From assembly GCA_022508805.1 (NCBI GenBank), contig JAFLUM010000001.1, forward strand, positions 62,001-126,000: a DNA stretch of 64,000 nt, written 5' to 3'. Below the pieces are notes generated by a model. That model ran no database searches, was not told the DNA's origin, and worked only from the letters and a program-made list of their open reading frames with translations. Made by a program: the position numbers and the translations under genes. Positions 1-64,000 of the stretch are shown one piece after another. The DNA is from Oscillospiraceae bacterium. GTDB lineage: Bacteria > Bacillota > Clostridia > Oscillospirales > Acutalibacteraceae. Each line of letters opens with the position of its first letter. The first letter of the stretch is position 1.

Positions 1-606
1 AAACGGCAGATAGGCGAGCTGCAGCCCACAGAGCTTGTTATTACTATTCTGCTATCGGAAATCGCCGCGATACCTATGCAGGATAACGATTTACCGCTTA
101 TCAACACCTTAATTCCCATTTTGACACTTATGGGTTTTGAAATACTGATATCCATAATAAGCCTTAAAAGCGTGCGCTTCCGCACATTTATGCAGGGGAA
201 TTCGCTCATAATAATCCGCAACGGAGTACTTGACCAAGGGCAGATAAAGCGGCTGCGTCTTACCGTTGACGATATTTTGGAGGCACTGAGGCAAAAGGAC
301 GTATTTGACATTTCCAAGGTACAATATGCCATAATTGAAACAAACGGTGAAATGAGCGTTATGCTGAAGCCCGAATACGAGACGGTTATACGCGAGGATT
401 TAAAGCTAAAGCCTGAGGACAGCGGAATACCCTGTGTCGTAATTGCCAACGGAGAAATAATCCGCTCGGATTTTAAGGATTGCGGAATGACTGATGAAAA
501 GCTCGAAAAAATTTTGAAAAAGGACAAAATAGACGTTAAAAAAACGCTTTTAATGACCGTTGATAAAAAGGGTAACAAAACGGTCATCGGGAGGAATAAT
601 AAATGA
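1..606 (+). CDS. DUF421 (YetF-type) membrane protein, 5' truncated by window edge
   Basis: The reading frame is open from base 1, so the start and the N-terminal membrane segments lie outside the window; 201 codons are visible. The first 45 or so residues are hydrophobic (a segment ending in SEIAAIPM, then LIPILTLMGFEILISII). A soluble part follows with KSVRFRTFMQGNSLIIIRNGVLD and a later DILEALRQKDVFDISKVQYAIIETNGEMSV-like stretch, which is the conserved cytoplasmic DUF421 domain of the YetF/YrbG family. Members sit in the membrane and their biochemical role is not settled; some Bacillus members are spore or stress related. Its stop overlaps the start of the next gene by 4 bases (ATGA), so the two are translationally coupled. 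The family call is firm, the function is not. Confidence 0.85.
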   Translation, partial: KRQIGELQPTELVITILLSEIAAIPMQDNDLPLINTLIPILTLMGFEILISIISLKSVRFRTFMQGNSLIIIRNGVLDQGQIKRLRLTVDDILEALRQKDVFDISKVQYAIIETNGEMSVMLKPEYETVIREDLKLKPEDSGIPCVVIANGEIIRSDFKDCGMTDEKLEKILKKDKIDVKKTLLMTVDKKGNKTVIGRNNK

Positions 607-983
607 ACAGAGGTATTGTGGCGGCGGCTTCTTTCATAGCGGCTTTTTTGATTTGTCTGTTCGGATATATGACACTTTCCGACACCTGCGAAACGCTGGC
701 AAGCTCATTGACGGAAATTATAGATTATGCCGAGTCTGAGGATACCGAGGCGGCTCAGAAAAAGACGGAGGAGCTGTTGATTCTTTGGGAGGAGATACAC
801 GGGCGGATAGAGTCCCTCACACAGCATGCCGAGACCGACGAGCTGGAGGAGATAATAAAAAGCCTCCCCATATATGCCGAAACAGGCAATATGGAAAGGC
901 TTAAAGAAAGAGCCGAAATAGCGGTAAACCGTCTTGAACATATAATCCAAAACGAACAGCCGTTATTCAGTAATATATTTTAA
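603..983 (+). CDS. DUF4363 family protein
   Basis: A 126-residue protein with one N-terminal hydrophobic segment (about residues 5-25), followed by a charged, helical region rich in Glu and Leu. This is the look of DUF4363 proteins, which in Clostridia are usually encoded directly after a DUF421 gene, as here (4-base ATGA overlap). The single helix probably anchors it in the membrane with the helical part outside. Function is unknown; joint action with the DUF421 protein is inferred from the conserved pairing. Its last 21 bases overlap the 3' end of the convergent sialidase-like gene on the other strand. Confidence 0.75.
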   Translation: MNRGIVAAASFIAAFLICLFGYMTLSDTCETLASSLTEIIDYAESEDTEAAQKKTEELLILWEEIHGRIESLTQHAETDELEEIIKSLPIYAETGNMERLKERAEIAVNRLEHIIQNEQPLFSNIF

Positions 984-2261
984 TAGTTTATCTGTGTCAG
1001 ACAGCTTAATACGCTTTGACACGATAAAGGTTTTGCGTTTTTGCTTGCCCTTGTCGGTGTCATAAACGCCGCTTTCTTTTTCTTTCGGTGAAAAAATACC
1101 GTATGACGAGGTGACTATCGTACCGTCCGCAAGCACTACATTTCCGCAGTAACCTGTATCTGCATTGGCTACGATCGACGGTTCATTTTGGCTCGGCAAG
1201 TATGTATGAGCAATTTTGAGCCGATATTGACCGCTTCTGCCGTTTTTAAGGTCACCGTACGTTCCTACCCATGCAACCCAACCCTCGGAATACCAAGTTT
1301 TTTCACCGCCCAGCTTTCGTGCTTTACGAACTGCCTCACGGTTACGCTCAATGGAACGGAAGGTGATAAAAAGTCTGCCGTCCTCAGTATAATCTGCCTT
1401 ATGGCGCTCACCGTTAAGCGAAACAGGGGCTTCTATGGGCTTGGACCAGGTTTTGCCCTCGTCGCACGAAAAAATAAGCAAACTGGTGCAGGTTTTTTTG
1501 TTGCAGCGAGCAATAAGGCATATTTCGTCTCCCGTACCAACCTCGGAGCGCACTGCCTCCACCTCGCAGATACCCGCAAAACGCTCATATTCGCGGTATT
1601 CGCTGAGATACGGCTCAGGCTTTGACCAATTATAGTCGCCGTTTTCGTCAAAGGTCAAAATCGTCTTATAATTTATAAATTTGCTGTCGTGGAAAAGTCC
1701 CATCCATTTATCCGCAAATTGACCGTTTTCTTTAAGGCGTGTGAGCGACGCCATGGAGACTATGGGTATCACGGAAAATTCGCTCTCATTGTCCCAAAAA
1801 AGCTTAAATTCCGACCAAGTTTTGCCCTCGTCCTCGGAAACGGAGCTGTTCCAACCGCCGGGGGTGCTCTGCATAGGCCAACGCGGATTGCCTGAGATGA
1901 GTATCAGCTTTTCCTCACCCGAGGTGAACTGCAAACGGTAAATTGTGGGTGTTTCGAGAGATTTTTCCCACGACTTTGGCTGATTTTCAATAGCTTTTGT
2001 ATAGGATTTTCCGCCGTCCGTGCTGATTTTTGAGACTATCTTTCCCTTGCCGTGACCCTCGGGGTAAACGGTGAGAATATCGCCGTTATTTAGCAGTACG
2101 GAATCGGGGTGACCGAGATAGCCCTTACTGTCGTCAACGGTTACGTTCTCATAAAGATAATCAAACTCGGGCGGAAGATTTTCGGGTTTTACGCTTAAAT
2201 CTATCTGCGGTATGTCATAACGCTCTGCATTTTTTGGAAAAAGTCTTTTTTTAAATAACAT
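963..2261 (-). CDS. Sialidase-like (BNR/Asp-box) protein, no signal peptide
   Basis: The protein has at least three Asp-box motifs of the sialidase beta-propeller: STDGGKSYT, SEDEGKTWSE and SCDEGKTWSK. It ends the nanE-nanK cluster on the same strand, which supports a role with sialylated or related glycans. I see neither a signal peptide (the N terminus is MLFKKRLFPKNAERYDIP) nor the FRIP arginine motif usual near the start of GH33 sialidases. It could therefore be an intracellular enzyme on imported glycans or a propeller protein with another activity. The start is uncertain. A GTG at 2279 is also in frame but lies inside a hairpin, and neither start has a clear ribosome site; I chose the ATG at 2261, giving 432 residues. 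Confidence 0.7.
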   Translation of the reverse strand: MLFKKRLFPKNAERYDIPQIDLSVKPENLPPEFDYLYENVTVDDSKGYLGHPDSVLLNNGDILTVYPEGHGKGKIVSKISTDGGKSYTKAIENQPKSWEKSLETPTIYRLQFTSGEEKLILISGNPRWPMQSTPGGWNSSVSEDEGKTWSEFKLFWDNESEFSVIPIVSMASLTRLKENGQFADKWMGLFHDSKFINYKTILTFDENGDYNWSKPEPYLSEYREYERFAGICEVEAVRSEVGTGDEICLIARCNKKTCTSLLIFSCDEGKTWSKPIEAPVSLNGERHKADYTEDGRLFITFRSIERNREAVRKARKLGGEKTWYSEGWVAWVGTYGDLKNGRSGQYRLKIAHTYLPSQNEPSIVANADTGYCGNVVLADGTIVTSSYGIFSPKEKESGVYDTDKGKQKRKTFIVSKRIKLSDTDKLLKYITE

Positions 2262-2271
2262 AAAACACAAC

Positions 2272-2305
2272 AACGGCACAAAACATTTTTTTGCTTTGTG
2301 CCGTT
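2272..2305 (-). terminator. Hairpin between nanK and the sialidase-like gene
   Basis: A perfect 11-bp inverted repeat (AACGGCACAAA / TTTGTGCCGTT) with a 12-base loop lies 10 bases past the nanK stop. In the minus direction it is followed by GTTGTGTTTT, a poor T-tract. It may be a leaky terminator or an mRNA-stability hairpin that lowers expression of the last gene. Confidence 0.5.
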
Positions 2306-2315
2306 CCTTCCATAA

Positions 2316-3218
2316 TTATTTGGAGATATTGTCGAATCTTTCTTTCGCTATGTAAGCCGCGCCGAGAAGTCCTGCTTTGTTACGAAGCTGAGCTTTTTCA
2401 ACGCGTACGCCTTGATAATTCACGCCGACTCTCTTATAAAGCTTTTCTCTGATGTGACCGATGAGTAGATCCTCGGACATAATGCCGCCGCCCATTACGA
2501 TAAGGGTGGGGTTGAATATGTAGCAAAGGGACACAAGACCGTTGACTATCTCGTTTTCCCAAATATCAAGCTCTTCAATAATAATGGGATTTTTGAGGTT
2601 TTCCTCTTTAAATATCTCACGACCCGACATATATCTGTCAAAGCGTTCGGAAACAACATCCGTCAGTGCTCGGCACGATGCATACGCCTCATAGCAGCCC
2701 TTTCTGCCGCAGGTACATTCTCTTCCGCCTGCGTGTGTTGCCATATGACCGAACTCGCCTGCTGCCGATTTTGCTCCGCGGTAAACATCACCGTTCCAGT
2801 AAATGCATCCGCCCACGCCCGTTCCGTAGGTAAGGCACAAAAAGCTGTCCTCTCCCTTGCCCGCGCCGAAATGAGCCTCGCCCATACCTGCGCAGTTAAC
2901 GTCGTTGTCAACGGCGACGGGAACGCCGTATTTTTCTTCTAAAATTCCTCTGAAATCAAGTCCTGAACAGCCTGGGATATTGTCGCTGCCGTAAACGATG
3001 ATGCCTGTGGCAAAATCCACTTGACCTGCGGTGCTTATGCCTATAGCATCAAACTGACCTACGTATTCGTCTAATTTCTTTTCAATGGATTTTACCACCG
3101 CCTGAGCGCCGTAAAAGGCGTTGGTGGGCATCTCATCGGCAACAATAATGTTAAAATCCTCGTCAATAAGACCGTATTTTATCGCCGTTCCGCCGATGTC
3201 AAAAGCCATAATATTCAT
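2316..3218 (-). CDS. nanK: ROK-family sugar kinase, probable N-acetylmannosamine kinase
   Basis: This 300-residue ROK protein begins with the phosphate-binding motif [10 protein letters not shown]. It has the catalytic aspartate in DNDVN (D106) and the zinc site H158, C168, C170, C175 in [19 protein letters not shown], so it should be an active sugar kinase. By family alone it could also be a glucokinase. I call it N-acetylmannosamine kinase (ManNAc to ManNAc-6-phosphate) because it overlaps nanE by 4 bases (ATGA) and nanA lies just beyond; together these form the cytoplasmic sialic acid route. The length is normal for ROK kinases. Confidence 0.85.
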
Positions 3219-3913
3219 AATATTGATCCCTCTGTTTCCTTTGCAAATTTCCTTGTAATTTCACGCGGACGCGTAATGGCAGTTCCCACGACTGCACAGT
3301 GAACGCCCGTATTCAAAGCAGTTTTAAGCTGTTCGGGCGTCCAAATACCGCCCTCAGCGATAACGGGGCAATCAAGCTCCGTTACATATCTTTCCATAAG
3401 CTCAAAATCGGGTAGGCTTCTTCCGCGAGTATATTCGGTATAGCCGCTCATGGTAGTGCCCACTATATCAAATCCAAGCTCTCTTGCCGTTTTGCCTTCT
3501 TCAAAGCAAGACGTATCCGCCATGAAAAGCTGATGGGGATATTTTTCTCTTACTTTTTTAAAGAAATCGGCAAGGCTTTCTCCGCCCGGTCTTTTACGGT
3601 TTGTAGCATCAACGGCTATTATTTCCACACCGCATTCGCAAAGAGCATCAACTTCGTTTAAAGTGGGAGTGATATAAACGTCACTGTCATCAAACACCTT
3701 TTTGATTATGCCGATTATCGGAAGACTTACTACCCTTTTAATTTCGGTTATATCCTCAACGGTGTTTGCCCGTATGCCCTTTGCTCCGCCCTCGGCGGCA
3801 GCATATGCCATACGCGACATTATGTATGAGCTGTGCAGCGGCTCATCAGGCAGCGCCTGACAGGAAACGATGAGTCCGCCCTTTATTGATTTCAGAATTT
3901 CATCGTTATTCAA
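3215..3913 (-). CDS. nanE: N-acetylmannosamine-6-phosphate 2-epimerase
   Basis: A 232-residue TIM-barrel protein of the NanE family, which converts ManNAc-6-phosphate to GlcNAc-6-phosphate. Family features seen are [14 protein letters not shown] at the N terminus, [10 protein letters not shown], the lysine-bearing [36 protein letters not shown] and the phosphate-binding [12 protein letters not shown]. The start is a TTG with an AAGGGAAG-type ribosome site upstream; no in-frame ATG fits better. It is the first gene of the minus-strand nan operon, behind a strong promoter at 3946-3974. Confidence 0.93.
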
Positions 3914-3945
3914 CGAAACACTTCCCTTTTTTCCTTTAGGATTAG

Positions 3946-3974
3946 ATTATATAATACTTTTCGTTGTTTGACAA
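3946..3974 (-). promoter_or_regulatory. Sigma-A promoter of the nanE-nanK operon
   Basis: Read on the minus strand, the -35 is TTGTCA (3969-3974), the spacer is 17 bp and the -10 is TATAAT (3946-3951). It is a near-consensus vegetative promoter 33 bases upstream of the nanE start. Confidence 0.75.
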
Positions 3975-4003
3975 TTATTTATCGTAAAATTTTAGAAAAG
4001 TTA

Positions 4004-4032
4004 TTGAATTATCACACCGATAATAGTAAAAT
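4004..4032 (+). promoter_or_regulatory. Candidate promoter of nanA
   Basis: TTGAAT (4004-4009), a 17-bp spacer, then TAAAAT (4027-4032). The ribosome site GGAGG (4043-4047) and the ATG at 4056 follow. The inverted repeat at 4008-4024 lies between and over these elements. Confidence 0.6.
4008..4024. promoter_or_regulatory. Candidate nan operator (inverted repeat)
   Basis: ATTATC-ACACC-GATAAT is a perfect 6-bp inverted repeat. It overlaps the -35 and spacer of the nanA promoter and sits 34 bp upstream of the nanE -35, so one repressor could control both directions. No regulator gene is in the window; an RpiR- or GntR-type NanR is only a guess. Confidence 0.4.
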
Positions 4033-4055
4033 TTTTATATTCGGAGGTAAAAAAT

Positions 4056-4964
4056 ATGAAATATAATACAGAAAAATATCACGGCGTTTTCGTAGCCCTC
4101 AACGCAATATACGATAAAGACGACAACGTGAACCTATCTGTTATTAAAGAGCTTGTGAAAAAATACAGGGATGCCGGTGTGAACGGCATCTACGCCTGTG
4201 GCTCGACAGGTGAAGGCTTTTTATTGAGCGTAGATGAACGCAAAAAAATAGCTGAGGCAGTAAAAGAAGCTGCCGGCGACGATATGGCTGTGATAGTGCA
4301 TATCGGCTCGGCATCAACAAAAGAAGCTATTGAGCTTGCCCGCCATTCGGAGGAGATCGGAGTTGATGCCATATCGGCAGTTCCCAGCGTATATTACCGT
4401 CTTCCCGAGGAGTCCATAGCTCTTCACTGGAACACTATCACCGAGGCGGTTGACCTGCCGTTTATCATATACAATATTCCGCAGCTTACGGGATACGACC
4501 TCACATACTCGCTTTTTAACCGCATTATAAAGAACAAAAAGGTCATAGGAATAAAAAATTCCTCTGAAAGCGTATGCCAGATCGAGCGTTTTGCTACATT
4601 GGGCGGAAAGAATTTTGTGGTATTCAACGGCTCGGACGAGCAGTTCCTTGCAGGCAGGCTTATGGGCGCAAAGGCGGGGATCGGCGGTACTTACGGCTGT
4701 ATGCCCGAGCTGTTTGTGCATCTTGATTCTCTTATTGAGCGGGGCGATATGGAAAACGCTCAAATATGGCAGCACAGAATAAACGAATGTATTTTTGACC
4801 TGCTCGCCTGTCCGTCCCTTTACGGAGCAAGCAAGGCGGTAATTTCAAGGCGTTACGGAGTGGATGCGGGAAAACCGAGGCTTCCGTTCCTGCCGCTCGA
4901 TAAAGATGACCCGAGAGCAGTAGCAATAACCGAAAAAATTGAAAGATTTATAAAGATGATTTAA
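4056..4964 (+). CDS. nanA: N-acetylneuraminate lyase
   Basis: A 302-residue class I aldolase of the DapA/NanA family, which cleaves N-acetylneuraminate to ManNAc and pyruvate in the cytoplasm. GSTGE (49-53) binds the pyruvate carboxylate, Tyr139 is in FIIYNIP and the Schiff-base lysine is Lys167 in VIGIKNSS. ACGSTGEGFLLSVDERK matches NanA better than dihydrodipicolinate synthase, and divergent nanE-nanK supports this. The start has a good GGAGG site at the right distance. Product ManNAc would feed NanK, then NanE. Confidence 0.93.
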   Translation: MKYNTEKYHGVFVALNAIYDKDDNVNLSVIKELVKKYRDAGVNGIYACGSTGEGFLLSVDERKKIAEAVKEAAGDDMAVIVHIGSASTKEAIELARHSEEIGVDAISAVPSVYYRLPEESIALHWNTITEAVDLPFIIYNIPQLTGYDLTYSLFNRIIKNKKVIGIKNSSESVCQIERFATLGGKNFVVFNGSDEQFLAGRLMGAKAGIGGTYGCMPELFVHLDSLIERGDMENAQIWQHRINECIFDLLACPSLYGASKAVISRRYGVDAGKPRLPFLPLDKDDPRAVAITEKIERFIKMI

Positions 4965-4983
4965 TAATTTTTCAATATTTTAC

Positions 4984-5012
4984 TTGTATATTTACTTAAA
5001 ATAGTATAAAAT
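4984..5012 (+). promoter_or_regulatory. Candidate promoter of the PpiC-type foldase gene
   Basis: TTGTAT (4984-4989), a 17-bp spacer, then TAAAAT (5007-5012) in an AT-rich stretch. The ribosome site AAGGAAGG lies at 5041-5048. There is no terminator between nanA and this gene, so read-through is possible. Confidence 0.5.
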
Positions 5013-5054
5013 ATATATACTATGTGTAAATTTGTTCGTAAAGGAAGGTTTCCC

Positions 5055-6761
5055 ATGGAAAACAACAACAAATCTCAGGCAGAGATTTACCGTGAGGAGC
5101 GTAAAGCGAGACTTGCTAAGGCAGCCGCAAAGAACGCCAAAAAATCACCCAAAGCAACACAGGCTAAAAAGATTGCAGGCAAGGTAATTGCAATCGTACT
5201 TGCAGTCGTTTTAGTGCTCGGTGCCGTTATCGGTACGCTTAATTTCTTCGGCGTTCCGCAAAAGGTCCTCAAGGTATCGGTAGAAGAAAAATCATACAGC
5301 TTCACTCTTGCCGAGTATAACTATTATTATTACACCACTTGGTATCAGTTTATGAATACCGCTTATCAGTATGATACATACTACGGTGCCGGAATCGGTA
5401 TTTCGGCTCTCGGCTTCGATTATCAAAAATCACCCGATAAGCAGGATTATTTGGACGACTACAGCGCGGCAACGGGTCTTACCGTTGAGGAGCTAGGAAT
5501 AGAGAACCCCACTTGGTCGGATGTTTTCAAATATGCCACAGTCAATCAGATAATACAGATCAAATTCGGTGTTCAGAAGGCTGAGGAAGCGGGACTTTCC
5601 CTCACCGATGATGAGATCGCTGAAATCGACAAGTCTATTGAGACCACCCGTGCCACTGCTAAGAAGGGTGATTATTCTCTCAGCAGATTCCTGCACGTAA
5701 ATTACGGTAAGGGCATCAGCGAAAAACTGTTCCGTCAAATTCAGCTCGATTCTGCGCTTGCCTCTAAGTACTTTACAAAGCTTCAGGAGGACACTCAGAA
5801 CGCCGTCACCGATGAGCAGATAAACGAAAGATATAATGCGGATAAAGATGCTTACAACGTTGCAGACATAAGACTTTATACGTTCACCACAACCGCCGAC
5901 AAGAATGCAACCAAGGATGAAATTGCTAAGGCTCAGGCAGAGACAAAGGCGAAGGCAGACGCCTTCCTCCAGGCTGTAACAGATGAAGAGTCCTTCATTG
6001 CACAGGCGAAAACAGCCATATTGGCTGCCGACAGTAAGAGCACAACTGACCCTGACACTTCCACAAAGAAAGGAAGTCAGTCATTCGCAACGCTTAATGT
6101 CACAAGCGAGGAGCTTGCAAAGTGGGTATTTGATGCTGCGAGAGCCGTCGGCGACAAGACCGTTATAGAAACCAGCGACGGAACATACGCAGTAGTGCTT
6201 ATGACCGCTCTTCCCCATAAGGATACAAGCATTTCAGCTCACAATGTAAGACATATTCTTGTTGCCTTCCCCATGGACGACGATGGCAAAGTAAAAGAAA
6301 TCAAGGACGAGGATAAGACAGAATATTACGATGAGGCAAAGGCTATTCTTGACGAATACCTTAAAAATCCCACTGAGGAAAATTTTGCCGCTCTTGCAAA
6401 GAAGGAATCCGACGATACAGGCTCTGCTACGAACGGCGGACTTATTGAGGGCATTACTCCCACAAGCTCTTACGTTAAAAATTTCCTCGACTGGTCTGTT
6501 GACGAGTCAAGAAAAGTCGGCGACACCGATATTGTTGAGACTGAGTACGGTTACCACGTAATGTACTATTCAAGTGCTGAGGGCGAGACTTGGTATGTAA
6601 ATATCAAGAACGAGATATTCTCAGAAAACTACAATGCTGTATTTGATGAGCTTACGGAAAAATATATTGATACAGTCAATTTCAACTCATTCGCTCTGAA
6701 ATTTGCAACAAGAGATCAAAACAAGAAGATTGCAAATGTTATAGTTAACAACTACATCTGA
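5055..6761 (+). CDS. Membrane-anchored PpiC/parvulin-type peptidyl-prolyl isomerase
   Basis: A 568-residue protein with a lysine-rich cytoplasmic N terminus (1-40), a single membrane helix (about 43-64) and a large outside part. A SurA-N-like helical region is followed by a parvulin domain at about 394-506, with VRHILV, FAALAKKESDD, NGGLIEGI and IVETEYGYHVMYY. It resembles PrsA-type foldases that assist folding of exported proteins at the outer membrane face. It is anchored by a helix and has no lipobox, unlike Bacillus PrsA. An ATG at 5022 is in frame but has no ribosome site; the ATG at 5055 has AAGGAAGG 6 bases upstream. It is a single gene with its own terminator. Confidence 0.85.
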   Translation: MENNNKSQAEIYREERKARLAKAAAKNAKKSPKATQAKKIAGKVIAIVLAVVLVLGAVIGTLNFFGVPQKVLKVSVEEKSYSFTLAEYNYYYYTTWYQFMNTAYQYDTYYGAGIGISALGFDYQKSPDKQDYLDDYSAATGLTVEELGIENPTWSDVFKYATVNQIIQIKFGVQKAEEAGLSLTDDEIAEIDKSIETTRATAKKGDYSLSRFLHVNYGKGISEKLFRQIQLDSALASKYFTKLQEDTQNAVTDEQINERYNADKDAYNVADIRLYTFTTTADKNATKDEIAKAQAETKAKADAFLQAVTDEESFIAQAKTAILAADSKSTTDPDTSTKKGSQSFATLNVTSEELAKWVFDAARAVGDKTVIETSDGTYAVVLMTALPHKDTSISAHNVRHILVAFPMDDDGKVKEIKDEDKTEYYDEAKAILDEYLKNPTEENFAALAKKESDDTGSATNGGLIEGITPTSSYVKNFLDWSVDESRKVGDTDIVETEYGYHVMYYSSAEGETWYVNIKNEIFSENYNAVFDELTEKYIDTVNFNSFALKFATRDQNKKIANVIVNNYI

Positions 6762-6788
6762 TCCGCTTAATAAAACAACTTTTACGCT

Positions 6789-6826
6789 TACGGCGCACCC
6801 CATAACGGAGTGCGCCGTAGTTTTTT
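6789..6826 (+). terminator. Rho-independent terminator of the foldase gene
   Basis: A 13-bp stem (TACGGCGCACCCC / GGAGTGCGCCGTA, one mismatch) with a 5-base loop is followed by six Ts. Confidence 0.9.
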
Positions 6827-6829
6827 ATA

Positions 6830-7109
6830 TTCATACAAGTACAGACAGATTTACAGTAAATATCATAACTAAATCGCAAACGCAAAAAGTAATGTAGGGA
6901 TACATCTTCCTTGACGGAGAAGGGCAATAGAAAGTTGTGAGCAATGAACAACTTCTCAGACAGCTTTGCCGCCACCTCTCTCATAAAGCAATGTCATTTA
7001 ACTTAAAGAACTCCTCGCTCCATTAAAGAGTGAGCGGAGTTGGTTCATCTGTTTAGTCACTGTTTAGTTAGTTTGATAAATCACAATATAACATCTAATA
7101 TCTGACATC
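6830..7109. other. Gene-free interval between foldase gene and pilus operon
   Basis: No convincing gene. A minus-strand frame across 6745-6984 runs through the terminator and has no ribosome site or family match. The right part (about 7040-7110) resembles the 3' region of iolG at 61220-61303, both carrying a TCTGACATC-type motif just before the A-run of a minus-strand terminator. Confidence 0.5.
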
Positions 7110-7149
7110 AAAAAAACACCGCAGCGGGGACTGTCCTCACTGCGGTGTT
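7110..7149 (-). terminator. Terminator of the pilus operon
   Basis: A 10-bp perfect stem AACACCGCAG / CTGCGGTGTT extends inward with a few more pairs. On the minus strand it is followed by seven Ts. It lies 17 bases past the last pilus gene. Confidence 0.9.
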
Positions 7150-7166
7150 GTATTGTTTATATTATT

Positions 7167-7778
7167 TTAGTTCTCTCTTTTCAGGTCATTGACGGACCGC
7201 TTATAGAAAACAGTTGCTGCGATGATGCCTATAAAGGACAGCGCCATTAACAGTGTCCACAGCTCTAACCGACTTTCATCTCCCGTATGCGGAGGTGTGT
7301 CGGGGGAATTAGGCTCAGTGGGCTCAGTAGGCTCACTTGGCACATTTGGTTCAGTGGACTCGGTGGGCAGAGTGTTTTCAAACTCAACATCTTCTGCTTT
7401 TTGAGAGCTATTCTCTATATTGACCGCTGTCACAGAATACAGCTCTCCGTTTTCATCTAAAAAGACGGATATGCACACCGTATAAACGGTACTGTCATAG
7501 ATAACGTCCTGCTCTGTTCCGGCATTTTGATAGACCTTATAGCAGTAATCACCTGGTTCTGAGAAAGATATCAGGAATTTACCCGTCGATGCTCCTTCAA
7601 ATACAGTCTGCATCGGTAAAGGTGCGTTATCAACTGCTTCAATGACCACCGTGCCCGAAGCATTTTTGACTGTAAAGGAGATTTCCGCTGTCGCGGCCTC
7701 CACAGCGAACACCTGAACCGGTATCGCCAACAGAAGAAGCAACAGCAAAATCATTGCTATTAACTTTTTACTGTTCAT
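7167..7778 (-). CDS. Small cell-wall-anchored pilin, FctB-like basal pilin candidate
   Basis: A 203-residue secreted protein with a signal peptide (1 to about 26, ending VQVFAVEA) and one Ig-like pilin domain of the Spy0128/FctA type (about 30-135). A TEP/PSE-rich proline spacer follows (about 138-162), then a C-terminal sorting signal: PPHTG (162-166), a hydrophobic helix and the basic tail. Size, single domain and proline-rich tail match FctB, the basal pilin that fixes streptococcal FCT pili to the wall, and like fctB it follows the sortase gene. The sorting motif is off-consensus (PPHTG for LPXTG). Its ATG lies inside the end of the sortase gene (11-base overlap) with GGAG upstream. The basal role is inferred from position and size. 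Confidence 0.75.
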   Translation of the reverse strand: MNSKKLIAMILLLLLLLAIPVQVFAVEAATAEISFTVKNASGTVVIEAVDNAPLPMQTVFEGASTGKFLISFSEPGDYCYKVYQNAGTEQDVIYDSTVYTVCISVFLDENGELYSVTAVNIENSSQKAEDVEFENTLPTESTEPNVPSEPTEPTEPNSPDTPPHTGDESRLELWTLLMALSFIGIIAATVFYKRSVNDLKREN

Positions 7779-8472
7779 CTTTTAATACTCCAAACACTAT
7801 TATCCGCTCTGTTGTTTGCGGAAATTTACAGGTGGACAACGCAATCAGCTTATCGCCCTCAGGCTCACGCAAAATAGCAGCGTTTTTTTGCACGTACGAA
7901 AGCGTGCCTTGCGTTTCGTTGGGCGCAAAAATCTCGTTCACGGAGGAGTCAGCTTCAATGCACGCAAAAAACTTTATGGCATACACCCTATCTGATACAA
8001 TGAGCGTAGCCGTTCTGTGCGCCTCAAAATAATCCTCATCTAAAAAATCATCCAGCGCACCGAACATTTTTCCGTATTCCATGTGGTGTCCATAAATCAA
8101 GGAATAGGGGTCGGAAAAATCAGATGCATTTCTCGCATCCAAAAAGATACTTCCCGACAGTGAATATCCACCGAAAGGGTCTTTATTGAGATACTCGTTG
8201 TTGTCATGACCCTGCAGTACAGGATAATCAATATTAGTACCGTCAACAGTCAGCCAGGCGACCACGTCCGGGGACAAGGCACTCATATCCCAGCCGCCGT
8301 TTTCCACATCAGTAATGAGAGGCTTAAAGCTGCGCAAATCGTCACCACCGGCAAGGTCATATATGAGTACGGTGTCGTACATGGTATAACCGCCGATAAG
8401 AACTAATATGAGGAAGAACAGAAGAAGAACAATATCCGTTGCACGGTCGATATAACCGATTACTTTAAGCAT
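7768..8472 (-). CDS. Class B sortase, probable pilus polymerase
   Basis: A 234-residue membrane-anchored transpeptidase with an N-terminal helix (about 13-37). The catalytic residues are all visible: His129 in IYGHHM, Cys215 in LSTCKF and Arg223 in TERIIVFG. VAWLTVDGTNIDYPVLQG and a long insert before the cysteine place it in class B. In FCT pili a class B sortase (SrtC1/SrtB) links the major pilin subunits, and this gene lies between the FctA-like and FctB-like pilin genes as in those loci. The ribosome site GAGGAGGAGG is very strong. It may also anchor the finished fibre, as no second sortase is in the window. Confidence 0.92.
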   Translation of the reverse strand: MLKVIGYIDRATDIVLLLFFLILVLIGGYTMYDTVLIYDLAGGDDLRSFKPLITDVENGGWDMSALSPDVVAWLTVDGTNIDYPVLQGHDNNEYLNKDPFGGYSLSGSIFLDARNASDFSDPYSLIYGHHMEYGKMFGALDDFLDEDYFEAHRTATLIVSDRVYAIKFFACIEADSSVNEIFAPNETQGTLSYVQKNAAILREPEGDKLIALSTCKFPQTTERIIVFGVLKDEQ

Positions 8473-8494
8473 CTGTTCCTCCTCCTCGATTTAA

Positions 8495-9643
8495 TTACAT
8501 GGATTTGCTCTTTTTCTTAATAATGAGTGCTGCGCCTACGATACCTACAAGCATAAGAACTGCAAACGGAGCAACCGTAAGAAGAATACCGGTGGGAACT
8601 GTGCCTGCACGGTTATTGTCAAAGGTGACAACCGTATTGCCGTTAAGACCATCGTTATTTATGTATGTGGAACCGCTTGTGCCTGCTGCAACTGCAGATT
8701 CACCGTCTACGGTTACGCCATAAGTAGCTGTGTAACCGTCAGGATTTTCCGAAACCATATACTGAGCGCCGCTGGGAAGACCTTGAACGGTGATGGTTTC
8801 ACCGTGTTTCAGCCAGAACACCGCTGCACCTGCGCCGGCGTTGACAGAAATCGTTTCCGGATTGGTCTCGTATTCGCTATTGACGACAACATCGTAGCTG
8901 TCAGTGTTAGCGCCGCCGATAATGGTAACCGTTACCTGGAAATACTTATTTCTAGAAGCCTGGTTACCGGAAACATTTTTTCCAATAGTCAGGTCATATG
9001 TACCGTAAAGGTTTTCAAAGCCGCTGCCCTTTGCAAACTGACCAGCATCACTGCCGGTGGAGCCGTTTGCCTTAATAGTATCGTTCGAATTGATAAGGAA
9101 AACGCCCTGAATCGTCAGAGTATCTACTGCATCGTCTGCACGCTCAACATACACGTCAATGTATTTGGTTGCAGGATCAGCAAGAGTAACGCCGGCGGGA
9201 AGACCTGCTTCGGGAGCGCTCTCGGTGATAGCATAGCGATATACGCCGGGCTCGGTGAACTCAACTGCGGAGAAATCTACTTCGATCTCTGTCTCAGCGT
9301 ACTTCTTATCGGTTGATCCGCCGGGAAGATTCTCGCCGCTGACGTTAGTCTCCTGGTCATCGATGAACTGGACAGATCCGGTAGCTCCTGCAACACCATC
9401 CATAATTCCAGCGGAAATTACGAATTCATCTGAAGCCACATCAGGGGGAGTTGCGCTTGTAACCGTATAATTGATCGTTGTTTGCGGTACATGGGCGTCT
9501 TTATCCATAATCAAATAGACGGGTACTTTAATAGAGGTGCTTACACCACTTGACCCGCCCAGCGCTAATGTGGGCACAGCCAGAACCATGCACAGTATCA
9601 ACGCAAGCGAAATGGACATAATACGTGCTAACTTTTTGTTCAT
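8495..9643 (-). CDS. FctA/Spy0128-like major pilin
   Basis: A 382-residue secreted protein with a clear signal peptide (MNKKLARIM then a hydrophobic core ending PTLAL) and two Ig-like domains. The first has the pilin pattern (FTEPGVYRYAITES); the second (FQVTVTIIGG ... GETITVQGLPSGAQYMVSE) is a DUF7601-type domain also present at the end of the tip protein. The C-terminal sorting signal is VPTGI (349-353), a hydrophobic helix and KKKSKSM; VPTG-type motifs are typical of FctA substrates of class B pilus sortases. An ATG six bases earlier (9649) is only 3 bases from the AGGAG site, so I place the start at 9643, where spacing is 9. It is probably the repeating subunit of the fibre. Confidence 0.87.
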   Translation of the reverse strand: MNKKLARIMSISLALILCMVLAVPTLALGGSSGVSTSIKVPVYLIMDKDAHVPQTTINYTVTSATPPDVASDEFVISAGIMDGVAGATGSVQFIDDQETNVSGENLPGGSTDKKYAETEIEVDFSAVEFTEPGVYRYAITESAPEAGLPAGVTLADPATKYIDVYVERADDAVDTLTIQGVFLINSNDTIKANGSTGSDAGQFAKGSGFENLYGTYDLTIGKNVSGNQASRNKYFQVTVTIIGGANTDSYDVVVNSEYETNPETISVNAGAGAAVFWLKHGETITVQGLPSGAQYMVSENPDGYTATYGVTVDGESAVAAGTSGSTYINNDGLNGNTVVTFDNNRAGTVPTGILLTVAPFAVLMLVGIVGAALIIKKKSKSM

Positions 9644-9722
9644 AATCATGAACTCCTTTCAATTATTAAGCTTTTAGCTTTATTTTTTATATTTAACAGG
9701 TCATTTGCCTGTTATAACGGGG

Positions 9723-10262
9723 TTAAAATCCGCGCCGTCGGAAAATAAAGATAACTTTGCCTTTCAGCGCGTCTTTGGTGACCACGCCGTTTGTGCGGCT
9801 GTCGCTCAGATCGGAGCGGTAGTCATTGAGAACTACAAACTCGCCTTCACCTAAGGTGTAAGGCAGAGTAAAATCAGTATCAAGAATTTGCGTGGGATAG
9901 AAAATCTCTTCGCTTGGATGAGAGCCGTTTATCAAAATCCCCTGTTCGTTACCGTCTACGGTATCTCCGGGTCTTGCTAAAATTCGCCCAAACCGAATTT
10001 GATTGCCTATCTCATATGCCACAACGTCACTGCTGTGGTATTCACCCAGCTTATAGGTAACGCACAAATCGCCGTCCCTGAGTGCCGGGTACATATTGTT
10101 ACCGTTTAATCGAAATATGCCAAATATAAAAACCAGTGCCAGCCAAATAATCAGCGCAACAACCGTAAGCTTTATTAAAAGATGCAGCAGCGCTTTTTTA
10201 ACCTTTTTCTTCTCTGAAATCTTAGGATTTGACTGTTCATCGTTCAAAACTTCATTCTCCAT
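9723..10262 (-). CDS. SipA-like signal-peptidase homologue, predicted catalytically inactive
   Basis: A 179-residue S26-family protein: cytoplasmic lysine-rich N terminus, one membrane helix (about 30-50), then the type I signal peptidase fold (NGNNMYPALRDGD, SSDVVAYE, RILARPGDTVDG, GEFVVLNDYRSDLSDSR). In active enzymes the serine of GxSMxPT and the lysine of KRxxxxPGD form the catalytic pair. Here the serine is replaced by Asn56 and the lysine by Gly92. Streptococcal FCT loci encode SipA/LepA with the same two positions lost, and there it acts as an assembly factor rather than a peptidase. It lies between the tip protein and major pilin genes, as in those loci, with AAGGAGG upstream. Non-enzymatic function is inferred from the two substitutions. 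Confidence 0.88.
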   Translation of the reverse strand: MENEVLNDEQSNPKISEKKKVKKALLHLLIKLTVVALIIWLALVFIFGIFRLNGNNMYPALRDGDLCVTYKLGEYHSSDVVAYEIGNQIRFGRILARPGDTVDGNEQGILINGSHPSEEIFYPTQILDTDFTLPYTLGEGEFVVLNDYRSDLSDSRTNGVVTKDALKGKVIFIFRRRGF

Positions 10263-10268
10263 AGAGTG

Positions 10269-13067
10269 TTACCTCCTTGAAGACGGCATTTTTCGTGTCG
10301 ATTTAAGCCGTTTGGTCGTTAAGAACAGTGTACCTGCGATTACAGGAAAGAAGAACAGGATCAGCCAACCGTATTCAGTGGTGGCGTCTGTGGGAATATT
10401 GACATTCCGACTGTTCGTGAATACAGCCTCTGCCGTTTCACCGGCTGTGATAGTACCGGTTTCTCCTGTACTTGTTATTTCGTGGTCATCGTTATCAAGC
10501 TCGATTACTTCGTATGTAATTCCACCCGGCAGACCCGAAGCAGTCACACTTTGACCGTGTTTTAACGTAAAGGTTGCAACGCCGTTTGTAAATTCCATAT
10601 CACCGTATGCACCGTTGACCGTTTTATCGGATAAGGTTACTTGGAAGGTGAAATCCCTATCCCTGTCACCCATATTACCGGCTATTGACAGGCTTACGGT
10701 CAAACCGCCTAAAGAATTCTCTATTTCAAACGTCCAGCGTTCTTCATCTGTCAGATCCACTGCGCTATTGTAGTTAATGCCCTCGTTAACATCTATCTTT
10801 ACAATGTACTTTCCAACCTCTGTTGGTGCGCCTGCCAGTGCTTCATCGCTGCCGACTTTATAATATTTGACTTTGATCGTGTCACCAACGCCAATGTAGC
10901 CGTCATTTAACGTAACTGTCGCCTCTTTAGGTTCTTCGTTATACATCAAATCATTGGGAGCTTTGAAAGTGAACATTTCCGCAGTCAAATCTGCTTTATT
11001 GACAACGACCTTTACGGTCAAGGTCACATCACTTGTGCCGTAACTGCCGACGGAAAGGGGAAATATCTGCGGCTCTTTTTCGTGAGCGGTGATTTTCAGC
11101 GTATATTCGCCGACATTGATGCCTGCCGGAACAGTGAGAATATCGCCGTCAAGAGCCACATTCGTAAGACTGCCGTAATCCGTAATTGTATAAGTGAATT
11201 TGCCAGATGATGATGAACCGCCGGCATAGCGCATCCATTCGCCCAAATCTTGCCGGGCGATTTGTCCGTAGGTTGTTGTGATGACCGTGGTAGTCGCATC
11301 CTCAGCACCGAATTTTTCCCGCTGGGAAGCTACAACGGTAATATCATCATTTCCCTTAACTAAACCTGTAAACGTCTCGCCGTTCACATCACTGACACGC
11401 CATCCCACGAAGACATGGTCTGCATCCACAGGCGGATTTGGGTTCGGTAACGGAACCGTACCGCCGCTGTTTGTATATTCAACAGCATAGCTGCTGTTTG
11501 CTTCCGTTTTAAATGTAACTTTCAAAACCTTAGGGTGACCTGCACCGAGAGCCGTATTGACCAAAAGCGGATATGGGTCTTTCTGCGCTTTTACAAGCTC
11601 CTGCACCCAGACAAGCCCGCTCTGTGCTTCAAAGCTCGGGTTGACTTTTTCGGGGTTTTGCAGCATCCATGCTATCTCACCGGAATTGAAACGGGCTGCG
11701 GTTATGCTTTCCGCCTGACCGGGTACATTGCTACTGTTAATACCGCCGGTTGCAGTTCCTGTGAGGAAATAGCAGTTTGTTACCTTGCCTGCGCCATAGT
11801 TGTTTGCATTCACGCCCACAATACCGCCGGTTGCTTTGCCTGTTACGGAACCTCTGTTGTAGCAGTTTTTGACTATACCGACTTTGGTGTTTTTGCTGCT
11901 TGTGCCGGTGTAATTCTGCCCCACAATGCCGCCAGTATTGCCTGTACCGGTGACAGTAGCCTCATTATAGCAGTTTGTGATTTTTGCACTTGTTACGTTT
12001 TGTCCTACGACGCCTCCGACATAGTTTGTGCCTCTAACCTCGGCGGTGTTATAGATATAGCACTCTGAAACTTCGGCTTCGTTTTCGTTTAGACCAACAA
12101 TGCCGCCCACATAGCCGGAATCAACACCATCGATCAACCCGGCATTATAGCATCGCTTCAGCTTGCCGCCAGTATTTCTACCTGCGATCCCACCGATTAC
12201 GCCAACACTCCCCGCACCATTCACTGTACCGCTGTTGCGGCAGTTCATGATCTGAGCGTTGAGGTTATTAACGCCTACAATGCCGCCGGCATAACCAGCA
12301 TAGTTTCCGGAAATAACGATTGCTCCTTCATTGCAGCAATTTTCTACTACTGCATTATAGCCTTCGTTTAGCCCCACAATGCCGCCAACATACTCTGTAT
12401 TTCGAGTTACCGTGCCTGTGAAGTGGCAGCCGGTCACTGTACCGCTATGATTACGCCCCACGATACCGCCAGCAGACATATTGGAAGTCATGTTTCCGCT
12501 TTCACCGATTTCCCCTTCAAACTTGCAGTTTTCAATACATCCGCCGGTGGTGCTGTTCGCATCAAGGGTACCGACGATGCCGCCCACATAGGCGGCCGCT
12601 GAAATCGTACCTTTCACTGTGAGATTTTTAACAGTACCATTAGTAATATATCCAAACAAGCCCTGATAAGAGCTGTTGTTGTTGATATATAAGCCCGATA
12701 TCTTGTAATTATTGCCGTCAAACGTACCGGAGAAGATATAATTGTTGGTTCCGATTGGAGTCCAAGAGGTACCGCCGTTTAAACTTTCACCGCATACGGT
12801 GGACAAATCAATATTCTGTGTCAGTCTGAACGTTGTATAAGAATAGGTTAATTTTTTATCCGTGTCGTTGACCGAATCAGCCAGATCCTTGAGCTGTTGA
12901 GCATTGGAAATTGTGTAGGTGATTGGTTGATTTTCGGTTCCTGCAGGTGCGTATTTATAGTATGCTGTTTCGCTGTCTGCCGCCACTGCCGTTGTTCTTC
13001 CGATAGGGAGCACAGACAGGCACACAAATAACGCGAGTGCCAAGCATAAAATTCTTTTTTTCATCAT
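10269..13067 (-). CDS. GLUG-repeat surface protein, candidate pilus tip adhesin
   Basis: A 932-residue secreted protein. It has a signal peptide (1 to about 30), a region with a DIDLS-like lead and SGTFDGNNYKISGL, and seven or more GLUG-type repeats (about 160-440; GGIVGxN then xxNCYNxGxVTG). A repeat with FVGWRV (about 525-555) and further beta-rich domains follow, then a DUF7601-type domain (about 780-885) like the second domain of the major pilin. The end is a sorting signal with IPTDA (891-895), a hydrophobic helix and a basic tail. It opens the pilus operon where FCT loci encode the Cpa tip adhesin, but carries GLUG repeats rather than Cpa's thioester domain. The start has AAAGGAGG. The tip position and adhesion role are inferred. 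Confidence 0.8.
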   Translation of the reverse strand: MMKKRILCLALALFVCLSVLPIGRTTAVAADSETAYYKYAPAGTENQPITYTISNAQQLKDLADSVNDTDKKLTYSYTTFRLTQNIDLSTVCGESLNGGTSWTPIGTNNYIFSGTFDGNNYKISGLYINNNSSYQGLFGYITNGTVKNLTVKGTISAAAYVGGIVGTLDANSTTGGCIENCKFEGEIGESGNMTSNMSAGGIVGRNHSGTVTGCHFTGTVTRNTEYVGGIVGLNEGYNAVVENCCNEGAIVISGNYAGYAGGIVGVNNLNAQIMNCRNSGTVNGAGSVGVIGGIAGRNTGGKLKRCYNAGLIDGVDSGYVGGIVGLNENEAEVSECYIYNTAEVRGTNYVGGVVGQNVTSAKITNCYNEATVTGTGNTGGIVGQNYTGTSSKNTKVGIVKNCYNRGSVTGKATGGIVGVNANNYGAGKVTNCYFLTGTATGGINSSNVPGQAESITAARFNSGEIAWMLQNPEKVNPSFEAQSGLVWVQELVKAQKDPYPLLVNTALGAGHPKVLKVTFKTEANSSYAVEYTNSGGTVPLPNPNPPVDADHVFVGWRVSDVNGETFTGLVKGNDDITVVASQREKFGAEDATTTVITTTYGQIARQDLGEWMRYAGGSSSSGKFTYTITDYGSLTNVALDGDILTVPAGINVGEYTLKITAHEKEPQIFPLSVGSYGTSDVTLTVKVVVNKADLTAEMFTFKAPNDLMYNEEPKEATVTLNDGYIGVGDTIKVKYYKVGSDEALAGAPTEVGKYIVKIDVNEGINYNSAVDLTDEERWTFEIENSLGGLTVSLSIAGNMGDRDRDFTFQVTLSDKTVNGAYGDMEFTNGVATFTLKHGQSVTASGLPGGITYEVIELDNDDHEITSTGETGTITAGETAEAVFTNSRNVNIPTDATTEYGWLILFFFPVIAGTLFLTTKRLKSTRKMPSSRR

Positions 13068-13141
13068 GCTCCCTCCTTTCGGCAGTGTATCGTCTAAAAA
13101 TTCAAGTATGAAAATATTTAATGTCGAAATACTTCTATCTT

Positions 13142-13169
13142 ATTATATCATTTTTATAAAAAAAATCAA
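13142..13169 (-). promoter_or_regulatory. Promoter of the pilus operon
   Basis: On the minus strand: TTGATT (13164-13169), a 16-bp spacer containing a T6 run, then TATAAT (13142-13147). It lies about 75 bases upstream of the tip-protein start. Homopolymer tracts in promoter spacers can vary in length between cells; the full T-run here is eight bases. Confidence 0.7.
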
Positions 13170-13241
13170 TACTCGTTAAACAAAAAGTTAATAATTGTTC
13201 AATATGCGTTCCAATGTGCGAATAAAACGGCATAAAAGCAA

Positions 13242-13270
13242 TAACCGGAGGGTATCATACCTTCCGGTTA
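13242..13270 (-). terminator. Hairpin after the metallophosphoesterase gene
   Basis: A 13-bp stem (TAACCGGAGGGTA / TACCTTCCGGTTA, one G-T pair) with a 3-base loop. In the minus direction it is followed by a mixed TTGCTTTTATG stretch rather than a clean T-run, so termination may be partial. Confidence 0.6.
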
Positions 13271-13308
13271 CATAGTGACTTGATTTTTCGTTTTTGATCG
13301 GCAGCTGC

Positions 13309-14445
13309 TTAATGCCTTTTATGCTTTAAAACATGCATCGCAGTTCCTATCGCTGCCAGTGCAAATGCCGCCGGAGCTGTTTTCTTGAGAATATGCTTGA
13401 CGGAATCCACGCTGGTGGGGGCATAAGTATAAATTCCGTATTTCAATTTATTACCTGTGTCAAAATCCTCAATGTCTTCGACAGTCAGCGTATGTGTTGC
13501 AAAGTCGGACGGTGAGTTTTCGTCAAAATCGAAGAGCCGTACTCCCCTTTTCTTGCCGGGTCCGTATATATTAAAGCCGCAGCCTTGAGTATAGCCAAGC
13601 TTTATTCCCTTATATTCGCCCACAAAGCTGTTGTTGTGATCGTGACCGAAAAATGCCGCGAACACATCTCCCTTTTCACAAAAAGCATCGAATTCGCCGC
13701 TGTTCTCGGCAGGAACACTGGGTGTTTCGCCGATAAATGAGCGGTCATCAATAACCGTACGGTCAGGGTCGAGGGCAAAATATTTACCGTCATACTGCTT
13801 ATATCCCCGTGCGCTGCCCTTTGTCCCTTTCGGAACTTCCTTTAAAATCTCATAAATCTCCGGAACGGGAATATGCTGAAAGACGATTGAGGGAATATAT
13901 CTGCCGTTCTCCTCATAAAGTCTGTCACGCACCGACTTATACCAATTTATTTGATTTCCCGTGACACAGGCACACCTGCCGTCAAGGCTCATACTAAGGC
14001 TGTCGATAAGATAAATATTCAGCGTAGCGCCGTTTTTGCCGTTTACGGTCAGATTATGATTACAGTAGCCGTCTATACGGTCATCGGCGTTAAACGCAAG
14101 GCACCCCGTGTGGGAGTTGTAAATTTGTGTCTGCTCCTCTTTTGTAAGTGAAAATGCCTGATCGTCGTGATTGCCGAAAACGAAGGTAAAGGGAATACCC
14201 GACTCGTCAATAGGCTGTAAAATGTTATTTATTGCGTCAATTACCTTTTGCTTTTTGTCGCCGTAAGCAAAATTAAAGCCGTAGCCCTTTAGTTGGTCAC
14301 CTGTCAGCACAACGAGATCGGGCTTGGCAATTTTCAATGCTCGGCGTACAAAATCCACGGTTACAGACGAGGTCTTGTTTGTGTCCTGTATATCGGCAAT
14401 CTGCATTATACGGAATTTGCCGTTTTCATTAAACTTAAGTGCCAT
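13309..14445 (-). CDS. Calcineurin-like metallophosphoesterase
   Basis: A 378-residue cytoplasmic protein with the metal-binding motifs of the superfamily in order: IADIQD, LVVLTGDQL, FVFGNHDD, IVFQHIPVPEI and AAFFGHDHNN. The aspartate, asparagine and histidine ligands needed for a two-metal centre are present. There is no signal peptide. The substrate is unknown; similar proteins are annotated as putative phosphohydrolases. The frame can be extended to 14487, but those codons are the terminator of the upstream PEP carboxykinase gene. The ATG at 14445 has GGAG 8 bases upstream and gives MALKFNENGKFRIMQIAD, so I use it. Confidence 0.88.
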   Translation of the reverse strand: MALKFNENGKFRIMQIADIQDTNKTSSVTVDFVRRALKIAKPDLVVLTGDQLKGYGFNFAYGDKKQKVIDAINNILQPIDESGIPFTFVFGNHDDQAFSLTKEEQTQIYNSHTGCLAFNADDRIDGYCNHNLTVNGKNGATLNIYLIDSLSMSLDGRCACVTGNQINWYKSVRDRLYEENGRYIPSIVFQHIPVPEIYEILKEVPKGTKGSARGYKQYDGKYFALDPDRTVIDDRSFIGETPSVPAENSGEFDAFCEKGDVFAAFFGHDHNNSFVGEYKGIKLGYTQGCGFNIYGPGKKRGVRLFDFDENSPSDFATHTLTVEDIEDFDTGNKLKYGIYTYAPTSVDSVKHILKKTAPAAFALAAIGTAMHVLKHKRH

Positions 14446-14457
14446 ACCGTATTCTCC

Positions 14458-14485
14458 AAAAAATAGGACGGGATTGCTCCCGTCC
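14458..14485 (-). terminator. Terminator of the PEP carboxykinase gene
   Basis: A perfect 8-bp stem GGACGGGA / TCCCGTCC with a 4-base loop is followed on the minus strand by TATTTTTT. It lies directly in front of the metallophosphoesterase ribosome site. Confidence 0.9.
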
Positions 14486-14500
14486 ACAGTTTATTACTTA

Positions 14501-16288
14501 TTATTTAAGGTTTGCTTTGAGAGTTTCAAGCTCAGCTTTAAGTGTTTCAGGAAGCTTGTCACCGAACTTGGCATAGAACTCGCTGATACCCTCGGTCTCA
14601 GCCGTCCAGAGATCCTTATCAACGTCAAGAATGCTCTCAAGAGATTCAAGGCTTACCTCACCCTCGAGACCTTCAATGTTGATGTCCTTAGCATAAGGAA
14701 GATAGCCGATAGCGGTCTCCTGAGCGTCGACCTCGCCGTCGCAACGCTTGATGATCCATTCAAGAACACGAAGGTTATCACCGAATCCGGGCCACATAAA
14801 GTTGCCCTCGTCGTCCTTTCTGAACCAGTTGACGTTGAATATCTTGGGAGCTTTTTCGGGATCAAGTGTCTTGCCGATGTTGATCCAGTGCTGCCAGTAG
14901 TCGCCCATATTGTATCCGCAGAAGGGAAGCATTGCCATGGGGTCGCGGCGGACAACGCCGACTGCACCTGCGGCTGCGGCAGTTGTCTCGGAAGCCATAA
15001 TTGAGCCTACGAATACGCCGTGATTCCAATCTCTTGACTGATAAACCAGCGGAGCAAGCTTTGCACGTCTGCCGCCGAATACGAATGCTGAGATCGGCAC
15101 GCCCTGAAGATTTTCGAATTCAGAGCTGATGCAGGGACAGTTTACAGCGGGAGCTGTAAAACGGCTGTTGGGGTGAGCAAGATTTTTACCCTCTGCCTTG
15201 TATTCCGGTCCGTTGACCTTATTTCCGGTCCACTCCTCGGCATTAACGGGCGGATTCTTATCAAGTGCCTCCCACCAAACGGTGTTGTCGTCAAGATTAC
15301 GGGCAACGTTCGTGAAGATAGTACCCTTTCTTGTTGAAGCAAGAGCATTGGGATTGGATTTCTCATTTGTTCCGGGAGCAACGCCGAAGAAGCCGTTCTC
15401 GGGGTTGATTGCGTAAAGTCTGCCGTCGGGTCCTTTGCGGATCCAAGAAATATCGTCGCCTACGCACCAAACCTTATAGCCTTTAGCTCTGTAGCCCTCG
15501 GGCGGAATAAGCATTGCAAGGTTCGTTTTGCCGCAGGCTGAGGGGAATGCAGCGCAGATGTATTTAACCTCACCCTGAGGATTCTCAATACCGAGAATGA
15601 GCATATGCTCTGCCTGCCAACCCTCGTTTTTGCCCTGATAAGAGGCAATACGGAGAGCGAAGCACTTTTTGCCGAGAAGAACGTTTCCGCCGTAAGCGGA
15701 GTTTACGGAAATTATCGTATTATCCTCGGGGAACTGGCAGATCCATCTCTTTTCGGGGTCAACGTCGCATTTGCAGTGAAGTCCGCGAACCCAGTCGTTG
15801 CTGTCGCCGAGAACGTCAAGCACCTTTTTGCCGATGCGGGTCATAATTGCCATATTGAGAACGACGTAGATGGAATCTGTAAGCTCAATACCGATTTTTG
15901 CAAGAGGAGAACCGACGGGACCCATTGAATAGGGAATTACGTACATTGTTCTACCCTTGTAGCTGTCACGGGCGATATCGTAAAGCATCTCATATGCCTT
16001 TTCGGGGTCCATCCAGTGGTTTGTGGGACCTGCATCCTCTTCCTTTTTAGAGCAGATAAGTGTTCTGTCCTCAACGCGTGCAACGTCGTTGGGCTTTGTT
16101 CTGTGATAATAGCATCCGGGAAGAAGATCCTCGTTAAGTTTTATAAGCTCGCCTGATTCGCAAGCCTCTTTGCGAAGTCCTTCAAGCTGCTCCTCAGAGC
16201 CGTCTATCCAAACCACCTCTGAAGGCTTGACAAGTGCGATTTTTTCGTCGATCCAATCAAGGATACTCTTGTTTGTCGTGAGTGCCAT
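14501..16288 (-). CDS. pckG: Phosphoenolpyruvate carboxykinase (GTP)
   Basis: A 595-residue enzyme interconverting oxaloacetate and phosphoenolpyruvate with GTP/GDP. It is the GTP type: AAFPSACGKTNLAML is its P-loop, and CVGDDISWI, YAINPENGFFGVAPG, NTVWWEAL, FGGRRAKLAPLVYQS and VNWFRKDDEG are characteristic. Length is normal. In anaerobes it often works toward oxaloacetate, as the first step to succinate or aspartate, or in gluconeogenesis. It is a single gene with its own promoter (16352-16380) and terminator. A hairpin in the leader (16309-16326) lies just before the AAGGAG site. Confidence 0.96.
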   Translation of the reverse strand: MALTTNKSILDWIDEKIALVKPSEVVWIDGSEEQLEGLRKEACESGELIKLNEDLLPGCYYHRTKPNDVARVEDRTLICSKKEEDAGPTNHWMDPEKAYEMLYDIARDSYKGRTMYVIPYSMGPVGSPLAKIGIELTDSIYVVLNMAIMTRIGKKVLDVLGDSNDWVRGLHCKCDVDPEKRWICQFPEDNTIISVNSAYGGNVLLGKKCFALRIASYQGKNEGWQAEHMLILGIENPQGEVKYICAAFPSACGKTNLAMLIPPEGYRAKGYKVWCVGDDISWIRKGPDGRLYAINPENGFFGVAPGTNEKSNPNALASTRKGTIFTNVARNLDDNTVWWEALDKNPPVNAEEWTGNKVNGPEYKAEGKNLAHPNSRFTAPAVNCPCISSEFENLQGVPISAFVFGGRRAKLAPLVYQSRDWNHGVFVGSIMASETTAAAAGAVGVVRRDPMAMLPFCGYNMGDYWQHWINIGKTLDPEKAPKIFNVNWFRKDDEGNFMWPGFGDNLRVLEWIIKRCDGEVDAQETAIGYLPYAKDINIEGLEGEVSLESLESILDVDKDLWTAETEGISEFYAKFGDKLPETLKAELETLKANLK

Positions 16289-16308
16289 AGTATTTACTCC
16301 TTTATAAA

Positions 16309-16326
16309 ATTTCGGAAAACCGAAAT
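16309..16326. promoter_or_regulatory. Inverted repeat in the pckG leader
   Basis: ATTTCGG-AAAA-CCGAAAT, a perfect 7-bp inverted repeat between the promoter and the AAGGAG ribosome site. It could be a repressor operator downstream of the start of transcription or an mRNA hairpin near the ribosome site. Confidence 0.4.
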
Positions 16327-16351
16327 AATTTAACTATTTCATTTCTGAATA

Positions 16352-16380
16352 ATTATATCTCAAATCCTGCAAATATTCAA
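16352..16380 (-). promoter_or_regulatory. Promoter of pckG
   Basis: On the minus strand TTGAAT (16375-16380), a 17-bp spacer, then TATAAT (16352-16357). Confidence 0.75.
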
Positions 16381-16441
16381 TAGTTAAAATGTTAATATTT
16401 TGTCAATTTATTGCCGCATTTTTCACTAAATATTATATACA

Positions 16442-17464
16442 TTAACAAATAGACGTTTTTTCAGCGATGTCCACCGTCGCTTTGGCGTTTAATGACATTT
16501 GGGCAACGTTGCCCTTTAAAAATTCATAATAGCCTTGAGCGCCAACCATTGCGGCATTATCCCCGCAAAGGGATAAATCGGGCAAATAAAGCTTCCAACC
16601 GTGTGTTTTTGCCTCGTTTTCCATTCTCGCACGGAGCACCGAATTTGCCGAAACCCCGCCTGCCAGTACAAGGGTGCTTTCGCCGTACTGTTCCATAGCC
16701 TTTACGGTGTTTTCAGTAAGAGAATTTACGACGGCGTTTATAAATGATGCACCCACGTCGGCAATATTCAGTTCTTCGCCCTTTTGCTGTGCGTTATGAA
16801 CGAGATTTATGACCGAGGTTTTAAGTCCCGAAAAGCTGAAATCAAGGGGACAGCCGTCCACTCTCGGACGGGGAAAAGCGTATTTTTTATTATCCCCGTT
16901 TTTCGATACTTTATCAAGATTTACTCCGCCTGGGTACGGCAGTCCAAGCGTTCGGGCGGCTTTGTCCATAGCCTCGCCGGCGGCGTCGTCACGGGTTCTG
17001 CCCACCACCTCAAAATCCGTATAATCGTTCACACGGCAAAGAAGCGTGTTACCGCCTGAAACGGTCAGGCACATAAAGGGCGGTTTAAGCTCTTTATGAG
17101 TTATGTAGTTTGCCGCTATGTGTGAGCGCAGATGATGCACGGGAATAAGCGGCTTGCCTGTCGCCAACGCAAGACCTTTGGCATAGCCTACCCCCACCAA
17201 TAATGCACCGATAAGACCGGGAGCATATGTCACTGCTATGGCATCAATATCAGCAAGCGTGCAGTCGGCATCTAAAAGAGCCTTTTCGGTGACGGCGGAG
17301 ATATTTTCGGTGTGCAGCCGTGAGGCTATCTCGGGAACAACCCCTCCGAATATTTTATGCTTTTCAATTTGAGTTGCTACAACGTTTGAAAGGACAGTGC
17401 GCCCGTCCTCCACAACGGCGGCGGCAGTTTCATCACAGGAGCTTTCGATTGCAAGAATTTTCAT
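16442..17464 (-). CDS. tsaD: tRNA N6-adenosine threonylcarbamoyltransferase TsaD
   Basis: A 340-residue Kae1/TsaD protein that transfers threonylcarbamoyl to A37 of ANN-decoding tRNAs. The family signature ILAIESSCDETAAAVV opens the protein, and the metal-binding histidines are in PVHHLRSHIAANY. TVSGGNTLL, GEAMDKAARTLGLPYPGG and LAGGVSANSVLR are further conserved blocks. It overlaps the preceding phosphatase-RimI fusion by 4 bases, and the whole set follows polA on one strand. In many Firmicutes rimI sits next to tsa genes, as here; tsaB and tsaE are not in the window. Confidence 0.96.
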   Translation of the reverse strand: MKILAIESSCDETAAAVVEDGRTVLSNVVATQIEKHKIFGGVVPEIASRLHTENISAVTEKALLDADCTLADIDAIAVTYAPGLIGALLVGVGYAKGLALATGKPLIPVHHLRSHIAANYITHKELKPPFMCLTVSGGNTLLCRVNDYTDFEVVGRTRDDAAGEAMDKAARTLGLPYPGGVNLDKVSKNGDNKKYAFPRPRVDGCPLDFSFSGLKTSVINLVHNAQQKGEELNIADVGASFINAVVNSLTENTVKAMEQYGESTLVLAGGVSANSVLRARMENEAKTHGWKLYLPDLSLCGDNAAMVGAQGYYEFLKGNVAQMSLNAKATVDIAEKTSIC

Positions 17465-18336
17465 AAAATGTTTTCCTTTAAATTTCTTGTATATATCAAT
17501 GCGTCCTCGCGGGGGGCGGAATAAAAGTTTTTGCGCTCCCCTGCTTTTTTAAAGCCGCATTTTTCATATAAGCTTATGGCCGCTTTGTTACTGCGGCGCA
17601 CCTCAAGGGTTACAAATTCGGCGTTTTCAAGCATACTTTCGGTAACAAGATATTTTATAAGCCTTTCGCCGAAGCCTTTTTTTCGGTGTTCCGCCTTGAC
17701 AGCGACATTTGTGATATACACCTCGCCGCTGATATTGTTCGCCCCGATATACCCGAGTAATTTTTCCCCGCTTTTCAGTGTGAAAAACCGCGCAGTTTCA
17801 TTCGTGAGCTCCTCACAGAGAGATTTTTCGCTCCACGGAGTGGAAAAGCACTCTGTTTCCAAAGCCGCGATATCCTTGATATCTTCCTCACCCATAGGAC
17901 GGATTATCGGAACGCCGATGATTTTTTCAAGTATCTGCGGAAAACTGCTTTCTATCTGTTTACAGCAGTCCTCGTATACCTCATCGCCCTGCATAAACGG
18001 GTCGGTCACGTTCAGTACAGTGAGCTGTTCCGCTCCGCAAAGGGGCACCAGCGCGGCGGCGTGTGAGTGTGACATACACACGAATAAATCTGTTGTCAAA
18101 ATATCCTCGGGATTTATCCGTCTGGCACGGTGAGAGGAAATATCAACGCCCCTCTTTTTTGCGGCCTTCACTGAGCCTTCGCTTACAGTGTCACCCGAAA
18201 AAGCGGCAATTCCGGCACTGGACACTTCAATATTAGTGATATTATTGTCAGAGAGATATTTTTTAAAAAGCCCCTCTGCCATAGGACTGCGGCAAGTGTT
18301 GCCGCTGCATACGAAAAGCATCTTTTTTGCTGTCAT
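17461..18336 (-). CDS. Fusion of LMW protein phosphatase (YwlE-like) and RimI acetyltransferase
   Basis: One 291-residue frame with two enzymes. Residues 1 to about 138 are a low-molecular-weight phosphatase with the P-loop VCSGNTCRSPMAEG (Cys10, Arg16) and the general-acid aspartate in TDPFMQG. The CxGNTCR form is closest to protein-arginine phosphatase YwlE, where the second position is Thr rather than Ser. From about residue 142 it is a GNAT acetyltransferase of the RimI type: acetyl-CoA loop VKAEHRKKGFGERL, then EVRRSNKAAISLYEKCGFKKAGERKNFY. RimI acetylates the N terminus of ribosomal protein S18. The gene overlaps polA upstream and tsaD downstream by 4 bases each. No frameshift or internal ribosome site is evident at the junction. 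Confidence 0.9.
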   Translation of the reverse strand: MTAKKMLFVCSGNTCRSPMAEGLFKKYLSDNNITNIEVSSAGIAAFSGDTVSEGSVKAAKKRGVDISSHRARRINPEDILTTDLFVCMSHSHAAALVPLCGAEQLTVLNVTDPFMQGDEVYEDCCKQIESSFPQILEKIIGVPIIRPMGEEDIKDIAALETECFSTPWSEKSLCEELTNETARFFTLKSGEKLLGYIGANNISGEVYITNVAVKAEHRKKGFGERLIKYLVTESMLENAEFVTLEVRRSNKAAISLYEKCGFKKAGERKNFYSAPREDALIYTRNLKENIL

Positions 18337-20915
18337 TGCTTTGCCTCATACCAAGTTTTTCCGGTGCTGACGTCTGCACGGAGTCTTACTTTCATTTGGC
18401 AGGCATTCTCCATTTCTTCCGAAAGGATTTTAGCCGCCTTAGAAAGCTCGTCCTCTGGAGCTTCAACAATAAGCTCGTCGTGTACCTGTAAAATAAGCCG
18501 CGACTGCATATTTTCCGCTTTAAGGCGCTTATAAACGCGCACCATAGCGATTTTTATTATGTCCGCGGCAGTACCCTGTATGGGCATATTACGGGCTACT
18601 CGCTCACCGAAGGCTCGGAGCATTCCGTTGGATGCGGTAAGCTCCGGCAGATAGCGGCGGCGTTCCCACAGTGTGCTGACATAGCCTTTCTCTTTCGCCT
18701 CTGCTACAACGGTTTCCATATACTTATCCACTCCGCTGTAATGGCGAAGATAGCCTTTTATATAGTCGTCTGCTTCCTTTCGGCTGACACCGATATCCTT
18801 TGCCAAAGAGAACGCACCGATACCGTAAACTATGCCGAAATTGACTGCTTTTGCACGGCTTCGCATAAGGGGAGTCACCATCTGCACGGGCATATTAAAC
18901 ACCTGCGATGCCGTGACCGTGTGGATATCCACCTCGTCGTTGAAGGCTTTTATCATTTCCGCATCATCTGCGATATGTGCCAACACTCGCAGTTCGATTT
19001 GGGAATAGTCGGCATCTGCAAGCATACAGCCGTCTTTTGCCGTAAAGAATTTACGCATTTCCTTACCGATTTCCTTGCGGACGGGGATATTCTGCAAATT
19101 CGGCTCAGTGGATGATATTCTGCCTGTTCGGGTTTCGGTCTGAATAAAGGATGAATGTATTCTGCCGTCGGCGCCGATAACCTTTAACAGTCCTTCACAG
19201 TAGGTGGAATAGAGCTTTGAAAGCGTTCTGAACCACAGGATTTTTTCGATAATAGGACTTTCGTTTTGCAGGCTTTCAAGCACATCCGCATTGGTTGAAT
19301 ACCCGCTTTTCGTCTTTTTTCGTGCGGGAAGTCCCATTTTTTCAAAGAGTATCACGCCAAGCTGCTTCGGTGAATTTATATTGAACTCCTCACCTGCCAG
19401 TTCATAAATCTCCGACTGAATAGTTGCCATTTCCGTACTGATTTTTTCGGAAAATTCTAAAATTCCCCCTCGGTTCACCATAAAGCCGTAATGCTCCATA
19501 GACGCGAGCACCTCTGACAGCGGTATTTCTATTTCATACAGCAGATATTCCTGAGAATTCGCCTCTATCTCGGTTTTAAGGCGCAGTGACAGCGAGCGCA
19601 TAACGGCGCAGTCAGCCGCAAGACTCGATTCCGATTTAACTGTCGGAACAGGCGCTTTATACTCCTCGCAAAGGCGAAGTGGCGCATATCCGCTGGCAGA
19701 CGGATTGAGTATATATCCTGCAAGGGAGGTGTCCATTACCACGTGTTTGATTTGGACGCCGTTTATAAATCCGAAACGGTACAAAAGCTTTGAATTGTCG
19801 GTATGTTTTGCGATATTTTCATCTTCAAAGACCGATTTCAAAAACTCAAAGTATCCCAAATGCAGCGGTTCAAGATAATAAACGGAGCCGCCGCAGAGAA
19901 AACAGAATATGGGATTTTCTAAATCCTTATAATCCGCCGTAAAATAGGCTTCATTCTCTTTTTTGATACATTCAAGCAAAGTATTTACGTCAAAATCGGA
20001 CACAAATTCCAACGCGACCGATTTTTCCTGCTGCGTCGCTGAGGTCGAGGCGGAAAAATTGAGCCTTTCAATGATTTTAAACATTTCAAGGTCGGCAAGC
20101 AGTCCCCTTGCACGTACCTCGTCGGCAGGAGCGGGAGCAAGCTCCGAGAGGGTAACCCCGATGGGTGCTTCCACTGAAATAGTGCCAAGCTCATAGCTCA
20201 AAAACGCCTTTTCCCTGTCATTTATAAGCTTGTTTTTTAAATTATCCTTGATATCGAGAGAATCAATATTGTCATAAATATACTGCACTGAACCGTATTT
20301 TTGTATAAGCTCGCCTGCAGTTTTGGGTCCTACGCCCGCAACGCCGGGAATATTATCCGAGCTGTCACCCTGCAAAGCCTTTATATCCTTCATCTGCTCG
20401 GGGGTAACGCCGTACTCCTCAAAAAGTCTGTCAGCAGTATAGACCTCGGTTTGAGTACGCCCCATTTTCGTGTGCGGCAAAAGCACGGTCACATTATTAC
20501 GGATAAGCTGAAAGGAGTCGCGGTCGCCCGTGGCTATAAAGCACTCGTCACTGTCTTGGCACATAGCGGCAACCGTTCCTAAAATATCGTCCGCCTCAAA
20601 GCCCTCGACCTCGGATATTTTATATCCCAATAAGGTCAGCAGTTCTTTGAGCACGGGAATCTGCTGTACAAGCTCGGGCGGCATACCCTTTCGCCCCGCT
20701 TTATATCCGTCGTACATTTTATGGCGAAATGTGGGCGCTTTTAAATCGAACGCCACTACCACGCCGTCGGGGGAAATATCCTCTATGAGCTTAAGAAATA
20801 TGCTCATAAAGCCGTAAATACCGTTGGTAAAACGTCCGTCCTTGGTGGTAAGCTGTTTTATGCCGTAAAAAGCTCGGTTTACTATGCTGTTGCCGTCAAC
20901 TGCCAAAATTTTCAT
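18333..20915 (-). CDS. polA: DNA polymerase I
   Basis: An 860-residue family A polymerase. Residues 1 to about 290 form the 5'-3' exonuclease (LAVDGNSIVNRAFYG, FEADDILGT, ATGDRDSFQL, GDSSDNIPGVAGVGPKTA). The middle keeps the 3'-5' exonuclease fold but lacks the acidic motif, so it should not proofread, as in Bacillus and Taq enzymes. The polymerase domain has DYSQIELRVLAH, RSRAKAVNFGIVYGIG and QVHDELIVE. It acts in DNA repair and Okazaki fragment processing. The start has AAGGAGAT 5-6 bases upstream. It lies only 20 bp from the foldback element at 20936-21213, so its promoter is probably beyond that element. Confidence 0.97.
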   Translation of the reverse strand: MKILAVDGNSIVNRAFYGIKQLTTKDGRFTNGIYGFMSIFLKLIEDISPDGVVVAFDLKAPTFRHKMYDGYKAGRKGMPPELVQQIPVLKELLTLLGYKISEVEGFEADDILGTVAAMCQDSDECFIATGDRDSFQLIRNNVTVLLPHTKMGRTQTEVYTADRLFEEYGVTPEQMKDIKALQGDSSDNIPGVAGVGPKTAGELIQKYGSVQYIYDNIDSLDIKDNLKNKLINDREKAFLSYELGTISVEAPIGVTLSELAPAPADEVRARGLLADLEMFKIIERLNFSASTSATQQEKSVALEFVSDFDVNTLLECIKKENEAYFTADYKDLENPIFCFLCGGSVYYLEPLHLGYFEFLKSVFEDENIAKHTDNSKLLYRFGFINGVQIKHVVMDTSLAGYILNPSASGYAPLRLCEEYKAPVPTVKSESSLAADCAVMRSLSLRLKTEIEANSQEYLLYEIEIPLSEVLASMEHYGFMVNRGGILEFSEKISTEMATIQSEIYELAGEEFNINSPKQLGVILFEKMGLPARKKTKSGYSTNADVLESLQNESPIIEKILWFRTLSKLYSTYCEGLLKVIGADGRIHSSFIQTETRTGRISSTEPNLQNIPVRKEIGKEMRKFFTAKDGCMLADADYSQIELRVLAHIADDAEMIKAFNDEVDIHTVTASQVFNMPVQMVTPLMRSRAKAVNFGIVYGIGAFSLAKDIGVSRKEADDYIKGYLRHYSGVDKYMETVVAEAKEKGYVSTLWERRRYLPELTASNGMLRAFGERVARNMPIQGTAADIIKIAMVRVYKRLKAENMQSRLILQVHDELIVEAPEDELSKAAKILSEEMENACQMKVRLRADVSTGKTWYEAKQ

Positions 20916-20935
20916 ATTAAATATCTCCTTATCTT

Positions 20936-21213
20936 AGGGTTGAGAGCGTCGAACCCGAACCGCCTGACAGCGGCTCTTTTTGACGCTTTTTGTCCTTTCT
21001 TTCTTTGATGGGCGTCAGCTCATCTGCATCAGAAAAAACAAAAATCGCCTAAAAATTTCTCGCAGTCAGGTGCTTTGCAGTTTTTGCGGAGAAGATTTTT
21101 GTCGAAACAAGGCAAACGCCGCAGGGAATACTTTCGTATTGTCAAGGCGTTTAACGCAGTATCGGCGGAAATATTCCCGCAAAAACCGACTCGGGTTCGA
21201 CTCTCTCAACCCT
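20936..21213. mobile_element. Foldback/MITE-like element with 23-24 bp inverted ends
   Basis: The ends are inverted repeats: 20936-20958 and 21191-21213 match at 22 of 23 positions (AGGGTTGAGAG at the outer edge). The T before and the A after extend the pairing to 24 bp. If the repeat is taken to start at GGGTTG, both sides are bordered by TA, the target duplication typical of IS630/Tc1-mariner-type elements. There is no transposase. Inside are a shorter foldback (TGACGC / GCGTCA) and one copy of the roughly 105-bp palindromic element (21081-21185). The element occupies most of the space between polA and the T-box. Confidence 0.55.
21081..21185. repeat. Palindromic intergenic element, copy A
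   Basis: Nested stems: outer TTTTTGCGG (21081-21089) with CCGCAAAAA (21177-21185); inner AAACGCC (21114-21120) with GGCGTTT (21146-21152); apex AATAC (21127-21131) with GTATT (21136-21140). It shares the AAGGC ... AACGCA frame and overall layout with copies B, C and D but has its own inner stem sequence. Confidence 0.7.
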
Positions 21214-21217
21214 ATTT

Positions 21218-21223
21218 ATTGTA
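21218..21223 (-). promoter_or_regulatory. Candidate extended -10 for polA
   Basis: On the minus strand TACAAT preceded by TG one base upstream (extended -10), with only a weak -35 (TGGTAA, 17 bp away). If used, the polA leader would contain the whole foldback element, about 300 nt. Confidence 0.35.
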
Positions 21224-21271
21224 TCACACTTTGCCTGTAATTACCACACCGAAAAAATTTTAATAAAACTG

Positions 21272-21300
21272 TTGACACGGTTTTGCCGATGTGCTAATAT
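21272..21300 (+). promoter_or_regulatory. Promoter of the T-box/trpXYZ operon
   Basis: TTGACA (21272-21277), a 17-bp spacer, then TAATAT (21295-21300). Transcription should begin near 21307, just before the T-box leader. Confidence 0.8.
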
Positions 21301-21306
21301 GGTGTA

Positions 21307-21583
21307 CAAATAAATACACGGCCTACAAACCTATGAGGAAGAGTAGTAGTTGTTACGATTCGTTTTCAGAGAGCCGCCGTCGGTGCAAGTGCGGTAACGA
21401 TAACATCAGCGAATGGACTTCTGAGGGCAATCCGAGCACGGTTTCGTGTTAGGTGCGACGGAGAGCAACCGTTACAGTGCTTAGCGTATGTCAGTACGCG
21501 GGTGAGTGCATATCTTTCGATATGAATTTGGGTGGTACCGCAGGCAATTTCCCTGTCCCATATTTTTGGGGCAGGTTTTTTTA
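21307..21583 (+). ncRNA. T-box riboswitch, tryptophan specific
   Basis: The leader has the T-box sequence GGGTGGTACCGC (about 21530-21541) and stem I elements with CAGAGAGCC and CGGTGCAAG. The likely specifier codon is TGG (21414-21416), directly after GAA in GAATGGACTTC, which reads tRNA-Trp. The terminator is CCTGTCCC (21552-21559) with GGGGCAGG (21568-21575) and a run of seven Ts. Uncharged tRNA-Trp would pair with TGG and the T-box, favour the antiterminator, and switch on the transporter genes when tryptophan is short. Confidence 0.93.
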
Positions 21584-21697
21584 TTTTCAAATAAAGTATT
21601 TCGGAGTTTTTATTATGTTTCTGCTTACAAAACGATGGCGTAACTTTCAGCAGCCCGTTAAAATAATATAAAATATAATCTGAAAGGACAGTTTACC

Positions 21698-22789
21698 ATG
21701 AAAAAATATATCGCAATCATTCTCGCATTAGTATTAGTAACCACCTGTTTCGCGGCCTGCGGAAAAACCGAAAAAACGGAAAATCAAATTTTGATAGGTC
21801 TTCTTTATGACGTCGGTCAGGATTCATCCGCAACTCCCATAGCCGAAGCAAAAGAATTCTTAGACAGCAAGGGTATCGCTTACAAAGAATACACAGGAAG
21901 AACGGTCGACGAAATAAGCCTTGCAGTTGACTCTGCTATTGCAGACAAGGTTTCGGCTATATTCACTCCCACGGACAACTCCATTATGACTGCTGAGCTT
22001 TCAATTTACGAAAAACTGGCAAAGGCAGGCATTCCCCATTTTACGGGAGCTGACTCCTTCGCACTGAACGGTGCATTCCTCGGCTACGGCGTTGACTATG
22101 CAAACCTCGGTGTTGAGACGGCAAATATGGTTGCCGACGTTTTAATTGACGGCAAAAACCCCGCCACCCTCTCCGTTAAAACCTTTGATAACGGCACTGC
22201 TACTATCAATACGGAAATCTGTGCAGAGCTTGGTTATGACTTTGAAAAAGTATCGGAAAAATTTGCTCCCTTCTGCCAAAAAATCAACGAGATCACAACA
22301 GGTGACGCTTTTGTAGATGCCAGCTCATCAAATCCCGCATCTAAGCTTGAATCCGGCACATTAGGTGCCCAAAATGCTGAAAAGACCTTCACTGTCGGCA
22401 TTTGCAACTATGTTGACGACGCATCTCTTAACCAGATAGTAAGCAACATCAAGGTTCAGCTTGATAATATCGGCAAAGAAAAGAATGTAGCCTTTGCCAT
22501 AAAATATGACAACTGTAATGCTGACTCCAACGTAATGAGCCAAATCATAGCAGGCTTTAACGCTGACAAAGTCGACCTTATGGTAGGTGTTGCAACTCCC
22601 GTTGCCATGGCTATGCAGTCGGCTACAGAAGAAAACGGAATCCCCGTTATCTTCTCAGCGGTTTCAGATCCAATAAATGCACAGCTTGTTTCTTCACTTG
22701 AAGCACCCGGCAAAAATATTACAGGCACATCGGACTACCTTGACACAAAAGCTATTTTTAACCTTATTCTTGCAACAGTTGAAGAATAA
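21698..22789 (+). CDS. trpX: Tryptophan ABC transporter substrate-binding lipoprotein (TrpX type)
   Basis: A 363-residue exported protein with a lipoprotein signal (LVTTCFAAC, acylated Cys21), then a two-lobed ABC_sub_bind/periplasmic-binding fold (ILIGLLYDVGQDSSATPIAEAKEFLDS; later KNITGTSDYLDTKAIF). This family binds tryptophan in Streptococcus (TrpX), and the gene is under a T-box reading the Trp codon, so tryptophan is the likely ligand. The repeat of the lobe-type sequence (FTVGICNYVDDASLNQIVSNIKVQLD) is normal for the family. The ribosome site is AAAGGA. A hairpin follows the gene. Confidence 0.88.
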   Translation: MKKYIAIILALVLVTTCFAACGKTEKTENQILIGLLYDVGQDSSATPIAEAKEFLDSKGIAYKEYTGRTVDEISLAVDSAIADKVSAIFTPTDNSIMTAELSIYEKLAKAGIPHFTGADSFALNGAFLGYGVDYANLGVETANMVADVLIDGKNPATLSVKTFDNGTATINTEICAELGYDFEKVSEKFAPFCQKINEITTGDAFVDASSSNPASKLESGTLGAQNAEKTFTVGICNYVDDASLNQIVSNIKVQLDNIGKEKNVAFAIKYDNCNADSNVMSQIIAGFNADKVDLMVGVATPVAMAMQSATEENGIPVIFSAVSDPINAQLVSSLEAPGKNITGTSDYLDTKAIFNLILATVEE

Positions 22790-22807
22790 TAGATATTGAT
22801 ATAATAC

Positions 22808-22842
22808 ACAGACAGATAACCTAAAAGCGGTTATCTGTCTGT
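22808..22842 (+). terminator. Intercistronic hairpin between trpX and trpY
   Basis: A perfect 14-bp stem (ACAGACAGATAACC / GGTTATCTGTCTGT) with a 7-base loop, followed only by CTTT. It is more likely a leaky terminator or 3'-end stabiliser than a full stop, giving more binding protein than permease. Confidence 0.65.
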
Positions 22843-22860
22843 CTTTAGAGAAGTGATCAT

Positions 22861-23793
22861 ATGGATTTAACCACAATTTTGGGCTTAGGTGAAAATGCGT
22901 TACAGTTAGGACTTATAAGCTCCCTTACCGTATTGGCTTTATTTTTAAGTTATTCCATGCTCAACGTCTGCGACCTTTCGACCGACGGCTGTTTCACTCT
23001 GGGAGCCACGGTGGGCGCAATCGTTGCCATTTCGGGGCACCCCCTGCTCTCGATCCCTGCGGCAATGGCAGCGGGCGTACTCTCAGGATTTTTCACCGCT
23101 TTTTTGCAGACAAAAATGGGAATCAACAGTCTTCTTGCGGGAATTATCGTGAATACGGGGCTTTACTCTGTCAATATTGCGGTAATGGGCAACTCGTCCT
23201 TACTTAATATGAACAAGACAAAAACTGTTTTTACAATGCTCAAGGATGCTCTTGAAGGTACACCGTTTGCAAAAAAAAGCATACTCATTGTTTCCCTGGC
23301 GGCGGTTATACTTGTTGTTATATTTATGTCACTTTTCTTGAGAACAAAGCTGGGTCTTGCCATAAGGGCAACGGGAAACAATCCCGATATGGTTCGTTCC
23401 TCCTCAATAAACCCTGTTTTTACGACCATTGTGGGACTTTGCATTTCTAACTCCTTCACCGCTCTTTCGGGCTGTCTGCTTGCGCAGTCGCAAAAGTCGG
23501 TCAACATTGACATAGGCACAGGTATGGTCACCATTGCGCTGGCATCATTGCTTATAGGCGGAATATTCCTCGGTAAAGGTAAAATCCCTCTCAGAGCAAT
23601 CGGCGTAGTCCTCGGCTCAATTATATTCAGAATTATTTACACGGTAGCTCTTCGCCTTGATATGCCTGCTTATATGCTTAAGCTTGTTTCCTCAATTATC
23701 GTTATCATTGCGATTTCTGCACCTTACCTTAAATCAAGGATTCCCGAATTAAAGCGGAAAATGCTGTTAAAACGCGGAAGGGAGGCTCTGTAA
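22861..23793 (+). CDS. trpY: Tryptophan ABC transporter permease (TrpY type)
   Basis: A 310-residue very hydrophobic protein of the LivH/BPD_transp_2-like permease family, with about eight membrane segments. It has the cytoplasmic loop LRTKLGLAIRATGNNPDMVRSSSINP, the coupling region that contacts the ATPase in this family. It is the membrane channel for the TrpX-delivered substrate. The start follows a weak AGAAGTGA ribosome site after the intercistronic hairpin. Its last base is the first base of the ATG of the next gene, so translation is coupled. Confidence 0.88.
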   Translation: MDLTTILGLGENALQLGLISSLTVLALFLSYSMLNVCDLSTDGCFTLGATVGAIVAISGHPLLSIPAAMAAGVLSGFFTAFLQTKMGINSLLAGIIVNTGLYSVNIAVMGNSSLLNMNKTKTVFTMLKDALEGTPFAKKSILIVSLAAVILVVIFMSLFLRTKLGLAIRATGNNPDMVRSSSINPVFTTIVGLCISNSFTALSGCLLAQSQKSVNIDIGTGMVTIALASLLIGGIFLGKGKIPLRAIGVVLGSIIFRIIYTVALRLDMPAYMLKLVSSIIVIIAISAPYLKSRIPELKRKMLLKRGREAL

Positions 23794-24581
23794 TGCTATA
23801 TTTATCACACGTTTCAAAGACATTTAATCCGGGAACGGTAAATGCCAAAACCGCTCTTTGCGATTTGTCCTTCCACGCATCTAAGGGTGATTTTGTTACG
23901 ATAATCGGCGCTAACGGAGCCGGAAAATCAACGCTGTTCAATGCCATATCAGGCAGTTTTATGACTGACAGCGGGCGAATTTCCCTTGACGGCGAGGATA
24001 TTACCCTTATGCCTGAATTTAAGAGAGCAAGAAAAATAGGCAGACTTTTTCAAGACCCTATGCTCGGCAGTGCTCCGGGAATGAGCATTGAAGAAAATCT
24101 TGCCCTTGCGGCAGGTCACGGCGGGTGGCTGAGCAGCATTTCAAAGAAAGACAGAGACAAATTCCGTGAGCGTCTTTCGCTTCTTGAAATGGGTCTTGAA
24201 GACAGAATGAAGCAGCCTGTGGGGCTCCTTTCGGGCGGTCAAAGGCAAGCACTCACCTTAATGATGGCAACGTTTAATCCGCCTAAAATTTTACTGCTTG
24301 ACGAGCATACGGCGGCTCTCGACCCCGGAACTGCCGAAAAGGTATTAAGCCTTACACGGCAAATTGTCGACGAAAACAAGCTCACCTGCCTTATGATCAC
24401 TCACAATATGCAGTCGGCTCTTGACCTTGGCAACAGAACGATTATGATGAACAACGGAAAAATCGTTTATGATGTTTCGGGCGATGAAAGAAGTAAGCTT
24501 ACAGTCAACGATTTGCTTATTAAATTTAAAGAATCTGTCGGTAAAGAGCTTGACAACGACAGAATGCTGCTTTCGGAATAA
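23793..24581 (+). CDS. trpZ: Tryptophan ABC transporter ATP-binding protein (TrpZ type)
   Basis: A 262-residue ABC ATPase with Walker A GANGAGKST, Q-loop LFQDPM, signature LLSGGQRQAL, Walker B ILLLDEHTAALDP and H-loop MITHNM. LDEH rather than LDEP at the Walker B end is usual for this subfamily. It powers uptake through the TrpY permease. It overlaps trpY and is followed by a strong terminator at 24606-24639. Confidence 0.9.
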   Translation: MLYLSHVSKTFNPGTVNAKTALCDLSFHASKGDFVTIIGANGAGKSTLFNAISGSFMTDSGRISLDGEDITLMPEFKRARKIGRLFQDPMLGSAPGMSIEENLALAAGHGGWLSSISKKDRDKFRERLSLLEMGLEDRMKQPVGLLSGGQRQALTLMMATFNPPKILLLDEHTAALDPGTAEKVLSLTRQIVDENKLTCLMITHNMQSALDLGNRTIMMNNGKIVYDVSGDERSKLTVNDLLIKFKESVGKELDNDRMLLSE

Positions 24582-24605
24582 AGTAATTATAAAAAAAGAT
24601 AAAGC

Positions 24606-24639
24606 TTCACGGGGCACATAAGACCATGTGCCCCGTGAA
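24606..24639. terminator. Bidirectional terminator between trpZ and nadE
   Basis: A perfect 14-bp stem (TTCACGGGGCACAT / ATGTGCCCCGTGAA) with a 6-base loop. Downstream on the minus strand is a T-rich run (CTTTATCTTTTTTT); on the plus strand ATATTGTG. It serves two convergent genes. Confidence 0.9.
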
Positions 24640-24653
24640 ATATTGTGTTATTC

Positions 24654-25379
24654 TCACATACTCGGCTCAAAAGACGGCATAAGCTGAAGCTTGAATAAGT
24701 TCCTTCGATGCATGGTATCTATCTTTTCTTTCTTTTCAAGATCGTCAATTTCACCTGTACGGATATAGCGATCAAGCTCTGCATAGGTGAAACCGAGTTT
24801 CTCCTCGTCTGTCTTGCCGCAAAGGCCGTCAATAGGCGTTTTATCCACAAGCACATCAGGAAGACCCAGCAGACGTCCGATTTGCTTGACATCACCGACT
24901 GTCAGATGAGAAAGCGGACTGAAATCACCGGCAGCATCGCCATATCGGGTGGAGTATCCGACCCAATCCTCCGACAGATTGCAGGTATTCACTACCCGCC
25001 CGTTATTGCTTTGAGATACGGCATACAGTGTTGTCATACGAATGCGAGCCGGAAGGTTTGTCAGGCTTTGCTCCAACAAGTCAAACGGTATATTCTTTTT
25101 CAGACCTTCAACCGCATCTTTGATATTGACAACGTAATGCTTAATATCCAAATGCCTCACCAGCAGATATGCCATGTCTATGTCAGCCTGCTCGCCGCAC
25201 GGCATCAGCACACCGATGACACGGTCCTTGCCCAATGCCTCCACACAGAGAGCTGCGGCGACGGAGCTGTCCTTTCCGCCGGAAATACCGATAACCGCAT
25301 TACAGTCAGGACCGTTTTTTTCAAAGAAATCACGAATCCACGCAACGCATTCTTTTTTTACTCTTTCAGCATTAAACAT
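24654..25379 (-). CDS. nadE: NH3-dependent NAD+ synthetase
   Basis: A 241-residue enzyme making NAD from deamido-NAD, ATP and ammonia; there is no glutaminase domain. The PP-loop is IGISGGKDSSVAAAL, and CNLSEDWVGYSTRYGDAAGDFSPL and KTPIDGLCGKTDEEKLGFTY are family blocks that bind the nucleotide and dinucleotide. The frame is open to an ATG at 25448, but that codon overlaps the -35 element. The ATG at 25379 has GGAGG 9 bases upstream and gives the usual length. Confidence 0.93.
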   Translation of the reverse strand: MFNAERVKKECVAWIRDFFEKNGPDCNAVIGISGGKDSSVAAALCVEALGKDRVIGVLMPCGEQADIDMAYLLVRHLDIKHYVVNIKDAVEGLKKNIPFDLLEQSLTNLPARIRMTTLYAVSQSNNGRVVNTCNLSEDWVGYSTRYGDAAGDFSPLSHLTVGDVKQIGRLLGLPDVLVDKTPIDGLCGKTDEEKLGFTYAELDRYIRTGEIDDLEKKEKIDTMHRRNLFKLQLMPSFEPSM

Positions 25380-25419
25380 TAAAATTTTCCTCCATGAAGT
25401 TAGTGTCTGATCAATTATC

Positions 25420-25448
25420 ATTTTACCATTCTTAAGCACAGTTTTCAA
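25420..25448 (-). promoter_or_regulatory. Promoter of nadE
   Basis: On the minus strand TTGAAA (25443-25448), a 17-bp spacer, then TAAAAT (25420-25425), about 40 bases upstream of the chosen start. Confidence 0.65.
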
Positions 25449-25570
25449 TTGATTATTCTGTCAAAAGCACCTACGCTGCCGATATTTTTTTCGGCGGCGC
25501 TTTTTTATATTCTTATGCCGTCTGATTGTGACAATTTTTTCGTAAATCATATTATAGAATACGGGTAAGC

Positions 25571-25692
25571 GATGATAAATTGACAAGAGAGATTTGCGAG
25601 AGATTTTCCGTCGTAAAAAGGCGCAAAATCGCAGGAATACTTTGTGTATTTCAAGATTTTGCAACGCATTTACGGCGGAAAAGATCCGCAAA
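25571..25692. repeat. Palindromic intergenic element, copy B
   Basis: Outer stem TTTGCG (25593-25598) with CGCAAA (25687-25692); middle stem TTTTCCGTCGTAAA (25604-25617) with 25669-25682 (13 pairs, one G-T); inner GCAAAATC (25623-25630) with GATTTTGC (25655-25662); apex AATAC (25636-25640) with GTATT (25646-25650). A conserved lead (GATGAT, then AATTGACAAGAG) precedes it, also present in copy C. It ends 6 bases before the AAGGAG of spoIIAA, so it forms the 5' leader of the sporulation operon if transcription starts upstream. Confidence 0.75.
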
Positions 25693-25711
25693 GAAAAAAG
25701 GAGTGTTAAAA

Positions 25712-26044
25712 ATGAGTGTTAAAATCGACTTTGACGGCGAAACTCTGCACTGCCGTTTAAGCGGAGAAATAGACCACCACACGGCGCTGCCCATACGCCT
25801 TGAAACAGACGACCGAATCGAGAATTGCCGACCTGCCAGAACAATACTTGATTTTTCAGACGTGAGCTTTATGGACAGCTCGGGAATAGGTCTTGTTATG
25901 GGGCGGTACAAGCTGTTGTCGGATTTCGGCGGAACACTGGAAGTCACGGGACTTTCAAACAATTCGTACAAGGTTATGCGCCTTGCGGGGCTTGACAGGA
26001 TAGCGACTATCAAAAAAGGAGGGGAAAACGATGATAATAAATGA
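25712..26044 (+). CDS. spoIIAA: Anti-anti-sigma factor SpoIIAA
   Basis: A 110-residue STAS-domain protein. The regulatory serine is in LDFSDVSFMDSSGIGLVMGRY, where SpoIIAB phosphorylates it; dephosphorylated SpoIIAA frees sigma-F in the forespore. The frame is open upstream through repeat copy B, but only the ATG at 25712 has a ribosome site (AAGGAG) and gives the normal length. It overlaps spoIIAB by 14 bases. I see no perfect sigma-H promoter upstream; ATAGAATAC at about 25554-25562 resembles a sigma-H -10. Confidence 0.93.
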   Translation: MSVKIDFDGETLHCRLSGEIDHHTALPIRLETDDRIENCRPARTILDFSDVSFMDSSGIGLVMGRYKLLSDFGGTLEVTGLSNNSYKVMRLAGLDRIATIKKGGENDDNK

Positions 26045-26462
26045 ATTCAAAATGGCTGTGGACAGCCGTTCCGTTAACGAGAGCTTTTCGCGTGCAGCGG
26101 TTGCCGCATTCACGGCACAGCTTGACCCTACGGTTGAGGAAATAAACGATATAAAAACCGCTGTCAGCGAGGCGGTTACAAACTGCATAGTCCACGGATA
26201 TAAAAACAGTGTAGGCAAAATATACATAACCGTTAAAATTCGCGAGGACGCGTCGGTAGTGATATCCATACGCGACAAAGGCTGCGGCATAAGTGACATA
26301 AAAAAAGCCCGTGAGCCACTGTACACGACCCTCGGAGGCGACCGCGCAGGTTTAGGATTTTCGGTTATGGAAAGCTTTACGGACAAGCTTACGGTACGTT
26401 CAACAGTCGGCAAGGGCACGACTGTTACACTTTATAAAAAAATCAACGGACGGGAAAAATGA
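26031..26462 (+). CDS. spoIIAB: Anti-sigma-F factor and serine kinase SpoIIAB
   Basis: A 143-residue GHKL-type kinase. The N box is AVSEAVTNCIVHGY, the G1 box IRDKGCGISDI and the G2 region LGGDRAGLGFSVMESF. It binds sigma-F and phosphorylates SpoIIAA, holding the forespore programme off until septation. Its start lies inside spoIIAA with AAAGGAGG upstream, and its stop overlaps the sigF start (ATGA), so the three products are made together. Confidence 0.95.
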   Translation: MIINEFKMAVDSRSVNESFSRAAVAAFTAQLDPTVEEINDIKTAVSEAVTNCIVHGYKNSVGKIYITVKIREDASVVISIRDKGCGISDIKKAREPLYTTLGGDRAGLGFSVMESFTDKLTVRSTVGKGTTVTLYKKINGREK

Positions 26463-27109
26463 CTCGGGAGCAGATGATTCTTGACAATTTGGGGCTTGTG
26501 GGTAGCTGTGCCTTACGCTTTATGGGAAAAGGCGTGGATTATGAGGATCTCTACTCGGCAGGTTGTGTGGGGCTTATCAGAGCCGCCGACGGCTTTGACG
26601 AAAGCCGTGGATTTGCATTTTCCACATACGCCGTGCCGTCAATACTCGGTGAAATACGCAGAATTTTCCGCGACGGCGGAGCGGTGAAGGTCAGCCGCAC
26701 ATTAAAAGAGAAATCGCGTATGCTGACCGCCGAAAAGGAACGTATGGAAAAGGAAAGCGGTGTTGAGCCCACCGTTTCACAGCTTGCGGAAAAAATGCAA
26801 TTATCAGTTGAAGAGACCGCCCAGCTCCTTTGCGTTTCAATGCCGGTTCTGTCACTTACCGCCGATGATGACGAGTCAAAACAGATAGATATTCCCGGTG
26901 AGGACGAATACACGCCTATCGACGACCGCATATCGGTACGGCAAGTCATCGCCACACTGTCCGAAAAGGACAGAAAGCTTATTGAACTGCGCTTTTTTGA
27001 CGGTTTTACTCAAACGCAGACCGCAAAGGTTTTGGGTATCTCGCAGGTTCAGGTCTCTCGCCGCGAAAAAATAATTTTGTCCGATATGAGGCGAAAGCTG
27101 ACGGGATAA
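26459..27109 (+). CDS. sigF: Sporulation sigma factor sigma-F
   Basis: A 216-residue sigma-70 family protein with region 2 (DYEDLYSAGCVGLIRAADGFDESRGFAFSTYAVPSILGEIRR, core binding and -10 recognition), region 3 and region 4 (LSEKDRKLIELRFFDGFTQTQTAKVLGISQVQVSRREK, helix-turn-helix). It is the last gene of the spoIIA operon and is the first forespore-specific sigma factor. It shows the organism is, or descends from, a spore former. A strong terminator follows at 27215-27241. Confidence 0.95.
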   Translation: MTREQMILDNLGLVGSCALRFMGKGVDYEDLYSAGCVGLIRAADGFDESRGFAFSTYAVPSILGEIRRIFRDGGAVKVSRTLKEKSRMLTAEKERMEKESGVEPTVSQLAEKMQLSVEETAQLLCVSMPVLSLTADDDESKQIDIPGEDEYTPIDDRISVRQVIATLSEKDRKLIELRFFDGFTQTQTAKVLGISQVQVSRREKIILSDMRRKLTG

Positions 27110-27214
27110 ATGCAAAATTTAATGGCATATTTTTCATTGAATTTATTGTATAACAAATCAAATAATACTTTTGCAGACGGTAAGCGAAAAAAGCGTTTGC
27201 CGCGGCTGTCTGTA

Positions 27215-27241
27215 CCGATCGCTTTTGCGGTCGGTTTTTTT
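27215..27241 (+). terminator. Terminator of the spoIIA operon
   Basis: An 8-bp stem CCGATCGC / GCGGTCGG (one G-T pair) with a TTTT loop and seven Ts. Confidence 0.9.
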
Positions 27242-27449
27242 GTCGTATTAGCGTGTTGATACAGTAAGCCGTTATCCCGACAGAAAGTGAGAAAATGCTG
27301 TAGGTTTTTTGTCGTGTTAGCATGTCGATACAGTAAACTGATATCCCGACAGAAAGTGAAAAAATGCTGTAGGTTTTTTTGTCGTGTTAGCATGTCGATA
27401 CAGTAAGCTGATATCCCGACAGAAAGTGAAAAAATGCTGTAGGTTTTTT
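27242..27449. repeat. Three tandem 69-70 bp hairpin units
   Basis: Units start at 27242, 27311 and 27381. Each runs GTCGTRTTAGC ... TGCTGTAGG and ends in six or seven Ts. Units 2 and 3 are almost identical; unit 1 differs at about seven positions. Each can fold with AGCAT / ATGCT outside, TGTCG / CGACA next and GATACAG / CTGATATC inside, so each unit looks like a hairpin followed by a T-run on the plus strand. The unit length changes from 69 to 70, so it is not coding. Confidence 0.8.
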
Positions 27450-27481
27450 GTTTATAATTGAATTTATATAATTTAAAATAA

Positions 27482-27523
27482 CTCCCTCAGTCGGCTTTGC
27501 CGACATTTTCCCAAAAGAGGGAG
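27482..27523. repeat. CTCCCTC ... GAGGGAG palindromic repeat
   Basis: Outer CTCCCTC (27482-27488) pairs with GAGGGAG near 27517-27523, and inside it GTCGGC-TTT-GCCGAC is a perfect hairpin. This form of short interspersed palindrome is common between genes in gut Firmicutes. Confidence 0.6.
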
Positions 27524-27525
27524 CG

Positions 27526-27555
27526 AAAAAGCGGCAATCTGTAGACTGCCGCTTT
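27526..27555 (-). terminator. Terminator of parE-parC
   Basis: A 12-bp stem (AAAGCGGCAATC / GACTGCCGCTTT, one mismatch) with a TGTA loop, followed on the minus strand by five Ts. Confidence 0.85.
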
Positions 27556-27565
27556 AAATATTACG

Positions 27566-29806
27566 CTATAGTGAAAGTTGCTCGCCCTGGTCATCTGCGC
27601 TGAGTATTGCGCCGGTGGCAGGGAGATTTCGTGTTCTGTAGCGCGAGGGCTTTGCGAATCTGCCGTCTGCATAATCCTCTACGCTGTCCACGCGGTGACC
27701 TTTTTTAAGGGTCATAACGGCAACGCCTTGGCTGTCCTTTGTGGTTTTTGAGGCTATGGCGCCCGAATTGAACAGCAGATATCTGCCTGCGGTGGAGCGT
27801 ATTACAAATTCCTTATCCTCGGCAATATATACGGCTCTTACAAGTGGACTTTTATCGGAATACGCCTTGATAAGCCTTTTGCGGTTGGTTTTTGTCTCGT
27901 ACGCGGAAATATCCACCTTTGCCACCTTACCGTTCTCAAAGAAGAACAGCATATATCCCTTATATTCCTTGAGGACTACCATTGAAATTGCCGTTTCGCC
28001 CTCGTCCATGGCAAGCTTTGATGCTACGAAATCGCCCAAAACGCTGGCTTTTGTATCGTCAAAATCGGCAGCTTTCGATTTATATACCTGCTGTTTATTT
28101 GTAAAGAACAAAAGCTCCGTGCTGTTCTGTGCCTCGACTGCGGAAACGATTTCATCGTTCTCTTTGAGCTTATGCTCGCCGCTCATACGAAGCGACAGGG
28201 GCGTTATCTTTTTGAAATAGCCCTCTTTTGTGAAGAACAGCGTTACGGGGTAATCGGGAATATCCTCGACAGCCTCTTCGGTATCCGGGAGTGCATCGGC
28301 ATAAATAATTTCGCTGATTCTCGGCTTGCCGTATTTTTCGGCGATATTTTTAAGCTCTTCAACGATGATTTTCTTTACTCTTGACTTGGTTGCGAGAATA
28401 TCCTCCATATCCTCTATCTGCTTTTTAAGCTCCTCAACATCCTGCAACCGTTTAAGAATATACTCGCGGTTGAGGTGGCGCAGCTTGATTTCGGCAACGT
28501 ATTCCGCTTGGATCTTGTCGATGCCGAAACCTATCATCAAATTGGGGACGACCTCCTGCTCCTCCTCAGTTTCACGGACTATTTTTATAGCCTTGTCAAT
28601 ATCGAGAAGGATTTTTTGAAGTCCTAAAAGAAGATGAAGCTTTTCCTTAGCCTTTGAAAGGTCAAAAAACACTCGGCGGTTTACGCATTCGGTGCGGAAA
28701 GCTATCCACTCCTGCAAAAGGTCGGCAACACCGAGAACACGCGGCACGCCCGCAATGAGTATGTTGAAATTACAGGAGAACGTGTCCTCCAGGGGGGTCA
28801 TTTTGTAAAGCTTTTGCATCAGGCGGTCGGGGTCCGTGCCACGCTTTAAATCAATGGTGATTTTTAAGCCTTTTTTGTCCGTTTCGTCACGGATATCGCT
28901 TATCTCACGCACCGAAGACGACTTGACCTTTTCGATTATCTTGTCTATTATCGCCTCCGCCGTGGTGGTTGGCGGTATCTCTGTAATATCAATACAGTTA
29001 TTCGGCTTGTCATAGGTATATTTTGCCCTGACCTTAAAGCCGCCTCTGCCTGTGCGGTAAATTTCCTCCATTACCTTACGGTCATAGACTATTGCTCCGC
29101 CGCCTATAAAATCGGGGGCTTTTAGCGTTTCGGTAACGTCAAAATCGGGATCTTTGATAAGTCCTATGGTGGTGTCGCATATCTCTTTAAGGTTAAATGA
29201 GCATATGGAGGATGCCATACCGACGGCGATGCCCATATTGGCGTTGACAAGCACTGACGGAAACGCCACAGGCAAAAGCGTGGGCTCTTTCATAGTAGCG
29301 TCGTAGTTATCGACAAAATCCACGGTATCCTTATCAATATCGCGGAAAAGCTCGGCGGAAATTGCCTCTAACTTAGCCTCAGTATAACGGGAAGCGGCAA
29401 ACTGCATATTTTTTGAATAAGCTTTACCGAAATTTCCCTTTGAGTCCACGTACGGGTGCAAAAGGCTTTCGTTGCCGCGTGACAGGCGCACCATTGTCTC
29501 ATAAATAGCTGCATCACCGTGTGGGTTGAGCTGCATAGTCCTGCCCACGATATTGGCGGATTTTATCCTTGCGCCGCTTAAAAGTCCCATTTTATACATA
29601 GTATAAAGCAGTTTGCGGTGAGAAGGCTTAAAGCCGTCGATTTCTGGGATAGCTCGTGACATAATTACGCTCATAGCGTACGGCATATAGTTGGTCTCAA
29701 GCGTGTCGGTGATATATTGCTCCACTACCTCGCCTGCGCCGATTATATGGGCGTTCTCCTGCTCCTCGGTGATCTCGGGAACGATAGGTTTCTTTTTTCG
29801 TGCCAA
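27566..29806 (-). CDS. parC: Topoisomerase IV subunit A (ParC-type)
   Basis: A 746-residue type IIA topoisomerase breakage-reunion subunit. YAMSVIMSRAIPEIDGFKPSHRKLLYTMY opens the domain and NPHGDAAIYETMVRL is the quinolone-resistance region. The catalytic tyrosine is Tyr141 in AASRYTEA. The C-terminal DNA-wrapping domain is short, and no GyrA box (QRRGGKG) is seen, which fits ParC better than GyrA. It relaxes DNA and unlinks sister chromosomes with ParE, encoded 15 bp upstream on the same strand. Confidence 0.85.
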   Translation of the reverse strand: MARKKKPIVPEITEEQENAHIIGAGEVVEQYITDTLETNYMPYAMSVIMSRAIPEIDGFKPSHRKLLYTMYKMGLLSGARIKSANIVGRTMQLNPHGDAAIYETMVRLSRGNESLLHPYVDSKGNFGKAYSKNMQFAASRYTEAKLEAISAELFRDIDKDTVDFVDNYDATMKEPTLLPVAFPSVLVNANMGIAVGMASSICSFNLKEICDTTIGLIKDPDFDVTETLKAPDFIGGGAIVYDRKVMEEIYRTGRGGFKVRAKYTYDKPNNCIDITEIPPTTTAEAIIDKIIEKVKSSSVREISDIRDETDKKGLKITIDLKRGTDPDRLMQKLYKMTPLEDTFSCNFNILIAGVPRVLGVADLLQEWIAFRTECVNRRVFFDLSKAKEKLHLLLGLQKILLDIDKAIKIVRETEEEQEVVPNLMIGFGIDKIQAEYVAEIKLRHLNREYILKRLQDVEELKKQIEDMEDILATKSRVKKIIVEELKNIAEKYGKPRISEIIYADALPDTEEAVEDIPDYPVTLFFTKEGYFKKITPLSLRMSGEHKLKENDEIVSAVEAQNSTELLFFTNKQQVYKSKAADFDDTKASVLGDFVASKLAMDEGETAISMVVLKEYKGYMLFFFENGKVAKVDISAYETKTNRKRLIKAYSDKSPLVRAVYIAEDKEFVIRSTAGRYLLFNSGAIASKTTKDSQGVAVMTLKKGHRVDSVEDYADGRFAKPSRYRTRNLPATGAILSADDQGEQLSL

Positions 29807-29821
29807 TTCTCTCGCCTCCCC

Positions 29822-31807
29822 TTATGAAATATCCGCCAAATCAATATATAAATGGCCGTTTTCTGCAATATGGTCTTTTCTGCCCTGAAGATTATCGCCC
29901 AAAAGCAGATCAAATTTTTCTGCAATATCCTCGGGCGAATAATCGGGCTCGATTTTGATAAGACGTCGCGTTTTGGGATTCATTGTGGTAAGCCACATCA
30001 TATCGGCATCGTTTTCACCGAGTCCCTTAGAGCGCTGAATGGTGTATTTTGCGTTGCCTATCTCAGCCAGTGCATCGGCTTTTTCCTTTTCGGTATAGCA
30101 GAACCAAGTCTCATCCTTAGAGCGGATCTCATACAGCGGAGACTCGGCAATAAACACCTTGCCTTCTTTTATAAGTGTCGGCATAAGTCGGTAAATCATT
30201 GTGAGGATAAGAGTTCTTATCTGGAAACCGTCCACATCGGCATCGGTACAGATTATGACCTTACTCCACCGTAGATTTTCAAGGTTAAAGAGTGAAAGCT
30301 CCTTATTAGACTTTGTATTTACCTCCACACCGCAGCCGAGCACCTTAATAAGGTCGGTTATGATGTCGTTTTTAAAAATCTTGTCGTATTCGCTCTTAAG
30401 GCAGTTTAAAATTTTGCCTCTGACTGGGATAATTGCCTGGAACGACGAGTCACGAGCCTGCTTACAGGCTCCGAGAGCGGAGTCGCCCTCAACTATGAAT
30501 ATTTCACGCTCATTTACGTCACGGCTACGGCAATCCACAAATTTTTCCACGCGAGAGGTCATATCGTTGCTTGACTGCAACGTCTTTTTGATGTTTATTC
30601 TTGTGGTTTCCGCCTTAATGCGCGAGCGCATATTGATAAGTATTTGATTGGTTATCTTGTCGGCATCAAGTTTATTTTCAATAAAGTATATTTCAAGCTG
30701 ACGGCGGAAAAATTCCGTCATAGCCTCTTGAATAAACTTGTTCGTTATCGCCTTTTTGGTCTGATTTTCGTAAGAGGTTTGAGTCGAGAACGAAGATACT
30801 ACCAATATAAGGCAATCTGCCACGTCCTGATAGTTGATTTTTGCATCACTTTTAAGGTATTTTCCGTTTTGCTTAAGATAGGTGTCAATTTGCGACACAA
30901 AAGCGCTTCTGAACGCCTTTTCGGGCGCTCCGCCGTGCTCGAGGAAGCTAGAGTTATGGTAATATTCCTTTATCTGCACTTGATTTGAAAAGCAGAGAGA
31001 CGCCGTTATCTTAACGCGGTAGTCCTTCATATCCTCACGGTCACGACCTACCTGCTCCGTTGACCAAAACTGTACGGTGGACATTTCCGTGCCCGCGGCG
31101 AGCTCCTTAACGTAGTCGGTTATTCCGTTTTCATACATATATTCATAGGTGTCAAAGGAGTTTGCGGATACCTGATTTTTAAGAATGAACTGTATGCCCT
31201 GATTGACGACCGACTGCCGTCTTATGGTCTCCTGATAATACTCCAGCGGAATTTTTATGTCGGTAAAGACCTTTAAATCGGGTTTCCAACGAATACGCGA
31301 GCCTGTGTCACGCTTACGGTACTCCTCTTTGAGCATATCGCCCACGATTTCGCCGTGTTCAAAGCGAAGAACGTAGCGGTATCCGCCCGTGTGTATCTCC
31401 GCATCCATATATTCCGAGGCATACTGCGTGGCGCAAAGTCCCAAGCCGTTAAGACCGAGAGAATACTCATAGCTGCCGCCGTCGTTGGTATTGTATTTGC
31501 CGCCTGCGTAAAGCTCGCAGAAAACAAGCTCCCAGTTGTAGCAATTTTCGTTATTATTGTAATCCACGGGGATGCCGCGTCCGAAATCCTGCACCTCAAT
31601 TGAGCCGTCAAGAAAGCGGGTGACTATGATTTTATTACCGTATCCCTCGCGTGCCTCGTCTATGGAGTTGGATAATATCTCAAATACGGCGTGCTGACAG
31701 CCCTCAATGCCGTCAGAGCCGAAAATAACAGCAGGGCGTTTTCTGACACGGTCGGCGCCTTTAAGCTGTGATATACTTTCGTTGCCGTATGCTGCTTTTT
31801 TTGCCAT
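29822..31807 (-). CDS. parE: Topoisomerase IV subunit B (ParE-type)
   Basis: A 661-residue ATPase subunit with the GHKL ATP site (EILSNSIDEAREG, DFGRGIPV, GLNGLGLCATQYAS) and the Toprim domain (EIFIVEGDSALGACKQARD, ICTDADVDGFQIRTL). KRPAVIFGSDGIEGCQH at the N terminus is unlike the commoner RPGMYIG of GyrB. It is the first gene of a two-gene operon with parC. A second type IIA pair (gyrAB) would be expected elsewhere in the genome; choosing ParE over GyrB rests on the pairing and the ParC features. Confidence 0.85.
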   Translation of the reverse strand: MAKKAAYGNESISQLKGADRVRKRPAVIFGSDGIEGCQHAVFEILSNSIDEAREGYGNKIIVTRFLDGSIEVQDFGRGIPVDYNNNENCYNWELVFCELYAGGKYNTNDGGSYEYSLGLNGLGLCATQYASEYMDAEIHTGGYRYVLRFEHGEIVGDMLKEEYRKRDTGSRIRWKPDLKVFTDIKIPLEYYQETIRRQSVVNQGIQFILKNQVSANSFDTYEYMYENGITDYVKELAAGTEMSTVQFWSTEQVGRDREDMKDYRVKITASLCFSNQVQIKEYYHNSSFLEHGGAPEKAFRSAFVSQIDTYLKQNGKYLKSDAKINYQDVADCLILVVSSFSTQTSYENQTKKAITNKFIQEAMTEFFRRQLEIYFIENKLDADKITNQILINMRSRIKAETTRINIKKTLQSSNDMTSRVEKFVDCRSRDVNEREIFIVEGDSALGACKQARDSSFQAIIPVRGKILNCLKSEYDKIFKNDIITDLIKVLGCGVEVNTKSNKELSLFNLENLRWSKVIICTDADVDGFQIRTLILTMIYRLMPTLIKEGKVFIAESPLYEIRSKDETWFCYTEKEKADALAEIGNAKYTIQRSKGLGENDADMMWLTTMNPKTRRLIKIEPDYSPEDIAEKFDLLLGDNLQGRKDHIAENGHLYIDLADIS

Positions 31808-31840
31808 TTTTTACATCCTTTGCCAACAAGATAAAAATTT

Positions 31841-31872
31841 ACCGCTAAATATTATACACTATATTTAGCGGT
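31841..31872 (-). terminator. Terminator of the DUF896-DUF1653 operon
   Basis: A perfect 12-bp stem (ACCGCTAAATAT / ATATTTAGCGGT) with an 8-base loop, followed on the minus strand by AAATTTTTATC. It separates the small-gene operon from parE. Confidence 0.8.
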
Positions 31873-31915
31873 TTAGTCAAGTTTTGAGGCAGTAGCTGCC
31901 CCAAGATATTCAGTT

Positions 31916-32140
31916 TTACTTTTCCTCAATATATTCAAAGCGTTTAAATGTTTTGCCGTCCCGTGTGACAGTCTCATTCCACATTGATGCGGGACGAACC
32001 CATATTCCGCGTTCGCCATATAATGCACGGTAGACTACCATTTCCTCTAATGTTTCGCTGTGCTTGGCGGTGTACAAGACCTCATATTCGTTCCCTTTAA
32101 AATGGCGGTATTTGCCGGGTCTTATCTCATCACTGCTCAT
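31916..32140 (-). CDS. DUF1653 domain protein
   Basis: A 74-residue protein that is almost entirely the DUF1653 domain: IRPGKYRHFKGNEYEVLYTAKHSETLEEMVVYRALYGE...WVRPASMWNETV. It is a small beta-rich cytoplasmic protein of unknown function, common in Firmicutes. The frame is open further upstream, but the ATG at 32140 has GGTGGAG upstream and starts the domain. It overlaps the preceding DUF896 gene by 11 bases, so the two are co-transcribed. Confidence 0.85.
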   Translation of the reverse strand: MSSDEIRPGKYRHFKGNEYEVLYTAKHSETLEEMVVYRALYGERGIWVRPASMWNETVTRDGKTFKRFEYIEEK

Positions 32141-32339
32141 TTTTGCGCTCCACCTTTTTCTTATTCCCTTTTTCGTCAACGATATACATATTGTCAAGCT
32201 GAGAGGTAAGGCTGCGCTTAAAGCTGTCGATATACTCACGGCGAAGGACAGCCTGTTCTTCCTTTTCAGCGTCGGTAAGTTCCACTGTTTTTGACTTTCT
32301 TGCAAGCTCGTTTATTCTATCAATTTTTTTCTGTTCCAT
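32130..32339 (-). CDS. DUF896 (YnzC-like) protein
   Basis: A 69-residue charged, helical protein: KKIDRINELARKSKTVELTDAEKEEQAVLRREYIDSFKRSLTSQLDNMYIVDEKG. These are the conserved features of the DUF896/YnzC family, two-helix proteins found through the Firmicutes; Bacillus YnzC sits in the SOS-controlled yneA operon, but no yneA or lexA is near here. It has its own promoter (32373-32401). Confidence 0.88.
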   Translation of the reverse strand: MEQKKIDRINELARKSKTVELTDAEKEEQAVLRREYIDSFKRSLTSQLDNMYIVDEKGNKKKVERKNEQ

Positions 32340-32372
32340 TTTATTTTCACCTGCCGATATTTTACGTGAAAC

Positions 32373-32401
32373 AGTATAAATTATTTTATCTCACAAGTCA
32401 A
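32373..32401 (-). promoter_or_regulatory. Promoter of the DUF896-DUF1653 operon
   Basis: On the minus strand TTGACT (32396-32401), a 17-bp spacer, then TATACT (32373-32378). Repeat copy C begins only 6 bases beyond the -35. Confidence 0.7.
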
Positions 32402-32406
32402 GTAAC

Positions 32407-32530
32407 CGATGATTTAATTGACAAGAGTGATTTACGAAAGATTTTTCGTCGTAAAAAGGCACGAAATCGAAGAAATACTTTGTGTATTTCAAGATTTTGT
32501 AACGCATTTACGGCGGAAAAGATTCGTAAA
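32407..32530. repeat. Palindromic intergenic element, copy C
   Basis: Outer TTTACG (32431-32436) with CGTAAA (32525-32530); middle stem 32442-32455 with 32507-32520; inner ACGAAATC (32461-32468) with GATTTTGT (32493-32500); apex AATAC (32474-32478) with GTATT (32484-32488). Against copy B the outer stem changes G-C to A-T and the inner stem G-C to A-T with both strands altered, so pairing is kept. Confidence 0.75.
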
Positions 32531-32561
32531 GCACCGCAGTCACATTGAATCAGAGGTTACT

Positions 32562-32594
32562 AAAAGAAAAAACTCCCCCGCCGAAGCGGAGGAG
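32562..32594 (-). terminator. Terminator of tuf
   Basis: A 9-bp stem (CTCCCCCGC / GCGGAGGAG, one mismatch) with a CGAA loop, followed on the minus strand by TTTTTTCTTTT. Confidence 0.9.
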
Positions 32595-32613
32595 CAATTT
32601 TTAGATACAAAGA

Positions 32614-33810
32614 TTATTCGTTGATCTGTGTAACAACGCCTGAACCAACTGTTCTGCCGCCCTCACGGATAGCGAAACGAAGTCCCTCTTCAATAGCGAT
32701 AGGAGTTATAAGCTCAACGCTCATAACAACGTTATCGCCGGGCATGCACATCTCTGTTCCCTCGGGAAGAGAAATGGTGCCTGTAACGTCAGTAGTTCTG
32801 AAATAGAACTGGGGACGATAGTTGTTGAAGAAAGGAGTATGACGGCCGCCCTCGTCCTTAGTCAGAACGTAAACCTGACCGCTGAACTTTGTGTGAGGAT
32901 GAATCGTGCCGGGCTTTGCAAGAACCTGTCCGCGCTCGATCTCAGTTCTCTGAACACCGCGAAGAAGAGCACCGATGTTGTCGCCTGCCTCAGCATAATC
33001 GAGAATCTTTCTGAACATCTCGATACCGGTAACAACTGTCTTTCTCTTTTCGTCGGTAAGACCAACGATCTCAACTTCCTCAGAAGTTCTGAGCTGTCCA
33101 CGCTCAACTCTACCGGTAGCAACCGTACCACGACCTGTGATGGTGAAAACGTCCTCAACAGGCATAAGGAAGGGCTGGTCAGCCTTACGGTCGGGAGTGG
33201 GGATATAAGAGTCAACAGCTTCCATGAGCTCCCAGATGCACTTAACGTCATCTGAGTCAGGATCGTCGGACTCAAGAGCCTTGAGAGCAGAACCCTTGAT
33301 GATGGGAGTATCATCGCCGGGGAACTCGTACTCGTCAAGAGTCTCACGGATTTCCATTTCAACAAGCTCAAGGAGCTCTTCGTCGTCAACCTGGTCAACC
33401 TTGTTCATGAAAACGATGATGTAGGGAACGCCAACCTGACGGGCAAGAAGAAGGTGCTCTTTGGTCTGAGCCATAGGACCGTCTGTTGATGCGATAACAA
33501 GGATAGCGCCGTCCATCTGAGCAGCACCGGTGATCATGTTCTTAATATAGTCAGCGTGGCCGGGGCAGTCAACGTGAGCATAGTGACGAGATGCTGTCTC
33601 ATACTCAACGTGAGCTGTGTTGATTGTGATTCCGCGCTCTCTCTCTTCGGGAGCCTTATCGATGTTAGCATAATCAACGAAATCAGCCTGTCCCTTAGAA
33701 GCGAGTGTCTTTGTGATAGCTGCTGTTAATGTTGTCTTACCGTGGTCAACGTGACCGATGGTACCAATATTAACATGGGGTTTTGTTCTTTCAAATTTTG
33801 CCTTTGCCAT
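32614..33810 (-). CDS. tuf: Elongation factor Tu
   Basis: A 398-residue GTPase that brings aminoacyl-tRNA to the ribosome. It has G1 [11 protein letters not shown]2 RGITI, G3 DCPGHADY, G4 NKVD and G5 GSALKAL, then the two beta-barrel domains ([34 protein letters not shown]). Length is standard. It is the last gene of the rpoB-to-tuf run on the minus strand but also has its own promoter at 33865-33893. The start has AAGGAGG. Confidence 0.98.
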
Positions 33811-33864
33811 TGGAAATTTCCTCCTTTATTTTGGAAAGTATTTACTCAATTAATTTGATACCCT

Positions 33865-33893
33865 ATTGTATCAATTCTCTCAAAAAAATTCAA
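33865..33893 (-). promoter_or_regulatory. Promoter of tuf, with a repeated ATTCAAGAGTTT motif
   Basis: On the minus strand TTGAAT (33888-33893), a 17-bp spacer, then TACAAT (33865-33870) with an extended TG. The 12-base sequence ATTCAAGAGTTT occurs here at the -35 and again about 23 bases away (near 33911), and CTTGAA-AAA-TTCAAG between fusA and tuf can form a hairpin. Confidence 0.65.
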
Positions 33894-33931
33894 GAGTTTT
33901 ATCTTGAAAAATTCAAGAGTTTAAGAAATTA

Positions 33932-36010
33932 TCAGTCCTTTTTGCTTCTGTCACTGATAATTGTCTCTGAAATAGATTTGGGAACCTCTTTATATCCGTC
34001 GGGCTCCATAACATACTGTCCGCGACCCTGAGTTTTTGAACGAAGGTCAGTAGCGTAACCGAACATCTCGGCAAGAGGAACTCTTGCATTGATCTGCTTA
34101 ACGCCCGAACGGTCCTCAAAGCCCTGAATCTCACCGCGGCGAGAGTTAAGGTCACCGATAACGTCGCCCATATACTCCTCGGGAGTGATGACAGCGACCT
34201 TCATGATCGGCTCAAGCAGTACGGGGCTTGCCTTCTTGGCAGCGTCCTTGAATGCCATTGAACCTGCGATCTTAAACGCCATTTCAGAGGAGTCGACCTC
34301 GTGGTAAGAACCGTCGTAAAGGGTTACCTTAACGTCGACCATACCGTAGCCTGCGAGAACACCTGACTGCATAGCGCCCTGAATACCCGCGTCAACGGGA
34401 GCAATGTACTCCTTGGGGATAGCGCCGCCGACGATGTTGTTGACGAACTCATATCCCTTGTCGGGGTTGGGCTCAATGTTGATCTTAACGTGACCGTACT
34501 GACCTTTACCGCCTGACTGACGGGCATATTTCGTATCGGACGACGAATTGCTACGGATAGTCTCTCTGTAAGCAACCTGAGGCTTACCTACGTTTGCCTC
34601 GACCTTGAATTCACGCAGAAGTCTGTCAACGATGATCTCAAGGTGAAGCTCACCCATACCGGCGATGATCGTCTGACCGGTCTCTTCGTCCGTATAGCAA
34701 CGGAATGTGGGATCCTCTTCAGCAAGCTTTTGAAGTCCGATGCCCATTTTCTCCTGTCCGGCCTTAGTCTTAGGCTCGATCGCAACACGGATAACAGGCT
34801 CCGGGAAATTCATAGACTCAAGAATGATCGGGTTCTTTTCGTCGCAAAGTGTATCACCGGTGGTGGTATTTTTAAGACCTACCGCTGCGGCAATATCACC
34901 CGAGTAAACCGTTTCGAGGTCTTCACGGTGGTTTGCGTGCATCTGCAGGATACGACCCATTCTCTCTCTGTTATCCTTAACAGAGTTAAATACCGTTGTA
35001 CCTGCGTTGACCGTACCCGAATATACGCGGAAGAAGCAAAGCTTACCTACGAACGGGTCGGTAGCAATTTTGAATGCGAGAGCCGCAAAGGGCTCTTCGT
35101 CGGAAGAATGACGAACCTCTTCCTCATCAGTATCGGGATTGACGCCCTTGATAGCCTCAATGTCCGTGGGAGCGGGCATAAAGTCAACGATAGCATCAAG
35201 TAAGGGCTGAACGCCCTTGTTGCGGTAAGCGGTACCGCAGCAAACGGGAACCATCTCGTTAGCGATGGTGGCCTTGCGGATAACACGTTTAATGTCATCG
35301 ATAGCTAACTCTTCGCCCTCAAGATACTGCATCATAAGGTCTTCGTCAAGCTCTGCAACTGACTCTAAAAGATTTGTGCGGTATTTCTCCGCAAGCTCTT
35401 TCATATCGTCGGGTATGGGCTCATGTCTGATGTCCTTGCCCAAATCGTCGTAATAGATCTCTGCGTCGTTGTTCAGAAGATCGACGATACCCTTAAAAGT
35501 GCTCTCGGCACCGATGGGGAGCTGAATCGGAACTGCGTTACAGTTGAAACGCTCCTTAACCATATCGAGAACACGGTAAAAATCTGCACCCATAATGTCC
35601 ATCTTATTGACGAAAATCATTCTGGGAACTTTATACTCGTCCGCCTGACGCCAAACCGTCTCAGACTGAGGTTCAACGCCACCCTTTGCGCAGAGAACGG
35701 TTACTGAACCGTCAAGCACGCGCAGAGAACGCTGTACTTCAACAGTGAAGTCAACGTGACCCGGAGTGTCGATAATATTGATACGATGGTCTTTCCAAAA
35801 GCACGTTGTGGCAGCGGAAGTGATGGTGATACCTCTCTCCTGCTCCTGCTCCATCCAGTCCATTGTGGCTGAGCCGTCATGAGTCTCACCGATTTTATGG
35901 TTTACGCCCGTGTAAAACAGAATACGCTCTGTGGTAGTTGTTTTACCGGCATCGATGTGAGCCATAATACCAATATTTCTTGTTTTTTCAAGAGATACCT
36001 TTCTTGGCAT
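33932..36010 (-). CDS. fusA: Elongation factor G
   Basis: A 692-residue translocase GTPase: G1 [16 protein letters not shown]2 [11 protein letters not shown]3 [10 protein letters not shown]4 NKMD, then domains II-V ([14 protein letters not shown] in domain [15 protein letters not shown] in IV). It drives ribosome translocation and recycling. A GTG four codons upstream is in frame, but the bases around it (GTGGAGG) are the ribosome site for the ATG at 36010, which gives the canonical [18 protein letters not shown] start. Confidence 0.98.
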
Positions 36011-36049
36011 AATATCCTCCACTTATAATATATAAATGCTTCCTTTAAA

Positions 36050-36520
36050 TTACCATCTGAAATGGGCAAAAGCCTTGTTTGCCTCTGCCATCTTGTGAGT
36101 ATCCTCACGCTTTTTGAATGCTGAACCCTGAGAGTTAACGGCATCCATAATTTCGTTTGCAAGTCTTTCCTTCATGGTCTTCTCTGAACGCTGACGGGCG
36201 TAGAGAGTGATCCAACGAAGACCGAGAGTCTGACGTCTTTCGGGACGAACCTCTATCGGAACCTGGTAGGTTGCACCACCTATACGACGAGCTTTAACCT
36301 CAAGAACCGGCATAACGTTTTCCATAGCGGCATCGAAAACCTCTAAAGGCTCTTTGCCTGTTTTCTCAGCGATGATGTCAAATGCATCATAGACGATCTT
36401 CTGGGCTACGCCCTTTTTGCCGTCATACATAACGCTGTTGATAAGCCTTGTTACAAGCTTTGAATTGTAAAGCGGATCGGGCAAAACATCACGTTTTGCT
36501 ATCTGGCCTCTTCTTGGCAC
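36050..36520 (-). CDS. rpsG: 30S ribosomal protein S7
   Basis: A 156-residue S7 protein that binds the 3' domain of 16S rRNA and nucleates head assembly ([65 protein letters not shown]). The start is a GTG at 36520 preceded by AAGGAGG; the ATG six codons earlier is part of that ribosome site. The length equals the family standard only with the GTG. It lies 39 bp upstream of fusA. Confidence 0.97.
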
Positions 36521-36698
36521 TGCGCTTCCCTCCTTCATAATAATGATATCATAGGTACTCGAGTGACAAAACCCCGTGGCACCAACGAAAAGGCATATAA
36601 TAATATATATACACTCCCGTTGGACAAATATTCACTGTTATTCAGTTAAGAATATTGCCTTACAAGAAGATTCTGTCTGTTTTCATGGGTTAAACCTA

Positions 36699-37121
36699 TT
36701 ATTTTTTTGCTGCCTTAGGACGCTTTGCGCCGTATTTTGAACGGCTCTGCATTCTTCCGTTAACACCCTGAGTATCAAGAGTACCGCGGATGATGTGGTA
36801 ACGAACACCGGGAAGGTCCTTAACACGGCCGCCTCTGATAAGCACAACACTGTGCTCCTGCAAGTTGTGTCCGACGCCGGGAATGTAGGCTGAAACCTCG
36901 ATTCCGTTTGTCAAACGAACTCTGGCGAGCTTACGGAGAGCGGAATTCGGCTTTTTGGGCGTATCTGTCTTAACAACAGTGCAAACGCCTCTCTTCTGCG
37001 GAGAATTGTTATCAGTAACAACATTTCTTTTTGAGTTGAGACCTTTACCGAGGGCGGGAGCCTTTGACTTCTTTGTCACCGTTTCTCTGCCGTTGCGAAC
37101 GAGCTGGTTAAAGGTAGGCAT
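36699..37121 (-). CDS. rpsL: 30S ribosomal protein S12
   Basis: A 140-residue S12 protein of the decoding centre. Conserved blocks are [43 protein letters not shown] (the streptomycin-site lysine is in TPKKPNSA), [35 protein letters not shown]. The ATG at 37121 has GGAGG and begins the family sequence; the frame upstream to 37184 is not coding. The gap of 178 bases to rpsG has no gene and only a short CCAACG / CGTTGG pairing. Confidence 0.97.
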
Positions 37122-37204
37122 ATATTCACCTCCATACTTAAAAATTTCTATGATAAGAGAATTTCTCTCAACATACGGGAACATACGGGCATAAAGCCCG
37201 CGCC

Positions 37205-37240
37205 AAATAAGGATTTTATCACTTAAAACCCTTATTTGTC
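37205..37240 (-). terminator. Hairpin between rpoC and rpsL
   Basis: A 14-bp inverted repeat with one mismatch (AAATAAGG... / ...CCTTATTT) lies about 30 bases past rpoC and is followed by a second small hairpin (CGGGC / GCCCG at about 37188-37202). There is no T-tract, so it may be a partial terminator, processing site or S12 leader structure. Confidence 0.45.
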
Positions 37241-37266
37241 AAGAACTTTTTATGATTTATTCGTTT

Positions 37267-40818
<3,552 letters not shown>

Positions 40819-40862
40819 TAAATTAGCCCTTCTTCCTTCTTATCTGAGTGAATTTCCGTCGA

Positions 40863-43800
40863 TCAAAAATCCGAATCGTCTAACATATCGTCATCATCAA
40901 AATCTTCCGACGATTCATCACCGTAGAAATCGGAATCGTCATCGTCGTCATAGTCCATATCTTCTTCTCTGTCGGGAACAAATCCGTCATCAAAGCTTAC
41001 GTCGTTGATTTCTTCAAACTCGATGTCGGATTCTGTGGGAGGAACGAAGTCAAAATCGTCATTTTCAAAGCCCTGCTTGATGTCGATCTCTTCTCCGTCT
41101 CCGTCAAGCACATGAACGTCAAGCGCCAATGCCTGAAGCTCCTTGATAAGGACCTTGAAGGATTCGGGAATTCCCGGTTTCGGGATGTTCATACCCTTTA
41201 CAATAGCCTCATAAGTCTTACGGCGTCCCGTAAGATCGTCCGATTTAACTGTGAGGATCTCCTGAAGCGTATAAGCCGCGCCGTAAGCCTCCAGCGCCCA
41301 AACCTCCATTTCGCCGAAGCGCTGACCGCCGAACTGCGCCTTACCGCCCAACGGCTGCTGGGTAACAAGGGCATAGGGACCGATGCTTCTCGCGTGGATC
41401 TTGTCGTCGACGAGGTGGTGGAGCTTAAGGAAATACATAACGCCGACCGTTACGGGGTTATCGAATTTCATACCCGTTCTGCCGTCGGTAAGAATGGATT
41501 TACCGTCCTCGCTGTAGCCTGCCTCTTTGAGCGCCTCGCGTATATCAGACTCGTGAGCGCCGTCGAATACGGGTGTGGCTATCTTTTGACCGAGCTTTCT
41601 GTAAGCAAAGCCAAGATGAACCTCCAGCACCTGACCGATGTTCATACGGGACGGAACGCCCAAGGGGTTAAGAACGATGTCAAGGGGGGTACCGTCGTCA
41701 AGAAAGGGCATATCCTCCTGCGGAAGAATGCGTGAAACAACACCCTTGTTACCGTGACGGCCCGCCATCTTATCGCCTACCGAAAGCTTACGCTTCTGGG
41801 CGATGTAGCAGCGTACAACCTTATTGACTCCGGGGCTTAATTCGTCGCTGTTCTCTCTCGTGAATACTTCAACGTCAACGACGATGCCGTATTCGCCGTG
41901 AGGAACGCGTAATGAGGTATCTCTTACCTCTTTTGCTTTTTCACCGAAGATCGCACGTAAAATTCTCTCCTCGGCAGTGGCAACGTCGGTTTCGCCCTTA
42001 GGAGTTACCTTACCTACAAGGATATCGCCCGAGTGAACCTCCGCACCTATACGTATAATACCGTGTTCGTCAAGATCTTTGAGAGCATCGTCACCCACGT
42101 TGGGGATATCTCTCGTAATATCCTCCGGTCCGAGCTTAGTATCTCTCGCCTCGATCTCATATTCTTCAATGTGGACCGATGTATAAACATCGTCTCTTAC
42201 AAGCTTTTCATTTATAAGGACGGCGTCCTCGTAGTTATAACCCTCCCAGGTCATAAAGCCGATAAGAGCGTTTTTACCCAGTGAAATTTCACCGTTCGAA
42301 GTGGCAGGACCGTCTGCAATTACCTCGTCAGCCTCAACGCTTTGACCGCAGCTTACGATGGGACGCTGATTGATGCACGTACCCTGGTTGGAGCGCATAA
42401 ACTTAATGAGCTCGTATTTATCCTCTTCGCCGTCAGCGGTGGTGATGGTGATAGATTTTGCATCAACTCTCGTAACGGTTCCCGCTCTTTTTGCGAGCAC
42501 GACCGTACCGGAGTCGACCGCTGCCTTATACTCCATACCGGTGCCGACGATAGGCGAATCGGTTTTAAGAAGCGGAACTGCCTGACGCTGCATGTTGGAG
42601 CCCATCAACGCACGGTTTGCGTCGTCGTTTTCAAGGAACGGAATCATCGCCGTAGCCACAGACACGACCATCTTTGGCGAAACGTCCATGTAGTCTGCCT
42701 CTGTGGTGGGAACCTCAAGGAATTCGTCACGGTAACGGGCGGTGAGCTTAGAATTTATAAACTTACCGTTTTCATCAAGAGGCTCATTCGCCTGTGTAAC
42801 AATGTAGTTATCCTCAACGTCGGCGGTCATATATTCGACCTCTTTAAGGACTGTACCTGTCTTTTTGTCGATTCTTCTGAACGGTGCTTCAATAAAGCCG
42901 TACTTATTTATTCTTGCGAAGGTTGCAAGGTATGAGATAAGTCCGATGTTGGGACCTTCGGGGGTCTCAATGGGGCACATTCTGCCGTAGTGGCTGTAGT
43001 GAACGTCACGAACCTCGAATCCCGCACGGTCACGGGAAAGTCCTCCGGGACCGAGAGCGGAAAGTCTTCTCTTATGTGTAAGCTCCGCCAGCGGGTTGGT
43101 CTGATCCATAAACTGTGACAGCGGTGAAGAGCCGAAGAATTCTTTAATAGCTGCCATAACGGGGCGGATATTGATAAGTGCCGCAGGAGTGACCTTATCA
43201 GGCTCCTGACCTTGAAGAGTCATTCTCTCCTTAACGACTCTTTCCATTCTGGAGAAACCTATTCTGAACTGATTTTGGAGCAATTCGCCGACAGAACGAA
43301 TACGGCGGTTGCCCAGGTGGTCGATATCATCCGTAACACCTATGCCCGATGCAAGACCGTTAAGATAGTTTACGGACGCGAAAATATCGTCTATTATAAT
43401 ATGCTTGGGGATAAGGTCGTCGGCACGCAGGGAGAGCTCCTCATAAAGAGCATCCTTGTCGTCACCGCGCTTTTCCAGCACCTCCATAAGTACCGAGAAA
43501 CGCACCTTTTCGTTTATGCCGATCTCCTCAAGCTCTGCCTCGGTAAAGGCCGGAACATACTCGGCAATATCTACCATTCCGTTGGAGAACACCTTGACGT
43601 CTTTACCCTCAACGTCGAGCACGACGGTGTCAACGCCCTCCTGCTCCATTCTGTATGCAAGCTCTGCGGAGATAACGTCGCCCTCGTCAGCCATAATTTC
43701 ACCCGTGAGCTTGCTTATTACAGGCTCTTTTACGGTGTGACCGCTGATTCTTGAGGATATAGCGAGCTTCTTATTGTATTTATATCTTCCCACTCTGGAA

Positions 43801-44603
43801 AGATCATAACGGTGAGCATCAAAGAACAGGCTGTCAAGATGTGCCTGAGCAGTCTCCAGCGCAGGCGGCTCGCCCGGACGAAGTCTTTTATAGACCTCGA
43901 TAAGTGCCTGCTCCGTATTGACGGTGACATCCTTTTCGAGTGTCGCCTTGATTCTTTCGTCATAGCCGAAAAATTCCATTATCTCGGCATTGGAGCTGAG
44001 TCCCAATGCACGTATAAAGGTGGTGATGTATATTTTTCTGTTCTTGTCTATTCTGACATAGAAAAGGTCATTTTGATCCGTTTCATACTCGAGCCAAGCG
44101 CCGCGGCTGGGGATGACCGTTGCCGTGTAAAGCTCCTTACCCGTTTTATCATGGGTCATTCCGTAATAAACGCTCGGAGAACGCACGAGCTGTGAAATTA
44201 TAACACGCTCTGCGCCGTTAATAACGAACGTACCGCTGTCTGTCATCAGCGGGAAGTCGCCCATATAAACCTCGTTTTCCTTGACCTCACCGGTTTCCTT
44301 ATTAAGAAGCCGTGCTGTCACGCGCAGGGGAGCTGCATACGTTGCATCCCTCTCCTTACACTCCTTGACCGTGTATTTGGGCTTGTCGTCCATGCGATAA
44401 TCCACAAAGGTCAGCTCAAGGTTGCCGGTGTAATCCGTGATCGCGTCGATGTCGCGGAATACCTCTTTAAGTCCTGTTTCAAGGAACCAGCGATAGGAGT
44501 TTTTCTGCACCTCGATAAGGTTAGGCATCTGCATAACCTCATTGATCTTGGAAAAGCTCATACGGGTGTTTCTGCCGAGTTTTACAGGTTTGACATTTAC
44601 CAT
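40863..44603 (-). CDS. rpoB: DNA-directed RNA polymerase subunit beta
   Basis: A 1246-residue subunit. The rifampicin region is [47 protein letters not shown], with the usual sensitive residues (Q, D, H, S). [16 protein letters not shown]-like and [13 protein letters not shown] blocks and [25 protein letters not shown] follow. The C-terminal tail is unusually acidic, with long Asp/Glu runs (about the last 70 residues). A consensus promoter at 44776-44804 gives a leader of about 165 nt that holds a hairpin, ACACTTT / AAAGTGT (44715-44730). Confidence 0.98.
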
Positions 44604-44775
44604 AGGGCCTAATCACTCTCCGTCTGTTTTTTATTCCTTACGATCCTTTACTTTGGCTGAAAGATCGGTGGAGATTACTAAATCGTGTGCTTGCTTTTTA
44701 CGGCTTTTTGTGGTACACTTTTTAAAGTGTAAAAGTGCGATAGAGCATACACATCCATTCTATTAGTAATTTACT

Positions 44776-44804
44776 ATTATATATAAATGAAAACAAGTTG
44801 TCAA
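44776..44804 (-). promoter_or_regulatory. Consensus promoter of rpoB
   Basis: On the minus strand TTGACA (44799-44804), a 17-bp spacer, then TATAAT (44776-44781). It matches the sigma-A consensus fully and lies right beside the 5' end of the divergent DUF815 gene. Confidence 0.88.
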
Positions 44805-44857
44805 TAGTTGATTTTTTAAAAAACACAGTTTTTTTCAAAGAAAGAAGGCTGATCACC

Positions 44858-46048
44858 GTGAAAGAATACGCAAAGCTGTGTCTTGCCTTAAAAGCATCAG
44901 TAATTTTTAAGAATGTACTGCGTGATAAAGCCGTAAATGCTCTCATAAAGCTTTTGGACAGTAAAAACGAAAATACGGAAGAATTTGTTTTGCTGTATTC
45001 CGATTTTGTATCCGCTCTGTATGAAAAAAGCGACAATTTGACAAAGTACATAAACGAGATATTGCAAAATGACGATAATGCCTATGTAAAATCCTGCGCG
45101 GCGGGGCACGCTTCGCCTTATTTAAAGGAAGCTGCCGAGCACGAGCTTGAGTCCTTCGCCGCTCTTGCCGATATAAAAAGTATTGACATAAAAAAACACT
45201 GTGAAAGCGGAATTTTTCTCCCTGAATGGGAAAACGGCGGAATCGACATAGTAAAAGAATACAAACAAAAAATTTCGTCGGTCGGGACTACAGGTTATGG
45301 CATATATGCACGCTATAAAATGTTCCTTTTTAAAGACGGTGAGATAGTCCCCGTTAAATATCCCGACCCACAGCGTCTTTCGCAGATGAGCGGATACGAA
45401 AACGAGCGCCAAAAGGTTATCGACAATACTCTCGCTCTCATAAACGGCAGACCCTGCAGCAATATACTCCTTTACGGCGATGCGGGCAGCGGCAAAAGCA
45501 GTACGGTAAAGGCAGTCGTTAATGAATATTACGGTATGGGACTGCGGCTTATTGAGGTCAAAAAAAATCAGCTCTATTCCCTGCCCGACATACTTGAAAG
45601 GCTTGCAGACAATCCGCTGAAATTTATAATTTTTATCGACGATCTGAGTTTTTCCTCAAGCGACGGTGATTTCAGTGCGCTCAAAGCCATTCTTGAGGGC
45701 GGAGCCGCCGGTAAAGCGGGCAACACGGTGATATACGCCACCAGTAACCGCCGTAATCTTGTAAGGGAATCCTTCGGCGACAGAGACGGCGACGATATCC
45801 ATATTCAGGATACCGTTCAGGAGATCATGAGTCTTTCGGCGCGTTTCGGGCTGAAAATCACCTTCTCACGTCCCGATAAGGATTTGTATTTATCTATTGT
45901 GGAAAATCTTTCTTTGCAGTATAATATACATATAAATAAAGACGAGCTGTTTAAAAGCGCCGAGGCGTTTGCTCTCAGAAACGGCGGCAGAAGTCCCAGA
46001 GCGGCTAAGCAGTTCATCGAATATCTTGCATCAAGGGAAAATTTATAA
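44858..46048 (+). CDS. DUF815 AAA+ ATPase
   Basis: A 396-residue cytoplasmic protein. The N-terminal half is helical and unassigned; the rest is the DUF815 ATPase: Walker A LLYGDAGSGKSS (about 207-214), Walker B KFIIFIDDLSF, sensor VIYATSNRRNLV and arginine-bearing RSPRAAKQFIEYL. DUF815 proteins are AAA+ ATPases of unknown substrate. The start is uncertain: a TTG at 44798 is in frame but lies in the rpoB promoter; I chose GTG at 44858, which follows AGAAGG. The beta-galactosidase gene begins 18 bp downstream and is probably co-transcribed. Confidence 0.83.
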   Translation: MKEYAKLCLALKASVIFKNVLRDKAVNALIKLLDSKNENTEEFVLLYSDFVSALYEKSDNLTKYINEILQNDDNAYVKSCAAGHASPYLKEAAEHELESFAALADIKSIDIKKHCESGIFLPEWENGGIDIVKEYKQKISSVGTTGYGIYARYKMFLFKDGEIVPVKYPDPQRLSQMSGYENERQKVIDNTLALINGRPCSNILLYGDAGSGKSSTVKAVVNEYYGMGLRLIEVKKNQLYSLPDILERLADNPLKFIIFIDDLSFSSSDGDFSALKAILEGGAAGKAGNTVIYATSNRRNLVRESFGDRDGDDIHIQDTVQEIMSLSARFGLKITFSRPDKDLYLSIVENLSLQYNIHINKDELFKSAEAFALRNGGRSPRAAKQFIEYLASRENL

Positions 46049-46066
46049 TACAAACAGGAGGAAAAA

Positions 46067-49000
46067 ATGGGAAATTATAAGTATGATTGGGAAAATCCGG
46101 CAATTTTCAAAAGGAACAAAGAGGACGGTCACGTTATCGCCTTTTCTTACGGAAATGAGACGGACGCTCTGGACAGAAACGACCCAAAAACCAAGCTGAC
46201 GCTGAACGGCACGTGGAAATTCCACTGGCAAATGGGTCTCGGGGACTGTCCCGAAAACTTTTATGAAAAGGATTTTGACGCGTCCATTTGGCGTGATATA
46301 ACGGTTCCGTCCGTTTGGCAGACTGAGAACACGGGCAGTTATCCTTATTATTATGCCAGCACTTATCCCCGAGCCATCAGCCGCAGCAAAAATAAGATCC
46401 CGTCAATTGACCACGGGATGCAGGAAATAGGAATATATATTCGTGATTTTATCTTGCCCGAGAGCTTTGAGGGGAACGAAATATTCCTTCATTTCGGTGC
46501 GGCTAAATCCGCTATTGAGGTATACGTCAACGGCAGCTTTGTTGGATATTCGCAAGGCTCAATGACTCCCCACGAATTTGACGTGACAGGGTATGTATCG
46601 GCAGGCACCAACCGTGTTGCGGTTAAGGTGTACCGCTATTCCGACGGCTCATATCTTGAAAATCAGGATATGTGGCTTTTATGCGGACTTTACAGAGAGG
46701 TATATCTTTTCTGTGAGCCGAAAAAGTGCGTTCGCGATTTCTTTATTACCACCGACCTTGATGCTGAGTATAAAGACAGCAACACAAGCCTTGAAATCAC
46801 CGTAAATAATTACGGTGATGCGGGAAGTGCCGCTGTAAAAGTCGAGATAATCGACGGCGACATCAGAACTCTTCTCGGTGAAACAGAAATCCAATTAAAC
46901 GAAAAATCAACTAAAATTCATTTCGAAAAGCTTATCCAGAACCCGAAAAAGTGGTCGGCGGAGACACCGTATCTCTATAAGCTGCTCATTTCCATAACCG
47001 CAGACGGCAAAACAACATATAAATGTATACGGTTCGGCTTTAAAAAGGTTGAGATCATCGGCGAAAAGCTGCTGTTCAACGGTAAACCGCTGATGATACG
47101 CGGCGTCAACCGCCACGACTTTGACCCCGATCACGGCTGGGCTGTTCCGAAAGAGAGATTTTACCAGGACTTGCAGCTTATGAAACGCTGCAACATTAAT
47201 TCTATCCGCACGTCTCACTATCCCGATGACCCCACACTTTACGAGCTTGCCGACGAATACGGCTTTTACGTGATGGACGAGTGCGACCTTGAAACTCACG
47301 GCGTACGCAGAAAAGGCGTTCCCGGTGACAACCCCGTATGGACTGCCGCTGTCGTTGACAGAATGGAGCGTATGGTACTCCGTGACAGAAACCACGCCTG
47401 CATATTTATGTGGTCGCTGGGCAACGAGGCAGGCGACGGCAGCAACTTCCTTGAAATGAAAGAAGCGGCTCTTCGTCTTGACAGTACCCGCAATTTCCAT
47501 TATGAGGGCGATTTCACGTTTACTAAGAGCGATGTCATCTCTCGAATGTACCCCACTGCGGATATTATGGAAAAGTTGGGCAAACGCGAGGAAATCAAAA
47601 TTACCCTTTACGATAACGTGGCAAACCGACTTGCCGCCGATTCAAAGCCCATAAAGAAAGAGGACTACACCCGTCCCGTAATGCTTTGCGAATACGCCCA
47701 CGCCATGGAAAACAGCCTCGGCAATTTCCAGGAATATATGGACGATTTTGAAAAGTACGACAATATGTGCGGCGGCTTTATCTGGGACTTTGTTGACCAG
47801 TCTATCCGTCAAAAATCTCCCGACGGTGACCGTTGGCTTTACGGCACGGATTTTGAAAAATATGAGCCCGGAAGATATACGCATATGCCCAATATGACGG
47901 CTATGACGGGCAGTAACACGTATTTCTGTGCAAACGGCATAATCTCCGCCGACCGCAAGCCACACCCATCCTACTACGAGGTCAAAAAGGTCTACAGCGA
48001 TGTTAAAATAAAAGAAAAGGATATCCAAAAAGGTGAATTCACGCTGATAAACAAAAGGCTTTTCACCGATCTTTCGGATTTGGATTTCAAGTGGAGCTTG
48101 CAGGCAAACGGCGAAGAAATTCAGTGCGGTATAATTAAAAATGCTGACTGTGCTCCCCTCTCGGAAAAGAATATTACCGTAAATTACGATTTATCCGCAT
48201 TGCCCGAAAAGGAATGTGTGCTGATAATCTCCTTTGTCAATAAGGATGAACATCCGTGGTGCAAGGCGGGATACGAGCAGAGCTTTGACCAGTTTATCGT
48301 GAAGGAAAAGCCTGAGACCTCTGCGGTCAAGTACGATAAAGCCATCACTTATGTTAAGAATAACGGCACAGTGTTTGTAAAGGGCGGCGACTTTACAGTT
48401 AAGATAGACAACGGCAAGATAGTTTCACTTGTCTACGGCGGTAAGGAATATCTGAAAGCGGCGGTAGCCCCCAACTATTTCAGAGCCGTCACCGACAACG
48501 ATCTGTCCAACACGAATTTTGTTCCGTTTACAATACCGTTCCACCCGTATTTTAACTGGCAGAGAGCCACAAACGGCGCAAAAGGAACTGTCGTCTCCGC
48601 CGAAAAGGATTCCTCCGGCAGACTGACGGTCAAAATTGACTGGAAGGTTCAGTTTTTCACGGGTGTTACCTCAACGGTAACAGTAGACCCCGAGGGCGGC
48701 ATCGAAATTTCTCATACGGGAACGCCTAAGATGTTTAATCTTACACGTTTCGGCACAAAAATGGGACTGCTTCGTGAATTTGACCGTGTTAAATGGTACG
48801 GCAGAGGTCCGCAGGAGACATACAGCGACCGCAAAACAGGCGGAAAGATAACTCTGCACGAGATGAGCGTTGCCGACCTTGAGCACCACTATATGCGTCC
48901 GCAGGAAAACGGCAACCGAACCGATGTCCGCTTTGTGGAAATCACGAACAAGGACGGCAAGGGACTTCGCTTTGAGGCTGTGGGCAAAACGCCTATCTGC

Positions 49001-49210
49001 TTTAGCGCGTGGCATTACACGCAGGACGAATTGCAGCTTGCAAAGCATATTCACGAGCTTAAACACCGCGACATAACCATATTTAATGTTGACCTTGATC
49101 AACTGGGTGTCGGCGGCGATATGCCCGGTGACGCAAGAGTCCGTGAGCCGTATATTATGCACTGCGATACTGAATATACCTATACATTTAAGATAGTGCC
49201 GATAAAGTAA
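46067..49210 (+). CDS. lacZ: Beta-galactosidase, GH2 family (LacZ type)
   Basis: A 1047-residue cytoplasmic enzyme that hydrolyses terminal beta-galactosides such as lactose. Domains in order: sugar-binding jelly roll (about 45-220), Ig-like (220-325), TIM barrel (326-625) with acid/base Glu454 in MWSLGNEAGDG and nucleophile Glu542 in MLCEYAHAMENS, a further Ig-like domain, and the Bgal_small_N domain (from about 760, ending in GVGGDMPGDARV). No signal peptide. The ribosome site AGGAGG is strong, 18 bp after the DUF815 gene. No lactose transporter or regulator is beside it. Confidence 0.94.
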   Translation: MGNYKYDWENPAIFKRNKEDGHVIAFSYGNETDALDRNDPKTKLTLNGTWKFHWQMGLGDCPENFYEKDFDASIWRDITVPSVWQTENTGSYPYYYASTYPRAISRSKNKIPSIDHGMQEIGIYIRDFILPESFEGNEIFLHFGAAKSAIEVYVNGSFVGYSQGSMTPHEFDVTGYVSAGTNRVAVKVYRYSDGSYLENQDMWLLCGLYREVYLFCEPKKCVRDFFITTDLDAEYKDSNTSLEITVNNYGDAGSAAVKVEIIDGDIRTLLGETEIQLNEKSTKIHFEKLIQNPKKWSAETPYLYKLLISITADGKTTYKCIRFGFKKVEIIGEKLLFNGKPLMIRGVNRHDFDPDHGWAVPKERFYQDLQLMKRCNINSIRTSHYPDDPTLYELADEYGFYVMDECDLETHGVRRKGVPGDNPVWTAAVVDRMERMVLRDRNHACIFMWSLGNEAGDGSNFLEMKEAALRLDSTRNFHYEGDFTFTKSDVISRMYPTADIMEKLGKREEIKITLYDNVANRLAADSKPIKKEDYTRPVMLCEYAHAMENSLGNFQEYMDDFEKYDNMCGGFIWDFVDQSIRQKSPDGDRWLYGTDFEKYEPGRYTHMPNMTAMTGSNTYFCANGIISADRKPHPSYYEVKKVYSDVKIKEKDIQKGEFTLINKRLFTDLSDLDFKWSLQANGEEIQCGIIKNADCAPLSEKNITVNYDLSALPEKECVLIISFVNKDEHPWCKAGYEQSFDQFIVKEKPETSAVKYDKAITYVKNNGTVFVKGGDFTVKIDNGKIVSLVYGGKEYLKAAVAPNYFRAVTDNDLSNTNFVPFTIPFHPYFNWQRATNGAKGTVVSAEKDSSGRLTVKIDWKVQFFTGVTSTVTVDPEGGIEISHTGTPKMFNLTRFGTKMGLLREFDRVKWYGRGPQETYSDRKTGGKITLHEMSVADLEHHYMRPQENGNRTDVRFVEITNKDGKGLRFEAVGKTPICFSAWHYTQDELQLAKHIHELKHRDITIFNVDLDQLGVGGDMPGDARVREPYIMHCDTEYTYTFKIVPIK

Positions 49211-49233
49211 TTATAATTATTCATATCCTATAA

Positions 49234-49269
49234 AAATTGCCCTGTATGAGGTATCGTACAGGGCAATTT
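49234..49269. terminator. Bidirectional terminator between lacZ and the ylmH-like gene
   Basis: A perfect 13-bp stem AAATTGCCCTGTA / TACAGGGCAATTT with a 10-base loop. T-rich stretches flank it on both strands. Confidence 0.9.
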
Positions 49270-49281
49270 ATTTTGTTAAGC

Positions 49282-50019
49282 TTATTTATACACACCTATT
49301 TTTACTACAAGCCTGTCTTTTTTTGTACGGCGGAGCTCGCCGCCGAAGATAAATCTACCGAAGCCTCGGACGGATATTTTGTCGCCCTCATTCGGCACAA
49401 ATGATGAGCTTATTTTCATAACTCCGTTTACGAATACACGTTCTTTTTCGAAAAGCTCCTGTGCCCTACTTCGCGACAGGGAATACACCGCGGATATGAG
49501 CACGTCAAGGCGGCGGGAGGATACGATATGCTCTTCATCTGTCGGTATCGGCACGGCGTTATCGGGTATGCTGTCCGTTATGCGGCAGGTGACCGTTGTA
49601 TGCCGTACCTGCTTTAAATTTTCCGTGATATATTCACAGACCGATTGGAGGCAAAAAAGATAACCGCAATTTTCGCTGATTACTATATCCCCCAGCATTT
49701 CGCGGCGGATACCCAGCCCCATCAGCGAGCCGAGAAAATCGCGATGGGTAAGCGTGTCGGCAAATTTTTGGCTGACAGGCTCAATGAGTATACATTTTAC
49801 GGGATAATCGTCATTATCGGCGAAATAATCACGCTCGCCGAAGCAGGCGACTGCTCTTTCCGCACCGTCCCATCCGCCCCAAAGAGCGACAGGTACTCTC
49901 ATATGCATCGTTTTAAGCTCCGATATTTCCGCTATACCGAGGAAATCTGAATATACGTTATATCCACGCTCAAAAGAGCGTTCGGCAAGCTCTGAAAATC
50001 TTTTTTGCATTTCGGTCAT
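49282..50019 (-). CDS. YlmH-like S4-domain RNA-binding protein
   Basis: A 245-residue protein. The N-terminal two-thirds match the YlmH family (RGYNVYSDFLGIAEISELK, GGWDGAERAVACFGERDYF, RDFLGSLMGLGIRREMLGDI), and the C terminus is an S4 RNA-binding domain (SSRRLDVLISAVYSLSRSRAQELFEKERVFVNG, GDKISVRGFGRF). YlmH lies in the division cluster in Bacillus and has been linked to rescue of stalled ribosomes; here it stands alone. A GTG four codons upstream is in frame; both starts share the same weak GGGTGAT site, so the start is uncertain. Confidence 0.85.
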   Translation of the reverse strand: MTEMQKRFSELAERSFERGYNVYSDFLGIAEISELKTMHMRVPVALWGGWDGAERAVACFGERDYFADNDDYPVKCILIEPVSQKFADTLTHRDFLGSLMGLGIRREMLGDIVISENCGYLFCLQSVCEYITENLKQVRHTTVTCRITDSIPDNAVPIPTDEEHIVSSRRLDVLISAVYSLSRSRAQELFEKERVFVNGVMKISSSFVPNEGDKISVRGFGRFIFGGELRRTKKDRLVVKIGVYK

Positions 50020-50068
50020 AATATCACCCACTGCATTTTACCACAATATAAAAATTTTTACAAACAAC

Positions 50069-50096
50069 AAGGACAGCCGTTTGAATGACTGTCCTT
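50069..50096 (-). terminator. Hairpin after nrdG
   Basis: An 8-bp stem AAGGACAG / CTGTCCTT with a 12-base loop, followed on the minus strand by GTTGTTTG. Probable end of the nrdD operon. Confidence 0.6.
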
Positions 50097-50104
50097 TAAT
50101 GTCG

Positions 50105-50614
50105 TTATATTTCCGTTTCGATGACCCTACCTGCCGCAAGGGATTTTTTTGTGTCTATCACCCGCTGATTGGTCGAGCCGCGAAACTTACAGTTAAGAGA
50201 TTTTTTTGAAAGCTCAAATTTTCCGTCAATGAGAATATCGGTCTCTTCTAAAAGATGATGCCAACCCTCGTTTTTGGTCATTCCTTTACAGAGCTGTTCA
50301 AAGGTATAACCCGTATAGGTGACCACATCAAGACCGAGCTTGTGCACCTCATTTGCCAGTACGGAAAAGCTCTCCGCCTGCTCAAAGGGATCGCCGCCGC
50401 TTAAGGTCACGCCCTTTAAAAGCGGGTCTTTTTTTATTTCCGTAAGTATCTTGTCGGTGTCGCTCATATATCCGCCGTTATAATCGTGGGTCTGCGGATT
50501 GTGACAGCCCTCACAATGATGCGGACACCCTTGCGAGAACACCACAAAGCGCCAACCGGGACCGTCCACAACAGATTCGCGGATAACGCCCGCAAGACGT
50601 AAGGGAGCCGCCAT
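50105..50614 (-). CDS. nrdG: Anaerobic ribonucleotide reductase activating protein
   Basis: A 169-residue radical-SAM enzyme. It has the cluster cysteines C30, C34 and C37 (QGCPHHCEGCHN), a glycine-rich VTLSGGDPFEQ that binds S-adenosylmethionine, and DILIDGKFELSKKSLNCKFRGSTNQRVID at the end. It abstracts hydrogen to make the glycyl radical of the class III reductase. Its ATG overlaps the stop of the small glycyl-radical gene (TAATG), so the activator and its target domain are translated together. Confidence 0.95.
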   Translation of the reverse strand: MAAPLRLAGVIRESVVDGPGWRFVVFSQGCPHHCEGCHNPQTHDYNGGYMSDTDKILTEIKKDPLLKGVTLSGGDPFEQAESFSVLANEVHKLGLDVVTYTGYTFEQLCKGMTKNEGWHHLLEETDILIDGKFELSKKSLNCKFRGSTNQRVIDTKKSLAAGRVIETEI

Positions 50615-50793
50615 TATACCTGCTCCATTTCTCCCTTGCCCGTACCGATGGAGTGCTTAACTCTGTCCTGTACCTCGGCATATTTTGCGTCGTTAAAACG
50701 GTCAAGAGTACCTACGAGATATCCTGTGATTCTTCTGATTCTCTCAAAGCCTACGCCTTCGCCTACAATTACTTTTTCTTCTTTCTTTGCCAT
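50614..50793 (-). CDS. Stand-alone glycyl-radical domain of the class III ribonucleotide reductase
   Basis: A 59-residue gene between nrdD and nrdG. The product has GVGFERIRRITGYLVGTLD followed by RFNDAKYAEVQDRVKH, which matches the C-terminal radical loop of NrdD proteins (RRVCGYLG ... RVKH in E. coli); the predicted radical residue is Gly24. The neighbouring nrdD product ends without this loop, so the reductase appears to be split into two chains. The gene has its own GGAGG, starts 13 bp past the nrdD stop in a different frame, and overlaps nrdG by one base, so it is neither read-through nor a simple frameshift. It should dock on NrdD and receive its radical from NrdG. Confidence 0.85.
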   Translation of the reverse strand: MAKKEEKVIVGEGVGFERIRRITGYLVGTLDRFNDAKYAEVQDRVKHSIGTGKGEMEQV

Positions 50794-50806
50794 TTTTGTT
50801 TCCTCC

Positions 50807-53122
50807 TTATTGTACGGGATTGGGGAGCTTGTCAGCTTCCTCTAATGTATTTTCGTCACAGCAGTGAACATTTCTGTCATAGCCCTTAAGCTTTTTGAGA
50901 ACCTCTATATCGACGCCCTCGCCATCACGGCGTCCGCAGCGCGGGCAAACGTCGCCGATAATTCCGGTGTATCCGCATACGGGGTCGCGGTCAACGGGAT
51001 GGTTGATGGAGCCGTAGCCGATTCCCGCATCGTACATACAGCGGATGACAGCCTCAAAGGCTTCAAGGTTTTGGGTGGGGTCGCCGTCCATCTCCACATA
51101 AGAGATATGTCCGCCGTTTGTCAATGCGTGATACGGTGCTTCAAGACGGATCTTATCGAATGCGGCAATGGGGAAATATACGGGAATGTGGAAGGAGTTC
51201 GTGTAATACGCTCTGTCCGTTACGCCCTCGATAACGCCGTAACGCTCTCTGTCCATTCTTACAAATCTGCCCGAAAGTCCCTCGGCGGGGGTGGCGATAA
51301 GTGAGAAATTAAGTCCCGTCATTTCGCTTGCCTCGTCGGCTCTCTGACGCATATGGTGGATTATCTCAAGGCCCAAATTCTGTGCTTCTTTTGACTCACC
51401 GTGATGCTTACCGATAAGACATTTGAGTGTCTCGGCAAGTCCGATGAAGCCTATTGTCAGAGTACCGTGCTTTAAGACCTCTCTGACCTCGTCGTCGATA
51501 CCCAGCTTATCGGAATCTATCCAAATGCCCTGACCCATAAGGAACGGGTAATTTCTTACTCTTCTCTTTGCCTGTATCTCAAAGCGTTCAAGAAGCTGAG
51601 ATATTACTATATCTATTTTTCTGTCAAGCTCCTCAAAGAAATAATCGAGATTCCCGTGAGCCTTGATAGCTATTCTCGGCAGGTTTACCGATGTAAAGCT
51701 CAGGTTTCCTCTGCCGCCCGTTACACTGCGTGTTTTATCAAAGTTATTTGCCATAACTCTTGTGCGGCAGCCCATATATGCGACCTCGGTGTTAGGATCG
51801 CCCTCAACGTAGAAGTCCTTGTTAAAGGGAGCATCCAAGAATGAGAAGTTGGGGAAAAGGCGCTTTGCGGATACTCTGCAAGCAAGTTTAAACAGATCGT
51901 AGTTGGGGTCGCCGGGGTTATAGCTTACGCCCGCCTTGAGCTTGAATATATGTATGGGGAAAACGGGTGTCTCGCCGTTGCCGAGACCCGCCTCGGTGGC
52001 GAGCATAACGTTTTTCGTTACCATTCTGCCCTCGGGGGTGGTGTCGGTACCGTAGTTGATGGAGGAGAACGGTATCTGAGCGCCTGCACGTGAATGCATG
52101 GTGTTAAGGTTATGAACGAGAGCCTCCATTGCCTGATATGTGGCACGGTCAGTCTCCTCCGCCGCCTTTTTAACGGCGAAATCCTGCGCCCTCTTTATGT
52201 CCTCGTCGGAAAGCTTCAGCTTTGCCGAGAGTTCCTTAGCCTCATATTTCTGATAGTCGTTATCGTTGGCAAGGCAGGGAATCACGCCTTTTTTCTCGCT
52301 GACGGCATCGCATATGTCCTTCGCGACCTGTTTTGCATCCTCAATGCCGCAGGAAAGCTCAAGAGCTTTTGAAAGATTGTCAAGATATTTTTTCTTATAC
52401 GTTTTTCTGACACCCGGCGCCATTCCGTAATCGAAATTCGGGATGCTCTGACCGCCGTGCTGGTCATTCTGATTGGACTGAATAGCGATACAGGCAAGGG
52501 CCGAATAGCTGGCTATATCATTGGGTTCGCGCAAAAAGCCGTGACCCGTTGAAAATCCGCCGTCAAAAAGCTTTAAGATGTCTATCTGACAGCAGGTTGT
52601 TGTGAGAGTGAGAAAATCCATATCGTGAATATGAATGTCACCCTCTTGGTGCGCCTTGGCATGCTCGGGCTTTAAAATGTGAAGCACATTGAACTGCTTT
52701 GCGCCCTCAGAGCCGTATTTAAGCATAGTGCCCATCGAGGTGTCGCCGTCGATGTTGGCGTTTTCACGCTTAACGTCATTGTCCTTTGCGGAGACGAAGG
52801 TGAGATCCTCGTATGTCTTCATAAGACGTGTGTTCATTTCACGGACGCGTGAACGCTCCGCTCTGTAGAGGATGAACTTTTTGGCGGTTCTGGCGTGACC
52901 CGTCTCGATAAGAGTCTTTTCAACATAGTCCTGAATCTGCTCAACGGTGGGTTTAGGTATGCCGTCGCGCTCAATATACTGTATCGCCTTACGCGCTACG
53001 TCTAAAGCCTCGTCATAATCTCTGCCGCCCGTCGCTTTGGCAGCCTGATAAACCGCATTTGCAATTTTCTCAATGGAAAAATCCACCTCACGGCCGTCAC
53101 GTTTTACAATCTTCTCAATCAT
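50807..53122 (-). CDS. nrdD: Anaerobic (class III) ribonucleoside-triphosphate reductase, large chain without glycyl loop
   Basis: A 771-residue enzyme making deoxyribonucleotides without oxygen. The ATP-cone (about 1-95; IVKRDGREVDFSIEKIANAVYQA) gives allosteric control. The barrel follows, with MDFLTLTTTCCQIDI and MGCRTRVMANNFD carrying active-site cysteines and NLSFTSVNLPRIAI. Near the C terminus is a cysteine set, CGYTGIIGDVCPRCG, where one ligand of the usual four-cysteine zinc site is missing from the first pair. The RxxGYL radical loop that should come next is absent; the chain ends NTLEEADKLPNPVQ. The loop is on the next gene, 13 bp downstream. Confidence 0.93.
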   Translation of the reverse strand: MIEKIVKRDGREVDFSIEKIANAVYQAAKATGGRDYDEALDVARKAIQYIERDGIPKPTVEQIQDYVEKTLIETGHARTAKKFILYRAERSRVREMNTRLMKTYEDLTFVSAKDNDVKRENANIDGDTSMGTMLKYGSEGAKQFNVLHILKPEHAKAHQEGDIHIHDMDFLTLTTTCCQIDILKLFDGGFSTGHGFLREPNDIASYSALACIAIQSNQNDQHGGQSIPNFDYGMAPGVRKTYKKKYLDNLSKALELSCGIEDAKQVAKDICDAVSEKKGVIPCLANDNDYQKYEAKELSAKLKLSDEDIKRAQDFAVKKAAEETDRATYQAMEALVHNLNTMHSRAGAQIPFSSINYGTDTTPEGRMVTKNVMLATEAGLGNGETPVFPIHIFKLKAGVSYNPGDPNYDLFKLACRVSAKRLFPNFSFLDAPFNKDFYVEGDPNTEVAYMGCRTRVMANNFDKTRSVTGGRGNLSFTSVNLPRIAIKAHGNLDYFFEELDRKIDIVISQLLERFEIQAKRRVRNYPFLMGQGIWIDSDKLGIDDEVREVLKHGTLTIGFIGLAETLKCLIGKHHGESKEAQNLGLEIIHHMRQRADEASEMTGLNFSLIATPAEGLSGRFVRMDRERYGVIEGVTDRAYYTNSFHIPVYFPIAAFDKIRLEAPYHALTNGGHISYVEMDGDPTQNLEAFEAVIRCMYDAGIGYGSINHPVDRDPVCGYTGIIGDVCPRCGRRDGEGVDIEVLKKLKGYDRNVHCCDENTLEEADKLPNPVQ

Positions 53123-53163
53123 CTCGTTCGCTTCCTCCGTCGCATATATTTAGTATCAAACTT

Positions 53164-53237
53164 ATACAATATCTTGTGCTTTTTATCGAGCAGATATCAT
53201 TTTATAGTATATTCCATCTTATGTCAATATATTGTGC
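53164..53237 (-). promoter_or_regulatory. nrdD promoter flanked by two NrdR-box-like sites
   Basis: On the minus strand the promoter is TTGACA (53222-53227), a 17-bp spacer, then TAAAAT (53199-53204). Two sites resemble the NrdR box (ACACWATATATWGTGT): 53222-53237 (TGTCAATATATTGTGC), over the -35, and 53164-53179 (ATACAATATCTTGTGC), just past the start of transcription. NrdR, encoded at 59403-59858, would bind both and repress nrdD when dATP is high. Confidence 0.7.
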
Positions 53238-53375
53238 CGAAAATTTTTGCCAAAAAAAGCCCGTAAATTTTGGCGATTTTGCCGCTAACAGTCCAAAACC
53301 CACGCAGCTACGAGGGTTGTGGAGATTCCGCTGATTTGAAAGTTAAAAAACATCTATAAAAATCTCTTGTTGTAC
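53238..53375. other. Unassigned spacer between nrdD promoter and potD terminator
   Basis: No gene or clear structure is seen here. It holds only short imperfect pairings such as GGCGATTTTGCCG. Confidence 0.5.
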
Positions 53376-53410
53376 AAAAAATTCCGACCACTATATCTTG
53401 TGGTCGGAAT
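53376..53410 (-). terminator. Terminator of the pot operon
   Basis: A perfect 11-bp stem ATTCCGACCAC / GTGGTCGGAAT with an 8-base loop, then TTTTTTGTAC on the minus strand. Confidence 0.92.
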
Positions 53411-53419
53411 ATAAGCTGT

Positions 53420-54637
53420 TTATATCTCGTAATACCTTTTCATTCGCTTCTTTTTAAGAATACTCACGGCAATTACCAAAATTATCACCGCTATTGCGAC
53501 AAAAAATGCGATATAAAGTCCTGCGGTATTATTCTCGCCCTTGACCTTCATCCAAAGAGTGTTCATATACTGAAGAGTATCGTTGGGCAGATTGTGAAAC
53601 TCCTGCGCCACAGGCTCCTCGGACGGATATACCGCCTCGCTGCCGATAAGCGAATAGTCCTCATTTTCGAGCACCGCTTTATTGGGCGTGGCGTAATATA
53701 TATACTCCGCATTGGCAAGAGCTATTTCCGGCTCCATCATAAAATTGATGAACGCCTCTGCTCCCCTTTTGTTTTGCGTTCCCTGCGGAATGCACATTGC
53801 GTCAAAGAAGGTGTTAACTCCTTCCTCGGGAAGTACGAAATCAAGATCGGGATTATTCTCCGCCATCAGCTCATAATCGCCTGCATAATAAGCGGCAAGA
53901 GCATAGTCACCGCTCTCCATATCGTTAAAGACCTCGTCCATAACGTACTTGGGACTTACCTTTTGGCGTTGCTGTGTTAGAAGCTCTGCCGCGGCGTCCC
54001 AGTCCTCTTTTTCGATGGTGTTGAAATCCTGACCGAGAATCGCCTGAGCTATTGCAAAGGAGTCTCGCGGGTTATTGAACATAAGCACCTTTCCCGCGTA
54101 CTGTTCGTCCCACATTACTGTCCAGCTTGTGGGTCTTTCCTTTATATATTTCGTATTATATATGAGTATGGTCGTTCCCACGTTATATATAACGCCGTAG
54201 TCCTTTAAGCCGTCGTTTACGAGATAGCCATACCGTTCCTCATCAAAGTACTTTTCATAATTTGGGATATTGGAGTAATCCAACTTTTCAAGACGGTCTT
54301 CTTCCATAAGCCGCTCCATCATATAATCGGATGGGATTATCACGTCATAGCTTACTCCGCCGCCTGACAGCTTGGAGTACATATTTTCGTTGGACTCAAA
54401 GGTGGTGTAATTGACGTCACAGCCTGTAAGTCTTTCGAACGCGGATACCACGTCGATCTCTTCATCGTCGATATATTCTCCCCAGTTATAGACGTTCAGC
54501 ACAGTGCCCTGAAGTCCGAGATTCGCGTAATATTCAACTACCTCGTCCGAAAACAGTTCATCCTCGGCGTATGTGGGAATGATGCACAGCGACAAAAGTA
54601 TCAGCAGAGCAATAAAAAGTGAAAAAAGCTTTCTCAT
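53420..54637 (-). CDS. potD: Spermidine/putrescine-binding protein PotD, C-terminally membrane-anchored
   Basis: A 405-residue exported substrate-binding protein. It has a signal peptide (1 to about 24, ending PTYAEDE) and the polyamine-binding fold: LNVYNWGEYIDDEEIDVVSAFERLTGCDVNYTTFESNENM, DVIIPSDYMMERL, DYGVIYNVGTTILIYN and GAEAFINFMMEPEIA. No lipobox cysteine follows the signal peptide. Instead the C terminus has a membrane helix (about 371-394; GLYIAFFVAIAVIILVIAV) and a KKKRMKR tail, which would anchor it at the membrane. It overlaps potC by 4 bases. Confidence 0.9.
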   Translation of the reverse strand: MRKLFSLFIALLILLSLCIIPTYAEDELFSDEVVEYYANLGLQGTVLNVYNWGEYIDDEEIDVVSAFERLTGCDVNYTTFESNENMYSKLSGGGVSYDVIIPSDYMMERLMEEDRLEKLDYSNIPNYEKYFDEERYGYLVNDGLKDYGVIYNVGTTILIYNTKYIKERPTSWTVMWDEQYAGKVLMFNNPRDSFAIAQAILGQDFNTIEKEDWDAAAELLTQQRQKVSPKYVMDEVFNDMESGDYALAAYYAGDYELMAENNPDLDFVLPEEGVNTFFDAMCIPQGTQNKRGAEAFINFMMEPEIALANAEYIYYATPNKAVLENEDYSLIGSEAVYPSEEPVAQEFHNLPNDTLQYMNTLWMKVKGENNTAGLYIAFFVAIAVIILVIAVSILKKKRMKRYYEI

Positions 54638-55461
54638 TTCTCCGCCTCCCTTTTTGCCCTTTGCTTTTTATCCGATTTGGACTGCGCAAAATTCATTAAG
54701 ATAAGAAGAATGAATATTGCCGCAAATATGAGCGTTGACAGCGCGTACATATCGGGTTTTACGCGCTTTTTCGTCATTGAGAATATCTGTATTGGCAGTG
54801 TTTGGAAATCCGGACCGTTGGTAAAATAGCTGATTATGAAGTCGTCTAAGGACAGGGTGAACGCCATAATTGCACCCGCCACAATGCCTGGGAGTATCGC
54901 CGGAAAAACCACCTTGAAAAACGCCTTTACAGGATGACAGCCGAGATCCTGCGCCGCCTCGTAAATTCTCGGGTCGGTTTGTCTTAATTTCGGCAATACC
55001 GACAGGATTATATACGGTAACTGAAAGCTGACGTGAGCTATCAAAATAGTCCAAAATCCGAGAACGTTTCTTCTGCCGAACATTGTTCCCGCGAACACGA
55101 ATAAAAGCATCATAGAGATACCCGTTACTATTTCGGGATTCATCATCGGGATGTTCGTCACCGTCATAACAGAGGTCTTAAGATATTTCTTTTTCATGGA
55201 GTCAATGCCCACTGCCGCCAGCGTTCCCATAACGGTCGACACCGCCGCCGAAACCACGGCAAGCACCACAGTATTTTTGAGCGCATTCATTGTGGCTCTG
55301 TCGTGGAAAAGGCGCTCATACCATTGCAGTGAAAAGCCGCTGAAAACGTATGTGCTTTCGGTTCCGTTAAATGAGAACACCATCATAACGATCATCGGAG
55401 CATACAGGAACAGAAAAATAAGCGCTATATAAAGCTTTGATACGGTAGATGTCTTTGTCAT
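54634..55461 (-). CDS. potC: Polyamine ABC transporter permease PotC
   Basis: A 275-residue permease with six membrane helices of the BPD_transp_1 type. The EAA loop, EAAQDLGCHPVKAFFKVVFPAILPGIVAG, contacts the ATPase. LSLDDFIISYFTNGPDFQTLPIQIFSM is typical of PotC. It forms the channel with PotB; 4-base overlaps on both sides show tight coupling in the potABCD operon. Confidence 0.93.
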   Translation of the reverse strand: MTKTSTVSKLYIALIFLFLYAPMIVMMVFSFNGTESTYVFSGFSLQWYERLFHDRATMNALKNTVVLAVVSAAVSTVMGTLAAVGIDSMKKKYLKTSVMTVTNIPMMNPEIVTGISMMLLFVFAGTMFGRRNVLGFWTILIAHVSFQLPYIILSVLPKLRQTDPRIYEAAQDLGCHPVKAFFKVVFPAILPGIVAGAIMAFTLSLDDFIISYFTNGPDFQTLPIQIFSMTKKRVKPDMYALSTLIFAAIFILLILMNFAQSKSDKKQRAKREAEK

Positions 55462-56285
55462 ATGAGCACACCTCCGTCATCGTCACTGTCGGTAAAGTAG
55501 TTGAGCACGCCGAGGCAGATAAGGATCATAACCATAAGCACCAACGACAGCGCCGCGCCTAAGTTATAGTTATATGCAGTTTGGAACTGACCCTCGATCA
55601 CGTCGCCGATAAGGGTTATCTGTCCGCCGCCCAGCTTTTGAGTTATATAAAACGTACTGACCGACGGCACGAATACCATAGTCACACCGCTGGCGATACC
55701 GGGAACTGACAGCGGAAAAATAACTTTTCTTAAGCAGTGCAGTCTGTTGCAGCCGAGATCCTCCGCCGCCTCTACTAAGGACACGTCCATTTTTGCCATT
55801 ATCGTATAAAGCGGCAGTATCATATACGGCAAAAAGTTATATACCATACCGAGGATAACCGCGCCGCCCGTATTGAGCATATGTAGCGGTTCAATGCCGA
55901 AAATGCCGAGAAAACGGTTGATAACTCCCGACTCGCCTAAAATCGTCAGCCATGAATATGTTCTGATAAGAAAGCTCATCCACATAGGCAGCATTACGAG
56001 CATCACTGCAACGCGCTGAAATGACGCCTTGCTCTGCGCTAAGAAATACGCAAAGGGATAAGCGAGAACAAGGCAGAGCACGGTCGCGACAGCGCCGTAG
56101 CCTATTGAAAGTATAAAGGTAGAGGTGTAGTCGCCTATCTGTGCTATATTTTCAAGTGTAAAGGCTCCGTCTGCGTTTGTAAAGGCATAATAAATGACCA
56201 TTATGAGCGGAGCAATTATAAACAGAACAGACCAAAGAATATAAGGTGCGTTGACTATTTTTTGGATAAAAGAGGACTGTTTCAA
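55458..56285 (-). CDS. potB: Polyamine ABC transporter permease PotB
   Basis: A 275-residue six-helix permease. The EAA loop is EAAEDLGCNRLHCLRKVIFPLSVPGIASG, and LPMWMSFLIRTYSWLTILGESGVINRFL is a PotB block. It pairs with PotC to form the membrane pore. It lies 14 bp after potA and overlaps potC by 4 bases. Confidence 0.93.
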   Translation of the reverse strand: MKQSSFIQKIVNAPYILWSVLFIIAPLIMVIYYAFTNADGAFTLENIAQIGDYTSTFILSIGYGAVATVLCLVLAYPFAYFLAQSKASFQRVAVMLVMLPMWMSFLIRTYSWLTILGESGVINRFLGIFGIEPLHMLNTGGAVILGMVYNFLPYMILPLYTIMAKMDVSLVEAAEDLGCNRLHCLRKVIFPLSVPGIASGVTMVFVPSVSTFYITQKLGGGQITLIGDVIEGQFQTAYNYNLGAALSLVLMVMILICLGVLNYFTDSDDDGGVLI

Positions 56286-56299
56286 ACTCGTCGCCCCCT

Positions 56300-57409
56300 T
56301 TATGTTTCGGAAAGCTCGTCAAATTCATCGCTGAACGAGCTGTAATCTCCGTAAAGTCCCGAATAATCGGACTTTTTCATTATGTGTATCTCATCGGGCT
56401 TTATTGAGATGCCTATCTCCTCGCCCACCTCGCTTTTGTCGGTGGTCTGGATCATCCATTTGAAATTATCAATGTCCACGATTATTTCATAATGAACGCC
56501 CTTAAAGGTAACAGAGGTGACGGTACCTTTAAGCATTCCTTCTTCGGGAGAGACAACATCCACATCCTCGGGACGGATAACAACGTCAACGGGTTCATCC
56601 TTTTTAAAGCCCTTGTCGACGCATTGGAAGCGTATGCCCGAAAATTCCACTGAGAAATCTTCGTGCATTATGCCGTCAAGTATGTTGCTCTCACCAATGA
56701 AATCGGCTACGAAAGCGTTTGACGGCTCATTGTAAATGTCAAGGGGAGAGCCTATCTGCTGTATTTCACCGCCGTCCATTACGACGACTGTATCAGACAT
56801 TGAGAGAGCCTCTTCCTGATCGTGCGTTACATATATAAACGTGATCCCCAGCTTTTGCTGAATGTTTTTAAGCTCCACCTGCATATCCTTGCGAAGCTTT
56901 AAGTCAAGGGCTCCCAAAGGCTCGTCAAGGAGAACTACCCGAGGATTTACCGCAAGGGCACGGGCTATGGCTACACGCTGCTGCTGACCGCCCGAAAGTG
57001 AGTCGATCTTTCGTGTTCCGAAGCCTTTTAAATTTACAAGCGTCAGCATTTCGCTGACCTTTGCCTGTATCTCTTTCTCCTTCATTTTTTTAAGGCGAAG
57101 TCCGAAAGCAATGTTTTCATAAACATTCAGGTGGGGGAAAAGCGCGTAACGCTGAAAAATGGTGTTAACCTGCCTTTTATAAGGAGGAACACCATTGATA
57201 TTTTTTCCCTCGAAAATAACATCGCCGCTGTCCTGCTGTAAAAATCCTGCGATAACACGCAAGGTCGTAGTCTTGCCGCAACCCGACGGACCGAGAAGCG
57301 TGACGAACTCGCCGTCGTGAATGCTCAGGCTGATGTTATTGAGTATTGTTTGATTGTCGAAGCTTACGCTGATGTTTTTAAGGTCGATGATAATTGGAGT
57401 TTGTTTCAA
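56300..57409 (-). CDS. potA: Polyamine ABC transporter ATP-binding protein PotA
   Basis: A 369-residue ATPase: Walker [15 protein letters not shown]-loop FQRYALFPH, signature [15 protein letters not shown], Walker [13 protein letters not shown] and switch [12 protein letters not shown]-terminal TOBE/regulatory domain follows (about 240-350; [12 protein letters not shown]). It powers spermidine/putrescine uptake through PotBC. The start is a TTG after a purine-rich GGAAAGGGG; no ATG in frame precedes the ABC core. It is the first gene of the operon. Confidence 0.94.
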
Positions 57410-57472
57410 TTATGCAGCCCCTTTCCAACCGATAGATATAGTCGGGTTTTTCACCCTATTTGGTATGAGATA

Positions 57473-57501
57473 AATATAATCGCATTCTTTAAAAAAGTCA
57501 A
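57473..57501 (-). promoter_or_regulatory. Promoter of the potABCD operon
   Basis: On the minus strand TTGACT (57496-57501), a 17-bp spacer, then TATATT (57473-57478). The leader to the TTG start is about 55 nt and shows no riboswitch that I recognise. Confidence 0.7.
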
Positions 57502-57531
57502 TATTTTTTTCTTTTTTTACAAAATATTTGT

Positions 57532-58308
57532 TTAAATTTTTGAACTGCGCTCTTTAATTATTTCGCAAAGGAGTCCGGGCTCTCTTGTGGTGATATTATC
57601 GGGGGAAAGTTCAAGTATTTTATGCATATCCCGTTCTTTGTCAACCGTCCAAACAGATACAAGTAAACCGTTGCCGTGAAACGCTTTAACGAGCTCCTTG
57701 CTCACACCGTTTTGGTTAAGGTTTATTCCGACAGCACCCGCATTCTCGGTATTTTCTATAAGATAAGCGATATATTCGCCGTCCTGCGATCGTTTTTTAT
57801 CCACGTCAATGTTAAGATAATACTCTATGTTCGGACAGCTCGCTTTGACTGCGTCCACAAAATCCTCATTCACACCGGTGAAAAAAACGCGGTCGGAAAG
57901 TCCGTATTCGTTCACAAGCTCAAATACTTTATCAAGGGCATCTGTTCTCTTTATGTCGATATTGGCACGTATGTCTGCAAACGTTGACAGATACTTGAGT
58001 GCTTCGTCTAAAGTTATCTCCCCACCGACAGGCTCGCCGTGAGAGAGAACGGGCGTTAAGTCCTTTGTGAAATACAGATCGAATTCAACTATCCGCGCTC
58101 CGCTTTGTGCGCCCGTTTTAATGGACTCAAGGGAGTTTTCTTCCGTTTCCATACAGCCTGTATGTGCCGTAACGGTAAATCCGTCAGGGAGAGTCAACGG
58201 CGTTTTGCGGTGGCAGTACGTTTTTAATGAACTAATTCCGACAAACAGTCCCGTTCCCGCCGCTGCCGCAAGCACCGCCGAAACCGCAATTATTATCTTT
58301 TTATTCAT
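57532..58308 (-). CDS. Membrane-anchored glycerophosphodiester phosphodiesterase-like protein
   Basis: A 258-residue protein with an N-terminal membrane helix (about 5-25) and a GDPD barrel outside. The motif histidines and acidic metal ligands are present (TAHTGCMETEENS; IVEFDLYFTKDLTPVLSHG), and SVWTVDKERDMHKIL near the end is typical. The arginine of the usual HRG is Thr and the aspartate of the usual HD is Gly, so activity may be altered. It probably acts on glycerophosphodiesters or related cell-surface polymers. Three in-frame ATGs occur at the start; I chose the third (58308), with GGGG 9 bases upstream. Confidence 0.8.
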   Translation of the reverse strand: MNKKIIIAVSAVLAAAAGTGLFVGISSLKTYCHRKTPLTLPDGFTVTAHTGCMETEENSLESIKTGAQSGARIVEFDLYFTKDLTPVLSHGEPVGGEITLDEALKYLSTFADIRANIDIKRTDALDKVFELVNEYGLSDRVFFTGVNEDFVDAVKASCPNIEYYLNIDVDKKRSQDGEYIAYLIENTENAGAVGINLNQNGVSKELVKAFHGNGLLVSVWTVDKERDMHKILELSPDNITTREPGLLCEIIKERSSKI

Positions 58309-58347
58309 CTTGTTCATCCCCGTCATTTCGAGTGAAATAAACGCCGA

Positions 58348-59268
58348 TTATTTAAAAAGCTCGTTTTGAGGGGAGAAAATTTCTATTCCCTTGTGGGATA
58401 CTGAGAATTCCACATCCGTATGAGCACCGCCGAATTCACCGTCAAGGGACCATTCTATCGGTTTTTCGGTATGAATTTTTAAATTTTTCGTATGCAAAAA
58501 GGTAAGCTGGTCACAGTTGTAGTCGTGCTTCTGCATTCTCTTCAGCATTTCCACCGCATTTGCAACGCTTGAAATTTTTCTTACGAGCAAAAGCTCAAAG
58601 CACCCGTCATTTAAACGCACGTCATTCCTATCGTATGTAAACAGTCCTGCAACAGAAGTTGAATTTGAAATCGCTCCGAAAAAATAATCGTCCTCCAACA
58701 CGCCGCCGTCATATTCAATGGTCATGTGAATCGGCTTTAAACTCTGTAAAAGCTTTACGCCGTGGAATAAAAAGGTGTTTATCATATATGCGGGATATCC
58801 AAGCGCATTTTTAAGCTTTTGGGGAGTTGTATACGAAAATTCACTGCCCACGCCGAAGGTCGCCACATAGCAAAAATGGCGGTTGTTGAAATTGCCTATA
58901 TCGTATGTGTTCTTTTGGTCGGTAACAATAAGCTGAACGGCACTGCGGATATCGGACGGTATTCCGATGGTGGTTGCCAAATCGTTTGTTGATCCCGTTG
59001 GGATATAACCCACAGGGCGTTTTTCAGGCAGCTGCATAACGCCGTTTACAGTCTCGTTAAGAGTTCCGTCTCCGCCGCAGCAAAGAATAATATCGTAATT
59101 CATTCCGAGCTTTTTGGCATATTCGGTGGCATCGCCTCGCTTAGTGGTGGTTTTAATATTAAAATCGTAATCAAGTGTAGAGAGCACGTCAACTATATCA
59201 AACGTACCCTTTTTCGACTTTGCCCGTCCTGCGCACGGGTTTATTATTACAAGCATCCTCTTATTCAT
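58348..59268 (-). CDS. Diacylglycerol/lipid kinase family protein
   Basis: A 306-residue DAGK-catalytic protein: INPCAGRAKSKKG at the start, the nucleotide motif CCGGDGTLNETVNGV and PTGSTNDLATTIGIP, then a beta-sandwich domain ending WSLDGEFGGAHTDVEF. It is likely a cytoplasmic, membrane-associated DgkB/YegS-type lipid kinase, recycling diacylglycerol to phosphatidic acid; the exact lipid cannot be told from sequence. It precedes the GDPD-like gene by about 40 bp on the same strand, so both may serve membrane-lipid turnover. Confidence 0.9.
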   Translation of the reverse strand: MNKRMLVIINPCAGRAKSKKGTFDIVDVLSTLDYDFNIKTTTKRGDATEYAKKLGMNYDIILCCGGDGTLNETVNGVMQLPEKRPVGYIPTGSTNDLATTIGIPSDIRSAVQLIVTDQKNTYDIGNFNNRHFCYVATFGVGSEFSYTTPQKLKNALGYPAYMINTFLFHGVKLLQSLKPIHMTIEYDGGVLEDDYFFGAISNSTSVAGLFTYDRNDVRLNDGCFELLLVRKISSVANAVEMLKRMQKHDYNCDQLTFLHTKNLKIHTEKPIEWSLDGEFGGAHTDVEFSVSHKGIEIFSPQNELFK

Positions 59269-59352
59269 TTTGCTACTCTCCTTTTAGACAGTTCAAAATT
59301 CAGATACATTTTAAACTTAATTTTCCAAGAAATCAAGATTTATTTTTAATAT

Positions 59353-59380
59353 AAAAAAACCGATCGAATCGACCGATCGG
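59353..59380 (-). terminator. Terminator of nrdR
   Basis: A perfect 7-bp stem CCGATCG / CGATCGG with a 7-base loop, followed on the minus strand by seven Ts. Confidence 0.85.
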
Positions 59381-59402
59381 CTTATATAATTCATATTAAA
59401 AA

Positions 59403-59858
59403 TTATTTCTTATCAAGGAATGTTGAAAGTTCTTCCATAAACGCGTTTACGTCCTTAAAGTGCTTGTAAACTGATGCAAAGCGAACGTAGGCGACCTCGT
59501 CAATATTTTTGAGCTTTTCCATAACCAACTCACCGATGTATACAGACGTGACCTCGCGGTCAAGGGAGTTTTGAAGCGTTGCCTCGATCTCGCTGACGGC
59601 TTTTTCAATTGTATCCATTGATACACGGCGCTTTTCGCAAGCTCTCATCATTCCGCTCATAAGCTTATCGCGGTCAAAAGCCTCACGCGACCTATCTTTT
59701 TTAACAACAAGTATCGGCACACTTTCGATTATCTCATAAGTAGTAAATCTTTTGCCGCATTTTATACATTCGCGTCTGCGGCGTATTCTCTCACCCTCGT
59801 CGGTGGGACGTGAGTCGATAACCTTGCTTTCTTCAAACGCACAAAAAGGACATTTCAC
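59403..59858 (-). CDS. nrdR: Transcriptional repressor NrdR
   Basis: A 151-residue regulator with an N-terminal zinc ribbon (CPFC at 3-6 and CIKCGKRF at about 31-38), the RRRREC linker and an ATP-cone (about 49-139; [27 protein letters not shown]) that senses ATP/dATP. It represses ribonucleotide reductase genes. Two candidate NrdR boxes lie at the nrdD promoter (53164-53237), 6 kb away. It is a single gene of standard length. Confidence 0.97.
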
Positions 59859-59935
59859 AGAAAATCACTTCCAAAAATCTTTAAATATTACTATATATAG
59901 TATTTTATCACACGAACGCACGCAATGTAAAGGGG

Positions 59936-60718
59936 TCAAAGCAACTTTTTAAGTCCGTCTATGGCATTTTTAAGCTGAATATCGCTGTCATATCCGCTTT
60001 CATAAAGCTCGATTATATAATCTCCGTTATATCCGAAGCCTTTCATCATATCAAAAAACCGCTTAAAATCGAATTCTCCGCCGGCGCAGGGAACAAAGCA
60101 GTCGCGCTCTCTGTCGTGGTCGCTTATATGGACATGGCGAATATGTTTATGCAGTTTTTCTGCAAATTCAAAGGGGTCAATGCCCGTGCGTAATGACTGC
60201 TTGATATCAAATACCATATTAAAATCATCACCGATATATTTACCCATACGCGTGAGGAAATCGGGACTTTCACTGCGATAATGGACGACATTTTCCTGCG
60301 ACACAGCAACTCCCTCACGCTTGCCCATTTCCGTAAGATATGCAAACCGCTCAAAATATAACTCGTCAGGGATACTGCCGGGAATTTTTATGCCGTGCAT
60401 CACCAAAATATTCGCACCCAAACGGTGCAAAACGTCAAAATGGCGCTTGAAAAGCGTCTCACGCGCCTCAATATATCGGCGTTCATAGGAACTGAAAAGA
60501 TAATATGACCCTGTAAAGGATGCCATAGTGTGAACAGACGGCACCCGTATGCCGTAATGCTCCTTGATTTTAGAAAGCTCATTAAGGAACGGTGCCGAAA
60601 ATTCGGAATCCGCGTTCATAAAAATCTCAACGGTTTTGGCACCCAGCTCCCCTGCCCTTATGAAAGATTTTTCGGTTTCCAAGGGGTAAAAGCAGGCTGA
60701 TGATAAGCCGATATCCAT
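59936..60718 (-). CDS. Sugar phosphate isomerase/epimerase-like TIM-barrel protein
   Basis: A 260-residue AP-endonuclease-2/xylose-isomerase-like barrel. The metal-site elements are VPSVHTMASF, NILVMHGIK, VAVSQENV (glutamate), MVFDIKQSL (aspartate), HIRHVHISDHDRERDCFVP (histidines) and YIIELYESG (glutamate). The ligand set is complete, so it is probably an active isomerase, epimerase or phosphodiesterase, but the substrate cannot be named. The nearby inositol genes at 61332-64000 make an IolE/IolI-type role possible; they are transcribed separately. Confidence 0.83.
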   Translation of the reverse strand: MDIGLSSACFYPLETEKSFIRAGELGAKTVEIFMNADSEFSAPFLNELSKIKEHYGIRVPSVHTMASFTGSYYLFSSYERRYIEARETLFKRHFDVLHRLGANILVMHGIKIPGSIPDELYFERFAYLTEMGKREGVAVSQENVVHYRSESPDFLTRMGKYIGDDFNMVFDIKQSLRTGIDPFEFAEKLHKHIRHVHISDHDRERDCFVPCAGGEFDFKRFFDMMKGFGYNGDYIIELYESGYDSDIQLKNAIDGLKKLL

Positions 60719-60814
60719 ATTTTCGGGCTCCTTTTATTTGGTAATATTTGCGTGTTGATATGGAGGGAATGGGGTATTAAAATTATATTATAATCGGTTG
60801 AGGACGTGATAAAA

Positions 60815-61075
60815 ATGCAGACACGGCAAAAGGAAATTAAGGATTTTTTAAAGTCGCTTAACAAAGTGTCAAAACTCTTAATTGCAATAGGGACGCCGCT
60901 TATCGTCTCGCTTTTTTGCGGCGGAGTTTTTTTAGAGCTGTACATACTTACTCACGGATATTTTTCCGAGATAGCGAGACTCTCGGACGAATTGATAAAA
61001 TGCTGCGGCGACCTAATTGCCGCCGTTTACATACCCGCATTTATGATAGAATTTGTTAAACGGGATAAAGGTTGA
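60815..61075 (+). CDS. Small two-helix membrane protein of unknown function
   Basis: An 86-residue predicted protein with a charged N terminus (MQTRQKEIKDFLKSLNK) and two hydrophobic segments (roughly 20-45 and 62-80). I do not recognise the family. A TATAAT at 60789-60794 and GAGGAC just upstream support expression, and a good terminator follows (61167-61199). A GTG three codons earlier is too close to the GAGG site. It is the only plus-strand gene in this part of the window. Confidence 0.55.
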   Translation: MQTRQKEIKDFLKSLNKVSKLLIAIGTPLIVSLFCGGVFLELYILTHGYFSEIARLSDELIKCCGDLIAAVYIPAFMIEFVKRDKG

Positions 61076-61166
61076 CTGCCGTTTTCAATTATTATATTCC
61101 ATTTAACTGTTTGTGTAAAGTAATCTGGAATAGAAATAATTTTTCCGAATTTCATTGTGTTATCAA

Positions 61167-61199
61167 AACTCCGCTCTGCAAATACAGGGCGGAGTTTTT
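61167..61199 (+). terminator. Terminator after the small membrane protein gene
   Basis: A 12-bp stem AACTCCGCTCTG / CAGGGCGGAGTT (one G-T pair) with a 6-base loop and five Ts. Confidence 0.88.
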
Positions 61200-61298
61200 A
61201 ATGCTTTAATATACGCATTCCTCACTGAGGGAGCTGAGGGTCAGTTCATCACTTTAGTTATCGATGAGCAGTTAGATACTGCATCACATCTGACATCT

Positions 61299-61322
61299 AA
61301 AAAGGCGGGGACTGGCCCCGCC
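61299..61322 (-). terminator. Terminator of the iol operon
   Basis: A perfect 7-bp stem GGCGGGG / CCCCGCC with a 5-base loop, followed on the minus strand by TTTTTAGATG. It resembles the pilus-operon terminator in its GCGGGGACTG core. Confidence 0.88.
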
Positions 61323-61331
61323 GTAAATTGA

Positions 61332-62339
61332 TTATTGGATTTCCGAAAGCTTAACGGGTCTGCCCTCATTTGCCGATTTTTCAGCGGCAAGAGCAATTTT
61401 AACTGACTGTAAGCCTGCGTGGATTCCTACCGGTGTGTCCGTGTTATCTATAACGGCGGCTACAAACTGTCTTACCTCTTCCGAGAAGCTTTCCATATAT
61501 CTCTCAAGGAAGAAATAGAGGGGTTTTTCGCCTGTTACGCCGTCAACAGTTGAAATTACTGCCGACGAAAGTGTGTCGTTTGACGTTGCTACCATACCCT
61601 TTGAGCCGAACAGCTCTGCTCTCTGGTCATAGCCGTACATTGCCTGACGTGAGTTGTCGATAACAGCCAATGCGCCGTTTGCCATTTTAAGAGAAATAAT
61701 AGCCGTATCAAAATCGCCGTATTCACGGATAGACGGGTTGATAAGAGCGTCGGCATAAACATAAAGTTCTTCAACGTCGCTGTTTGTAAGGAAGCAAGCC
61801 ATATCAAAATCATGGATAGTCATATCAAGGAATATGCTTGCTGCACAGTAACCGACAGGCGGTGCCTGGGGATCTCTTGATGTGATTTTAAGGATTTGAG
61901 CATCGCCGATTTTGCCTTCGTCGTAAGCCTTGCGAACTGCTGCAAAGTTGTGGTCAAAGCGGCGGTTAAAGCCAACTTGGAATTTGACCTCGGGGTGAGC
62001 TTTAAGAGCATCGGCGATTTCAAGAATTTTATCAACGGTATTTGCAAGGGGCTTTTCGCAGAAAACGTGCTTGCCTGCATTGATAGCTTCTATTGAAATG
62101 GGTGCGTGAGTGTCGGTTGAAGAACAAACGAGCACCGCGTCGATTTCGGGGTCGTTGATTATTTCTTTGTAATCCGTATAGATTTTTTCAACGCCGAAGC
62201 TTTCAATAAAAGCCTTTGTTTCATCGTTCATAAACGGGTCAGCCATTGCAGTGACCGTGGCATTTTTTACGTGATATGAAATTGATTCAAGGTGTACCTT
62301 ACCGATACGTCCTGCGCCGATAATACCTATTTTCAGCAT
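61332..62339 (-). CDS. iolG: Inositol 2-dehydrogenase (Gfo/Idh/MocA family)
   Basis: A 335-residue NAD-dependent oxidoreductase. It has the Rossmann motif IGIIGAGRIGKVHLES, EKPLANTVD with the catalytic lysine, GFNRRFD, and MTIHDFDMACFL with the active-site Asp/His pair. RDPQAPPVGY and the overall sequence match inositol dehydrogenases, which oxidise myo-inositol to scyllo-inosose. The pairing with iolA supports this over other family members. AGGAGG precedes the ATG; repeat copy D lies between it and iolA. Confidence 0.88.
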   Translation of the reverse strand: MLKIGIIGAGRIGKVHLESISYHVKNATVTAMADPFMNDETKAFIESFGVEKIYTDYKEIINDPEIDAVLVCSSTDTHAPISIEAINAGKHVFCEKPLANTVDKILEIADALKAHPEVKFQVGFNRRFDHNFAAVRKAYDEGKIGDAQILKITSRDPQAPPVGYCAASIFLDMTIHDFDMACFLTNSDVEELYVYADALINPSIREYGDFDTAIISLKMANGALAVIDNSRQAMYGYDQRAELFGSKGMVATSNDTLSSAVISTVDGVTGEKPLYFFLERYMESFSEEVRQFVAAVIDNTDTPVGIHAGLQSVKIALAAEKSANEGRPVKLSEIQ

Positions 62340-62390
62340 AAAGATTCCTCCTATAATTATACCTATAAATAATAATTATTCGTCTAAACT

Positions 62391-62495
62391 TGATTTGCAG
62401 GAGTTTTTTCGTAAGACAAGGCGCGGCGTACGACGGTGTATGTAGATACATCGAGTGCGCCGCAACGCAGTATTACGGAAAAAGAACGCAAATCA
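62391..62495. repeat. Palindromic intergenic element, copy D
   Basis: Outer stem TGATTTGC at the left edge with GCAAATCA (62488-62495); middle TTTTTTCGTAA with TTACGGAAAAA (62473-62483); inner GCGGCG (62423-62428) with CGCCGC (62458-62463); apex TGTAT (62437-62441) with ATACA (62446-62450). The right edge contains the iolA stop codon, so the hairpin would form at the very end of the iolA message, inside the iolA-iolG operon. Left-edge position is good to one base. Confidence 0.72.
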
Positions 62496-64000
62496 GATAG
62501 TGCCGTCCCAAGTGGATACGTTTGTTGCTGTCTTTTCCTCTTCGTCAAACCAGTGAGTGGTGACAGCCTTGCTCTCAGTATAGAAACGGTATGCATCCTT
62601 GCCCAGGCAGTGAAGGTCACCGAAGAAAGACTGCTTGTGACCCGAGAAGGGGAACACGCCTACGGGAACAGGAATACCAACGTTAATACCCACCTGTCCG
62701 CCGTCAGTGTGGCGTGCAAACTCACGGGCAAAATAACCGCTCTGAGTATAAATAACGGAGCCGTTTGCATAGGGGCTGTCGTTCATTATCTTAAGACCCT
62801 CTTCAAAGTTCTTGCAGCGTTTGATGCAGAGAACGGGACCGAATACCTCATCACGGCCGATGGTCATATCCTCGGTAACGCGGTCAAAAATCGTGGGACC
62901 TACGAAATAGCCGTTTTCATAGCCCTCAACTACGCAGTTTCTGCCGTCAAGAACAAGCTCAGCACCCTCGGCTACGCCCTTATCGATATCGGCAATAACT
63001 TCTTTATAGTGCTTTTCATAGGTGATGGGTCCGAGCTTTGAGGACTTATCCCATGAAGGACCGACCTTTATCTGTGATGCCTGCTTTTTAAGCTCAGCAA
63101 CAAATTTATCGGCAATAGCCTCTTCAACTACGCAAGCCGAAAGAGCCATACAGCGCTGACCTGCACAACCGTAAGCGGAGTTGATAACGCCTGCAACGGT
63201 TCTTTCCAAAGCACAGTCAGCCATAATAAGAGCGTGGTTTTTCGCCTGGCAAAGCGCCTGGCAGCGTTTGCCTGAAGCCGCAGCACGCTGATAGATTTTA
63301 AGACCTACGGGAGTAGAGCCGACGAAGGTGATACCCTTAACGTCGGGGTGGTCGAGAATCGTGTTGATCTCGTTTCTTGAGCAGGTTACCACGTTGATAA
63401 CGCCGTCGGGTACGCCTGCTTCTTTATAAATCTTTGCAAACATCATTGCGGTTTTGGGCGTAAGCGATGCGGCCTTGAGCACCATTGTATTACCCGTTGC
63501 GATACAGGTAGGAGCCATCCAGCCGAAGGGGATCATCGCAGGGAAGTTAACGGGAACGATGCCTGCGAATACGCCCAAAGGCTCACGGTATTTGACCGTG
63601 TCGTAGCCTCTTGAAGCATCCATAAGACTTTCGCCCATCATAAGTGAGGGAACTTGGGTAGCAAGCTCTGTGCCCTCTTTTGCTTTAAGCACGTCGCCCT
63701 CTGCCTCAGCCCAAACCTTGCCGTTTTCTTTGGCAACGCACATAGTAAGCTCTTCCATATTTTCAATGATAAGCTCGCGGATCTTATAGAGGATCTGTGC
63801 GCGCTTAAGTGCGGGAGTGGCACGCCAGCCGGGATATGCTGCCTTTGCGGCCTCGATAGCCTCAAGCACCTCGTCGTTGGTGCAGCAGGGTGCCTGACCG
63901 GTTATTTCTCCGGTGCTGGGATTGTGTAAATCGTACCAAACGTCGGTTTTTGACTCTTTAAACTCGCCGTTTACAAAATATTTGAGTTTTTCAACTGCCA
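62493..64000 (-). CDS. iolA: Methylmalonate-semialdehyde dehydrogenase (CoA-acylating), start just outside window
   Basis: At least 502 codons of an aldehyde dehydrogenase that makes acetyl-CoA (or propionyl-CoA) from malonate or methylmalonate semialdehyde, the last step of inositol catabolism. The catalytic cysteine is in YGCAGQRCMALS, and PVNFPAMIPFGWMAPTCIATGNTMVLKA, FVGSTPVGLKIY and FSGHKQSFFGDLHCLGKDAYRFYTESKAVTTHW are family blocks. The frame is open to the window edge, where the first bases read TGGCAGTTGAAAAACTC; this fits an ATG whose A is one base outside (MAVEKLKYFVNGEF). Confidence 0.93.
   Translation of the reverse strand, partial: AVEKLKYFVNGEFKESKTDVWYDLHNPSTGEITGQAPCCTNDEVLEAIEAAKAAYPGWRATPALKRAQILYKIRELIIENMEELTMCVAKENGKVWAEAEGDVLKAKEGTELATQVPSLMMGESLMDASRGYDTVKYREPLGVFAGIVPVNFPAMIPFGWMAPTCIATGNTMVLKAASLTPKTAMMFAKIYKEAGVPDGVINVVTCSRNEINTILDHPDVKGITFVGSTPVGLKIYQRAAASGKRCQALCQAKNHALIMADCALERTVAGVINSAYGCAGQRCMALSACVVEEAIADKFVAELKKQASQIKVGPSWDKSSKLGPITYEKHYKEVIADIDKGVAEGAELVLDGRNCVVEGYENGYFVGPTIFDRVTEDMTIGRDEVFGPVLCIKRCKNFEEGLKIMNDSPYANGSVIYTQSGYFAREFARHTDGGQVGINVGIPVPVGVFPFSGHKQSFFGDLHCLGKDAYRFYTESKAVTTHWFDEEEKTATNVSTWDGTI

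Follow-up and report, generated by a model that had tools for sequence, protein, structure and literature searches.

Gene organisation at the nrdD locus

The window, i.e. the whole 64,000-nucleotide stretch of Oscillospiraceae DNA that was analysed, carries on its minus strand the genes for a class III ribonucleotide reductase (RNR) and its activase. The source bacterium is an anaerobic, gut-type organism. The catalytic gene, nrdD (50807..53122), encodes 771 residues that match PF13597 over residues 120-753 (645.7 bits, E 8.9e-194) and NF005497 (1113 bits). An ATP-cone domain occupies residues 4-91 (52850..53113; PF03477, E 1.9e-20) and is followed by NANIDGD (residues 121-127, 52742..52762), the probable counterpart of the NxN flap of Prevotella copri NrdD, judging from a fused relative aligned with structure 8p23. 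The finger loop MGCRTRV (residues 450-456, 51755..51775) is of the single-cysteine type and holds the presumed thiyl-radical residue, Cys452; both the P. copri flap, with Gly711, and the MGCR finger-loop class are described in PMC11226230 and PMC9669993, respectively. The region DRDPVCGYTG...CPRCGR (residues 711-731, 50930..50992), where the fused relative again aligns with 8p23, is the putative zinc site. The initial annotation had NrdD ending at this point without its glycyl-radical loop; the RxxGYL loop is indeed missing from the barrel chain, but the protein extends 40 residues beyond CPRCGR, in a tail that runs from GEGVDIEVLKKLKGY to EEADKLPNPV (residues 732-771, 50810..50929).

The loop is encoded by a separate gene of 59 codons (50614..50793, minus strand), its product here named NrdD-GRD, which begins 13 nt past the nrdD stop in a different frame. 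The gap (50794..50806) opens with GGAGG immediately after the stop codon (..CAATAAGGAGGAAACAAAAATGGCA..), and the stop of the small gene overlaps by one base the ATG of nrdG (50105..50614, minus strand), which encodes a 169-residue radical-SAM activase (TIGR02491, 146 bits, above cut-off). Along the 562 positions of the Pfam NRDD family (PF13597), NrdD matches 1-547 and the small protein 533-562 (E 2.7e-7), both above the curated cut-off; the small protein also matches NF005497 at 711-744 (E 9.3e-12). No match to PF01228, which we take to be the loop domain of the pyruvate formate-lyase (PFL) type, was found in it by the Pfam search at E<=1; NRDD was matched instead. The motif RRITGYLVG spans residues 20-28 and its glycine is residue 24 (codon 50722..50724), the predicted radical site and equivalent of P. 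copri Gly711 when the fused relative is compared with 8p23. The separate gene, its GGAGG, its frame, its overlap with nrdG and the position of Gly24 all agree with what had been read from the DNA initially. The conserved core, FERIRRITGYLVGTLDRFNDAKYAEVQDRVKH (residues 16-47, 50653..50748), was defined from alignment A1, and the same stretch of the fused relative aligns with the C-terminus of P. copri NrdD. The reading frame is not a product of chance: the listed matches to the small protein share 60-91% identity with it across the matched part, and all 16 sequences of A1 retain F, RIRRITGYLVGT, N, AK, E, DR and KH without exception.

No second NrdD and no class I/II RNR large subunit (PF02867) was found in the source assembly, which is 99.19% complete. 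The split enzyme should therefore be the only RNR of this genome, and the full-length second nrdD that the initial annotation had named as a possible objection is absent from the assembly, as is any other RNR that could act as supplier. The peptide had also been called the only copy of the loop, which is correct for the source genome, with its single A1 match, but not for relatives, which carry up to four loop genes (G257).

Distribution of loopless NrdD and stand-alone loop genes

The search for further split NrdD proteins proposed at the outset recovered the architecture in 53 of the 80 named records that matched best, and nrdG lies downstream in 45 of 52 scored split loci. The conserved split spans several lineages, and at least six changes of state were counted on the NrdD tree. 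This tree omitted ORFs with less than 45% identity to the window NrdD, those whose match began beyond query residue 60 or stopped short of residue 730, and exact duplicates; the state count also omitted L331, in which the loop glycine is replaced by serine, and the contig-cut L003. Among 118 order-level genomes of at least 95% completeness, 31 contain a loopless NrdD and every one of the 31 contains a stand-alone loop gene: beside nrdD in 26, on other contigs in four and, in one (G238), at contig ends, where its position is unresolved. Partial NrdD matches that end elsewhere (e.g. G804, 1-445; G841, 1-512; second copies in G798, G238 and G138) were excluded from the loopless set, and this set, the adjacency and the class-level architecture counts were read by eye from result tables. 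Of 33 loopless genomes examined for other RNRs, 16 yielded none besides the loopless NrdD. The remaining 17 contain another RNR candidate, i.e. a PF02867 match in nine (four of them weak) or a second NrdD-like gene in eight, and there the split enzyme may share the task of supply. One genus mate, G032, has a fused NrdD and a second, divergent NrdD truncated at ..RLRRVTG, and no separate loop gene was found there beside the fused NrdD; therefore, a trans copy is not always present where a loop is merely broken.

In sequence, the NrdD tail appears to be a loop-domain copy that has decayed. Comparison of tail and loop profiles with hhalign gave E 3e-4 over 41 columns, weak by its probability of 38%, and single tails resembled the loop at p<=0.05 in 39 of 72 cases, against 1 of 72 in the reversed control, with 33 of 72 not significant. 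Each tail was tested against 60 shuffles; tails shorter than 15 residues were left out, as were the relic tails of L317 and L320, which would favour the decay reading. The likeness suggests that duplication followed by decay in cis gave rise to the split; the stand-alone copy of the loop domain probably arose first and the loop within NrdD would have decayed afterwards.

In four genomes of one genus, g141 (G844, G854, G834 and G595), the sole A1 match is a loop protein with an additional N-terminal domain, encoded on another contig, while the cis loop of NrdD has decayed to a relic such as CERIPRIKV; neither a class I/II RNR nor a second NrdD was found in these four genomes. A sister species, G824, assembled as one contig, has a fused NrdD with FERIRRITGYLVG and the same kind of N-domain loop protein 372 kb away. 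All unlinked loop proteins of this genus were checked and contain the N-domain, which is new and about 50 residues long in proteins of about 100, and ten class-level genomes combine a fused NrdD with a stand-alone loop protein of about 100 residues. The N-domain has no homology to NrdD or to the loop by hhalign, belongs to no family of Pfam or NCBIfam and has no separate PHROG; there was no trustworthy match to that part among PDB sequences and no Foldseek match at E<=0.001. An HPF/YfiA-like fold was among the best Foldseek matches, from E 0.039 upwards, and was considered too weak to indicate kinship.

A proposed glycyl-radical subunit acting in trans

The data point with high confidence to a working class III RNR in which the glycyl-radical loop forms a subunit of its own, acting in trans and replaceable. 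NrdD would provide the ATP-cone, the barrel with the MGCR cysteine and the zinc site, and the 59-residue peptide would dock where the C-terminus of a fused enzyme lies, its RITGYL loop inserted into the barrel. NrdG would generate the radical on Gly24, from where it would pass to Cys452. The likely benefit is that the part cleaved by oxygen is a cheap, exchangeable peptide, so that a damaged enzyme could be restored with no need to synthesise the large subunit anew. For a relative, with its stop codon read through, an AlphaFold2 model had a pLDDT below 50 in the loop part, where none of 14 fused alignment rows was in register; the loop was thus not placed with confidence, and the model is uninformative on docking and on whether Gly24 would reach the active-site cysteine.

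That nrdD and the loop gene are only 13 nt apart in differing frames could indicate a sequencing error or a programmed frameshift joining both into a normal single NrdD, and the former had been raised as an objection in the initial annotation. The probability of this is negligible: both are rejected because the split is kept across many species with variable gaps and frames; among the 52 split loci (51 genomic, one viral) the gap varies between 1 and 411 nt and each of the three relative frames is represented. In addition, a start of their own with a strong Shine-Dalgarno match (5-6 of 6 to AGGAGG before the nearest ATG) is present in 48 of the 65 host loop genes that lie on frames shorter than 300 aa, compared with 302 of 4170 random ATGs; the same split is seen in the sister species G029, where both genes are present at 91% identity with a gap 24 nt longer; the split occurs in records not marked as MAGs (Massiliimalia timonensis, L194; Oscillospiraceae bacterium MH27-2, L169); and four genomes carry the loop gene on other contigs. 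It is also very improbable that the peptide is a spare part only, used after oxygen damage, with NrdD either functioning in some other way or encoded by a gene in decay. The analogy to YfiD/GrcA, as described in PMC8683613, and the ten class-level genomes with a fused NrdD and a stand-alone loop protein fit such a role, but NrdD of split genomes has no cis loop in need of repair, retains its ATP-cone, NANIDGD and MGCR motifs, and in 16 of the 33 loopless genomes has no other RNR beside it among those searched for. Retention of the ATP-cone would also be expected if the split served regulation, with dATP freeing the loop subunit wholly in a stronger form of the loop disorder of P. copri NrdD; as the whole explanation this is unlikely, since it leaves the orphan phage copies unaccounted for, but regulation is compatible with the trans-subunit explanation as an added role.

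Those phage copies raise a further alternative, namely that they inhibit host NrdD or occupy NrdG and so halt host DNA synthesis or rival phages. Matches in phage and plasmid collections were few (22, 29 and 15 records), and in 45 of the 48 viral records tested the loop gene is present and NrdD absent, as an inhibitor would allow. However, the loop and core residues are held under purifying selection (pN/pS 0.153 over 73 viral cores, identical cores and the fused L302 having been left out), with the glycine 100% conserved, and two viral loci have, alongside the peptide gene, an nrdG of their own and a reverse transcriptase, which fits radical production better than blocking. Inhibition is given only a small chance. 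A broader form of the trans-subunit reading, for which we see an even chance, is that the NrdD loop has turned into a cofactor protein in its own right, exchangeable and common to bacteria and phages; split-operon copies, unlinked domain-carrying ones and many orphan copies in phages would all plug into a loopless or oxygen-cleaved host NrdD. Phages would then carry a radical cartridge of about 50 residues, at two loci with its own activase and reverse transcriptase, that may keep up or raise host dNTP synthesis.

Relation to known split and spare-part enzymes

To our knowledge, every known class III RNR has its radical loop on the catalytic chain, and we know of no radical-loop peptide in the split class II RNR of Pseudomonas aeruginosa. 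No description of a trans glycyl-radical subunit for NrdD was found in the literature searched. The window enzyme shares with the fused NrdD of P. copri (8p23) and phage T4 (1h78/1h7a) the ATP-cone, barrel, MGCR finger loop, zinc-site region, RITGYLVGT loop, C-terminal tail and adjacent nrdG, but P. copri NrdD has loop and tail (about 704-740) on its chain, whereas here they form a separate gene and NrdD has what appears to be a decayed tail instead. The P. aeruginosa enzyme is likewise encoded in two pieces but belongs to another class, according to PMC4520616. Phage nrdD genes with introns, inteins or homing genes, described in Dwivedi 2013 (PMC3653736), are also in pieces, through insertion or fragmentation; here there are two complete genes with their own starts, cut at the loop, on bacterial chromosomes.

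A natural two-piece enzyme allows some long-standing questions to be approached directly: the way in which NrdG places the radical, the movement of the loop into and out of the barrel, and a possible action of dATP by ejection of the loop. The viral copies, for their part, suggest that a phage could support the host enzyme making its DNA precursors at very little cost. Andorfer et al. 2021 speculated on spare parts for glycyl-radical enzymes beyond PFL; the present data supply concrete candidates for NrdD, including species in which the trans copy looks obligatory. The 2021 paper PMC8683613 names only two validated spare parts, YfiD/GrcA and T4 Y06I, both for PFL. The comparison with GrcA/YfiD drawn in the initial annotation holds as an analogy: these too are small free-standing glycyl-radical-loop proteins, one of the two phage-borne. 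As that source describes them, they serve PFL and are about 14 kDa, while the loop peptides described here have 41-75 residues and would serve NrdD. Furthermore, YfiD/GrcA is portrayed there as a spare beside an intact enzyme, whereas the window peptide is the only loop in a genome with no intact fused NrdD.

The split locus and the ribonucleotide reductases of its genome

On the minus strand of the window, nrdD (53122..50807, 771 aa) is followed by a small loop gene (50793..50614, 59 aa) and by the activase gene nrdG (50614..50105). Profile searches place an ATP-cone and the NRDD barrel in NrdD, and its sequence contains a finger loop (MGCRTRV) and a zinc-site region (CPRCGR) but lacks the RxxGYL glycyl-radical loop; the 59-aa protein, which contains FERIRRITGYLVGT...DRVKH, aligns only to the C-terminal 30 positions of NRDD. 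The initial annotation had described a NrdD without RxxGYL and a loop on a 59-residue gene with its own GGAGG overlapping nrdG, and this description is right. The nrdD stop lies 13 nt from the 59-aa gene, with GGAGG immediately 3' of it, and the stop of the 59-aa gene overlaps the nrdG start by 1 base, so the three genes look translationally coupled. Elsewhere in the window there is a T-box leader (RF00230, 21324-21563, 105.3 bits).

The loop was also claimed to be the only copy, which is borne out by a single match in the 1.96 Mb, 99.19% complete assembly to A1, an alignment of 16 loop sequences used as a search profile. Exactly two NRDD matches are present, nrdD and the 59-aa gene, i.e. the split pair itself, and a second full-length nrdD is absent. 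No class I/II large subunit was detected in the assembly by a search that was positive in 11/14 control genomes. Because neither another NrdD nor a class I/II large subunit was found, the gene content indicates that dNTPs are supplied by the split enzyme, unless another ribonucleotide reductase (RNR) lies in the missing part of the assembly.

Conservation of the two-piece arrangement

If the peptide is needed, every genome with a loopless NrdD should have a loop gene. The order was represented by 118 genomes at least 95% complete; NRDD matches occur in 114 of them, and 31, counted by eye, have a loopless NrdD (near-full and ending at profile position 530-547). A stand-alone loop gene is present in all 31: just downstream of nrdD in 26, on another contig in four, and in one, G238, at a contig end, as is nrdD. 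No class I/II RNR match was found in 23 of 32 loopless genomes (30 of the 31, plus G580 and G029), eight of these 23 having a second NrdD-like gene. The loopless NrdD is the only RNR found in 16/33 loopless genomes, the window's own included; the other 17 have some further RNR candidate, in four only a weak PF02867 match.

The search for other NrdD proteins with a short downstream loop gene, as initially proposed, was positive. A scan of named genomes gave at least 589 relatives, and the best 80, ranked by likeness to the 59-aa peptide, were sorted by script into 51 split, 14 fused (loop on the NrdD chain) and 10 stand-alone loci, a further 3 that are stand-alone but have little sequence upstream, and 2 set aside for overlapping reading frames. 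The coordinates of these two (L153, L192) are those of split loci, giving 53/80, which is no frequency estimate since the ranking was by similarity to the window peptide. Among the best 80 are records not marked as MAGs, including Massiliimalia timonensis (L194), Oscillospiraceae bacterium MH27-2 (L169) and Bacterium 1XD42-1 (L151), and MAGs labelled Butyricicoccus, Mogibacterium, Bacilli, Fibrobacter, Desulfovibrio and others, labels that may be wrong. Across 52 split loci (51 genomic, 1 viral) stop and start are separated by between 1 and 411 nt (median 50), the split over the three relative frames is 23/21/8, and nrdG is next in 45. Loop genes on frames shorter than 300 aa were scored before the ATG nearest the loop, picked irrespective of Shine-Dalgarno sequence: 5 or 6 of the 6 AGGAGG positions matched in 48/65 host and 46/74 viral genes vs 302/4170 random ATGs.

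At the family level, the 59-aa protein is matched in 127/300 genomes, on short and on ~800-aa frames. Within the genus, the sister genome G029 has the same gene pair (91% identity, gap 24 nt longer), with contigs that break inside nrdD, and the other mates compared have a NrdD of another kind (about 23-31% identity), whose match extends to profile position 562 whenever the contig includes the C-terminus. Their divergent lineage suggests RNR replacement or transfer within the genus; some of these mates (G001, G036) have two full-length copies. G032 has a fused NrdD and a second copy, 36% identical and in pieces, that stops at ..RLRRVTG inside the loop (L035 2-724, contig C13), with no separate loop gene found for that copy. 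G225 has one loopless nrdD followed by two tandem loop genes (L087 3949-4374, contig C61) and a second, divergent NrdD with RRITSYL, Ser replacing the radical Gly (L331 1037-3368, contig C99); this copy perhaps relies on a loop supplied in trans or is in decay. In G625, another nrdD appears to be broken before the zinc site, perhaps by insertion or rearrangement, and the zinc region and loop lie beside nrdG on another contig (L321 and L322; C3, C35).

Unlinked loop genes, origin of the split and phage copies

Unlinked loop genes are the closest to a genetic complementation test obtainable from sequence. In G844, G854, G834 and G595, all of genus g141, NrdD ends in loop-helix relics (HERIKRIISESCSCND, CERIPRIKV, TERVERIKL, SSERVARIKA) and the only A1 match is a protein encoded on a different contig, in which a ~50-aa domain precedes the loop. 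Their sister G824, assembled as a single contig, has CGRSDHGDNTRFERIRRITGYLVG at the place of CGRSDHGDNTRCERIPRIKV in G854 and the same kind of loop protein 372 kb distant. The four genomes are not one clade (p-AU 0.039, careful tree), therefore loss of the cis loop was either repeated or later reversed. G580, from another family, has the same unlinked pattern, but a class I/II-type RNR is also present.

In the window, the NrdD tail past the zinc site (GEGVDIEVLKKLKGY...LEEADKLPNPV) aligns with GEGVGFERIRRITGY...AEVQDRVKHSI. For 72 tails against loop heads the best ungapped match scored 20.5 (shuffles 8.6), and 39/72 reached p<=0.05, vs 1/72 against reversed heads. A tail profile matched a loop profile with E 3e-4 over 41 columns at a probability of only 38%, and MAFFT placed all 14 fused loops on the tail, a placement that gap costs alone may favour. 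Because the tail resembles the loop and loop relics occur in g141, the split probably arose by duplication, after which the cis copy decayed. At least six fused/loopless changes are required on NrdD trees (102-104 proteins), five or six of them forced by starred branches, therefore the split arose, or reverted, several times or moved horizontally.

A viral scan gave 343 relatives, of which 80 were kept. The script classed 63 of these as stand-alone and another 13 as stand-alone but with little sequence upstream; in 2 the locus has nrdD at a different place, and one locus each is split or fused. Whole records of 48 of the 80 were compared with NRDD, and 45 contain the loop only and 3 also a NrdD, although none is rated 90% complete and in some a NrdD could sit on an absent part. 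Neighbouring genes were compared at seven viral loci: five have terminase, endolysin, integrase, helicase or reverse transcriptase genes, and neighbours of the other two are without named function. Of five orphan loop loci in host genomes, three lie beside tail, baseplate, endolysin or integrase genes (L082 and L083 in G255, L086 in G257), one has a weak tail match (L085, G257) and one has no such neighbour (L093, G317), the last encoding a peptide letter-identical to that of viral L249. Among 73 non-identical viral cores, each 32 codons long, the glycine is invariant, with pN 0.135 and pS 0.883 (saturated; ratio 0.153). Two viral loci, L226 (250-2036) and L231 (4466-6300), have the order nrdG, loop gene, reverse transcriptase (RVT_1) with nrdD absent from the locus, a cassette that perhaps provides local dNTP supply for a retroelement. 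A named phage, Eggerthella phage EL753P1 (L306, 3741-7172), encodes a 953-aa NrdD that lacks the loop; a loop gene follows downstream, its frame interrupted in the record and annotated only in part.

Proposed mechanism and glycyl-radical spare parts

The genomic data indicate that this class III RNR in two pieces is real and conserved; the phage-borne loop copies are an extension deserving experiments. The 59-aa peptide corresponds to residues ~704-740 of the fused P. copri NrdD (PDB 8p23) and would bind the NrdD groove where the fused C-terminus sits; its radical would be installed via NrdG, and catalysis would start at Cys452 of NrdD. Oxygen cuts glycyl-radical enzymes at the glycine (PMC12288474; PMC3019208), and in the split enzyme such damage would cost only a ~6-kDa peptide. 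Neither a split at the loop nor a NrdD spare part is described in the literature searched, which included few subscription papers and hardly any preprints, such that a prior description elsewhere is possible, nor in the available portions of PMC11226230, PMC11528403, PMC8683613, PMC9531940, PMC9669993, PMC3653736, PMC12288474 and PMC3019208.

A second kind of stand-alone loop protein has about 50 residues (TITVTGGTLPQAEINTYVEQIKAANPDKYIKTVDFTVDGEYVDVNYTYD) before the loop (29 aligned sequences and four more). This N-domain is predicted by AlphaFold2 to be beta-alpha-beta-beta (pLDDT about 80); it belongs to no Pfam, NCBIfam or PHROG family and a fold search gave no significant match. Thirteen of 391 class genomes match the protein; the genome of the window is one of them, through the loop part alone, and the other 12 comprise ten with fused NrdD and two (G580, G595) with loopless NrdD. 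In G643, G663, G559 and G428, all with fused NrdD, nrdD is followed directly by this gene and then by nrdG. The gene for S-adenosylmethionine synthetase, the enzyme that supplies the NrdG substrate, is beside it in 2/8 loci with a neighbour tested (L189 6589-7764, L088 2548-3732), the remaining six having unrelated neighbours. According to Andorfer et al. 2021 (PMC8683613), the validated spare parts are YfiD and Y06I only, with other enzymes speculated on. For a genuine NrdD spare part, the N-domain protein of fused genomes is the best candidate in this analysis.
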